In this document: positions 1-64,000 of the stretch, in pieces
Numbering within the stretch: the stretch's first letter is position 1
Layout of the letters: the number at the start of each line of letters is the position of its first letter
From: Xiphias gladius
Taxonomy: Eukaryota; Chordata; Actinopteri; Istiophoriformes; Xiphiidae
Assembly (NCBI RefSeq): GCF_016859285.1
Contig: NC_053422.1
Coordinates: 18,178,001-18,242,000, forward strand
Direction: 5' to 3'
DNA: 64,000 nt
Made by a program: the position numbers and the translations under genes
The notes under the pieces: model-generated
Database searches by the model: none
Told to the model about the DNA's origin: nothing
What the model saw: only the letters and a program-made list of their open reading frames with translations

Positions 1-3000
1 TTGCCCTCCCTCTGTCAGCTACGATGATGGAGCCTGGCACTGTGTCTGCCCTTACAGAGGACTGTCTTCTTCAGCCTTCCCGCACCTGCCTCGGCTGCTT
101 CATTGAAACCCGGGATGCTACTGACCCTAATTCCATCCAGAACCCCGCCCATGACCCAAACACCAACCCTGACGCAGAGACTGGGCTGAGTGTAAGGATA
201 GGGGATGTGAGCCGAGAGGACTTCTCTGACATCAGTAACATCAGCATCCAGTGCCTGAGCCATGCGGGGGAGGCAGTGAGTCACTATGGAGAACAGCTCC
301 TCTCTGACCAGCTACTTAGCTTTCCTCTGCCAAAAGCCCCAGGTGAAGGCAAGAGAGTGGATGGAAACAAAACAACAGAGGATTGTGATGACCCAGAAGA
401 TGATGCAACAGCTAAGAACTTGTATGAGGGACTGTTACTGGACAAAGTGAGTGGAGAGGAGGTTCTGTTGGCTAATGCTGGCCAGGACTGGGGCTACTTT
501 GAGTCCTTCATCAGTGAGAGTAAAATGGAACTGTTGGATCTTTGTTCCAAGAATGAACTGTCAGTCAACCTCTTCTCTGAAGAAGATGTTGACAATCTAT
601 TTGATGATGAAGACGATGATTCAACTTTAAGCAGTGATGTGTGTTCACTGAAAATTCGTTATGAGTCTTTCCAGGACAATATGAGGGAAAAAACAAATGT
701 GCTCCAGGAGGAGACACAGTTCAACTTCTTCCCTAGTGTCCTGGCCAACTGTGCCAAGAAAGAGGAAGGAGCGGGAGTCTTGAGGAGGAGTGCTGAGGAG
801 ATTCAGCCCAAAAATGATGAGCTCATCCTGGAGACGGGACAGGAAGGAAGGGCTGGGGACTGCAGTGGTAGGAGCCCCCTTGACGGCTCCCAGGGCTCAC
901 CCATGTCCACTCCCAAAGTCAATTACCTAATGGACTTCAATTCCACAGAGGAGTCAGGAGAATTCAGTGATGACAGCTCCTGTACTGGCTCCTCCTCGGA
1001 AACCCTGCAGGAGGGCAAATTCAAAAAGGGCCACTCAAAGAGATTCCTCAGCCCCTCCAACCCTCTCAACTATGGCTTGCGTTCCAAGAGAAAGGTTCGA
1101 TACAGTGATGATTACTTATATGATGTTGACTCGCTCGAGAGTGAGAAGAATGCAGAGAAAAAAGAGAAAGCTCCTGCTGGTCAGAAAGAGGAGGAGGATG
1201 TGGACTGGTGCCCTAAAAAACGTCGGAAATCCTGTCGTAAAGAGCCACCCGTGGTCATCAAGTACATCATCATCAACAGGTTTAAAGGAGAGAGACTCAT
1301 GTCAGTGAAACTGGGCAAGTTAGACCCTGTGGATGCTACTGTGAGCTTAAATGCTGACACAGTAAGCAAATATGAGACACTGGCTCCTTTGAAGGATTTC
1401 TGGCAGGAGAGGCAAAGAGAGAGACAGGAACAGCTTAAGCTGGCTGCCAGAGATAAACAACAACGCGGTTTACATCTAAATGGACGCCATCATCGCCCTT
1501 TTAATTCTAGTCATCCCAAAAGGAAATACAAGATTGCAAACAGGCTTAAGGTTCAGAGGATTCACACTGTGGAGCAATCAGCAACCGCACAGGGCTCCCC
1601 TCTCTCTGATCAGGGCCATGGAGGTGTCACTAAAGAGGAGGCCACCTCAACGGTAGGCGGAATAATAAAAGCTCCAGGCCTCCCAGTCACATTAGACACA
1701 AACTCCATCACGCACACAGTCACAGCCAAGAGCCGCTCACAGGAGAGGGAGGAGAGGGAGGGGAGGAGATTGGGAGGAAATAAAACAGTCAGGATAAGGA
1801 AATTCAAAAGCGAAGCCAGGCTGAGGAGCAAGAAAATGAAAGACGCAGAAGGAGAGGAGGGGAGGAGCGTGACAAATGAAACGGATGCCTGTGTTGCTGC
1901 AGCACAGATTGAGGACCCTACTGCTGGGCTGGAAGAGGCAGGCATTAGCTCAACTACAGTCAAACCCAATTTCTCTGACAATACTACCACTGCTCACACA
2001 TCTGAGGAGAAGTTCCCCTTTGTTTCGTCCACCTGCTCTCCTGACAAAGCTCCCTCCTCAGAGGAGGTGGAGGCGGATGTCCCAGTCATCCCAGGGGGCT
2101 ATCTGCAGACCCTGTTAGATGCTACAGACTCCTCTGGTGGAGCAGCTATCTCTTATTTCCCCCAGCAGCCCTCTAGGCAGCAGTATCCTTTGGGGCTATC
2201 CCTAGAGGAGAAACAGTTTTCTTCTCTACAGCTGGCTCAGAGCTGCGTCCTCTCACCTCCCTCTGAGTCTGAGCTCCAGCAGTCTCCCCAGAACTGCCCC
2301 AGCTTCCCCCAGATGTGGCACCCGCAGCTCTGTGCAAGTCACAGCCAGAGTTTTGGGCCTGAGACCCCAGAGACACCCATCTTACCCAACAACTTCCCAG
2401 CTGCTGTGCCCCTGAACGACAGCCTGCCAGTGTCTAACTACAGCCAGCTGAGCCCTGAGGCTGACAGGCTGCTTTATGAGAAGAGCTACCTTACAGAGGC
2501 AGGGCTGCAGCCTGCGGCAGATCTGCAAGTTTGTCAGCCTGCATGTGTGGAGGGCCAGGTGCAATACCAGAGAGGGTCCCTGTGCACAGACAATGGCAGG
2601 CTCATCAGCTATGACTCAGTGGGCTCTCTGTCAGCCTCCTCCAGCAATTACAGCTCCCTCAGCCTTAAGTCTTGTGAGCGAGAGGGTGAGGAGGAGGGCC
2701 GAGACAGCTTCCTAGCTCATTGCAGTCCTAAAGTGGTGATTCAGCAGAGTGTGGATGCCCTAACCCCACTCAGGGAGTCCTCAGACCTGCTGGATATCTC
2801 CAACTTTACCCCTGACAAGTTTAGACACTCATCACTGTCAGAGCTTTCCCCTCCTGAGACCCCCAACCTATCCCCCCAGGTGGGGCGTGAGATGAAGATG
2901 GCAGGGAATGTTGGAGAATACCAGGATGTGAATGATATGACTATGGACTGCAATAGGGAGGTAAAGTGGAACTGTGACGTTATGCAGCAACAAGAGCACA

Positions 3001-3893
3001 CAGCAAATACATACACAGTGGAAGACAGCCAGTTTCCACTGCACAACTTCAACAGTCAGGATGTTTTATGTTTAGATAAAAAGGAGCTGGGAGTTTCTGA
3101 ATTTGATGAACAGACTGGTGAGATACTGGCTGGTGCAAAAAGCATAAAGTCAAAGAGGAAAGGCAACTGCAAACAGACAGCTGCAGGACAGAGCCCAAAG
3201 AAAGTCCGGGCTCCCAGAGCTCCCAAGTCAGAAAAGGTCAAGACCCCCAAACAGAACTCACGCTCCACCAAAAAGATAAAGGCCATGTTAGAGGGTAAGG
3301 CAGCAAAGAACCAGGCAAGTGGTTGTGGCACAGGCCTGACTGACAGTAGCAGCACTGGGGACTGGTCTGGCACTGGCTGGTCAGAGAGCAACAGTCTGGT
3401 AGGGGATGACCAGAGAGAATTCGAGGAGCCCTCCAATATTCTCTCCAACATTGTCTCTGGCATGGCCGAAGTCCAAAGGTTCATGATGGCCTCCATTGAA
3501 CCACTTTGGAATCCCATGTCGGAGGCCTGTATGCCCTCTGAGGCCAATAGCCTCAACCTAAAGACCCTCAAAATCTTGGCAGGCACAGAGGCTGACCTGA
3601 AGAAAAAAGGAGCCGTACTAACAGGGGCTGGGAGAGGCAGAAAGGCTGGGGGAAAGGGAGGAAAAAACCAGGCCAAATTCAACACCTCTCATCCCTTATT
3701 CCCTCAACTAGCTCTGGGCTGTAACATGTTTGATAAACCCAACTTTATTAACCCTGGGCCTGCACACAAAAAGCTGTACCGCCACAAGACCAGTGCAAAG
3801 TTCCCTCGGATTGAGACACTGAAGGGGAAGCGAGGTGAGAGAGACCCAAATAAGGACATAGCACTGATGACCTCTTTTGAGAAACTGAGGTAA
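1..3893 (+). CDS. nexmif: nexmif (KIAA2022) neurite extension and migration factor, main coding exon, 5' partial
   Basis: A single 1,289-codon open frame from ATG 24; the frame is also open upstream to the window edge. It matches the NEXMIF family throughout. Near the N-terminus is QPSRTCLGCF, then the acidic block SEEDVDN, SDVCSLKIRYESFQDN, the basic YGLRSKRKVRYSDDYLYD, VIKYIIINRFKGE, VIPGGYLQTLLDA, LDISNFTPDKFRHSSLSE and QRFMMASIEPLW. NEXMIF is a nuclear neuronal protein needed for neurite growth and migration. Human NEXMIF is about 1,516 residues and this first Met falls near human residue 130, so the true start lies left of the window. The frame ends FEKLR then TAA at 3891-3893, but a good donor (AG|GTAATA) sits at 3889/3890. 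The human protein continues about 30 residues from the same point in one more exon, which I could not find. Family call is very secure; the C-terminus is unresolved. Confidence 0.95.
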   Translation, partial: ALPLSATMMEPGTVSALTEDCLLQPSRTCLGCFIETRDATDPNSIQNPAHDPNTNPDAETGLSVRIGDVSREDFSDISNISIQCLSHAGEAVSHYGEQLLSDQLLSFPLPKAPGEGKRVDGNKTTEDCDDPEDDATAKNLYEGLLLDKVSGEEVLLANAGQDWGYFESFISESKMELLDLCSKNELSVNLFSEEDVDNLFDDEDDDSTLSSDVCSLKIRYESFQDNMREKTNVLQEETQFNFFPSVLANCAKKEEGAGVLRRSAEEIQPKNDELILETGQEGRAGDCSGRSPLDGSQGSPMSTPKVNYLMDFNSTEESGEFSDDSSCTGSSSETLQEGKFKKGHSKRFLSPSNPLNYGLRSKRKVRYSDDYLYDVDSLESEKNAEKKEKAPAGQKEEEDVDWCPKKRRKSCRKEPPVVIKYIIINRFKGERLMSVKLGKLDPVDATVSLNADTVSKYETLAPLKDFWQERQRERQEQLKLAARDKQQRGLHLNGRHHRPFNSSHPKRKYKIANRLKVQRIHTVEQSATAQGSPLSDQGHGGVTKEEATSTVGGIIKAPGLPVTLDTNSITHTVTAKSRSQEREEREGRRLGGNKTVRIRKFKSEARLRSKKMKDAEGEEGRSVTNETDACVAAAQIEDPTAGLEEAGISSTTVKPNFSDNTTTAHTSEEKFPFVSSTCSPDKAPSSEEVEADVPVIPGGYLQTLLDATDSSGGAAISYFPQQPSRQQYPLGLSLEEKQFSSLQLAQSCVLSPPSESELQQSPQNCPSFPQMWHPQLCASHSQSFGPETPETPILPNNFPAAVPLNDSLPVSNYSQLSPEADRLLYEKSYLTEAGLQPAADLQVCQPACVEGQVQYQRGSLCTDNGRLISYDSVGSLSASSSNYSSLSLKSCEREGEEEGRDSFLAHCSPKVVIQQSVDALTPLRESSDLLDISNFTPDKFRHSSLSELSPPETPNLSPQVGREMKMAGNVGEYQDVNDMTMDCNREVKWNCDVMQQQEHTANTYTVEDSQFPLHNFNSQDVLCLDKKELGVSEFDEQTGEILAGAKSIKSKRKGNCKQTAAGQSPKKVRAPRAPKSEKVKTPKQNSRSTKKIKAMLEGKAAKNQASGCGTGLTDSSSTGDWSGTGWSESNSLVGDDQREFEEPSNILSNIVSGMAEVQRFMMASIEPLWNPMSEACMPSEANSLNLKTLKILAGTEADLKKKGAVLTGAGRGRKAGGKGGKNQAKFNTSHPLFPQLALGCNMFDKPNFINPGPAHKKLYRHKTSAKFPRIETLKGKRGERDPNKDIALMTSFEKLR

Positions 3894-6800
3894 TATTTTG
3901 TTATCAGCTGCTGTTGCACCCCCTTCTAACTTTCCCCCACTACCTGCTCAGCCCTCCCTCCCAAGCATACCTACACTGATGCTATGCCAGAGCTGCATGA
4001 GTACTACGTTCCTCCTGACTACTCCCACTTCCTTTTAACCCCCCGAAGAGGAAATTAATATCTGCATGAAAAACTTCTTGTACTTTGCAAACTACCTATT
4101 GAGTGATTGTGTCAAGCTTGATTGAGATTTGAAACGACCATGGCTGCATTTTTCTTGCTTTTGTTGTTTCTGCTTTGTTTGTTCTTCTTATAGTCGTTTT
4201 TGTTTTATTTTTGTCTGAAAAAAAAAGAGAATAAGCCTTGAAAACAGTTCTGTCGCCTTTTTGAGGAACTTTGTTTTTGTATTTTCTCAGCAGAACTAGC
4301 TCCCCTGAATTATGTATTTATTCCCCCTTTTCCCTAAAGATGTAGCTATATACACACAAATGCATTGAGTGACATCTACGCACCCCTCCTCCTCATCTGT
4401 TTTTGTATGCAGAATATGGATGTCCTGTTGTTGCTGTCCTTCATACACTGCCTGGCTCATTTCAAGAGGGAAACCGACAATTAATGAGCCCTATATAAAC
4501 CCAAGACATCTTGAAAAAACAAGATGGGACCATTTTGTATTGATGACATATCAGACATTGTCTTTTTTCCCCTCAAAGTTGGAATGACTCCCCATTTTCT
4601 TTTATCAACCATTTCTTTTTCTTTTGGAGTTTAGACGAACTGGTTATCTAAATTTACATTTTTACGCCTTGCAAATACATAAAAGCTCCACCCTCAGAGT
4701 ATTTTTGTCTATGTTGTTGTACAGGGACATGCAATATTTGCAAAAAAAGATAATTATAATCTTAAAATCAATGTGCCAAAAGTAACAATGCTGTGTAAAT
4801 GACCTCTTATATATGTGTGAATATTGGCTGTTCCTCTTTTCTATCCATTGGAATATTGGCTGCTCGGGTTGGAGACTCCTTACAGAGACTTGCCACTACA
4901 GGAATTCTTTATTTGGGACTTTTCTCTCTCCTCTGATGAAAGGCACCAACAGCTGGCAGTGGTACACCACCACTCAATAAACCAAATCAGAAAGACTCCG
5001 AATTCTCCTCGTTTCCCCCACTTTGTTTGCCAAATTCAATTTACCTCAACATCGCCTGGCACTGAGAAGCAACAAAAGAGAGGCAAAGGGGAGATCTGCT
5101 CTGAAGGCTACTGTAGAGGAAGAAGATGAAAAAAGAGATGTTCAAATGAGCCTTCTCTGGACCAAGGAGAGTGTAGTGCAGATGTTTGAGGGTAAGCAAG
5201 GAAATTATTTGTCATTTGTCAGAGGCCGTGCTTCACTGAATAACTGTTTTGTTCTGGAAATTCAAGGTGGTTTATTACTCATAGAGATTCTGATGTACGC
5301 ATCAGTCGCGAATGGACATGACATTTTTGCAGTTAGATTTAATGTGAATGTGAAAGCAGTTTTCAGTCCAAATGGAATCAGTAATCTTGTAAATGAAGGA
5401 AAGCATGTCTTTGCAATAGCTCCACATGGGAATCTTACTTCTATCTTACCTGAAATGGTAATTCAAACAGTAATTTTTCTTAACATTCTCATGTAATTTA
5501 TTTCTTAACACTGCCATATTTAGTAAGTTGCACCACTGGTGTATTCAGTCTCTGATTATTTTGGTTCATTTTTCACATACAATCTAAATATAACTCCTTT
5601 CTTTTATATGTTGTCTGTAATTTTCACCTCATTTTTAATGGGTCGACATTTTGGCAGAAAATGTTGTCAAAATCAAGGCCAAATAAGGGCACAAATTGAA
5701 AAAAACCAAATGTATTGGTACTATCTGATCCAGTGTATTCCCAGGCCGTTTATATTAATTACTTTGGGGTAATTCACTGCCTCACTGCCCTGAAATAAAT
5801 CCACCTTAAGATGGACCTTATAATCATGTTTAATTGCCTATAAAATTTTTTGATTTTATATAATAAAGGAATTTCAGGAGAAATGCAGAGCCCCTTCAAC
5901 TAGTTAGAAGAGTATCTTTTACAAAAATGTACTCAAACAGTAGGCCTATATTTTCTCTCTTTTTTGAACGTTAAATATTATTTTTACATGTAGCAGTAAT
6001 TACATGAGACTTCATGGGGATGTGCAGGCAAATTGAAGCTTGATTTAAAAACAGGCCTTGTCACACTGGAAATGGTAATTCTGACGCACAGGTGATGTTA
6101 ATTGATTGCTTGCATATGGCAAGATTCATAATCAATCTTTCTCTGTCTCTTCTTTCTCTCCTCTCTGCCATGATCCTTTGTTTCTTTTCTCCAGTGTATC
6201 AGGGTTAGGACCAAGACAAGCTGCTGATGGGAAGCTCCACATGGGCTGCAAGCCCATTTAGTCTGCCTTCTCTCATTTCTGCCTATTGTCAAATTGAATG
6301 TACTTCTATGAGTTCGTAGTTTCTTTATTTTTTTTTTTCTCCTTTTTGTTTTTAAAATGTGCCACTGTTGAGCTGCCTCATGTTAATGGTGCTAGGAAAG
6401 CTGACAATTGTTTTGTTTTCTTTTTTTTCCCCTCTTTTTTGGGTTTGGTTTTTTTGTGTTCCCAGAGTTAACAAAAAAAGAAATGCAAAATAGATTAGGT
6501 ACCTAACCCTCTTTATGAATGTATATTATAATGTTATGTTTGATGTATTCACTTCATGATTCTTTGACAATGATTGGAATTACTTTTGCTCTTTTCATTA
6601 AAAGATTACCGAGCTTTATATATACTGTCTAGAGTTGTTACCAGAAGGAATCTTAATGAACTCTTGACACTACAAAATCTTGTATATTTTTTGTGTGCCA
6701 ATTTGTAACATATTTTGTAAGTGTATATTTTTCTTAGAAAGTGCTGTGAAGTATTTGTGTGTGTGAGTAACCTTTTATGCGCCTCTATGGGCAGTGGAAA

Positions 6801-7190
6801 GGATATACAATGACAAGTTTCTGGTTTTAAAAACCAAAATATGAAAGTATCAACAGAAAACTAGAAATATTTACATTTTGTTGGGAGTTTTGTAATAAGA
6901 CCATGATCTTGTTGTGAGAGTGTTGTGTTACTGTGCAAAACACAAATAAGCAAAGAAAAAAAATGAAAACTTGGAAAAAAATATAATTTGTGAACAATTT
7001 GCTGTTTTATAGATTTTCATGTAAATTATTTGAGTATTATTTTGTTTTTTGTTTTGTTGTAACTGTTGCAAAGGTTTTAAATATTTGTGATCAAGCCTGT
7101 ATGGTGATAATGTAATATTGGTAACTTGCTGAGTTTTGTAATAATGTTTATGGAGTAAATATACAAATTAAAATAAGATTTTGAATGCTG
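3894..7190 (+). other. nexmif: nexmif 3' flank, probable long 3' UTR
   Basis: AT-rich, gene-poor sequence with homopolymer runs and several AATAAA or ATTAAA hexamers (for example near 4976, 5795, 5863 and 6598). This is consistent with the long 3' UTR known for NEXMIF. A 42-codon stop-free stretch follows the TAA at 3925-3927 in the nexmif frame (see findings). A 157-codon open frame at 5023-5496 has no recognisable domain. The 3' end near 7190 is a guess from base composition. Confidence 0.4.
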
Positions 7191-9990
7191 CTTTCTGAAG
7201 AGAGTTGGGTTGTGTTTTTTGCCGCCCACCCTTTGCTGTAGCCAGTAACTACAGTAATAACAGTAAACATAAAATCTCCATGCCATTAATTTCTCTGCAA
7301 ACTAATCTAATCCTAAATCCATTCGATTACAAAAGGTTATGGCATGCAGTTTTGTGAAAACAATTAATATCACAAACAGCTCACTGAGATGTCAGGAGTG
7401 AATTGTAAGTTCAAGTATCATATCTGTTACCCCCCCCTTAGCGGTACTACTAGAACAATAGTGATAGGGAAGCATATAATCTGTTATATCCAGGGTTTGG
7501 TCTTGCCACAAAATGTGTAAGCATAAATACACCCCTAACAATTCCAATTAGTCTGTCCCTATTTGTTACATTGGAAGATTCTTAGACGAAAGGCATTTTA
7601 ATGTCTGCACACGTCTGGCTTTGGTTCATGTTATTTTAATGTCATGTCTAATTAGCGCTCAGGGTCAGGCATTGCTAGAGTGACTGCTCATCCATAACTC
7701 CGAGCTGGGCTGCAGTGGTCCACACTGCAACTCATTCTGGCGTGCTTAATTGGAGCTGGAGATACTGTCTCAGACCATAAACAGATCCTGTGATGTATGC
7801 CTCCAAAATTGTCAGGTGGTATTAGTATTGTTTTTGTTCTTTAGTCACCCATAGCAGATAAGGCAGCAAGCAAATTATAAGATGGATTGTCCAATGCAAT
7901 GGATGAGGTATACCTGTGGTAATTAAATTAGATCCTAGTTGTTTTGTCAGTGCTCACATTGCGTAGACAGTCATAGGTGGCTCTCTCATTAGGACAGTTG
8001 TTTGTGTGTATGTTTTTTATCATTATGGAGAAGATTATAAATGAACAGAATCAGTAGGTCTGTTTCAGTAATGTTTTATAATGTAGACATGTACTTATTT
8101 TGTCAAGTCACAAGAACCTATTAACAAAACAATTACCCAAACATACTTTTTGTTTGGCTGGCAGGCTTGTTCTAAAAGAAAGAAACATTTAAATACAAGC
8201 TTTTACAGACTGGCATTTTACTAATCCCAGGCAAATCCTTTTTTGTGTGCTAGAACAGCATCTTTAAGGCACTACAGAGGCTTTTCAACCACTGCCCAAT
8301 AGCTTCTTGTAGCTTTCCTGACAGTTGTGTATTTTCTGTGTGGTTTTTTTTCAAAACACTGTCTGTGATAGCTGCAACTATGGTTGCTAGCTAGTTTTCT
8401 GCACATTGGTTTAAAAATGGCCTGTAAGTAGATGCCACCCACTGCCAAAGGGTCACCACTGTGTCTCTGCTGGCAAGCTGATGTATCAATACTGTCCCAC
8501 CTCCACCCACACAAAAGTCCTGGGCCTGCTATAAGCCTGTGGTCTTCCTATAAAAAAATCTATAGTTCCTCTATTTTTTTCCATGATAATTTTAATGATT
8601 AAGGTAAATTAATGCTAACCCCCTGCCTTTGACTTGGTACAATGCTTTTTCTGAATTCTACAGACATGCTGGATGTTTTGACTTATCTTGACCTGAATTT
8701 TTGTTACCTTGCTTTTTTTTAATGTATGAAGACAGGGAAAAGTGTGGGATAGTGTTTGTTAATTAATATCAATATCTCAATTTAGTTCATTTTAGTTCAA
8801 CATGTAATTACAAATATAATAAGTCACATGCTGTACTATGCATATGTCAGTCTCCTTCAGATACAATTACTGTGTACTGCCACAGAGTTACTGTATTTTT
8901 CTCTATTTCTCTATTTTTTTATCTGTTCAAAGAAAATAATACTTTTACGAATGACTAATAACAATTATTCATTCACGTTGCTGACAAAATACAAAGCAAC
9001 AACTGACAGAGGGTAAGACATTAAGTTAGTAACATAGTAGGTAATTGACTTAGCAATGTTCTGGCAATGTTTTTCAGTGTTTGAAACCACAGAGGAAGCT
9101 AAGCCTCAATGGCAAAAACATTCATTTGCAATGTAGTTTTATGCACTGAAATGCCGTTTAAAGTTGAGTAATTTTACTATCTTCTTGATTTTATAAGGGA
9201 TAAATTTGGAGGTGTGGCATTTTCTTTTTTTCTTTTTTTAATTCTGTTTTAAGATAATCTCCCAAACTTCTGTCATACAATTTGGGGGTTATCATTAATG
9301 TACATCACGCATACTGTGTTCAGTCTTTTATTTTTTCTTTTTGATGTGCCTTGCTAAATTGTCCATCCTCTGACAGTGTGTTGTAAGCAGTGCTAGATGC
9401 TGTGCCTGTAGATGTGAGAAGAGGCTACCATGAATACATCTCTTTTGATGACAGAGTAGGAATATCCTATTCATCAACGACCATGGCATCACCACTGGTT
9501 GTACAGCACTGGAGACTGTGGGATGAAATAAGGAATTAACATAGTCAAACAGGATTTTAGTTATTGCACTTTTTCCATTGCCATTTGATAATCACTATCA
9601 GACATTTTGTCAGCGTCCTTATCATAGAAGTAGTTAATCCAGTTTTCACCATTTGCTGTTGCCTTTGTTAAACAAGAGAAAAGTTTACCGTTTTAAAAAA
9701 CACTGGACAACAAATGGTGAAAATTGGATTAAATATAACCATGATAATGACATAATACTTTTAAATACTAATACAAAATATATTAGTTTCTGCTACTGGA
9801 TAAATCCCACGAATGATTCTGTACATAAAACAGATGATTTTATTAAAAGCCTCCAAATGATAATTTATGCTGACCATTTAAGTACACTGCTGTGCCCAGA
9901 CTTTACAGATATTTGTCCTCCAGCCTGGATTCTGCGGAGGGTAAGAGTATTTGCCTTTACAACCGCATCGTGACGCTACAGCTGAACAGT
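7191..9990. other. Intergenic nexmif-rlim, no gene recognised
   Basis: AT-rich sequence without splice-consistent open frames or recognisable protein similarity. The only structure I see is the imperfect inverted repeat at 9634-9733, listed separately. Confidence 0.5.
9634..9733. repeat. Imperfect inverted repeat (fold-back), arms about 28 bp
   Basis: Left arm 9634-9660 begins TTAATCCAGTTTTCACC. The right arm at about 9704-9732 reads as its reverse complement with 3-4 differences. The gap is about 43 bases. Weaker pairing (roughly 19 of 25) continues outward on both sides, so the original palindrome was longer. Possibly a decayed fold-back MITE. Confidence 0.6.
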
Positions 9991-10079
9991 GGCACACTGT
10001 CCAACACAAACATCCTTTTTTGCTGCTACTCCTCTCAGACCCTGAGCTGAGTCTTTCAGGCAGCTTATCGGGCTGCGTA

Positions 10080-10377
10080 TGAAGCAACCCCCCCCCCCTC
10101 CGCCCGCCTCCTTTGTCGCGATAGGCAGCCGCAAACTCAAACCATTTAGCTTGTGTTGGTGACCCATGGTTAGTGCGGTGCCTGTGTCTACCTGGGAGGT
10201 TAAACTCAGGGAAAAACGTCGTGATTTCTCAGTTTCCGGAAGATCATTGTAGCCTTCCTAAAAGAAAGAAAATGGAATCCTGAAATCGCACTTAGCTAAA
10301 CAGTCAAGCGTTTTTCAGAGAGTATTATAAGAACAACTGGGCAGAACGATTACATTGCTTCTAACATCAGTGAACAG
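10080..10377 (+). promoter_or_regulatory. rlim: rlim promoter-proximal region and non-coding exon 1
   Basis: A CpG-bearing stretch with a C run (10087-10099) and GCCGC or CGCG words, then an ETS-type site TTCCGGAAG near 10233. A splice donor, GAACAG|GTAATG, ends non-coding exon 1 at 10377. The next exon opens at 11608 behind a strong acceptor, 58 bases before the rlim ATG. No TATA box was seen, as expected for a broadly expressed CpG promoter. The transcription start is not fixed. Confidence 0.55.
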
Positions 10378-11665
10378 GTAATGTACCAATGATTTGGTGA
10401 CAGATGTGTATTCATTCTGATCACCTTTATTTTCATTTGCTAGCTAATTTTAGCTTGTTTGCTCTGGTTAGGTACTGGTTGGAACGTCATTGATTGACGT
10501 CGTTTGCTTAGCTAGCCTGCGGTGATGCTAACAGTAGCGTCAATGTTTTTTTAATGACATCCTCGTGTTTTGTTTGTGAATCTTTAGTAAAAGTAAGGGG
10601 GAAAAAAGTCCATTTCAAGCCATGTTTCCTGGCATCAGAGATATTTGTTGTAAATTAGTGTTTACGTCAAGTTAATGTAACGGAGGACACCTACCAAGAA
10701 GTTACTGGCTAAGTTAGCGTTAGCTGATGTTGGAGTTCCCGTTGGAAGTGGGAGTAGCTAGCCATTTGGCTGGCTAGTTAACATGGAAGCTATCTAGCTT
10801 TAGCATGGTGAAAGCTCAACATAACTGAGGTTATTTGGTCGTCTAAGCTTGTTTTGAGTAAGTAGTGTAAATGGTATCAGGCTCAACACATAACCAGTTC
10901 TTTAATTTGCTTTTTACACATATTATAATAAATATAGTGGTTTCTCTTTTGTAGCCAGCAGTGGTTGAAGTTGACAGTGTTAGCAGCCGTGAACGATGCT
11001 AATAGTTGTTAGCTAGCGTAAACTAAGCTAGATGATGCCATTTTGTTTTTATCTCGACTTTGACCAACACATTGCTTTCCCATGGGGCTTAAAAACACAC
11101 AAAACATCAAATTATTCGAGTTAATTATAGCTATCAATCGGTCACATTTTCTAACGTGTTCAGGTAAAGTGCGTTTTACGTTACGGTAAACGCAGCGGCT
11201 GAGCTAGCTAGTATTGCGTTAGTAGTAGGTTGTCAGTTTGCTTTTCAACCAGTGGACCTAAAGCTTGTTAATAACTTATGGATCGATGTTCCCCTCAAAT
11301 ATTGAGTATGATGCATTGTGATGCTGTATTTTGACCTGGGTTTTCTCTTCATGACAGTTTCGCTGCCTGGTTGATAGTAATGCACTGATTCGGCCATTGC
11401 ATTCAACATAGATAAATGGAAATGCCTAAAGCTGTCAAATAAAATGTTTTCATGTATCTTTGGTAGTGAATCCCTTTTGCGTAATCCTATTCTACATCTG
11501 AGGAGTCTTACTACCTTAACTCCTCTAAACTGGATGTAGAGTCAACTAGTTTGGTATATCCATCTGCTCTTGATATACAGCTAAACTTTTTTTCTTTTTT
11601 GCTGCAGCAACTAGATCCTGCTGGAGATTGGAGAACATCCCTCGACCTCCCTCCCTTCTGAATCA

Positions 11666-14600
11666 ATGGAAGGGTCTGACAGTCAAGAGCAGAGTGGCAG
11701 TGACCAGCCAGAGTCACAGCGCAGACGGCAGCTGGACCGCCTGGACAGGGAGGAGGCCTTCTACCAGTTTGTCAACAATCTCAGTGATGAGGACTATCGT
11801 CTCATGAGAGACAACAATCTCTTGGGCACCCCAGGTAATAATCCTTTAATCAAATTACAGTAGTCTATAGTCTTGTGAAAATAATAAGTGACTGTGGAAA
11901 TGTTTGTATGATTTTAAGCAACTCAAAAGGTAATTAGTTTTATTTTAAAACAGATAGGGCTGGGTATCCAGTACTCAGTGTGTTGCAGGTAGTAATAAAT
12001 GAAATGTGATAATGATAAAATGATACCTAGTGAGGTCACACAGATGCCTGTAGGAAAGTTTCAGCAGCTGATCCTAAGCGTGTGCAGTAGTTAGTTTCAC
12101 TGGTGCTTTTTGGTTACTTTTAATGATTAAATCCTCACTATCATTTTATTGTCTCCCTTTCCATGCTAACTGAGCTGTACCAAATTCCATTCCTCCCTTT
12201 CAAAGTTTCAAAATGTAATTAGAAAGATTATTTTAAAAGTGCTATTATAGGTTTAGAACAACTTAAATCATGAAATTTAGAATTAGGTTAATAATCTGTG
12301 GCTTATTCAAGGCTTTTATGTGCACTGTATGTATATACCGGTGCTTCACATTAAACATCATATAGCAGGGCTAATAAGTAGGCTACAGTGCCTTTTGAAT
12401 AAAGTAGGGATTCAGAACGAATGATTCACATCTGGTTTAGAAAAAGTGAACATGCTCCTTGTACTTAATGGGGAAACTAAACCATATTAGCTGTTATGTC
12501 ATTGTGCTGTGATGTCACATAAACTATACTTCAACCCACCTACTCCAGTGTTGTAAGTTGATAAATTATAAAGTTTTATATTCTGAATATAAGATTGTTA
12601 AATGTTTTTGGTGTAGAGGACTTTCAAACATGCAAGAATTTATTTGATGTTGCTACTGCTTCAAAAGTACTGGTCATCAAAATTTCTATTATAAGCTAAC
12701 AGTTTGCAGGCATGCCTTTGCAAATGTATTATTTTTTTTATGACTATTTGGTAAAATCTATGTCCTTCTCCATCTTCACACATTTCCTACTTCCCAGTAG
12801 AATGAGAAGTTATAATGAAAGTTAAGCTTAGGTACCTTTAGTTTTGGATTTGTCATTCTGCTCAAAATGCAACACCGTACGGACTATTTAAGACGCCCAA
12901 TCCGTTTCTGTCCCAGGATAGTGGGAGGGGGAATGTAAGTTTGGAACATCCTTTAGTGGAGCACCCTGCAAAGGAGAGGGCATTGAATGGACAGTGGCAT
13001 GCCCTGGTAAGTCTGGAGGTTTTCAGTATTGTCCTGTTGATGTGTTCAAAGACAAACAAACAAACAGATCTATGGGCCAATAGAGTACAAAAAATTAAAC
13101 ACCAGTTCTTTTCTGACATATGTACAACATTTCTACGGTATAGTACGAGATTTTTTTTTTTTTTTTTAATTCTTTAGTTCTCTACCTGCCATGTAGTTGC
13201 TACAGTGCGTCCATCTACCGATTTTCCTCTTTTTGTGCATTAAATTCGAAAATGTGTGTTCTTACTGTAGGGAGTTAAACTGTCAATTCCTCCCAACCAC
13301 CTGCAATGTCTTTCTCCCAGTTTACGCTTGTGGTCAGACTTGTGAAGAGGAACTAAAGACTTGATAATCTTCCGGAAATTAATGTGTAGATTGCCTTTTG
13401 TGTAGACTTTTATTCTGTTTTGTAATGTCTCTTTCAGGAGAGGTAACGGAGGACGAGCTGTTTAATAGACTTCAGCAAATCAAAGATGGTCCAGAGCAGC
13501 AGAATAACACCCCTAGTACTGAAACTGGAGAAGATCCAGTTGGTAAGTTTGCCGTTTTATATATATTTTTTTTCTCTTTTATGGCTGTGTGATCTACTGT
13601 CAAATTCAGACACTGATTTGTCACTTATTTTTACTCTGCTAATTTTCAGCACAACCAGAAAGCTCTGAGGATCCTGCCAGTGGGGATAGTCTCCTGGACT
13701 GGCTGAACACAGTGAGGCGCACAGGCAACACAACCAGAACTGGTCATCGTGGAAACCAGTCATGGCGGGCAGTAAGCCAGACCAACCCAAACAGCGGCGA
13801 TTTTCGCTTCAGCCTTGAAATCAGTGTTAACCGTAACCTGGCTGAACAGCAGGCAGCTGCCGAAGGGGAACAGGTGTCTCCAGAGGAATCTTCAGAGGGT
13901 CAAGAAGTGGTGACAAATGCTGAACCGCAGGTCCCCATGGAGACAGAAGTGGTGGAAGAACCAGTTGTAGAGGAGTTGGCTGTCATAGTGGAACCAGAGC
14001 CTGAACTAGAAGAAGTTGTTTCACAAGAGATTTTAGGAGAACCGCCAAGCTCACCTGCTGCCCTGCCAGTACCACCCCCACTTTCTCCTTCTCCGCGCAG
14101 AGGACAAAGGAGAGCCCGGAGCCGCAGTCCAGAACTACGCAGGACCAGGGCCCGTACAGCCAGGAGCCGCTCCCCTCTCAGTTTGGATCAGCTGGATGGT
14201 CTCACTAATCCACGTCAGGCTCACAGCTCTCTAGGACCTAACACTGCCACCAGTTCGCCCCCTGTGCCTCAAGTGGAGGGCAGTTCACGGACTCGGCAAC
14301 ATGTTCTTTCCAGGCAAAGCACTGTTGACAATGATGTACAGCCATCTAGGGTTGGTGCAGAATCGGTCCCAGAGGCCCAAAACGTCGAATCTCAGGAAGG
14401 AGAAGCTGCTGGGGGAGAAGGGGGTGGAGAAGGGGGTGGAGAAGGGGGTGCAGCAGGGCGCCGTCCCCCTACTATTATGCTTGATCTCCAGGTGCGTCGT
14501 GTGCGTCCTGGCGAATATCGGCAAAGAGACAGCATTGCCAGTCGTACCCGCTCGCGTTCTCAGAACTCAAACAACACATTTCTTTATGAGAGTGAGCGTG

Positions 14601-15331
14601 GTGGATTTCGTAGGACTTTCTCACGCTCTGAGCGTGCTGGTGTGAGGACCTATGTCAGCACTATTCGCATCCCTATCCGAAGAATCTCTGATGCAGGTTT
14701 GGGAGAGGCAACCTCAATGGCTCTCCAATCTATGATTAGGCAGATTATGACTGGTTTTGGTGAACTTGGCTACCTCATGGATTCAGACTCTGATTCTTCA
14801 GATTCAAACCGTGGAGCCAACACACCTACGGATCTGGGTGAAAACCTCAACAACTCAGATGCTACTCCTGCTGCTGCTCCTGCCGCTGATGTTGATGAAC
14901 CACCTGTGGCTGCTGGAGTCAGAGCAAGGACAGCTGAGACTGATATAGCTGAGGGCCTCGCCACTGGTCCACCTGCCTCTGGTGGCAGGGCTAGACCTAG
15001 ACCACCTATCAGCCTAGAGGAGCCTAGCTCACTGCCCTTCCTGCGGCTCGCCCACTTCTTCCTCCTAAATGATGATGACGAGGACCAGCCCCAAGGGCTG
15101 ACTAAAGAGCAGATTGACAACCTCTCCATGCGCAACTTTGGTGAGAGTGATGCCTTGAAGACTTGCAGTGTCTGCATAACAGAATATGCAGAAGGTAACA
15201 AGCTACGTAAGCTGCCCTGCTCTCATGAATACCATGTGCACTGCATTGATCGCTGGCTGTCTGAAAACTCCACTTGCCCTATCTGTCGCAGGGCTGTCTT
15301 GGTATCAGCCAATCGAGAGAGTGTGGTGTAG
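11666..15331 (+). CDS. rlim: RLIM (RNF12) RING-H2 E3 ubiquitin ligase, 651 aa
   Basis: Three coding exons: 11666-11834, 13438-13542 and 13650-15331, all with phase-1 junctions and canonical GT-AG sites, giving 651 residues (human 624). The N-terminus has the RLIM signature [20 protein letters not shown]. Next come [12 protein letters not shown], an acidic Pro/Glu-rich middle, Arg/Ser-rich basic blocks likely to act in nuclear targeting, and a C-terminal RING-H2 at residues 597-637 (C-x2-C, then CSHEYHVHC, then CPIC). All eight zinc ligands are present and the end is ESVV. RLIM ubiquitinates nuclear targets such as CLIM/LDB cofactors and REX1. A (Gly-Gly-Glu-Gly)n tract is specific to this copy. 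Secure. Confidence 0.97.
14398..14452 (+). repeat. rlim: In-frame 15-bp tandem repeat inside rlim
   Basis: About three units of GGAGAAGGGGGTG encode a Gly/Glu tract reading [13 protein letters not shown]. The array is in frame (unit length is a multiple of 3), so length changes would preserve the protein. Confidence 0.85.
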
Positions 15332-17240
15332 CTCATTACAAACTACAGGCCTTTTGTCTCAACTAAATAATCTAATACCCCAAGTCCATGAGAGGCTTTT
15401 GAGGAAATGTGTCTCCACTGTTGAAATGTATTTCCTTCATACCATTTGTGAGTTTGATCATAATGCAGTTGCAGGTTTGATTATGAGGTGCTCCATACAG
15501 TGACATCGGGACATATTCACTCTCTAGTAAGACATTTATTAATGCAGTCCAAAGTTAGACACAAGCAATGCATGCTGTTTTAATCAACCTGTAGTGACCA
15601 AGCAGTTTTTTACACTGCGTCAAGCCATGCGCACAAGCATATCTGTATCTCATAAAGAATCCCTTGGTTATAAATGCTGCACACCTGCAGGTAGTTCAGG
15701 CACTTCAAATCTGCTCTTTTGTATTAGCTCCTAAATGGCGCCTTTATATACCATAAGTTGGGTAATGGTACAATTCTTAGTTACACCAGTTCAAAGTATT
15801 AGCTGTAAATAAGCTTGTAAAAATAATTTTGAATCATACTTTGTATCATTGAATTGGTTCTGGATAGTTAATGACCTCATCAAAATTAGGGTAGTGTTGG
15901 CCGCAAATACTCTATCATCGCATCTCTAAATTTGGTGTTAAACAAATAGGCGATATCAGTGTAAACAGCAGAATTATTTAGAGATTCTGATGTCCAAAGG
16001 ATGTAGGACATTAATTGGTTTGCCATTTACAGTGTGACTTGTACTTTCCTTTTTTTTTTGTTAACCTGAAAGAAACAAACTACTATTTTGGAGTGGCATA
16101 TACCATGAAAATTCTCAGTGTGCGCTGAATTGTTTAAAAAAAAAAAAAATTGTACAGTAATAAGGGAAAGATAAATTCAGCTAGGTTACTTTTGCAAAGC
16201 ACAAGTTTATTTTGGACTCATAACATCCTTATTTTCATGATCATTAAAATGATTGGGTAGAAAAATTAGGGATGTCTCAATATTGGTAGTAGATTGGAGT
16301 TGATATCAAGTTGTTGGCATGTGAATTTCCCCACCTCAAAAATATTATACTAACAGGCATGGCATTTCGGAAATTTAAATATATTTGCTTTAGATTTTTC
16401 CCCACATGTAAAAGGAAATTTACTTTTTAATGTAGAACAACTTCACAATCCTTTTGTGCTGACATCCATTAGCTACTGGTCTGATGTTTAATTTTGCCTC
16501 TAACATGCTGGATTGTCTGTATTAATTGACTGTTGAATTAAGTTCTTTAAGCTGGTATTGGCATAAAGTGAAATGACCAGAAATCGACCTTAACTGAAAT
16601 GTAGACTTGCCTTCTCAACTCCACCTCATTGTACAAGTGACAAGTTATTAATCCAAAGGGTTGGGTGTTGGGACATTTACTAGGTCTGCAAATAAATCAC
16701 ATCATTGTCTTAGTAAGGCTCCAGTAGAAAGTCAGGACGCTCGGCCACTGTGCTCTCCTCCTGCCTCACGAGCACATGCTCCATATCAGTGTGCAATACA
16801 TGCAAAGGTGAAAGTAGGGGATTACAAACCATGATATAAAGGTATGCTATTCTTAAAAACTGTTGTTAATGGCTAAAATCTTAAATGAAGACTTATGATG
16901 TTTTAAAATGTGTTTAAGTTCTTTTTATTTTATTTAGAAGTTCTGTAGGTTTTGATAGCACTGTTGATGAACAGGAACACTGGCTGAAGGAAGAAAAGGG
17001 CATTGCTATTAATGCCATCCTGCCACGTGTCTTGTTTTGCTGTTTGATGTCTTTACCACAATTATTACTTCCCTTCTTGGGACAAAGTTTGAATGCGAGA
17101 CGTTGTCATTGATGAAAACCATAAACATGTAAATGAAATGTATGTTCCCTCTTAGGCCATGCTTTAGTTTTGGCCTTGTTCTGTGACCCACCCAGTGCAG
17201 TATGTTAACTGGGTGTTAAATGAAACTAACCGCTGAATTA
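15332..17240 (+). other. rlim: rlim 3' flank, probable 3' UTR
   Basis: AT-rich sequence without convincing coding frames, with possible poly(A) hexamers such as AATAAA near 16689. It contains the first copy of the diverged repeat listed at 16377-16890. Confidence 0.4.
16377..16890 (+). repeat. Diverged dispersed repeat, copy 1 (downstream of rlim)
   Basis: About 500 bases align in direct orientation with 19215-19608 in glod5 intron 2. Shared blocks include CCCCACATGTAAAAGGA, CTGCCTCACGAGCACATGCT, CCATATC..GTGTGCAA and GGGGATTACAAACCATGATA. The alignment has many substitutions and several indels, so the duplication is old or these are two copies of an interspersed element. Confidence 0.8.
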
Positions 17241-17609
17241 AACAAGTTGTTATGCTACAAAATGCATTGCCGTCATGCATTCTGTACTCTAACTCTGCTG
17301 TTTGATCATTTTTTGCTGCATCCAGATGCACACATTGCTAGTTAATACCTTTATATATTAAACAGTCTAAATATTATTTTATTTTTACGTTTACTTTAAT
17401 CTGTATTTGTTTATTTTTTCATGCTAGTCCACTTTCTTAAAATGTCATTTATTACATGGTCCTTTAAAGCTGATCCTAACAACTTTGAATGATGAGCATG
17501 GTGATGGTGTGAAGAGCAAGTAGAAGAGGTGATGTTGGTGTTCCCGTCCCACCAGTGTTAATAGTATTAGATCATACTCACTGTACTCCACATTCATTTG
17601 ACTAAAAAT

Positions 17610-18055
17610 ACACTCAGAGACCACTTTATTAGGTACACCTGTCCAACAATACAACAACTCTGCTATAACTTGTACCCCATTAAGTTTATAAATCCTTTTT
17701 CAGGTGTCAGTGTTTGTGCACATTGTCAGAAATGTGAATTCTATTCTGTTTTTATTACTAAGGTCATAGTTAAAGGTGTTGTTACTGGACTACATTATAT
17801 GTCTAGGTTTTTTAAGTGTGTTTTTTGTCCTTCCCGGTTACATACTGTACATGGGGGGGCAGAATATTAGAAACATCTGTGATTATAATGCAGCCCAGTA
17901 CAACACCATCACTAACTATGACCTAAACGCCAAAACAATTTAAAGAACGTCTCTGTGAGTGTAAAAAAAAATCAATATCATAAAATAGCAGTACAGTTCT
18001 GTTGGACTGCATTAAGGCTGCAGGGATGCAGCTAATGTAGTGGCCACTGAGTGTA
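17610..18055. mobile_element. Non-autonomous DNA transposon (MITE) with CACTCAG termini
   Basis: The left end reads CACTCAGAGACCACTTTATTAG and the right end, on the other strand, CACTCAGTGGCCACTACATTAG. These are clear terminal inverted repeats about 445 bases apart. The motif CCACTTTATTAGGTACACCTG is, from memory, a widespread vertebrate repeat end. No transposase frame is inside. The superfamily is not assigned. Confidence 0.7.
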
Positions 18056-18432
18056 TGTGTCATCAGATTTAATGCATTTGACCACCTGCTCTTGGGAAGG
18101 AAGTGATAATCCTAGCACCCCAACAGGTAGGATTTGTGAAAATCCCCATTCACGTGGTAGAATAGCGGGGTTTGACAAGCTCCTGGACAAGAATGGCCAT
18201 TAAATGGCCAATAATCCAACTTTTAAACACGTGAAACTAAAAGCACGAAACTAACGCTGTAGTCCCAGAACCCTGGGGGATCGGAACATAACAAACCGCA
18301 CTCAGGGATTTTTTTTTTTTTTTTTTTTGACGTTGCAGCACCAAGCACAGAGACCGGTAAAGCCTGGTAGACTGCAGTTAACAGTCCACGGCGGAACAAA
18401 CAAGGAAGTGTCGGCGTCAGACCACGGTAAGG

Positions 18433-20246
<1,814 letters not shown>

Positions 20247-20981
20247 GACCTCTTTGGCCTTATTTCTGGACACATTAAAATTCATTCAAACTCTGCACCA
20301 GCTCTGTCTGTTCGGCCTACTTTGCACAATCACAGTTTCAGTTATGAGGTTCTGAGACCTAAATGACTGTAGTTCAAACAACACATGCACTTAGATTGAG
20401 ACTTGGGTAGATAACATCAGTTGGCTGCGCAGAGACACTGTTCCTGTGTTGTTCTGCTGACCAGTAGTTGCCATTTTAACTATGTGTGGAAAAAGGCTGT
20501 TTTATATTTTGTAATAGCATGAAAGGTGAAAAACACCTGGAAAAGTTTAGCTATATAATCAAATGGGTACTTATGAAGATATGTTTTCTTTCTGAAACTA
20601 AAAAGTAATCAAAGGTCATTTCTTTTACTAAAGACTGTTTTTATGCCTTTTATTGACAAAATTTCATTTAATGTTTAGATTATGTTAGCTTTTGCCATGT
20701 CTTATACCTTCATGAATATGTTTACTAAAGTTTTCTAGAAATATACTGTACATACAAAAATCCATATGTTTTGGGACTGTTTCTGTTTTATAGCTCTTTT
20801 TATATAAAATAACTTGCCCATTTGAATAGAAAAAATACTGATTTCCGTTGCTTGTCAGTTTCATAACCATTTACGGAAATAATATGAATGTTAGTTAATA
20901 ATCAAGATAAACAGAATTTTCCAATTTACTGTATATAAAAATGACTAAAAGCTCACAGGTTCAGTACAAGACTTGCAGTGG
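20247..20981 (+). other. glod5: glod5 3' UTR and flank
   Basis: Non-coding, AT-rich. Its first 200 bases reappear, inverted and diverged, in both units of the tandem duplication, which shows that exon and UTR moved together. Confidence 0.5.
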
Positions 20982-23900
20982 AAATTTAGTGAAAAGGAGA
21001 TTTTCTCTCTGAGTGCTTCATTGACACTGTTGTGTAGAACCAGGTAAGTCCGTGACGGTGCGTACACATATATGTAAGTATGGGCTGGGATACAGGCAGA
21101 ATGTGTATATGTAAAATAGACCAAGTGTATATTTTATATATCAAGTATATCAGTATGTTGCTGTGTGGACTACGCACTGGCTGTGACGATGAAGACTATC
21201 CATCTAGCAAGCGAATTTTAGGTCTCCTGAAACCCCTGGGTATCCATTATACCTCCTGTTGGGTCTCAACATGCAACTTTGACTTTTCGTGAATTCAAAC
21301 GAAAATCTGAAAGTTTGGGATAAGTTAAAAAAAATTAACTGTTAGCATTTCCCTGCCTATTTGGCTAAGTTTAGTAACCAAAGCTCAATGAAACCTTGTT
21401 GTCATGACTTCTGTCAACATTTCATGAGCATGAATTTAGCTTATTTTATATTTTAAGGTTATTAGGTATGCCCGTACACCTGTACAGTCCATATTTTGCT
21501 ATTAGTCTTGTGATTATTTGTCTCTTGCTTCAGGTCATGCATCCCATTGCCTGCTCTGCATGTTTCCACCAGTATGGCAATGCCAGCTCTGACGGCAGTG
21601 AAAAAAGTGTGCCACCTAAAGATTGTAAAAAAAAAAAAAAAGGCAGCAGACATCTTTTGAGTGACAGAACATGAGGAAGAGGTACAACAACATACATTCA
21701 GTTAACAAGGGGACAACAGTACAGGCATGAGTTTGGGCAGCCATGTCGGTTATTTCGAAAGAAGTCTTAATTTACCCAGAATTCATAGCAAATTAGCCCT
21801 GCTTAAAACAAATGAAGAACTTGACAGCTTTGTGTAACGGATGAATTTATACGTCTATCTGAAATCTTACTAGTAGTTTGATCTAAGCCATAGTTTGTCT
21901 GAGGTACAGCTTCTGTGGCAGAGGATTTCTGACAGGAAGTGTCCTTTAAAAATAAATACACCATCCATCAGGCTTGTATGGAGCAGAAGAACACCTAGAA
22001 AGACACAGTGTTTTCTTGTAAATGTTTTCATTGCTGAATATTTTCACCAGTGAAGTTAAAAAAAAATAAAAAATTTAAAAAAAGCCACACTTGCCATTCA
22101 AAAAACAGAGAAAAACAAGATCTGTTTAAAGACTACATACGAGTGGGCATTTTGCAGCAAACAAGTACTGTGCAAGTACCGTGTATGCACCAAATAATGT
22201 GACACTTTTTGTTATTACCATTACTATTTTTTTTTTTTTTTTACAATTTTTAACCAAACTTTTACTATTATATGTTGTTGGAAAAAGGCAGTTAGTTTTT
22301 GTGTAAACACAGGAATTGATCGCCTGTATCCACAGCTTTTAGATAAACAAAACAGATCAGCACAATGTTCTGTGTCCACAGCAGGCACCGTATTGTCTAA
22401 AATTAATGAAGCCATATTGATTTGAGCTAACACACATGGGTGAGCCAAAAATCACTTCAGTTGTCGAATTAAAATCATTTAGACTAGACTATTTTGGTCA
22501 CGTCTATCATTTTTTTTCATCTTCGGTAAGAGAGCAATATATATATATATATATATACACTATAAACAGGTTTCCTTAAAGCTCCACAGGTTAGGTTACA
22601 ACTACATAGTACACTGTGTGCTCTGAATTAACATAACAAAGACCATTGGAACAAATGTGTAAAGTTCTCCTTGATGCAAAACATAGTAGCCCAAGTTTTG
22701 TTCCTTATACAGCTGACAGGTCAGAGGTTAACCAGGGTACATCTATTTTTTAAAGGTTTAAACCCCCCCCCAAAAAAAGCTAATTTATAATGGAAAATAC
22801 GGCACTGGATGAATGTTGTATGGAAAGATCATCTTAAGTTATTGCTGTGGTTGACCATCAGGTTCTTTCCCTATGTTGTAAACAAAGCAAGAGAGGCAAA
22901 GTCTTTCACAAGTACAGAGGGAATAATGACATCACTGACTGATGTCACTTTGACTAATATGTAAATACCTAATAGTTATAAAGACACTTGAGTTTTGTAC
23001 TTTAGGATAAGGAACTGTGGTCACTGAATAAAAACGTTTCCTGGAGTAACGAGGAAAGACTGGCACTGTGTAACACTGCAAAACAGGGCAATGCCTTCAG
23101 ATGATCTGTCCTAAATATAAAGCATAACAGCTATTATATGACTGACATTATGTGGCTAATGACTAAACAAAGAATCTTAAAAAAGGACATTAGCAATGAA
23201 CGTGTCACAGGAATTTTGAGTAACCAGCCAATTAGAAAAAGTATGTTAGTGAGAATTGTGAATATTACTGGTATTATTATACACATCATGATATATTACT
23301 GCAAAGTTTTTCCTGCACTGACACTTCCTGCATTCCTGTGTTTTATCATAAGTGAAAGTTCCAATGGTAAATACAGAAAATGAAGACAAAGGACCCTTGG
23401 CAGCCAAAAGTATCCCCTTAGATGTTATAGTGTAACATGACCAGTTGGCTTTTTTATTAGGAAACACTCAATAAAAAGGGAGGGAATTCAGACACAATAG
23501 ACATGAATTACAGGTGTATAGTTTTCAGACTTTCTCCACTCACAGCAACACACCGACTATAAAATAGTTGTGTAATCTCAGATGTCTATTGACAAGCGCC
23601 TCTTTACACCTATAGCTGTAGATGGAGTTTCCATACAACAACTGCTGAACAAATTATATTTAATGTCTAGGTTTACGGTCAGGAAATTGAGAAAGGATGT
23701 ATATATTACTCATAATGCTTCTCACACATAGGTATCAGAGTAAATAGAAGTAATAACTGGGTTATCATCTTATCACTGATATATGAACGGATAACATACA
23801 AAGGTACAGTATGACTGTGCTTTGATAGGGAGTGCATGAAAATCCATAGAGGAAAATGAAAGCTGTCTATTGTTTTTTGTACATTATATTGCGACATACA

Positions 23901-24204
23901 GGAAAAATAATGAATATGGGGAATCATGGTCTGAAGACGGAAATATTCAGTACTGAGAAAATACAATACCTGGTTGGGGAAAAAATTAATCATTGACCCA
24001 ATATTTGGTCTAGAATATGTAATGTACTAGTGCGGAGCTTATTTTGTCTGTTCGGTTTCTCTTCATCAAATTAAAAAAAAAAAAACATCTTAAGTAATCA
24101 TTTCACCATACAGCACTAGATTTTCAGATGTTGACTGTTTCACTTTGTATTCTACTACGAAAAAATAAAACAGCGTTTTTCAAGTATAATTAAAACCCCT
24201 GGTC

Positions 24205-24499
24205 TAAAATGCAGGAACAGTGTCTCTGCACAGCCAACTGATGTTATCTACCCCAGTCTCAATCTAAGTGCATGTGTTGTTTGAACTACAGTCATTTAGG
24301 TCTCAGAACCTCATAGTTGAAACAGTAATTGTGCAAAGTAGGCCGAACAGACAGAGCTAGTGCAGAGTTTGGATGTATTATGAGGTCTCAAGAAGATTCC
24401 TCTAATGTTGACTGCTTATAGTTTAACACTTCAATGAGATTGTGGTCTTGATTTCTGAAGTACAGAGAGGTAATGGTCCCCACAGCACCACTCCTCTCG
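24205..24499 (-). pseudogene. glod5: Inverted copy of glod5 last exon plus 3' UTR (unit 1)
   Basis: The reverse complement aligns with glod5 20134-20440: the last exon from [14 protein letters not shown] to its stop, then the UTR with a deletion of roughly 25-30 bases. The glod5 frame can still be read (LYFRNQDHNLIEVLNY, then a changed tail ending ESS). No upstream glod5 exons accompany it, so it is a fragment. It abuts a direct-orientation piece of the same UTR (24500-24600), giving a fold-back junction. Confidence 0.85.
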
Positions 24500-24600
24500 G
24501 AACACATGAAAATACATCCAGACTCTGCACCAACTCTGTTCATTTGGCCTATGTTGCACAATTACTCTTTCAGCTATGAGGTTCTGAGACCCAAATTCCA
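24500..24600 (+). pseudogene. Direct copy of glod5 3' UTR fragment (unit 1)
   Basis: Aligns in plus orientation with about 20267-20362 of the glod5 3' UTR (ACTCTGCACCAACTCTGTTC, CTATGAGGTTCTGAGACC). It begins exactly where the inverted exon copy ends. A second copy lies at 28296-28395 in unit 2. Confidence 0.8.
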
Positions 24601-24770
24601 CAAAAAATTCATGACATGGCAATGATCCCGAACACACAGCAAAAATCACGCTAGAGTTTTTAAAGAAGAAAAAAGTAAGTCACTGTATTTACAGATAAAA
24701 GTCCCCATTGGATATACTGTATGCTTGTGCGGAGTAGTTTTGCATGTGAACTTTAGTAGCGATTGTATGA

Positions 24771-27700
24771 AAATTTAGTGAAAAGGAGATTTTCTCTCTG
24801 AGTGCTTCATTGACACTGTTGTGTAGAACCAGGTAAGTCCGTGACGGTGCGTACACATATATGTAAGTATGGGCTGGGATACAGGCAGAATGTGTATATG
24901 TAAAATAGACCAAGTGTATATTTTATATATCAAGTATATCAGTATGTTGCTGTGTGGACTACGCACTGGCTGTGACGATGAAGACTATCCATCTAGCAAG
25001 CGAATGTTAGGTCTCCTGAAACCCCTGGGTATCCATTATACCTCCTGTTGGGTCTCAACATGCAACTTTGACTTTTCGTGAGTTCGAACGAAAATCTGAA
25101 AGTTTGGGATAAGTTAAAAAAAAATTAACTGTTAGCATTTCCCTGCCTATTTGGCTAAGTTTAGTAACCAAAGCTCAATGAAACCTTGTTGTCATGACTT
25201 CTGTCAACATTTCATGAGCATGAATTTAGCTTATTTTATATTTTAAGGTTATTAGGTATGCCCGTACACCTGTACAGTCCATATTTTGCTATTAGTCTTG
25301 TGATTATTTGTCTCTTGCTTCAGGTCATGCATCCCATTGCCTGCTCTGCATGTTTCCACCAGTATGGCAATGCCAGCTCTGATGGCAGTGAAAAAAGTGT
25401 GCCACCTAAAAGATTGTAAAAAAAAATAAATAAATAAAAAAAAAGGCAGCAGACATCATTTGAGTGACAGAACATGAGGAAGAGGTACAACAACATACAT
25501 TCAGTTAACAAGGGGACAACAGTACAGGCATGAGTTTGGGCAGCCATGTCGGTTATTTCGAAAGAAGTCTTAATTTACCCAGAATTCATAGCAAATTAGC
25601 CCTGCTTAAAACAAATGAAGAACTTGACAGCTTTGTGTAACGGATGAATTTATACGTCTATCTGAAATCTTACTAGTAGTTTGATCTAAGCCATAGTTTG
25701 TCTGAGGTACAGCTTCTGTGGCAGAGGATTTCTGACAGGAAGTGTCCTTTAAAAATAAATACACCATCCATCAGGCTTGTATGGAGCAGAAGAACACCTA
25801 GAAAGACACAGTGTTTTCTTGTAAATGTTTTCATTGCTGAATATTTTCACCAGTGAAGTTAAAAAAAAATAAAAAATTTAAAAAAAGCCACACTTGCCAT
25901 TCAAAAAACAGAGTAAAACAAGATCTGTTTAAAGACTACATACGAGTGGGCATTTTGCAGCAAACAAGTACTGTGCAAGTACCGTATGCACCAAATAATG
26001 TGACACTTTTGTTATTACCATTACTATTTTTTTTTTTTTTACAATTTTAACCAAACTTTTACTATTATATGTTGTTGGAAAAAGGCAGTTAGTTTTGTGT
26101 AAACACAGGAATTGATCGCCTGTATCCACAGCTTTTAGATAAACAAAACAGATCAGCACAATGTTCTGTGTCCACAGCAGGCACCGTATTGTCTAAAATT
26201 AATGAAGCCATATTGATTTGAGCTAACACACATGGGTGAGCCAAAAATCACTTCAGTTGTCGAATTAAAATCATTTAGACTAGACTATTTTGGTCACGTC
26301 TATCATTTTTTTTCATCTTCGGTAAGAGAGCAATATATATATATATATATATACACTATAAACAGGTTTCCTTAAAGCTCCACAGGTTAGGTTACAACTA
26401 CATAGTACACTGTGTGCTCTGAATTAACATAACAAAGACCATTGGAACAAATGTGTAAAGTTCTCCTTGATGCAAAACATAGTAGCCCAAGTTTTGTTCC
26501 TTATACAGCTGACAGGTCAGAGGTTAACCAGGGTACATCTACTTTTTAAAGGTTTAAACCCCCCCCCCAAAAAAGCTAATTTATAATGGAAAATACGGCA
26601 CTGGATGAATGTTGTATGGAAAGATCATCTTAAGTTATTGCTGTGGTTGACCATCAGGTTCTTTCCCTATGTTGTAAACAAAGCAAGAGAGGCAAAGTCT
26701 TTCACAAGTACAGAGGGAATAATGACATCACTGACTGATGTCACTTTGACTAATATGTAAATACCTAATAGTTATAAAGACACCTGAGTTTTGTACTTTA
26801 GGATAAGGAACTGTGGTCACTGAATAAAAACGTTTCCTGGAGTAACGAGGAAAGACTGGCACTGTGTAACACTGCAAAACAGGGCAATGCCTTCAGATGA
26901 TCTGTCCTAAATATAAAGCATAACAGCTATTATATGACTGACATTATGTGGCTAATGACTAAACAAAGAATCTTAAAAAAGGACATTAGCAATGAACGTG
27001 TCACAGGAATTTTGAGTAACCAGCCAATTAGAAAAAGTATGTTAGTGAGAATTGTGAATATTACTGGTATTATTATACACATCATGATATATTACTGCAA
27101 AGTTTTTCCTGCACTGACACTTCCTGCATTCCTGTGTTTTATCATAAGTGAAAGTTCCAATGGTAAATACAGAAAATGAAGACAAAGGACCCTTGGCAGC
27201 CAAAAGTATCCCCTTAGATGTTATAGTGTAACATGACCAGTTGGCTTTTTTATTAGGAAACACTCAATAAAAAGGGAGGGAATTCAGACACAATAGACAT
27301 GAATTACGGGTGTATAGTTTTCAGACTTTCTCCACTCACAGCAACACACCGACTATAAAATAGTTGTGTAATCTCAGATGTCTATTGACAAGCGCCTCTT
27401 TACACCTATAGCTGTAGATGGAGTTTCCATACAACAACTGCTGAACAAATTATATTTAATGTCTAGGTTTACGGTCAGGAAATTGAGAAAGGATGTATAT
27501 ATTACTCATAATGCTTCTCACACATAGGTATCAGAGTAAATAGAAGTAATAACTGGGTTATCATCTTATCACTGATATATGAACGGATAACATACAAAGG
27601 TACAGTATGACTGTGCTTTGATAGGGAGTGCATGAAAATCCATAGAGGAAAATGAAAGCTGTCTATTGTTTTTTGTACATTATATTGCGACATACAGGAA

Positions 27701-28473
27701 AAATAATGAATATGGGGAATCATGGTCTGAAGACGGAAATATTCAGTACTGAGAAAATACAATACCTGGTTGGGGAAAAAATTAATCATTGACCCAATAT
27801 TTGGTCTAGAATATGTAATGTACTAGTGCGGAGCTTATTTTGTCTGTTCGGTTTCTCTTCATCAAATTAAAAAAAAAAAAACATCTTAAGTAATCATTTC
27901 ACCATACAGCACTAGATTTTCAGATGTTGACTGTTTCACTTTGTATTCTACTACGAAAAAATAAAACAGCGTTTTTCAAGTATAATTAAAACCCCTGGTC
28001 TAAAATGCAGGAACAGTGTCTCTGCACAGCCAACTGATGTTATCTACCCCAGTCTCAATCTAAGTGCATGTGTTGTTTGAACTACAGTCATTTAGGTCTC
28101 AGAACCTCATAGTTGAAACAGTAATTGTGCAAAGTAGGCCGAACAGACAGAGCTAGTGCAGAGTTTGGATGTATTATGAGGTCTCAAGAAGATTCCTCTA
28201 ATGTTGACTGCTTATAGTTTAACACTTCAATGAGATTGTGGTCTTGATTTCTGAAGTACAGAGAGGTAATGTCCCCACAGCACCACTCCTCTCGGAACAC
28301 ATGAAAATACATCCAGACTCTGCACCAACTCTGTTCATTTGGCCTATGTTGCACAATTACTCTTTCAGCTATGAGGTTCTGAGACCCAAATTCCACAAAA
28401 AATTCATGACATGGCAATGATCCCGAACACACAGCAAAAATCACGCTAGAGTTTTTAAAGAAGAAAAAAGTAA
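24771..28473. repeat. Tandem duplication, unit 2 (3.70 kb)
   Basis: Second unit of the same duplication. The best length marker is at 25418-25444, where a poly(A) run of unit 1 is interrupted by TAAATAAATAAA. The (TA)n tract recurs near 26334-26352. Confidence 0.95.
28001..28295 (-). pseudogene. glod5: Inverted copy of glod5 last exon plus 3' UTR (unit 2)
   Basis: Same fragment as 24205-24499, carried in the second duplication unit. One base is missing relative to unit 1 in the TAATGGTCCCC region, which shifts the frame there. The LYFRNQDHNLIEVLNY block remains open. Confidence 0.85.
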
Positions 28474-30299
28474 AAATTAAGATGTGGCCTAGTGTGTCCC
28501 ATGACTTGAATCAGATATCATCCATGCCCAGAAGGTTCGAATCAAAATAAAGCTGAACATACAAAACACTAAAAAATACAAAATGCAAGAATGCATTCTC
28601 ACTAAGGGTTTATTGACTTCTATTACAGTTGGTTCTTTATTATAGACCTTTCATTATAGTTTGATTCGTCAAACATTTCTGTTTTTCAAAGTATTTGGGT
28701 TCATTCTTCTTGGGCGTTGTCTTAAAAAAAAAAAAAAAAAATTAAATTGAAATGATTTGTAATTACATTTTAGTGATGTGGACCAGTTGTGTTTTATTGT
28801 AAACTGTATATAAGGTTGAATTACAGAGAAAAGTGTATTAAATAATTCATGCAAAAGTTGAGTAGCCCTCTTTCATATAAGACCAACGTTAATAAATTAA
28901 TACTGTAAATTACTTAAATTAGGTCTCAAGGTTGTCAAACAGTGCAGGTTCCCCTTCTGTTTTCTAAAAGGGCTTCTTTTGGACTTTGTGCTTCAATTTT
29001 CTGAACGACGTGGAACTCACTTTAATAATAAATTCCATTCTTCTCTAGAATGTTATTAAGCTTTATTAAAACTCTGCGAAAACCCTTCTTTGTGGATTCA
29101 CCTGTGCCAACACACACAGGTCAGCCCAGACAGGGCTAAGACCTGTTGGCTTCCCCTTTTGCCATGCAGTGCTGAGCTGGGCAGGTGCATGAAACAGAGC
29201 CCTGGTGTCTCCAAGAGAGGTGTCCATTTCCTCCTTTGCAGACTTATTGCCAAATATTTACTTAGGGACCACAGACTGGAATTAGGAAAATATCTTTCTT
29301 TCCCCAGCACTGCTCTTCAAAACAGCTGCCTGTTTTTGTTTTCCCCCCAAATATACACACTTGAAAAGCACCTTTACTGGAGTACAACCTTTGTATGCAT
29401 AGCAGTTACTTGTTCTTAGTCTGCAATTTTCTTGCTTGTTTCAACTGAAGGGCACAAGAATGTTTGTCCCTATCATGAAAACAAGATTATAGACATCCAC
29501 CTGGTTTTAAATGACTTATTGGCTGTGATAAACCTAAAAATGTGCTGTACTCTGTGACCTAATGAGTCTCTAATTTTCTCAACAGAATCATTTTTTCTGT
29601 TGAAATGGTTAACTACTCACAGGAAGAGATGTGAGTATTTTTTTTTTTTCTGAGCCAGAGAGAACAGAACAATTTCTCAACCCATTTTCCTTTTTTGTCA
29701 AAAAAGTCTCCGACCATGCTTTACAGTAGTTTTATTAAAACAAAAACCCACAAACAGAAATGCTACATTTGTGTATTAAATATTCGAATGTCATAGGGGA
29801 AATGCTGCTGCATTACCACTGTTTAAATGGACATTTTAACAATCCATTGTTTGGCATGAATACACAGTATCAAGTGCAGTACACAATTATGTACATCGTT
29901 AATATTGGAAAGTATTAGGTATGTAAATCTTCCTTCATTTTCCCTTTGCAAAGTAACTAGGTCCCATTTTACAACTCATAATATTGATTTCTTAAGAAAC
30001 TAAAATAAAATAATACAATAAAATGATCTCGCAATACATGTAAGCACTGGTAAGCACTGGTAAAAGAGACAGGAATATGGAAAAATAACTGCAGTGTGCA
30101 GTGTATGCAACACCTTTACCAAGTGCAATGTTGCATGCTACATGTTTTAGGCTGGACAGGTGATATTCTTCAGCCCTGATCTTTGAAAAATATTATAATA
30201 TAGTTGTACAGTAAATTGTTGGGTAAACATTTTCTTTTATGTATTTATATACAATAATATCTGTTTTTGCTGTTATTTTGCTATTATATCTGTGAGTTT
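28474..30299. other. Intergenic; right part probable acod1 3' UTR
   Basis: No gene recognised. On the minus strand, AATAAA hexamers near 29731-29736 fit an acod1 poly(A) site, giving a 3' UTR of roughly 0.57 kb. The rest is AT-rich with a poly(A) run at 28723-28741. Confidence 0.4.
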
Positions 30300-33200
30300 T
30301 CATTGCAGCTGCGAGAGAATGGCGGTGCAGTCCTCAATCCTTTCCAGTTCCTCCACCACGTCAATCAAGCACTCAACCTTTTCTGAAGGAAGCACGATCC
30401 TTGCGTTGTTTCTGAACTTCTTCCTCAAGCTCTCATTGGTCAGTGGGTTGCGCCAGTGACCATAGAAGGTGTCACAGCGTCCCTTCAGAATGTCTCCCCC
30501 AACAAGTGTCACCTGGACTTCGCCATACATGCGGTTGAAGTTAGCCGTGTTGTCATGGGGATGCTCCATGTGAACGCGGCTCAGCAGAGCGAGCAGCTCA
30601 GGGCGGCTCATGGCCGCAGGTGTGAAGGACTGCACAGTCACCTCGCCATCCAGGAGAGCGCTGCAAGCATTGAACTGGAAGGAGTGGCGTGCCTCATGCT
30701 CAGACTCAGGGAAAGGCCTGTTGATGTACTTTGATTTGGGGACTCTGAGCAGGATGTCCTGGATTTGAGCTGGGGAGACAGTGCCAGTGCCAACTCCCAC
30801 AAGAAGCTTATGGATGGAGGCTGCAGCATCTGCCACCCAGTGCATCCCCAGGTGGGCAGGGAAGCGCTTGAAGCCTATGTCCTGCTCCTCTAGCAGGAAA
30901 ATTTGGCCATCACCATTGGGTGATTCTAAAGGCTGTGGCACGTAGTCTTCATAGAAAGCACTGAAGCCAGCCACCCCTTCGACAGCATCCAGGACCAGGC
31001 GACTTGCCTCTAGGCCTCGGGAGGCCAGCAGAGCAGCCTCCAGCCCCAAACGTGAAGCATTGCCTATGTGGAAGGGTTTAGACTGAGTGGCAGCATTAGC
31101 CATTGGGGCTCCAGATAGAGAAGCAGCTATGGCCAAGGCATGACTGCACTGGGAGTGATCCAAGGACAAGAGGTGAGCACAGGCAGCTGCACTTCCCATT
31201 GTCCCTACCACAGTGGGAGGGTGAAACCTGGAGGTGAGAAAGACGGAGAGAGGACAGACTTTGGTCAGTTGTTTTGGAACTATTTAGTCTTGTGACTGAA
31301 GGAGCATTTTAAATAGGTGCTCCCCATCATTATGGTTACAGGTTAGCTCCTGTGTGTAAAGGTGTCTTTTTGTACAAACAGCTTCTCTTTTACGTAACTC
31401 TCCTCTCAGTCCTCTTTAGTCATTTGACTACTTGATAAACAAACAAACAATGTGGTGGGTCATTGACTTGGTGTAAACACTTGCCAAATGGAGTCCTGTG
31501 TAATACACTCTTCCACATGGCTAATTATGCTAACACTAACCACAGAGCCTCTGCTGTCCCTGAGATGGACATAATAACCGGTCATTCACAGCACATTGGC
31601 ACCACTAAGAGACTGCACATTACACTGCACAGGCCGTCTTGTAAACCACACTGCAGAGATCAGCGCAGTCAAGTATGGATCTCCCTTGGCTCATGTGTAT
31701 ACTTGTACTCTGTTTAGAGTATAATTGAAAATACCTTCAACAAGGAACTGGCTTTATATCCATTAAATGATCACTTAGGTAAAGTACAAAACCTGCTGCT
31801 ATTAGCCTATAAATTACAGTATCTATGTCCAATTTGACTCATGTCCTGAGGTGCACACCTCTTGGGGATGTTGTGGGCCTCATTAGAGAACCTCAGCAGT
31901 CGACCCTGGATCTCGATACCGACATTGAAAGCCAGCAGGAAGTCCAGGCCAGTAGGTTTGCTGTTAGGGGGCATCATGTCACTGAGTGCTAACACAGCAG
32001 GAAGGACTGCTCCTGAGGGATGAGTGGCAGGGTGCCATGTATCATCAAAGTCCATGGAGTGAGTCTGAAGCAGGAACATTTTAATAATGAAATGGTTGTA
32101 AATAATAGATTCTTTCATACTGAAAACAATTAGATAATTATTCATTTTTTTTACAATCCGGCGAGCAAGAACATAAGGTTGTTTTGCTTCATGAGAAAAT
32201 ACAGCAGCTAACTGCAAACTTTGCGACTGTGTTTTAATGATGCAGTATATCTCTCTTCACCCATCACCTTTCTTGGTTAACACTCACTCCCTAACTGCTC
32301 TCCACGGCCAGTGTATTTTAATTGGAAAATCTCTGTAATTGCCGTAACAGGTTTCAACTGTTCAACTGTATCAGAGGCAAAGGAAAATGGCAGGAATTAG
32401 CTTTGCATCCTTATGGCCTCTTGGATTGGACGCCCAGCAATGTTTGCAGACATGATGATGGAAACTCATTTGGAAAAGTCAATTTAGTATTTTCACCAAC
32501 CCCTCCTGTAGTTGTCTGCCCAGACTGTACTGTAGCTGTGTATAAAATAGCCATAGTTTGGTTGTGGTAATGGATTTAGTGCGTCTAAAATTGTCTGGCG
32601 TACTAGGGACAATGGTGACACATCTGTTCCACCTATTTATACTCACTGCCACTCCATTGACAAAAGCTGCCAGTGTCGGGGAGAGCCTGGTGCCCCTGCG
32701 TCCGTATACAAAGCTGACGTCATCATGACCATACATTTGCTGAGGGGAAAAGACAGTAACAGGTGAACAGGGAATCATCGCAAGGGCAGTTTTAACGCAA
32801 TATTTTACAGTCATCAAACACACAGAACACATAACGTGAACTTTACTTTTAATAGCTTGGGCACATCACTCTTCAATTAATGATGGCTGAATAAGTTTCT
32901 TTGTAAGTCATATGTCAATGAGGGAAATTTGGGGAAAAAGGTCATCGGTCATAAAAAACCTGTCTGTTCCCAAGTTATATGACTACAATTATTAAAATAA
33001 TATCCAGTGCTTTCTTTCCATCTTCTCATCTGTCCACACACAGTATTTGTACTGACTTAGGACGATTGTTTATATAAGGTCAGGTATTTGCTTTCATCTG
33101 TCTCATTGCCTCATATCATTTAATTGCCTTGTACCTTTTTTCCCTCTCCTATGCCTCACCTGACAGTGCTGCAGGGCCAGTTCAAACACATCTGTTGTGC

Positions 33201-33891
33201 TGCCAATCAGACCAACCCCAATGCTGTCCAGCACCATCCTTTTGCTGCGGTGGAGGACTATGGGGGACAAGTGCTGGGGCTTTATTTCACTGATGAACTT
33301 CCCAAAGCTGGCTGTGACTGTGTCCTCAAGGGCCGGGCGCTTTAAAACTGCAGGGGGAAAGAGCAAGGAATGTAGTGATCAGATAAAAGGAAAGAGGTTA
33401 GGAGTAAGTAAAGAAGAAATGTTTACAAAAAGTTGAGTTTACCTTCTGTTGCCGAGTTATGCAGTCCTCTGACAGCCCACATTGGTCTAATGGTTTTCTG
33501 CAAGACAAATAGGAAACAGAACATCTTTACTGACCCCTGAAAACCACCAAGGAGACCATTTATTGTATTACTATAAGAAATACTAAAGTAATTAGTTTTA
33601 CCGATCCATTACAGGCTGTGGACACATGCAGAGATTTTCTTTGTCAGGCTCAGATCTAATTAAATCATGAATATTACTCTGGCTGGGTGCCTCTTTTGAA
33701 AGACGTTGTGCTGGTGAGGCGGTGCTGCAACAGGTGTGGTACAGCATATGTAACATGCTTAATATTTAGCAAGAGCTCTGTTATATTCTCCACTACCACA
33801 TACTCCCAACAATACCTACACAGTACGAGCTATGTTATGATTTTAAAGTACATTTTTATCTTTAAATCTTTACCTGTAGTGTGGAGATCAT
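30300..33891 (-). CDS. acod1: ACOD1/IRG1-type cis-aconitate decarboxylase, 495 aa
   Basis: Six exons on the minus strand: 33874-33891, 33443-33497, 33160-33347, 32647-32739, 31859-32064 and 30300-31227, with consistent phases, 495 residues (human 481). It belongs to the MmgE/PrpD family and converts cis-aconitate to itaconate, an antibacterial and immunoregulatory metabolite, in mitochondria. Known human active-site positions are kept: D93, T97 and H103 are D123, T127 and H133 here (MDFDDTWHPATH), H159 is H189 (RFHPP), K207 is K237 (QSKPFHIGN), K272 is K307 (FKRFPAH) and Y318 is Y354 (KYINRPFP). The first 24 residues, on two tiny exons, are basic and lack acidic residues until E24 (MISTLQKTIRPMWAVRG), a good mitochondrial presequence. 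Teleosts can have two irg1-type genes; I cannot say which this is. Confidence 0.96.
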
Positions 33892-34014
33892 GGCTTCAGT
33901 CAGTTGTTTTTCTCTCACGTTGCTCTTCTTTCTTCTTTCCCTACTAACCAAGTACTTTTGCAGTCAACAGGTTGTCGAAGATGTTGATGCTTCTCAGATT
34001 GAGAAGGCACCTGC

Positions 34015-34022
34015 CTTATATA
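34015..34022 (-). promoter_or_regulatory. acod1: TATA box of acod1
   Basis: The minus strand reads GGACTATATAAGGC. Position predicts transcription starting near 33985, about 95 bases before the acod1 ATG at 33891. A strong TATA box fits an inducible gene. Confidence 0.65.
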
Positions 34023-34112
34023 GTCCAGGATTCACAATGGACACTGATAACATCTAGGGAGGAACACGGAAGGGCAGGCATATCCATAACGAAACCTTGA
34101 AAGATTTAAAGG

Positions 34113-34122
34113 AGGAATTTCC
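34113..34122. promoter_or_regulatory. Candidate NF-kB site between acod1 and fusion A
   Basis: AGGAATTTCC differs from the consensus GGGAATTTCC only at the first base. It lies about 95 bases upstream of the acod1 TATA box and about 210 bases upstream of the likely start of fusion A. A weaker kB-like word, GGGAGTTTTC, is at 34264-34273. Sites of this length arise by chance, so this is suggestive only. Confidence 0.4.
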
Positions 34123-34130
34123 ATGGCAGT

Positions 34131-34155
34131 CATCATCATCATCATCATCATCATA
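34131..34155. repeat. (CAT)n microsatellite in the shared acod1/fusion A promoter interval
   Basis: About eight uninterrupted CAT units directly beside the candidate kB site. Confidence 0.9.
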
Positions 34156-35319
34156 GCCACTATCACCTTTCTCAGAAGAGGAGGAGGAAGAAGTGGTCCT
34201 TTTTTGTCTAAGATGAAAAGCAGTGATGTCACCTCTTAGGTTGATGGTTATAGGATAGTGTGGGGGAGTTTTCACGAGCTCCTCCTACACACAGGAAAGC
34301 CTTTTTTATGACAAACTTTCAAACTTTCTTCACCTTGCATCAGAGCAACTCAGCAGTTCATCTGTCTGAGCAATTTCACCAGGTAAGACTTCATTTTAAT
34401 TTACTTTATTACTGCCTGGCACAAAGACTTTATTAGATGTAACATTTAAAATGCTACATAATGATAACATGCTTTTCACATGGGCTAAATATCTACAGTT
34501 AGTTCAAAGATGCTGTATTGCATGTCGAAATTATTACAGTTTAAAGTTGTTATTTATGAGATTACTAAACTAAACTATTACTAAACTTCAACACTGGAAA
34601 AAGTATAACTAACAGAGTCAAAAACATTACCTTAGTATATTGCTTGTCTTTGGGGTAAATATCATTGTGTTAGTGAAGAATAAAATGCATACCAATGCGG
34701 ACCCTCCTGCTTTCCAATCTTTAGAGCAGGAAAGTTGAATACAGCTACTCTGTGTCTTTTTCTGCTGTCACATTACAACAATGGGTGTCAGGTCTCTGTA
34801 AGTGGTTAAGGAGATAAGACAGAAAAGGGTCTGAAGGAGTAGAATGCTCTAGTGTGATTTTAAGTTTATCATAGTCTATAAATAACATATAACTGTAAGA
34901 TCAACAGTTTGTCATCCGAGTTCTACAGTATAGTTATGTTTCTTGTAATTATTATAATTTGCTTTCAATTTTGTTTTCGTTTTTCCTTTTTTTTTTTGCA
35001 ATGCTCTACAAATAGAAAGTTTGCATATGTGGGTATTTTTCATTTAGAGGCTCTAAAAAAAAGAGGTGGTTCAATCTAACTATAAAAAATAGTCACCTTT
35101 CTCTGTCTCTGCATATAAATACTATCCCACATTGACAAATAAACTGTCACAATAAATCAAACAAGATTAAGACAGGATTCTCAGTTTGTCTTCTGGGTCA
35201 TTTGTGCATTTGGTATTGCACTTTATCTTTTTATGGAAAATGTACAGAGTAATGTCCACACATTCATGTTTTTGTGTTTAATTGTTTCAGTAAAAGTGCA
35301 GTTTGACAACAAAGACATC

Positions 35320-38300
35320 ATGGCAACATTAGATGGGTTTCCAGCCAGTTTCTATGGTGAACCAGGAGTGTTGGGCTTGTTAGCCAATGGGATAAGTGCG
35401 TTCCTCGTACTTTTGCAGAACTTCAATACAGCGCGTACAGGCAGTGCACCAGTAGGAGTGGAGAACATCCTTGCAGGTAAAACATTTGAAAAATCTGCTA
35501 AAATAATATAATAAAAGATCATTTAAAATTGTTCAAGTAATTCCAGTTTTGTGGCTTTTATAGGTGTCCATCTCATCCTGATTGGTGGTATATGCCAATT
35601 GGTGGCTGGACTGCTTTCCTTTAGAAAATATGATCATCTCAGTGGCACTGCCTTCATTGGCTATGCTGCTCTTTGGTGCAGTTATGGTGCCACTCGAATC
35701 TACTTTGGTGCCTTAACGGAAACTCATACATCAGCATCTCTAGCTCATCAAATGACGAACAATTTGTCCCTGTCCACTAATATGATGAGCAACATGTCTC
35801 TGAACACCACCACAGAGATCCCAGTGTGCTTTTTATACCTTACCATAAAAGAATCAGCGATCGCTGGTCTGGTCCCCTATATCCTTCTGTCCTTTATTCT
35901 AGCCTTCTGCTCTGCCACAGTCAACTACCTCATGCCTTTTGTTTTTGGTGCCATCACGGCCTCCTTAGTTTTTGAAGCAGTAGGTCTAGTAGCGAGCTCC
36001 TGGGCTCTTGTGGTCTCTGGGGTTCTTGAGTTGCTCATTCTAATTTTTGCCATTTATGGTTCGGCTACACTGCTCGTCAAAGGTCTGGCTCAGCGTCTAG
36101 TCCTCAAAGGCTTTGGTACCCCTCTCTTTAATGTTCTCCTGCTAGGGACCGCCACCTCAGCAAGTGCCCAGAGCATTGGCCAAGAGAAGAAGAAAAATAC
36201 AAAATATGCAGAGCCCATGGCCTTGGGTTTCTTCTGTGACACAGTTTCCTCCTTCATCTTTGCTTTCTACTGCTTTAGGTATGTTAAGTCCTTTGGCTTA
36301 GGAGCTACATGGGTCTCAGTCATCTCAGTTGCACAGCTTTTTTCAAGCTACTACGCCCATCTGCGCCATGATTGCTATCACACCACTAAGTTTGGTCTTC
36401 ATGCTACATATTGGCTGATCAAGGCTTGGGATGAGTTTGTGGTATCTGCTCTGACTGCAGAGGACAGTGAAGTGTCCTTGGGGAGAAAAGCAATGGTGGG
36501 AGACTGGTTCTTTGTGGTGGCAGGCTTGGTGCTCTGCGTGGGAAGCCTGAACATGGATGTCTTAGAAATGATCCACAACATGCTGTTTGTCCTGCTCACA
36601 GTCTCAACAGTCCCCCAGATCCCTCTCCAGGGTTACTACACCTTCTTTGGTGTAGCTTGCTCCCTGTTCACCGCAGCCTCCCTGTATGGTACCTTCTCAC
36701 GTCTCATCAACACAATAGCAGAGAAGTCTCTCATCCTTGTAGGCCCACGGCCCATCTCCACTGAACAGCTACGGAAAGCTTTAAGGTGCGGCAGGACTAA
36801 ACAGGGAGATCAGGAGGGACTGCCCCAAACAGACCAGGCTTCAGATGCCCTCTTCTACCTTTCAAATGGGGTTGCAGCTCTCTCAGCCATCCATTCGAGA
36901 GTGTCAAGCACAAATCCCTCCTTCCTCCATCTGACTGTCCCTTGGGTCCTCATCTCTGGGGCCATCATCCAGGCCTATGTCAGCCGGCTGCAAGTTACAG
37001 GAGGTGGCCGTTTTGGATCCATCATCTCATCCATCTATGTATTTGTGTGGGCAACCTGGACCTGGTTTAGGTTTGCAGGTACGTAGATACAAATGTGATT
37101 AAATAGAGATTTTTTCTGACTGAATTACACAAAATTCTAATCCCAAGTTGTTGTATTTCCAGGTAACCTGCTACACATTTCCACAGAAGCATCCTACGGT
37201 TTTACAGCAGGAGCCATTGCTTTCCTGGTCATTAATGGTTTCCTCGTGCTGATAGGTAAAGTTAACCACATTGATTTAACAACAAAAAGAAATATTATTA
37301 TGAATATTATTATTACTACTTGACCCAGTTGTCATTCTTTCCAATGTTTATATCAGCTGCCTACAGGAACCTGGTTTTGCTGTTGCTAATAACAGTAATG
37401 GAAGTTGTTCTGGTCTGTTTTCTGCTGTCCACCCTGCAGCGACTGCCATACAGACTAGAAAGTAAGCACAGACAAAGCCTCATTCTAAACGTCTTTTATA
37501 GGTTGTTTTTTTTAATGTAGACACAGGCTTAAATTAAAATTCTATCTGCAAAAAAGCTATCTAATTATCAAGTGTGACTACTTTTTTCTTTTTTTACAGT
37601 TGCCATGCTTGCACTGGTTTCAATCATTTGTATATATGGAGCTCTGGCATCACTGGTCAACTTCATCTTCTCAGAGAGACTGCTACCTATGGGCCCTTGC
37701 TTACTGAAGGTAACTAATCAGAGGACTCTATTGTAGTCCTCTTCTATAGTGGTGTTCATCCTGTTCATTTTATGAACGTGTCCCTCCCTCTGTGGCCTGT
37801 CTCAGGAGAAAGTGAAGCAGGAAACCTCTCCAGAGCTACCCTGTCCTGTTGCTAATTCACGGCTCACCAGTGGTCTCCTGAAGATTGCTGGCCTTCTCGA
37901 GAAAGGCGGAGTGTGCGGTATTCCCACAGACACAGTCTATGCCCTGGCTGCCTCCTGCAAGAATCCTCAAGCTATACAGAAAATCTACAACATTAAAGTA
38001 AGAATGAAAAATAAGGTGATCATTGAAGCGTAATATGGGACAGATCATTAAATCCAATTTCCATATTGTACTTCATGTGATATTCATCAACCTGTTATCT
38101 GTGACCTGCCCCAGGACAGACCGGCAGAGAAGCCCATCTGTATCTGCATCTCTAGCGTGGAGCAGCTGGTAGAAGCCAAGCCTCCCTTCAGTCCTCTGCT
38201 CTGGGAGTTTATGAGGAATGTGTATCCCGGAGGCATCAGCTGCATCGTCAGCAAAGGAGACTGGCTGTTCAAGCTAGGTAAACTGGCTATGGCTGCTGCA

Positions 38301-39041
38301 GTTATACATCTATGACTCAGCTTAGTTTAAATGAATGGCAGTTACCAGTATTCACCTCACTTTTTAAATCATCTTGTTTAGGAGTGGGACCAGCTTATGA
38401 CCGTGTTGGTACCAAGGACAGCATCATGATCCGTGTCCCTGACCACACCGTGACCTGCCACCTATGTGACATCACTGGACCCCTTGCCATTACCTCAGCT
38501 AATCCCAGTGGAGAGGAAGACAGCACCCACCACAGCATGGTTGTCAAGTAAGCGTCCTTTTGCAGAACCTTGCTGTTCTCAAGTCCTCATGCACAGCGGC
38601 GGTTATTCCGCTGACCCACTACACATCGTGCCATGTATCAGTCAGGAGAGATTTATGAACTGCTTGTGCTATAGAAGAATTATTTGACCTATGATAGCAT
38701 TTAATGTCGTTTTGGAAACTACACGCATGTTCACTTACCCCCTCTGCTGCCTTTTATTTTGCTTCAGTCGACTGGGACATAAGATCCAAGGAGTTCTGTG
38801 TGATGGGGACTCTAATGAAGTTGTTGCATCTACTGTGGTCAACTGCCTGAAGATTAATGAAGGTACAATGCAAAAATATTCCCATTACATTCTCTCCTTT
38901 TTGTGTGTTTTAACAGACACTTTCTAACTCAAACACTTTCTTACTCTTTCCACAGGGACCATCACCATTGTAAGGGAAGGCTGTGTCCCTGCAGTAAAAG
39001 TCAGACAGATCTTTGACAGAGTGAAAAGCATGATGGTGTGA
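35320..39041 (+). CDS. Fusion A: acetate-transporter-like multipass membrane protein with C-terminal YrdC domain, 893 aa
   Basis: Ten coding exons: 35320-35476, 35564-37078, 37163-37255, 37357-37461, 37600-37709, 37806-37997, 38115-38277, 38382-38547, 38768-38862 and 38956-39041. All junctions keep frame. Non-coding exon 1 ends at the donor at 34382; exon 2 opens at 35291. Residues 1-660 are hydrophobic, with many membrane segments. They show GPR1/FUN34/YaaH (AceTr) motifs: EPGVLGLLANG (family NPxPLG), then GGICQLVAGLLSFRK with TAFIGYAALW. A second AceTr-like region (AEPMALGFF..VISVAQLF) starts near residue 245 and a third (ISGAIIQAY..GGGRFGS) near 510. Residues 680-893 form a YrdC domain with PTDTVYALA (700-708), the KxR motif K724/R726, IRVPDH and SANPSGE (817-823). 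YrdC makes threonylcarbamoyl-AMP from Thr, bicarbonate and ATP for tRNA t6A. I know no described vertebrate protein of this architecture. Substrate and membrane are unknown. Confidence 0.85.
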
Positions 39042-39913
39042 TCATGACATGCCTAATTTCTCTCCTTTCCTTTCCTTCACACCTGCTTTGCAACAAGATT
39101 TGCTTTTTCAGCGCCCCCATATCCATTAAACAATCTCAGGGAACATTTGGAAAAATATGAAAAAGAAAAATGTTTTAGAGCTGCTTATATATGTGTAACT
39201 GTGGATATCTTGGTAAATGTTAAAGTAAAATATTCATTGGTAGCTCACAATGCAAGAAGAATCTCCCAAGAAGAGTCTCAGCTGATATACCATGACTTAA
39301 TGAAGATACTGTCTCTCAGCTGTATTTTTCTGGAAAGCAGTGTAAGAACTTTGATAGTGATGTTAGTTAAATGACAAAATATTTTTATGAAATAACTGTT
39401 ATATACCTGTAATACTTCTGTAAATATGTATTTATACATTTAAATTATACTCATTGTTGACATGAATTTCACACTTATGTTAATTTTAGGGTTGGAGCAG
39501 AAAACTTTTCTCATATTACTGTGTGTATTTAAACTCACTGTGTATTCTTGTACTGAATAATTCTGTCAAAATGAACTGAATCTGACTGATGTTGTGTAAA
39601 GTAAAAGCAAAATAATAATGTCACCAGTAACATAGGTTTCAATTGATTAATGTTTTAACCTATTTTTTAAGAGCAGTTCTGCCTGTATTCAATAGTTGAG
39701 AACTGGCAGGTAACAGGAAACAGGGGGAAAACGAAAGGGGGCAAATGAAATGCAGATATGTAGCGATGAGTGTACATAGTATGCATCTCAACCAATAGGG
39801 TAGGCCAGGGTGCCCCATGTTTTAATTTAAAAAAAAAAGATTTGTACTACAACTGGTACATTGAGGAGAAAACCAAGTTTAACATTTAAAAAAAATTATT
39901 TTTCAAACACATA
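39042..39913 (+). other. Fusion A 3' flank
   Basis: Non-coding, AT-rich, probably the 3' UTR of fusion A in its first part. I could not fix the poly(A) site. Nothing else recognised before the Tc1 relic. Confidence 0.4.
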
Positions 39914-41413
39914 AAGTCCTGAATTTTAAGTACAGAATTTAGAATTTCTTCAGAAATAAATGCAAATCATCCAATTTTGTATAATCAGAATATTTAATAA
40001 AATGTCCAAAGTAACCGAACAACAACAAAAAATGTACGCTTCACACAATTATTGGCATTAATTTGATGAATTTAAATTATTTCCTCAAACAAAATAAAAA
40101 ACAAATGAGACTCATCTTTGCTTAATTGTCAGTGCACAAATGTCCTGAATTACCCAATGAATGACGGTTTTACTGCAAAAAAAGGGGCTGATTGTTTTCA
40201 GTTTCTTTTTCACAAAGGCAATGACAAGAGAGCTGCCTGAGAGTATCAGAAATGCTATAAAAAAAACATAATTCCAAAGGCTACAGGGCAATTACCAAAG
40301 ATCTTGAAATCCCTGGTCCAACAGTTTGTAATGTTTCACACTCATAAAACTGTTAAGACGCTTCTAGGACGTGGAGCTTAGAAGAGACTCTATTAGAGAA
40401 ATCTGCAAAGGTTTATGCAGATTGTGGAAAAAAACACAACGCAAGACATCTAAAGAGCTTCAGGCTGACCTGGAGCAATCAGGAGGGGTGGTTTCAGGCC
40501 GTACCAGATGCCTCACACTAAACCAAGTAGGGCTCCATGGGGGAGGCCAAGGAGGACACCAATATCGATAGAAAGGCACAAAAAGGCAAAACTAATGTTC
40601 GCAAAAACTTTCATAGATAACCCACAGTCTTTCTGGGATCATGTTTTATGACAGCACAGCTCTCTTGGAATGCAGTGCATCAGTTTGTTTATAGGCGACA
40701 AAATGAAGCCCCTAAGGAGAAAAACACCGTACCTACGGTAAAACATGGTGGAGATTCTGTCATGCTGTGGGCTGCTTTGCTATCTGTGGTACTGGAGGCA
40801 CTGAATGTATCAAAGGAATGATGAAATCAGAAGATTACCGAGGCATTATAGACCTAAATGTGTTACCCAGTGTCAGAAAACTAGGTTTAAGGCGAAGGTC
40901 TTGGGTCTTTGAGCAGGACAATGACCCAAAGCAGACATCCAACAGAACAAAAGAATGGTTGAAAAGGAAAAGATCGACTCTTTTAAACTAGCCAACAATG
41001 AGTCCTGACCTAAATCCCACTGAAAACCTTTGGAGAGAGCTGAAATCTGCCACCTCATAAAGGACTCCTGCAAATTAAAAGAGCTTGATCACAGAGCAAT
41101 GGAAGAGTGGCAGAAACTACCAGCAGAGTTCAAGAAGCTTCTAGATGATTACAAGAAACATTTAGAGGCTCATTGTTGCCAAAGGTTCTGCAACCAAAAT
41201 TGGTGAAGTGTGCCAGTAATTGTGTCTGGGGTACATTCTGTGTTTGTTTTATTTCACTATTATTTAAGATTTTTGATTTTTGATTTTCTTATGTTCAGTA
41301 ACCTTGGACAAAATATTTTGATTATATAAAATTGGCTATTTCCATTTATTTCTGAAGATATTCGAAATTCCTTACTTAAAATTCAGGGGTGCCAGTAATT
41401 TCAACTGGGACTG
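39914..41413 (+). mobile_element. Degraded Tc1-like transposon (Tc1/mariner)
   Basis: The outer right end reads, on the minus strand, CAGTCCCAGTTGAAATTACT, followed by a terminal repeat of about 100 bases. The left copy starts only at CCTGAATTTTAAGTA, so the outermost 25-30 bases are lost. A TA dinucleotide flanks the right end (41414-41415). Inside, pieces of a DD34E transposase are legible in plus orientation: the HTH region RKTSKELQADL, then FEQDNDPKQTS, then SPDLNPTENLWRELK. They are interrupted by many stops and frame changes, so the element is dead. Old insertion between the two fusion genes. Confidence 0.92.
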
Positions 41414-42487
41414 TACTGAGTTAAAAATGAATCAGTGGTCAAAATGAAAGTACACATTCCAGTCTACTTTTGCTTAACAAAACCTGATGCATTTTTTCCA
41501 TCATCACAATAATTAGTGGGTGACACCAATAAAATCCGAGTTGTGCAAATTGCATATATAATTGCTCACTGACAATGCTAATATGCTGATATTAGGAGGT
41601 ATAATGGCTAAGATGTTCTATTACATCTTATATAAGTGTGATAGCATGCTAACATAGGTTACAGTAATTACACTGAAACACAAAGTATGGACGAGGCTGT
41701 TGGGAATGTCATTGCAGGTATTTGGTAATAAAGTTAAATGAAAAACATGAATGTCTGAACTAAATTGCTAGAGGAAAAGTCAAAGGAGCACCAAAGTCCT
41801 AAGGATTCAGCCTCTGATGATCATGATAATTTGTTGTCAATCCCATTGTTCCATTTGAAGTAGGTAATTTTCCTTGTACGTTACCTCCAAAGTATCTCAA
41901 ACATAAACTGATGTGGAAAATGTGGAAACTCCCTGGAAGCCACTGCTCTTAATTCATTACTCATTACCAGAAAGCACTTTAAAAACGGAGTATATTTTAG
42001 AGCATTTTAGAATTAATACGGCTGCAAACGAAGACAGAATACATACTTAATCACTGTGGGTGATGTGTATTTTGTTAGGTGAAACAGTAAATTACCAGAA
42101 GATTGATCCTATTCATTGACTTCACTGACAATAACAGTAACAGTAAGGAAGTATTTTCAGATAAACTCACATTCAGAGCGCTTACTGTTTGCTTAAAACT
42201 CCGGCATGAGGAGTTACTGTAGGTGTCTCTTTTGGTAACACTCCTTGTCAGATTAGGTGGAGCAGTATTGGGAATTATCTTTTGTCAAGTCACCAAACTC
42301 TACAAACTAATAACAATGATGATTATATCACTGTGTAAGCTAACAGGTGAGTGAGGGAAACGTCAGTCAAGCACAGGTGCACATGTCCACACAGTGAAGA
42401 GAGTGAAAGAGAAAACACCAGTGTTGGGGCTTTAACATAAGTATGAAATTAAAAGTAAGCAATGTCATTCTCTGCATGACTACAGTC

Positions 42488-42559
42488 TTTCACTGCCACC
42501 AGAACATCAAAGAGCATCTCGATTGTAAGATGCTTTTGGATGTTTTGGTGGCAGTGAAA
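42488..42559. ncRNA. Candidate miRNA-like hairpin
   Basis: Arms 42488-42519 and 42528-42559 are 32 bases each around an 8-base loop. Left arm starts TTTCACTGCCACCAGAACAT; the right arm ends TTTTGGTGGCAGTGAAA. In plus-strand RNA only one true mismatch (A opposite G) and two G-U pairs interrupt the stem. Stem and loop lengths fit a pre-miRNA. I do not recognise the mature sequence. It could instead be a short palindromic MITE. No expression evidence. Confidence 0.45.
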
Positions 42560-44438
42560 CACATCAGCACACAGTCTGGACGGTCAATGTTCATAACTAT
42601 ATTTAAACACGCAGTACGGACGCTTGCCCATGTATTAATATTATTAATATTAATATCCAAACACAGTCAGACAAAATCCCTTTTGTAAGACTTAAAAGTC
42701 TGAGGTTCTGGGTGTGGCTCGCTCTGCTGTACAGGTTTTGTGTCAATGTGGGTAACAGTGTGTGATGTACAATCACTCTTTGTTCAAGCCTGTTTACTCA
42801 AAGGCTCCCAATGGGAGTAAATAAATTCCTGAACGGCAAAACCCTACACTGGCCTGTGTGGTTCTTAGCCTCCTCAGTCTGGTTTCTAAATGGTTTATTT
42901 ATTTTTTAGGTGACAAATTAAATCCCAAAAGATTAATCATATTCTTTGGCTTAACTGACAATAACAGAAAACGCAGTAAGGAAGTATTATCAGAAAAACA
43001 TATACTCTCTTTTTAATCGTGGCAATGACAAGATTAGTTGAAAATATCCATGATTATTAGCTCAATTTAAAGTCAGCAGTCATTTTCCTGAGACAGAATA
43101 GTTACAGGATAGTATGTTGAGATCTTACTTGTGTTTTACATTGTAAAGCTTAAAAAACTTTATATTTTACTCTGTCCAAGAAGAAAAGTGCTGGGCTGCA
43201 GGTGTTAAAATGAGTATAAATTGTATTGAGCATCCTAACAGGGTGTCACTGGGAAAAGAAAGCATTAATATGATTCAAGGCCGTAAAAAAAGTAAACAAA
43301 AGAATGATATTTTGACAAGTGATTATTTAAATATCCCAGGTTTGCAACACTGTGTCAATTCTGTTGATATATTGCGCACATTTTGTTAGTGATAGAAGCT
43401 AGACAGGTTGAATTGCAAATGGGGTAAAACATTTTAATGTACTGTTTAATGTACGACAAGGTGTCCAGCTTCACAAATGACAGACATTTTATTTTGTGTC
43501 CTTTAATGGCAGTCCTGTTGCAACTTGTATGAGTGGGAGGAAAATGATTGTCGTACTTGGGACAGTTCATAAATGATGAATGCTGGGTCAACTGACATTT
43601 TACATTTATAACAATCATTTTTTGTATTAACAAGCATATCTAAATATCACTTTTGTAACTAGAAAATTAGTATCAAAGCAATGTGTTTCCATAAGTGCAT
43701 TAACTGCAATAATTCATCGCTGCTGCTGTTCACAGATTGTACTGAACAGGTGCTTTGCAAATAACAGGTAATATTCCAAAATGCTGTTTATCCATATTGA
43801 GAAGTTTTCCACATCAGGCATCAGACAATATTTATTGAAACATGGGATTCTTTAATCGAACATTGAATTTATCATGTATTTATTACTAATTTTATCACAT
43901 TCCTTTTGTCTTTGGATGTCTCTTGCCCATATGATACAGAGACCTCACATGCTAACAAATGTGCCTAAATTTGAATGGGCTTCATCTAGTTTTGGAATGA
44001 AACTCTTCAAGTACAATCATAATTACCCATATAATTAAGCAATATATACTTTATGTGGTTATATTGCCTTATTCATCTATTCCTTACAATTAAGTTTTAA
44101 ATATTTTTGCCCATAATGTGCAGTTACAATGACATGAGGTATCTTTCATATTGGGCAGTGATTTTTAAATGTCATTATGAATATGTTTCAACATAATAAA
44201 ACATGTGATCACTGGTATATTAAAACAGCATTATATATATATATATATATAATTGCAACTGCTTTATGAAATAATTTAATGTAATTTTATCATGAAAGTA
44301 TATACAGTTCATTGATGTTATTTAAAGATAACATTTCCAAAAATGGCAAAATTTCAGTCAATATACACAAAAATCTATTTATTCTTTGTCTCTCTAATAC
44401 AAACACAGGCACATATATATATATTATATCTATCTATC

Positions 44439-44442
<4 letters not shown>

Positions 44443-44489
<47 letters not shown>
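44443..44489. repeat. (TA)n microsatellite with TATC and TG borders
   Basis: More than twenty TA units, preceded by TATC repeats at 44425-44442 and followed by a short TG run. Confidence 0.95.
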
Positions 44490-44497
<8 letters not shown>

Positions 44498-44830
44498 ATA
44501 TATACACATGCAGTACAAAACATAAAGTTAGAATTATATAGTCATATTACAAGTGAGTTAGTTAGTTTGTGTGTATGCAGTACACACTTTATAGAATCTC
44601 ACAAATATAAAGATAGTCCTGTTTGAAACATTTAAAAACAGGTCCATGAAGCATCAGACTTTTTCATTTACTGATAGTACATTTGACTTTATGTTACAGC
44701 GGCCTACATTTTTAAGCAGTGCATTCATTCTATGAGCCATTTCTGAGGTCTGGACTTTGTTCAGGTGAAACTGATGGTGTTGAGGTCCCATATTCTCTTC
44801 CTGACTCTGTTGTGTTATCCTCTTCTGAAC

Positions 44831-45580
44831 TTACACCCCATTGTGTACTGGTACATGCAAATCATACTCAAAAGCTGGATTGGTCTGCCCCTGTACTTGT
44901 CTCCTCTGAACCTCCTCAAAGATCTGCAGAACCTTCAAAGCAGGCAAACAGAGGCAGAGAACATTAGCGTGAGCATGCAATAAACTGGAATTGTTTACTC
45001 TGAACGAACAGAACGATATATTAATTTTACCTTGGATTTAGGAATGAGACCCACCCTGAAGAAACCAATGTGTCCTTCCTCAATCTTAGTGCAATCAACC
45101 ACAGTAGATGCAATGTTCTCTGGGGAGGGGCCATCGCATAGAACACCATCCACCTAACCAAGCAAAATGCACAATATAGTTTACAGCCAAAAATAAAAAC
45201 ACAAGCACTTCTCGTATTTAATAAAACTATATTATAGTCATTACCTTGTCTACCAGTTTGGCATAAACTTGGTTGTGGTGAGTTGTGTCTGCCTCGCCGG
45301 TAGGGTTGGCTGAGGTTACTGCAATGGGCCCAACCTGCAAGAATAAGAAGTAGTTATATTCACTAAAGGCTCTGCTGACAAGTTTGATTCATAGACGTGT
45401 AATGTTTCTCATACAATGACCATACCAGATTAATGAGGTGGGTGGCCACAGAACAGTCTGGGTTTCTGATAGCAATGCTCTGTTGAGTCCCTATGTGTTT
45501 GGCAGCATCTCCCAAACCAAAAGTGTCCATCCATGGACCTGTGTAAGACACCCATCATGCAAAATGAGGCAGCCACACAG

Positions 45581-45656
<76 letters not shown>

Positions 45657-48600
45657 TTACACGTTCAAATAAGCAAACGTCCACACACAGACACGCCTAC
45701 CTCTGGGTATAACCATGCTAATGGAGGAGGGCCACGCAGCTTGCATGAAGTCCAGCAGTAAGGGGTTCAGCAGGTGTCGCACCGGATCTAGCTGCTTAAT
45801 GGAGGAGATCCACATGGACATGGGTCGGTCCTGCGCCTGCTTCTTCACCCTGAAGTCAAACACACCCATTAGAGAGTAATGAGAGTCAATCAATAAATGA
45901 ATACGGATAAGGGCATGCTCACGAAAATAGAAACTCACTTGTAAGCTTTAACAACTGCATCAGGCCTGTTGCAAGCTGCAACCAGCACATAGACAGTGTC
46001 AGTAGGTATTCCACATATGCCACCATTTTTCATGATTTCTGCAGAAGGGAAGAGAAGACAACAAATCTCACATCAAGTTACATAAATAGATTTTTATTCT
46101 AGAAATCAACATTACTGTCTTTTATATCTCACCTGCAATCTGCTGGACAGATGTGGCCTTGCGGGCTGGTACATGTGGACATACATCTGCGCCTCCCCCA
46201 ACACCTCTCAGCTTGACTAAAGGTCTCCCTAAGGGGATCTGGGGGGACTGGAAGGTGCTGTTGAAAATGTGGCCCAGGAAACAATAAAAACTGACGAGAC
46301 CAAAGATGATGGTGACACCTATGTCATAACCATAAGGCAGAACACCCACTGCATCCAGCAGGAAGCTAATGAGGATGAGCTTGAAGGTGAAGGTGTAGGC
46401 AAACCAGGCGACATTTAGAAACAGCGCTGCAGCTGTCACTAAACAGTTAAACAGCATGAAGCTAATGATCCCGACAGCCAAATCAAAGCTTCTGGTTTCC
46501 CCGTACAGGCCGCCGTATCGTGTCAGCCCCCACACTGTCCACATCATCCCATAGAGAATAAAAACTGTGCTCTCAAAGGTTTTACCCCGAGCGTAAGCTA
46601 CTGAGCCACAGAGCAGCTGGAGTGCCCCACCAGCCACCACCACCCAGGGCAGAATCAGTACATGCAGAGGATTTCTGTCACCAACTGTAGCTGTGACAGC
46701 AAAAGCAGCCAACACGCTGCAGGCGTGGCCTAACACTTCTGCATCTGCATATTTGGAGTAGCCCAGGTGAGGTGTATGTAGCTCTTTATCATGTGCTCTG
46801 AGAGTAAGACCCTGTATCCTGGTTACTAAAACCTTGAAACAGCCCTGCCCTGTGGGAATCATGGTATGGGAGACCATGTTAAATGTGGTAATTAAAAGCA
46901 TGCCGGCAGAGACTATAAATATGGCTGCCTGTACACCCTGAGTGCCTCCTTGGAAGAAGCCCTGAGGCTGGGCTGCAATGGCAATACAATAGGCTGCATA
47001 GAATAATTGGTAGAGCCCCTCCAGCAAGCTCCTCTGACAACTGAACAGAGCCAGGATGGAGAAAAGCACAGAGAAGACGACAGGGAAGGGAACTGGGGAG
47101 AAAGGCTGGATTGAGTAGAACGATAAGAGAGCACTGTAACCTTCTGCAAATTTCAACAGAGCAGTGAAGCCATAAAAAGTGGCAGCTAGTGTGTCCATGG
47201 CTCGGTAAAAGAGGACACACATGGTAAGCTGGAAGACTCCAGCGGTCCACAGCCAGGGGACATGACCGGTGAAGAGCCGGGGGACCACACCTAAAAGAGG
47301 ACAGGCTAACACAGAGGCAGACAACAAGTTCATCGCCAAACTCACTGACACTGCGTCGCTACAACTCAGGTTCTGCTCTGTTTTAAGGTCAGCTTTTCTC
47401 TTCAAGCCTGTTCCTGGAAGTTCCACTTTACCGTGAGTGATAGTGAAGAGCAGACGCCCACAACCAAAGTAAGCACCAACCAGACAGACGACAAGGTAGT
47501 TAGCAGCTGTGGCAGACTGACCAAAGCCTGCAGCCGACAGACCAGCGATTTGATGAGCGCATGCTAAGCTAATAGTGAAAGCTATTAGAGACAGAACTGC
47601 TTTCTTTACTATGAGTGCAACGCTACCTATGATGAGAAGAGCTAATGTAAACGCTGCCAGACCAGGGACCAGAGATGATCTCAGCTCTGTTGGCTGCAGC
47701 ACTCTCTGCCCCACCAGGATGTACACCAGACCTGAACCACACCACAGGGCAGAGACAGTCAGACACAGGGACGAAAACAGCTGGGCGTGGGACAGACTGC
47801 GGCGGATACCTTGGAGAGACACAGAGCAAACAGAGAGGAAAAAAATCAGCCAATAGCACAAATGAACAAACTAAATAAAATTGGTGATATGCAGTCATCC
47901 AAACCAACCTGTATAAGCTAAGAGGGCTGCAATGATGAGAAGCAGAATCCCCAGTGCAGTGTATGGGATTAATTGTTTTTCAGGTGAGCTGGCATAGTCG
48001 TTCACCAAAAGCAGGAGAGAACCTGTAAGTCAGAACAAAAGCCATTATCTAAAAAACTCATCTAAAGTAACTAAACCTAGGTGCCATGTAAAAACTGTTT
48101 TTTTTTTTTTTTTTATAACATTTGATTAAAAAAGATGCGACTTTACCCTCTCCAACAGCAACAGCAGGTGTCTGCCTAAAACTATGACGAACTGAAAAGT
48201 TTCCGTTTCCATTCCCTCACGTGGTTACAGTTTATGCGGCGAGTTCATAATATCTGCAGCGGTGTGTTTGTTTTCAAGAACAGTGCTGTTTTTTTTTTTC
48301 TGTTCAGGTTTCATGTTTTAGGGTCACCTGCTTAAAACGTAAACATGTTTTGTTACATTTTTTTATTTTATAACAATGTGTGAGTTTATTTTTAGCACGT
48401 GGTACCACGATAGTTAAATATTAAAATAGAAGAGATTTGCGTGCTTGTTGAATTTTGAAACCAGAATACAGTATGATATTTGTCATATTTATATGACGTT
48501 CTTGACGATAAGTAACGATAACATAACAGCAGAGAGTAGGCTTCTGACTGTTTGGTACGAATGCTTTAAAAAAAAAAAAAAGGAAATCGTCACTGGACGG

Positions 48601-48673
48601 TGACAATAACAATCTTACCGCCAGAGAGGCCCAGGATGCCCACGGACACAGGCACTGAGGCGCGGCGAGCCAT
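44831..48673 (-). CDS. Fusion B: paralogous multipass membrane protein with C-terminal YrdC-like domain, 840 aa
   Basis: Nine exons on the minus strand: 48619-48673, 47909-48022, 46133-47809, 45939-46038, 45701-45849, 45426-45538, 45245-45334, 45031-45153 and 44831-44932; phases agree and the product is 840 residues. Residues 1-610 are a string of hydrophobic segments. The clearest AceTr-like motif is GGALQLLCGSVAYARGKTF followed by STVFILYGMMWTVWG. Residues 616-840 are YrdC-like: PTDTVY (627-632), SANPTGE (744-750), DGVLCDG, ASTVVDC. Compared with fusion A the ATP/phosphate-side KxR motif is changed (K651-K-Q653) and IRVPDH reads IRNPDC, so catalysis may be lost. Two YrdC introns fall at the same place as in A (after the YNIK/AYK block, and phase 1 before GPAYD/GPWMD), so A and B descend from one fused ancestor. 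The transporter portion has fewer introns than in A. Confidence 0.83.
45581..45652. repeat. (CA)n microsatellite in a fusion B intron
   Basis: About 36 CA units on the plus strand, so (UG)n in the fusion B transcript. It takes up nearly half of the 162-base intron between exons 5 and 6. Confidence 0.97.
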
Positions 48674-48709
48674 GGCAGAAGTGGACCCGCGCAACCCTGG
48701 GGCCGCGCG

Positions 48710-48716
48710 TTTTATA
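48710..48716 (-). promoter_or_regulatory. TATA box of fusion B
   Basis: The minus strand reads GTATAAAACGCG. The first base of TATAAAA lies only 43 bases upstream of the ATG at 48673, so the 5' leader would be about 10-15 bases unless transcription starts elsewhere. Confidence 0.6.
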
Positions 48717-48726
48717 CAGCTGCGCG

Positions 48727-48735
48727 TGACGTCGG
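48727..48735. promoter_or_regulatory. CRE/ATF-like site upstream of fusion B
   Basis: GTGACGTCGG contains the TGACGTC core, just upstream of the fusion B TATA box. A second copy of the core (ATGACGTCGA) lies near 49358-49367 upstream of gatd3l, so the divergent pair shares it. Confidence 0.4.
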
Positions 48736-49305
48736 CGGGCACGCGAAACCCGAGAGGAGAAGCGGCACCGCGCGGGGAAGTTACACACAGCCGACGCTGC
48801 GCAGACAAGAGAGGGGGCTGCTCTCACGGCGACCCCGTAGGCACCACCTGTCGGTAGGCGAGGATACACGGGATAGCCGTCAAAGTTACACCTGTGTCAT
48901 ACACTCCATACGCTTATGTGGGTGTTTGTCCTAAACAATAACATTTCTTAAAGTCCAAATATCAACACGCCTTGTTCTTGTAGTACGCAAACAAAAAGGT
49001 TGATCATTTAATAATAACAGGTCTGATGATTTAGGTAGCTTATGTGTTATGTTTCTAGACAAATCTCTAGCCTCCATCTGTGCTCCCTAATGCGGAAATG
49101 AGGAGAACATTATACCTAATACACCTGTTTTTAAAAAAAATAACTTCATATACATTAATTGGACAAAATATCTAAAAAGGTAGAGCGTGTGAAGTTGTTT
49201 ACAATTTAAAGGTGAGCCTTTAGTAAATTAACCACGTAGTCTAAATGTGTCCTCATCGTATCATCAGTTTTATTCGTCATTTTTTTTCTCACAACACCGA
49301 GAGGA

Positions 49306-49316
49306 ATGACTCAGCA
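49306..49316. promoter_or_regulatory. AP-1/ARE-like site upstream of gatd3l
   Basis: ATGACTCAGCA satisfies both the AP-1 core TGACTCA and the antioxidant response element RTGACnnnGC bound by NRF2-small Maf. It lies about 125 bases before the gatd3l TATA box. Confidence 0.4.
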
Positions 49317-49384
49317 TGACCATTAATAGCCAACAGGTGGCTTGCTGTAAGGTGCATGACGTCGACCCGTTGGACGGCAAACTT

Positions 49385-49410
49385 CTGTCTCCTCCCGTGG
49401 GAGGAGACAG
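49385..49410. repeat. Perfect 12-bp inverted repeat in the gatd3l core promoter
   Basis: CTGTCTCCTCCC, two spacer bases, then its exact reverse complement GGGAGGAGACAG. It ends 19 bases before the TATA box. Confidence 0.95.
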
Positions 49411-49429
49411 GAGGAGAGGCCGGCAGGAC

Positions 49430-49436
49430 TATAAAG
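49430..49436 (+). promoter_or_regulatory. gatd3l: TATA box of gatd3l
   Basis: TATAAAG predicts transcription starting near 49460. The non-coding first exon then ends at the donor ACAAG|GTGAGA at 49516. Confidence 0.65.
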
Positions 49437-49829
49437 AGTCCGCTTCCCGGGACAGCCAGCACACCCCTACCGTACAGCACTGTCACGCACACAGCCCGGC
49501 AACCTGCGCATACAAGGTGAGACCTACTAAACCTGAGCTATCTTTACTTCCCCTACCAGAACTGAACCACTGCTCTCTTCTCATATCTTATTAACAAACA
49601 CGTTGATTTTAGAAAATGTTTTTTATTTTTTTTTTTATTTTTTTTTTTTTGAAAGTAGCACTGCAAAATGCACGAGGGAAATGGTGAGCTGCTAAGTAAG
49701 CGTCTGACACATATTTATCATATTTATATACTGCATATATCTGCTCCAGCTGAGTCTCAAACCTCTTCCTGTAACTCGTCATTACCGGTGTATACTGCTT
49801 TGTGTGTGTGTGTGTGTGTTATAGGTACT

Positions 49830-50917
49830 ATGGTGAAGCGTATTGCAGTCATCCTCTCAGGCTGTGGCGTCTATGACGGCACAGAGGTCCATGAGGCCTC
49901 AGCCGTCCTCGTCCATCTGAGTCGGGCTGGAGCAAAAGTAAGGGCAAGAACAGTAAAGAAGTAAAATTATTACAGTGTATTTATCTGTTATTTTATTTCA
50001 AACTTCAGGCTCCAGGATTTGCAAGAGCGCTGCCATAATCCTTACCCACTGAGATATAGTTGGCTTCAATAACATCTCTAAAAAGATCCGACATAGAACG
50101 TTTTACATGGTAGTGTTTCCCTCCAGGTGCAGATGTTTGCTCCGAACGCAGATCAGATGCACGTTGTAAATCATTGCGAGGGGAAACCTACAGAGGAGAA
50201 AAGAAACATCCTGCAGGAAAGTGCCCGCATCGCCAGGGGTGATGTGACTGATCTGGCCAAGTTAGATGTTACAGCATTTGATGCCGCCATCATCCCAGGT
50301 GAGACATAAAAAATACCATAAAGTAAAATATTTTAAATTTCTCTATGTTTTTTTTTTTTTTTTTTTAATCTAAATGTATCTGATATGCTAAATGTATCCT
50401 CCTTGTATGTCTTTCTTTTCAGGGGGTTTTGGTGTGGCTAAGAACCTGAGTGACTGGGCAGTGAAGAATAAGGACTGCACCATCCAGCCACAGGTGGAGA
50501 GGATCATCGAAGCTTTCCACAAAGCTGGAAAGCCGCTGGGCATGTGCTGCATCTCCCCCGTCCTTGCTGCCAAAATCCTGCCTGGATGCGAGCTCACCGT
50601 GGGACAGGACAGAGAGTCTGAAAAGTGAGTAAATTAGATTTATCATCACCAGACGTCTATGGATATTAAAAAAAAAAAAAAAAAAATTCTACAGTTCAAA
50701 CTGTCCCTCTGTTGTCCTCCTCAGGTGGCCGTATGCTCAGACAGCAGGTGTTGTGAAGGAGATGGGTTGCAAACATGTGAACAAGGATGTGGAAGAAGCT
50801 CATGTTGATGTCAAAAACAAGCTGGTCACCACCTGTGCCTTCATGTGCAATGCTCCCATTCACAAAGTTTTTGATGGAATAGGTGTCTTGGTTATGGAGA
50901 CACTGAAACTGGCTTAA
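49830..50917 (+). CDS. gatd3l: ES1/GATD3-like class-1 glutamine amidotransferase-like protein, 224 aa
   Basis: Coding exons 49830-49937, 50127-50298, 50423-50624 and 50725-50917; 224 residues. It belongs to the DJ-1/PfpI-like ES1 family: [20 protein letters not shown] at the N-terminus, [20 protein letters not shown]-type helix ([10 protein letters not shown]), [14 protein letters not shown] and the nucleophile-elbow region [16 protein letters not shown] with Cys135/136. Vertebrate GATD3 (ES1) is mitochondrial with an N-terminal presequence and is about 265 residues. Here the protein starts directly at the domain, because the upstream exon is non-coding, so a cytosolic paralogue is likely (inference). 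The start is supported by the acceptor six bases before the ATG. The reaction of the family is not established; bacterial ElbB/ES1-type proteins have glyoxalase III-like activity in some reports. Confidence 0.92.
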
Positions 50918-51077
50918 GAGCTCCTCAAATTACATTCTGGATGTTTCTTTTGAATTACCTAGAAAGCAAGTGTTTGTGATTTTCTATACAACGTGTTTAA
51001 CATTAACTTTTCGCACTTGTCGCATCCCTGACCATTTGTCTCGTGTTATATCATTATTGTGTTGTTTTGAGATTTTC

Positions 51078-51083
51078 AATAAA
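51078..51083 (+). terminator. gatd3l: Poly(A) signal of gatd3l
   Basis: AATAAA 160 bases after the gatd3l stop codon, the first good hexamer downstream. Confidence 0.6.
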
Positions 51084-52408
51084 AGCTTGGCTACACATTA
51101 CAATTTTGCAGCTACTTTTGCTTTACAGAAATAAAACAATGGAAATCACAAAACATCTACAGCAGAAATACTGTACGAAAAACTTTCTCATATACACATA
51201 TTTAGTGTATAGTGTTCGGACCAGAGCTTGAACAAGAGCTCGTCAGGCAAAGTTGAGATTTAGGCTGCTCCAGCCTGCATGTTGTTTTAGCAGAAACAGC
51301 ATAGAGATGTATGTGCAGGGGTAAGAAGCATCTGTACTCTCCAAATCCTTGCATGGTTAAATGTTTAATTGGCTTACACATCTAACTTCAGAACAGCATT
51401 GGTCTTCATTTTGCTTGAACTCCCAGTGACGTTTAAATAATATTAACACACAATCTGTGAAATGGTAGCTTCAAGTATGTAGTAGTTACACATACTGTGT
51501 ACAGCTTTTGCTTTTACTCCTTATTTTGTAGAGGAAATGGAAGGTCTCGTGTACATTTGCAGGGGGAAACACAAATCTGAAATCCTTTTTTATGATGTAA
51601 AACAAGAGTATCTCTACAAGGGATCAATAAATTATTGCAACCCAGAACAGGACAACTTTTCACTTCTAAGTTGTTAAAGGTAACGTCTTTTGAATATCAA
51701 ACAGTACACTGTATTCCCTTGTGACAGTTTTTTGCATTAAATATGCAAAAAGGCAACCTTGAAGTGGAACAGGGCTTTGGGTAAGAAATAACATTTATAG
51801 AGCTCATTTTGAATTTATCCAACTGGTGAACCATGAAGTAATTAACTTTGACTTTATCTGTGGATATTTTACAGATTTCACCCTAAAACAAGCTGTGTTT
51901 GTGCCTCAATGACTGAAATGTTCACTTGTGGATCTTGAGGATTTTGTATTTGCTTCACAAAATTACAAAAAACATTCACCCACACTGTCTTTTGGATCAT
52001 TTTTAAATACTTTATTGATATACACTTTGTAAAGCTGTGTAAAAAACCCTTAACTCCTTTATGTTTTTTTATATTGAGGTGAACTGGGAGAACAGTACAA
52101 TTGAAATTCACTGACTGACGAGTATTATGTTATTTTAACATTTGTTTTAAAGCTTTATGAAATGGTCCAGTTAAATCAGTATGTAACACAACACAATGCC
52201 CACTTGTTCTGAACAATAAACATTTTATCAATTGATGATCCTTTCACAGTTGAGAAATTCCCATACAGTACAATATATTTAAAACTAAACATAGAAATCT
52301 GTAGTTATTTTAGATGTACTTTATCATTCATACACATAACAGACATATGCCATACATGTAAAGTGTAGAAGTAACTATTCTTTCAAGCAGGAAAAACCCA
52401 GGAAGTAT
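51084..52408. other. Intergenic between convergent gatd3l and the PhyH gene
   Basis: AT-rich, no gene recognised. The right part is probably the 3' UTR of the minus-strand PhyH gene; AATAAA-type hexamers on that strand near 52010 could end it. Confidence 0.4.
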
Positions 52409-54008
52409 TCATGTGCTTTTGCTGGAGAAATGATTGAAATGATCTGTTCCACAGGCCAACACTGTGGCGTTAAATTTCCTGTGACGATCTGGATCCTAAC
52501 AGGAAGAGAAAGGGTCAGAATCAATACACAAGTCAGAGACTATAAAATTATAACCTGCACAAATACAGGAATTAATTTATTCTTATGTATGTCTCACCAG
52601 TATGGGGTAAGCACAAGTGGGAACATAACGGATCACAAACCCACAGCGCCTCCTCTTGGATGTATTGGCATCACTGCCATGGACAAGGAGTCCATCGTGG
52701 ATCTTTTCAAACAAATCCAATATCCTAATTAATTCACTTTGAACTGTACTCAAACCTATTAATAGTCTTATGGTCTTAAACAACTAAAATGAGCTCACAG
52801 ACATCTGCCCAGCCAACAGAGGGCAGAACACTGCTCCATCGGCCTGCACCAGCTCCTCTGGGATCTCCTGGTTGACCGACAAGATGTTTCCAGGGCGGGT
52901 GGCTTGGTGATGGGGCAACATGCCAGAGCAGTGGCTGCCTACAAGGGCACAAACAAACAAAAAAATTCAACTCTGTGAAGCAGGTTGTTGATTCCAGAAA
53001 GTAAATCTATTGTTGTTATTCCACACTGGAAAAATAATGAAGGCTAAGACTCTTTTTTACACATCACCAGGACAGTGGCTAAAGGGATCAGTGTGCATGA
53101 GAAGTATAAATGAGCAGCTGACGTACCTGGGATGACCTGAAGGGTGCCGTTTTCTTTCAGTGAGTCATCTAAAGCGAGCCACACAGAGAGAACAGGGCCA
53201 CCAGCAATACCCCAGTACCTGTGAACACAACAATTACAGTTAGACAAAACAAAGCAAATGAAAACAAAATCTCATACTGTTTTATCAGTATCTAAAATCT
53301 ACCTCATATCCTGATGCCATGCCACGTATGGAAGTCCACTCTCTGCCATCTTCCCGTCAGCTTCGGTTACTCCCTCTTCATTCTCCTGGATGTGGGCTGG
53401 TTTGAGTGCCGGGTATTTGCAGATGAAGCGGGAGTCCAACAGGATGACGTCAGGGCCCAGGATGGCTTTGACCACTTGCAGGATACGAGGGTGTTTGGTC
53501 AGGCCCATCACCCACAGATACTGAAGGTGAACATTGTGGAGGCTGTATTGGGTGTACTCTTCACCTGGAGATACACGAAAATATATAATATACCTATTCA
53601 CTGACAAATTGTGTGACACTTAAGCCTTATCATATCTATACTTTCCTGTACATAGACAAGAAAAGGTAGATTCATGTGGAACATGGAAATTAACAGTCTC
53701 ATGTTCCACATTATTTTCAGAAATGGCAGTATAGAAATGTATAGAGATACTGCAAATTAGAATCCCTTTTCACACAATTGTAATGCATTTTGGTCTTATC
53801 AGTTGCTACTGACCATTTTCTGCATTCCATCTTTCTATGACTAACCCCCAGACCCAAGTATCTTCTAGTGATACTCACCGAATTCCTTCTCCAGCTCAGA
53901 AAAGGCATCCCTGGCCTCCCTCAGCTCTGTCTCACTCAACACCGGCAGTGCTGAGAGAAAGCCTTGCTGGTTGTAGATCTCCCGCTGTTTAGCCGCGGAT
54001 GTAGTCAT
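52409..54008 (-). CDS. PhyH-family Fe(II)/2-oxoglutarate dioxygenase, 271 aa
   Basis: Six exons: 53879-54008, 53303-53564, 53127-53218, 52799-52938, 52598-52702 and 52409-52495, in frame, 271 residues. The fold is phytanoyl-CoA dioxygenase-like. Iron ligands are visible: H127-x-D129 in AWHQDMRYWG and the distal His, probably H216, in IHDGLLVHGSDANTS. The 2-oxoglutarate-binding Arg is likely in SKRRRCGFVIRYVP. Other family blocks are PVLSVWLALDD, NGTLQVIPGSH and DPDRHRKFNATVL. This pattern is closer to bacterial PhyH/EctD-type hydroxylases than to human PHYH or PHYHD1, whose sequences do not line up well from memory. Substrate unknown. Earlier in-frame codons to 54056 lack an ATG, so MTTSAAKQ is the start. 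A non-coding exon at about 54766-54806 with its own TATA box lies upstream. Confidence 0.88.
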
Positions 54009-54765
54009 CGCGATCAGACTGTTTAAATGCCTATGCCTCAGGCTTTCTGCTTCCAAAACTTATAAGTTAGGGACTGTTTGTGGTGTTGGTGGAGGATAGA
54101 GGAGGGGAACCGAGAGGGAAAGTGACGTTTAAGTATGGCAAAATTCTGTGAAAGAAAATGATATTTATACTGTTTTCCATCTGGTTTTCAAGACAATTTG
54201 AACTTCAGCTGTTTATGGAGACATAAAAAGAAAGCATGCCCTGCCCACCTGGCCCGATGGGAAAAACATCTAACCACATATACTGTAGGTGGGTCACAGT
54301 GAGCATCCCTCCTGTCCTTTAAGGCCAATATAATCCTGTGACTAGTTTAAATGACATAATTAAGAGTCTCTTTTTTTAAGTTATAATTATCTGTTGACCT
54401 AAAACAGGCCCAGAAAAGAACATTAGACTTTCTATAGTAGGTAAAGACCACTGAAAACAGTCATTCAGCCTTCATGATCCTGTGAATAAGATATTGACAC
54501 TTCACCTGCAGTGGACCTGCAGACCGAAAGGTTTTTTTTATAAAGTGAAATTGGCAAAACCACAGCGAAAAAACTTTTACATTTGTGCATTCATTATATA
54601 CTCTAGTCAAAAAAGAAAATGTACCACAGTAAAATGTGTACAAACTGGAAGTACTTCCTGTTGGTTGTTTAAACTTTTTACGCCCATTTTGTATTTTTTC
54701 ATGTAAAATCTTATCAACATCAGTAAGTAATAAATATTTCAGTAAGTATTTTATTGTCTCCTTAC

Positions 54766-54842
54766 CTGTCTGCTGTTCAGGCCTCTCTCTCTGAGTCTGG
54801 ACTCTGGATTCTGCCAAACTCTTGCATGGCAGGGATTATATA
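54766..54842 (-). promoter_or_regulatory. PhyH gene TATA box and non-coding first exon
   Basis: On the minus strand TATATAAT (54835-54842) is followed about 70 bases later by a strong donor, GACAG|GTAAGG, with the exon ending at 54766. The coding exon at 54008 has a possible acceptor about 50 bases upstream (TTATAAG). The linkage is inferred. Confidence 0.5.
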
Positions 54843-56916
54843 CTACGCAGGGCATCGTTGGGAAAGTACCCTTCCTTGTTCAGCTGCTTAAAATGTATCC
54901 ATATGCAAACATTATATCATACGTGATCTTTAATTTCAAGTAAAAAGAAATGAAAGAGGGAAACCCATGATTTCATGATGTACACTGCCTTTGCTTTGTT
55001 GTGCTGTCAAGGTGTACTGGGGCATTCAAAGATAATAACTAAAGTAAAATGACACCTTTTTCTTCTCAGGAGCTACATGCTGGGCTTTTGTTATCACAGG
55101 GCTAACGTCATGTTTTACCACCTGGAAAGAGTCACAGATTTATACACAGACACAGACACAGAGGCTAAATCTGGTGCTGCCCTTTATTTTGAAACTGGTC
55201 CAGACTGATTTGACTGATACTTTTTTTGTTCACAGTAACTCATTGTTCTGTCAGATGAACTTTCCCGATCATCACAGCCTCATATTTAACTTGAATGAAG
55301 AAACGATGACTGATCACAGGACAAGGACATACAGTATTTCATATTCTGTGCGGTGAGTGTGTGAACATGGCTGGGTCTCTAAGAAAAGAGAAAATCCTAA
55401 TGGCCTCCTTTTACATTAATTAGGCATCATCTTCTTTTAACTGTTATCATAGTTATTGTTCCACATATTATAATATCATTATTATCATTCCAGTTCTCTT
55501 TTTTGTTTTATTTTCCATTTGCAGTTTATGTATATAAGAATATTAATATGGAAATATGTTTGTGCCATTTTGTGTTAATGATGTGAAAAGACAAAAAAAA
55601 TTAGGGCTGCCTCTTACTTGTTACCTAGGTGCGCTTATTTTACACATCGTAAACAAATTGTTAGAAAAAGAGAGTGAACAAGAAAAAGTGAAACACATTT
55701 GAGGATGCAGATACTGTTGTCTGTGTGTGGTCGAGAAATAGACGAATCCACACTTTAACTTCCTTAACAACTAAAAACATATGATACCTCCTGGAGCCCT
55801 TGTTTTTCTTGCGACACCCAGCTGCTGACACATGATGCCATTTTCGTTTTATGCAATGCGAACATGTGTGAGCCCTGTGATTTAATACAAAAGACAAGTT
55901 AAGGATTTTTTTTTTTTTTTTTTTTTTTACGGTCAGTCTCTTCCGGGAACTTTCCAAGGATGAGAAAATGTAGGAGGGAAACCCCTGATCCCCCAGTGGC
56001 TGCTTCTTTTGTTTGATGATATGTGTCAAACGTTCTGGTGTTTCAGTGACTGGGAAAGAAGAGCGGTAAACCTTTCAGCTTCCCGTTACAGAGCAAACAA
56101 TAACTCTGCAGCACAAGAAACGAGCCACTGCTCCTCAGTAGCTGTTCCGGGGGCTTTCTAGTGACACTGTAAACACATTTTATTATTTGTTTTAATGAGA
56201 CAAGGAGACTGAGAGGAAAACATTTTACAGACTTCAAAGAAATCCAGTAAAGAAACAAATACCATACATACAATGATAAATGTGGGGAGCTTCCTCCTGT
56301 TGAACCAGGTAATAAACCACCTGCACGATTAGACCAGTTCTTACTATTTATTTGATTATTCTGACAATTTATAGCTTTTTAAAATATAAGAAGTTACTAT
56401 CCACATCAGAGTACATGGAGAAACTTAACTTTGGAGAAAGTTATATATTAGAAGGAATTATTTTAGATACATTAAATATATATATAGGAACCAAAGATAA
56501 CAAAGTTAGTAACTGTTTTTGTTACATGAAAAACTGAAACTCGCTAATAATGTACAATTTATATTTAACCTTTCATTGTTTTTATCAAGCTTACCAAGGA
56601 GAAACATGGAAAAACAAGTGAAGCATTTGACACCAGACTTGTTCATGTAGTTCATGTTACTACATGCTATTTACTGTCAGCATTAATCATACAATGCTGC
56701 TGTTTGACAGAGAAGGATGGACATCTGAAAATTCAGCTCTAAAATGGCACGTAGAGTCCAATTTAAGAGAATCCTCTTTAACATCGATGTGCTGGTTTTC
56801 CAAATGAGAGTGATCACAAATCATTGACATATGAATGATTTTCATTTTCCCAAGTTTAAAGCCCTGCTCATGCACTTCATGTACTGTGTGTGCATGATCA
56901 CGGCTCCCTCTGAGCC
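54843..56916. other. Intergenic PhyH-TNIP
   Basis: No gene recognised. Contains an oxidative mix of A and T runs (poly(T) at 55909-55928). The right end probably includes the 3' UTR of the minus-strand TNIP gene. Confidence 0.4.
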
Positions 56917-58873
56917 TCAGTCTGACTCCTTGTCCCGGTTGAGGTGGTTGGGGCAGAGCGGGTGGTGCTGTTTTCTTTTCTCTCCACTTTGTGTCCTCTT
57001 GTCTCCTCCTAGAGGCTGCTGTTCATTATTGCAGCGGTGGATAAGCACTGGATCCTTATTTGAAGGCGTTTTCTTTAACAACAGCCGCTGAAGCATCTGT
57101 TTGTCAGACCGCTCCCTTCGGAAGTCATCCTCGTACACCTTGAGCTGTACCAATGTCAGAAGACCAGACAGGACCAGGAAAAAAAAATATGAACAGACAA
57201 AACACATCTTAAGGATATTCATCCCAATATTTTGTCAAAACGGATTATTTTAAACCCTTGGAGGAGAGTGGAACTGTGAAAATATCTCATCAAGGGCTTT
57301 GAGGAGTTTTTATTTTTTATTTTTTATTTAAAATTAGGCTTCATTTTAGATCATATGATTACAGAATGCTTAAACTTCTACTGCACTACCAATACCCTAC
57401 ATATTTAACTATATTTAACTTACAAATCCCACGTTTAACCTCCAGTTTGACACAAAATTAACAAAAGAATTGCAGCACTGCATGAATTTTCAGTTGCGTA
57501 AGCATATATTTTTTTGTTGGTTTCCGGGTCAAGATTAGAATACAGATTCAAGTAATAATCTATCTTTATGTGTGATTGTGCATGTGTATGTCATATACGT
57601 TTGTGTGTGGGTTTGTGTGCATGTGTACAGACAATTAAAACACTACCTGCTCCTGCAGTAGTTCCACCTGTTGGTGCATCTCCTCCCTCTTCTTCCTCAG
57701 CCTCCGGTTCTCCTGCAGTGTGTGTTTGTGGTCGTTATGCTCCGTCTGATATTCTGCTTCATAAATCTGGGTCTGCTGACACAAGGCATTAATGTGGCAG
57801 TGAGCCAGTAGCAAAGACCTGCAGATATTTCTTCATCGCTGTGAGCAAATTTCAGAACGGCACAGTGTCACCACTTGGTGGTGCAGTTCACCATCTGATT
57901 CAAGTCTCCTAGGCATTAAGCAAATCTTTCCCTGGCAACAGTGAGTTGACATCAGTTCTGATCTAATCACATCAGAAATGGGAACATTTTTAAGGCTGTG
58001 CTGAGGAGAGAAGCCCACCTGACATCTTAGTGCCTGCAGTTGCTCTTTTAGATCCTGTACTTCTTGCTGGGAGTCTCCCAGTACTCCCAGTGGGGTACTG
58101 CCGTTCTGGCTTTTCCCCCGCCACCCTGCCTTTGGGCTTGAAGAATGTGGGAAAAAGGAGGGTGAAGGGTTGTATCCAGAGACATGGCTGGGTGAAAGTT
58201 CGGGTCCTCTGGGTGGATTACTGGTGGGGCACGACACAGGACTGCTTACCACAGCATTGAAGGTGCCCTTTTGTTAAAAACAGAAGACAGAGTGATGGGC
58301 GAAATTCAAGTCATAGATGAGAGAATATTGACAGAAATGGAAATTTACAAACTGATCAGGTGCATAGACCCACTGACAGGTCTAATACCTGTTTGGCAGG
58401 TGTGCAGGCTCTCTCTTGGTGGTGCATCCTGCTCTCCAGCAGCCTGATGTATTCTTGCAGCTCCTGGTTCTTCTTCAGCTCCTGCATCAAAGCCTGCTCA
58501 TAGTACTCTTTTGCACTCTGTAAATCCCAAGTGAAAAAGTAAACATCACACATATTAACCACAGATGTTATCATCACAATCTAAACCTGCTGCACAGTAA
58601 CCCACAGTTTAGGAATTCCCCCACATGCTGTATCTACACCCACTTTTGATGGTCTATATCTGTGCACCAATGTAGGGGTTTTGTTGCATGGCTGAATTGC
58701 TTCTGTGTGTTCACCTGTTGGTGCTCTACTTTGACCAGCAGTCTACTGTTGAGCTGTTTGATGGCAGTGTTCTCCAGCTCCAAAGCCTCCAGTCTGTGCT
58801 GTAGACCCAGTGTGGCGCTGCGGTACACCTGGTCCCAGTCCTCATTCAGCTTCATCAGCTGTAACACACCATC

Positions 58874-58907
<34 letters not shown>

Positions 58908-59697
58908 TCATCATCAGTGCCATTGCCTTAAGTACATCACTGCAGCCATTGTTGGCATCATTCATTGCATTATTACAGCCGTCAGTGTCAGTCTGTCCTC
59001 ACAACATCAGGAAGTGAATTCAGGTCAGGGAGGTAAGACACTCTACACGCACTAGATACATGACAGTTTACGTCAGTTGAGAGAATAATTTTCCCTCAAC
59101 TCCTTTTTATTAAGCAGCATCTAATTAAAATCAAGAAGCAGAAGTTGTGTAATTGTGAAAAAATGTTCTTTAATGATGATTCCTCACAGCTTAGCAGTAG
59201 TTTTCAAACAACACCCACAGTCATCCTCTGGTATTCAGAGATAACTAAATGTAATTGCCAACATCAGCAATACGGCGAAGTTGTACCTCTTTGTTGACTC
59301 TGCGGAGCTCAGTGTTCTTGTTAAGCAGCAGCAGTTTCTCCTGGTCAGTGGAGGTAACTGTCATACTCTCAGTGATTAGAGTGACTTGCTCCTCTGTGGA
59401 CAGTAGCCTGTCACCCGCAGGGCTCACATCCTCTGTCCTGCACACACACCGACACACATATGCAGTTTGTGCATGGACACTTACACATGGTATATGTGCC
59501 AAAAATAAAGTAATGATGATGAAAATTATCAGAACATTTCCAATAATAAGCAAACACATGTATGCAAACAAGAATGTCAGGGTACTTTTGAACACCCACT
59601 CGCATAGAGTGCACTTACAGAGAATCGAACTGGAGTTATTATGCACACCCACTCACACACAAGCATGCACAGCCACATTATGCACTCAAGAGACTCA

Positions 59698-59793
<96 letters not shown>

Positions 59794-62436
59794 GGTGCAT
59801 TTCTCTGCATCTGCTCTCCTGACCAATCAAAATCTCTGTTTACTATCAGATGTATTTGCATATTGATAACCTCTGGAAACAGTGTGGGTGATGATCCCTG
59901 GAAGATGCTGATTTCTATTAAACTACTTAGAGAAAAGAAAAATATTTGCAAAGATTAATTAGTCAAACCAGCTTCCTTTCCACCAGCCCTGTTGTGAGGT
60001 CTTGTCCAAAAGGAATAGCTGACAGAGAGGCAGCGGAGATCTAAAGCCCAGGGGGAATCAGCGCAGGGAAGAACACAGAACTCGGCATGTAGCCCCCGGG
60101 GCTTCTTCACACAAACATACTGTCAGCGATCACCTCTGATCCCCCTTAAGGCTTAACTCCCCCCCAAGCACATGCTTTCATCCACTTATGTAGTGTCCTG
60201 CTATGTGAAAACCACTGTTACACAATTTTAGACAGTTACATTCACAGGTCAAAGCACTAAAAATGGGAAGATGTAGGTCTATGTCATTCTAAAATGAAAT
60301 GTAAGTATATTGCAGTTTTCACAACACATAGTAGCCTGTGGGAACACGGAAATATGAGATTAAAAAACACGTTTGTCCTTAAATTTAAAGGAATACTCTC
60401 ATGTCTGTCTGTTCAATCTAAGGCTACAGCCAGCAGTGGGTTATTGTAGCTTAGCATAAAGACAGGAAACAGGGTCAAACAGCTAAACTTGCTCTGTCCA
60501 AACGTAACAAAAAGAAAAAAAAAAAAACCCCGTCTAGTTGCAGTTTTACAGGGGGTTATGTGTGGGACTATTTGTCGACTGGGACCAGTGATTTTCTGGA
60601 GTTTCCGCTGGCTGCCTGTCAACCTCACAGTAACGACTATCTGTATAATAGCAACTTGCTGTTATACTTCGATTTTCGGTAGGTTGTTTTTGTTACTTTT
60701 GTCCAGGCCAGCTGTTTCCCTGCGTTTCCAGTCTTTATGCTAATCTAACCAGCTGCTGGCTGTAGCTTCAGCCCACAGACAAGAGACTGGTATCAATCTT
60801 CTCATCTAACTGTTGAAAAGAAAGGTAATTAGTATTTTCCCCAAAATGTTAAACTACTTCTTTAAGAAAACTTCCCATAGCCCCTGGATAATGTTAAAAA
60901 AAAATAATGTTTGCAAGCTCAAAACAAGGGCATTTTCAGAAAAGATGTCATCCTAGAGCATATGTTCCCCACAAAATATATTGCTATTTGTGTGAAACCT
61001 ACATGGCCTCATCAGATAATCAAAAAGGGTTATTAGATAAAAGGAAAGTTGACCCAAAGTCAAAATATTTGCCTAAATCTACACTCTGAACCATCTGTCA
61101 TCCCTCTGGGTTCTACAAGGCAGGAAAGGGCTTTAGTGAAGGCTGTTTATGGCCATTAATGAGTGAATCATGCACATTGAACCAGCAGGTCTGCTAGGAT
61201 GAAGGCAGAAGCTGAAATTAAAAGGAGCCTAATTTTAGTGACAAGTATGAGCACAAACTGTTAACATGCTCATGTCCAATACCCTTTCTTGGAAAGCCAG
61301 TGCTGTGTATTCAGCCATCCTATTGGGACCACACAATGCTTTCTGTGTCTGTGATCCAGGGCCTTTTATCTCTTGGCTTCTCTGACATCCAATATACACT
61401 GTGTGACCAAGTTTCACAAAGTTTTCCATTGTATGCCATCTTGGAAGGATACCAAATTGCCACTGCTTCCAGAAGCAATATGCTAATTCACTGTCATGGC
61501 ATATGATAAAGAGATAGATAATATCTTTCCTTCCTGCTAATGGCAACTCTGACAAATATCACTCTAGATAGATCAACGTATCTAGCTGGTTGATGGCCAC
61601 AGTCGGATCCCCTTACAGAGGGGAGAAGTTTGAAGTTTCACAATTCTACATGGTTATTTTAAGGCAGACTAATCATTTGTGTAGGTAGAGTGGTTATGGC
61701 ATTTATCAAGTGAGCCCACATTAAAAATCATTACCATTAGTCACTTCAAAATAAAAGAAATGGCATTTTATAATACATATCATTTTATGAGGTTTTTTTT
61801 TTTTTTTTTTTTTTTTACATGATGGCATATCAGAGTTGTGAAATACTGAACTAAAGCCTACATCTTTATGACCTCACTGGAAACTCCGCAGCCACTCTTT
61901 ATGCTTCCTCTCACTTAACTTCTTCATTAAGCATCTCTGAAAACAACTGTTTTTAGAATTTCAAAGATTACAGATAATGTGCTGACATTGATTAATCTCA
62001 GACTGTGTACTTATGTAAGCCTGGTAACAACATGGGTTGGATTCAATTATAGGAATCCCTGTAGCCTACTATTTAATACAATATCTCTACAATAAATACT
62101 ACCGTATTACTTATTGTTTAGGGTTTAATATTTGTTGACACTCAGAGAGGTGTTGATCTGACTTTAAGGTAGTATTTGAGGCTGTAGTTGGTGGAGTTCT
62201 TACACTTAACTGTTACATATTACACTATTACATGTTCCTGTTTTTGTGTCCACCCCGTATGTGCAGAAATGTGAGCATACATACCATAATGCTTCAGCTG
62301 AATTGGGCTTCTGTTGGCTCTGAGAGAGGCTGCTGTTACTTTTAGGTGAATTATCTTTCTGTGTCTCTGCTGCTGCTGCTGCTGCTGAGGATGTTAATGA
62401 TGACGAAGATGACAAAGACAGCAAGTCTCCATCCAT
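56917..62436 (-). CDS. TNIP/ABIN-family ubiquitin-binding coiled-coil adaptor, 393 aa
   Basis: Seven exons: 62285-62436, 59287-59437, 58715-58858, 58389-58517, 58019-58267, 57647-57775 and 56917-57144; phases agree and the product is 393 residues. ABIN proteins bind A20 (TNFAIP3) and linear or K63 ubiquitin chains and restrain NF-kB signalling. The Ser-rich start is MDGDLLSLSSSSS. An ABIN homology 1-like coiled coil runs through NTELRRVNKE and KLNEDWDQVYRSATLG, then EYYEQALMQELKKNQEL. A Ser/Pro-rich linker precedes the UBAN/AHD2 motif LKVYEDDFRRERSDKQMLQ, which keeps the DF-x-x-ER-x-x-(K/R) ubiquitin-binding core. The end is short and basic with HRCNN and HHPLCPNH, not the C-terminal zinc finger of human TNIP2. 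Motif spacing is most like TNIP3 or TNIP1; orthology unresolved. Confidence 0.85.
58868..58916. repeat. (CAC)n(ATC)n compound microsatellite beside a TNIP splice acceptor
   Basis: About six CAC-type then eight ATC units on the plus strand, ending only a few bases from the acceptor of TNIP exon 3 (exon edge 58858). In the transcript it reads (GAU)n(GGU)n. Confidence 0.92.
59699..59788. repeat. (CA)n microsatellite in TNIP intron 1
   Basis: About 45 nearly perfect CA units; (UG)n in the TNIP transcript. Confidence 0.97.
60381..60866. mobile_element. MITE with long terminal inverted repeats in TNIP intron 1
   Basis: The left arm carries CTACAGCCAGCAG, then GCTTAGCATAAAGACAGGAA and CTCTGTCC. 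The right arm repeats these blocks in reverse complement (AGTCTTTATGCTAATCTAAC, CAGCTGCTGGCTGTAG). The outer right end, on the minus strand, reads CTTAAAGAAGTAGTTTAACA. This is a very common percomorph repeat, from memory. The left arm has lost its outer part. There is no transposase. Possible TTAA-type target site. Confidence 0.8.
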
Positions 62437-62821
62437 GGCTGATTAAATCTTCAAATCCTCATGAAGTCTGAAACAATATTAAAACACCGCTGTAGACACG
62501 TTGTGAGGTTTAGCTCTTCATAACTCCTCTTCTAAGCATTTGGTGGAAAGTAAATAGTGTTGTCAGCACTGATACGTAGCAAAAGAGGAAGTAGCTGGGA
62601 CCCAGAGCCACATGATGCGAAGTTTGGAGAATAGGAAGTGACACAGGCAAACTGTTTCACCTTTATGTCAAAGAGGGCCTGTCCCACTGTCAAAATGTAA
62701 CCTACCTCACAAAGTGTGATCGTGTAGTATTCAAAATTTTTACTGAGTTGACATGGTGTTTAGTTTTGACATCATTTGGAGAATCTGGGAAAGTCCACAC
62801 AGGGGTAGGAAATGTGAGTAT

Positions 62822-62823
<2 letters not shown>

Positions 62824-62901
<78 letters not shown>
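62824..62901. repeat. (TG)n microsatellite upstream of TNIP
   Basis: About 38 TG units, some 390 bases before the TNIP ATG on the other strand. Long alternating purine-pyrimidine tracts can form Z-DNA. Confidence 0.97.
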
Positions 62902-62902
<1 letters not shown>

Positions 62903-64000
62903 TGTGTGCTGTGACTTGCGCCTGTTAGCGGAGCTATTGCGCCTTATGTTTTTAAGTGAGCAATGCAGGAGAAAGCTAAGAGGTAGGTAGGTGAATAGAT
63001 ATGCATCATTTCTGCATGATTATATATTGCAGGATGTGTAATTGAAAATAATGGTAACGCATACATTTATTCATGACAAATAATGATAGGGTCAAGCTGA
63101 TAGCATTCACCATTTTGCTCATTACTGGGATTGAGGGAAGTGGGCTGCAACAGGTTAATTAGTAAATCACATGTTTATCCAAGGGACAATCAAGTAATTT
63201 AAAGGATTTTTGTTAATCATGTTCCTCTTAGTCAGGCTAAGCTCTCTTTTATTAACACTAAGAGAATTAATTTGCCAAACTCGTTTGCTACACGTTCTCC
63301 TCCACCGACTGAGTCCAATAGATTCAAGGCCACTTTGGATAATGCCTGAGAAATAGCCACCAAAAAACAAAGATAAGCTGCAGTGTATAAAAATGTTCTA
63401 ATCCAAAGCTGATAAAGATCTATGAAAGTTTATGTTCAGGGGTCAAAAGTAAGAAGAAACAAATCTCCTGGATCTTTCTCAGTAAAACTTGTTAGCATCA
63501 GCATTTCCTTTTTATTGGGGACAGCTACCACATGATATTGTGTTTAGTATAATACAAACAGAAAGAGATTTTTAGCCATGGTAGGAGCATGGCTCTAAAG
63601 ATGGCAATGCTGGTCTTTTTGTTGGTTGGTCCTCCATTTGTCCCAAACAGTTAAGTTGCAGGTCGGAAAGCTAAACAATGAGCTGAAACTCACTATACAG
63701 CTCTATAAATCTGAGAGGAGCTGCAGATTCAGTTGATAATTCTCTGTAGGTTCATCACTGCAACTACTCCTTTCACATTGTCAATTGATACCTTGTTATG
63801 ATAAAAATATTAATTACACCCACTTTATTATTTGCCATGAAATTTTGTACAGAAAGTTTTGTAGGCTAAAGTCGATCATGGTGCCCAGAGGATGAATCTT
63901 ACTGTTTTACGTGATCCTCTTACTTGTCCTTTGGCGTTACAGAGAGGCCAAAATTCCAATTTGCTAATTACTTCTGTTTACTTTGACCAAATACCTGAAA
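62902..64000. other. Right edge, no gene recognised
   Basis: Mixed-composition sequence upstream of the TNIP gene with no supported coding exon or repeat. Confidence 0.4.

Follow-up and report, generated by a model that had tools for sequence, protein, structure and literature searches.

Introduction

SatP is a succinate/acetate carrier with its N-terminus in the cytosol. It belongs to the Gpr1/Fun34/YaaH (AceTr) proteins, the known substrates of which are acetate, succinate and lactate (PMC13316224). Ghasemi et al. (2026; iScience, 22 June 2026; PMC13316224) described vertebrate ATOs as proteins of about 900 amino acids in which three AceTr units precede a C-terminal Sua5/YciO/YrdC domain. 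These proteins form two vertebrate clades and are reported from every major vertebrate lineage, with mammals as the exception, in which none was found; a dimer imitating the SatP hexamer was proposed (PMC13316224). YrdC enzymes consume ATP, bicarbonate and threonine and carry out carboxylate adenylation (PMC9654439), and a KxR/SxN tetrad serves to recognise TsaC/Sua5 orthologs (PMC10321239). ACOD1 enzymes form itaconate via decarboxylation (PMC11814083), and the transporters described for itaconate in mammals are MCT1/MCT4 and ABCG2 (PMC12658120).

Here we analyse a 64,000-nucleotide stretch of swordfish (Xiphias gladius) DNA (NC_053422.1, positions 18,178,001 to 18,242,000, forward strand; hereafter the window), in which two genes of the ATO type accompany the ACOD1-like gene irg1l (Table 1). 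The first-pass annotation of this DNA had taken the fusion for a design unknown in vertebrates, a claim overtaken by the June 2026 report; because PMC13316224 describes it, the architecture is not new. What is added here is the pairing with irg1l, the loss of the KxR arginine in the clade of the second gene and the co-regulation with irg1l. The terms itacon-, irg1, acod1 and synten- were not found in the main text of PMC13316224, nor was a link between irg1l and the fusions found in the CC-licensed PMC literature. The tie to irg1l gives a published fusion family that has no function attached to it a direct test, namely whether it provides a microbial-type carrier for fish itaconate.

Table 1. 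Features of the window discussed in the text (positions of the window; aa, amino acid positions in the encoded protein).
Feature	Position	Strand	Description
irg1l / ACOD1-like cis-aconitate decarboxylase	30300..33482	-	5 coding exons, 484 aa, intact
Divergent intergenic region, irg1l to fusion start codons	33483..35319	.	1.8 kb
AceTr3-YrdC fusion gene	35320..39041	+	10 coding exons, 893 aa; ortholog of si:ch211-153b23.3
AceTr repeat 1	35359..36102	+	about aa 14-232, exons 1-2
Repeat 1 helix 3-4 loop	35701..35856	+	aa 99-150; N-glycosylation sequons at aa 119, 129 and 133; predicted extracellular/lumenal
AceTr repeat 2	36199..36747	+	aa 265-447
AceTr repeat 3	36826..37697	+	about aa 474-656; exons 2-5, introns counted in
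YrdC/TsaC domain	37806..39041	+	exons 6-10, aa 661-893
KxR motif (K724, D725, R726)	37995..38120	+	interrupted by exon 6/7 intron
SxN motif (S817-A-N819)	38495..38503	+	Thr just before, as in TsaC
Second AceTr3-YrdC fusion, si:ch211-153b23.4	44831..48673	-	9 coding exons, 840 aa; KxR without its arginine
C-terminal tail of second fusion	44831-44932	-	NPxF/NxxF region
PhyH (phytanoyl-CoA dioxygenase family) gene	52409..54008	-	possible extra neighbourhood member; exon 4/5 join provisional; end read from sequence

Triplicated AceTr units joined to a YrdC domain

The fusion gene is the swordfish counterpart of si:ch211-153b23.3 (hereafter.3), the name that NCBI gives the fusion ortholog in other fish. 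Its exons were assembled by eye from genomic sequence, as would suit a prediction that had fused two adjacent genes. Such an artefact has a negligible probability: uninterrupted fusion proteins of 879-892 amino acids are encoded on contigs of 2.8-3.2 kb in the homolog listing, the YrdC domain PF01300 is carried by at least 120 of the 303 reported homologs (all 120 of those listed, the species-named ones being fish), and the domain order is identical in the paralog si:ch211-153b23.4 (hereafter.4) and in the ATOs of PMC13316224. The swordfish fusion is thus confirmed as a real gene with its domains correctly assigned. With its triplicated AceTr part, C-terminal YrdC domain and length of about 900 amino acids, it has the make-up of a vertebrate ATO.

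The matches to PF01184 and PF01300 uphold the initial proposal that one gene joins an AceTr-like membrane part to YrdC, and its further suggestion that AceTr segments recur about three times is borne out by SatP fold matches, PF01184 and the helices of an ortholog. In the profile search PF01184 matched the fusion at aa 11-115, within repeat 1, at 33.3 bits against a cutoff of 25. By fold, SatP is the clear match to repeats 2 and 3, and in each the agreement extends across almost all of the domain. Repeat 1 aligned with SatP at an E value of 0.01, and its helices are present, at low confidence, in the ortholog model. The six-helix SatP fold is found in the AceTr part of the fusion, which we interpret as a putative membrane carboxylate transporter with three AceTr units in one chain.

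The AceTr signature NPAPLGL is degenerate in the fusion (EPGVLGL, aa 14; EPMALGF, aa 269). At the FLY constriction, Phe aligns with Asn, Tyr is retained and Leu could not be placed. The degenerate signature together with the replacement of the constriction Phe by Asn suggests that the pore may have changed use. Several Candida members of AceTr likewise deviate (PMC13316224).

At least one N-glycosylation sequon lies in the helix 3-4 loop of repeat 1 in all 103 parsed.3 orthologs (17 of the 120 were unparsed), with a mean of 3.2 sequons per loop against 1.14 in shuffled loops. The N-terminus of SatP is cytosolic, and the loop would be extracellular if the same holds for the fusion. Sequon enrichment in a loop predicted to be extracellular points to the secretory pathway rather than to mitochondria and to a cytosolic YrdC domain; the even number of helices would likewise place YrdC on the N-terminal side of the membrane. 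The fusion probably resides in the plasma membrane or in an endolysosomal membrane and would expose its YrdC domain to the cytosol.

Intact and arginine-less YrdC domains

The YrdC fold and PF01300 are both present in the fusion, and the KDR and TSAN motifs of the window gene agree with the early description of its YrdC motifs as intact. They are also conserved across.3 homologs: KxR in all 114 parsed proteins (5 of 119 were unparsed and 1 of 120 lacked the anchor) and TSANP in all 119 that bear the PTDTVY anchor. The homologs of.4 retain SAN and STVVD, and their YrdC domain is 45% identical to that of.3; the third KxR residue is other than Arg in all 108 parsed (11 of 119 were unparsed), the motif being mostly KKQ, with Gln in its place. 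The KxR/SxN tetrad is thus complete in.3 and incomplete in.4, and because Arg is missing from 108 of 108 parsed homologs we do not class.4 as a threonylcarbamoyl-AMP (TC-AMP) synthase. Judging by these motifs, the YrdC domain of the.3 clade looks catalytically competent, while the.4 clade appears to have retained the domain minus the arginine. The pair offers a natural experiment on the role of a YrdC domain attached to a carrier. The swordfish fusion YrdC is 28% identical to human YRDC. The YrdC domains of.3 and.4 also have in common a six-residue insert (about GTKDSI or GTQQSI) before the IR motif, which is missing from the sequences compared with them (human, Thermotoga and archaeal).

The second fusion gene and other features of the window

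The paralog.4 sits 6 kb downstream of.3 and its window model is 99% identical to Xiphias gladius protein P0241. It scores 21.0 bits for AceTr, below the cutoff of 25, and 109.7 bits for YrdC. Among parsed proteins, the C-terminal tails of.4 are long (median 54.5 residues) and those of.3 short (median 4). Of 102 parsed.4 tails, 79 contain NPxF and 101 contain NxxF, whereas none of 49 parsed.3 tails contains NPxF. NPxF resembles an endocytosis/PTB-binding motif. The.4 start codon is closely preceded by a TATA-like TATAAAA within GC-rich DNA (48619-48760, minus strand).

The window also contains RING and DUF4683 domain genes, presumably RLIM and NEXMIF. Open frames at 40370-41090 resemble transposase remnants, by their look presumably of a Tc1-like element. 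A direct tandem duplication of 3.7 kb (20979-24678 and 24768-28473, 99.1% identical) reflects either a recent duplication or an assembly artefact. The protein of the PhyH gene, joined by hand, matches PF05721 at 79.5 bits and has a WHQD motif. A list of Shigella-response genes that includes irg1l also has a zebrafish PHYHD1-like gene, a candidate counterpart of this PhyH gene (PMC6980646).

The neighbouring irg1l gene

The fusion and irg1l are arranged head-to-head, an orientation seen in the swordfish window. The irg1l protein is 100% identical to the Xiphias gladius protein 'immunoresponsive gene 1, like' (P0121), matches the MmgE/PrpD families PF03972 (220 bits) and PF19305 (144 bits), and has as its best PDB match the cis-aconitate decarboxylase 7br9 (544 bits), which we take to be mouse ACOD1. 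The residues D93, H103, H159, K207, K272 and H277, from the list of ACOD1 catalytic residues in PMC12259180 and PMC11814083, are all retained. Human Tyr318 we take to be Y343 of irg1l, where 120 of the 121 proteins in the alignment have Tyr and the other has a gap; at the literal position Lys stands against Gln and the Tyr follows one residue further, an offset that we ascribe to a one-residue difference between human and mouse numbering. By its domains and catalytic residues, irg1l fits ACOD1/IRG1 and is a putative itaconate synthase. In an earlier study irg1l responded early to bacteria, possibly in the epithelium (PMC3206475).

Outside fish, a cis-aconitate decarboxylase of turtle (P0240) shares 67-69% identity with three fish irg1l proteins and 58% with the ACOD1 of 7br9. 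Being nearer to fish irg1l than to ACOD1, it seems to mark IRG1L as a second, older paralog that survives outside fish; the name IRG1L is also used for chicken (PMC11171086). We predict that mammals lost IRG1L along with the fusion. In prokaryotes, no convincing AceTr gene was seen near irg1l relatives at the 18 loci inspected.

Linkage and co-regulation of the fusion genes and irg1l

Genes were called linked across fish when their contig sizes were equal; the size belongs to the cluster record, and the call shows a shared contig, not adjacency. The rows entered were 104 of 120 for.3, 102 of 120 for irg1l (the remainder of both being without a contig size or on transcript-size contigs) and 62 of 120 for.4. 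Among the 42 species present in both lists,.3 and irg1l shared a contig in 35, the exceptions being Anguilla anguilla, two Coregonus, Oncorhynchus mykiss, Salmo trutta, Scophthalmus maximus and Tachysurus vachellii. The.4 gene was on the irg1l contig in 38 of 42 species (exceptions: Amia ocellicauda, Astyanax mexicanus, Oncorhynchus mykiss and Syngnathus typhle) and on the.3 contig in 36 of 41, with Dissostichus mawsoni included as differing (36 of 40 without it). All three genes were on one contig in 19 species, gar among them, and.3 and irg1l share a contig in sturgeon and bowfin. In Scleropages,.3 and irg1l are on a single 25.7-kb contig. Of the 10 species in which both genes have numbered locus tags, 7 have consecutive ones, differing by 1 or 10 (Channa striata, Zoarces, Albula, Aldrovandia, Prochilodus, Acnodon and Mugilogobius); the tags are non-consecutive in Danionella, Siganus and Coregonus suidteri. 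The linkage of.3,.4 and irg1l is therefore widespread in ray-finned fish. In a binomial calculation with a chance of 1 in 24, the probability of 35 of 42 is about 1e-41, but this treats species as independent, which they are not. Neighbouring genes widely stay together in fish through conserved synteny. For both reasons contig linkage is support and not proof, and because fish neighbours generally stay together linkage alone is weak evidence of a common function.

We used the log2 changes over 18 exposures in Table 2 of PMC8877790 and correlated 64 zebrafish genes with irg1l; three rows had missing values, of which two were scored without the missing value and tfr1b was left unscored. The fusion genes.4 (r 0.90),.3 (r 0.88) and.5 (r 0.86) ranked 2, 4 and 5 of the 64, in a table of changed genes only, which inflates the correlations for all. 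Two genes not known to be linked to irg1l, sult5a1 (0.91) and si:ch211-207n23.2 (0.90), track it as closely as the fusions, and the next gene is at 0.62. As a side reading, sult5a1, si:ch211-207n23.2, the fusions and irg1l form a small shared regulon. Other zebrafish studies agree: irg1l,.3 and.5 are hubs in one inflammatory module (PMC11140123), irg1l,.4 and.5 make up three of the five genes that a study of PFOS exposure lists as upregulated (PMC9228135), and the same three are adjacent in a list of host genes from Shigella-infected larvae (PMC6980646). The fusions and irg1l are thus co-regulated in published zebrafish data. In the CC-licensed PMC literature, six papers name zebrafish or stickleback fusion genes; irg1l appears in four of them and is absent from two.

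Candidate functions

We give about an even chance to the fusion being a transporter for itaconate-type carboxylates whose YrdC domain lies in the cytosol and serves as a regulatory or enzymatic module. Itaconate is methylene-succinate, SatP carries succinate, and irg1l adjoins the fusion; every step from neighbourhood to cargo is inferred. IRG1L, encoded head-to-head, would make itaconate, and itaconate or a close relative would be the likeliest cargo that the triplicated AceTr part moves across the membrane. YrdC might gate the carrier through ATP and CO2/bicarbonate, CO2 being given off during itaconate synthesis, or it might instead act on the cargo by adenylating a carboxylate. The mechanism suggested in the first-pass annotation, a carrier coupled to an enzyme or sensor that uses ATP and bicarbonate, may hold as well; it took no account of the head-to-head irg1l gene or the downstream second fusion. 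The.3 and.4 proteins could be partners in a six-unit SatP-like ring,.4 being the one with weakened catalysis. Rather doubtful is the more elaborate proposal of a dedicated fish itaconate cluster, in which IRG1L and the divergent, co-regulated.3/.4 six-unit ring would serve epithelial or phagosomal membranes under gating by ATP and CO2/bicarbonate. Weighing against an itaconate cargo are the degenerate AceTr signature, the 18 prokaryotic loci without a convincing AceTr gene, the other genes co-regulated with irg1l, the species in which linkage fails and the two papers on fusion genes that do not mention irg1l.

The main rival, quite possible though short of probable, is that in inflamed epithelium the fusion transports a different carboxylate, such as acetate, lactate or succinate, and that irg1l lies nearby through old synteny and shared inflammatory control, with no handling of itaconate. 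The known AceTr substrates (acetate, succinate and lactate; PMC13316224) suit this account, as do the presence of sult5a1 and si:ch211-207n23.2 in the irg1l-correlated set and of further old neighbour genes in the window, but it sits less easily with three tandem paralogs at ranks 2, 4 and 5 of 64 and with a linkage that holds across distant fish. It is improbable that the membrane part senses a carboxylate without net transport while YrdC reports the ATP, bicarbonate or threonine state, as in a transceptor. The degenerate signature and constriction residues would fit such a sensor, and so would the YrdC domain of.4, well conserved (45% to.3) despite loss of the KxR arginine in every parsed homolog, as expected for ligand binding without catalysis; the SatP fold retained over almost the entire domain in repeats 2 and 3 argues against it. 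Very unlikely, finally, is a membrane-tethered TC-AMP synthase serving tRNA t6A in inflammation, with the carrier as anchor or threonine supplier: the complete tetrad of.3 and the TsaC-type Thr before SxN (motif use as in PMC10321239 and PMC9654439) favour it, against the low identity to human YRDC and the linked paralog without the arginine.

Comparison with known systems

The two fusion genes of the window have the architecture of the vertebrate ATO family (PMC13316224) and count as its members in swordfish. SatP and Ato1 (PF01184) have one unit per chain and the NPAPLGL signature, whereas the swordfish fusion has three units in one chain, a degenerate signature and an added enzyme domain. 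From the TC-AMP synthases TsaC/YRDC and Sua5 the fusion differs by its attachment to a membrane carrier and by a YrdC identity of about 30% or less to the sequences compared; no SUA5 domain was seen in it, and its paralog.4 differs further by the missing Arg. The HypF/TobZ YrdC-Kae1 fusions likewise have YrdC in a multidomain protein, where it makes an acyl-adenylate for the partner domain (PMC9654439). That partner is a Kae1 domain, whereas in swordfish it is a carrier. MCT1/MCT4 and ABCG2 belong to protein families unrelated to the AceTr fusion, and their cargo is the one proposed for it here; if the proposal is true, fish use a microbial-type carrier where mammals use MCT1/4 and ABCG2.
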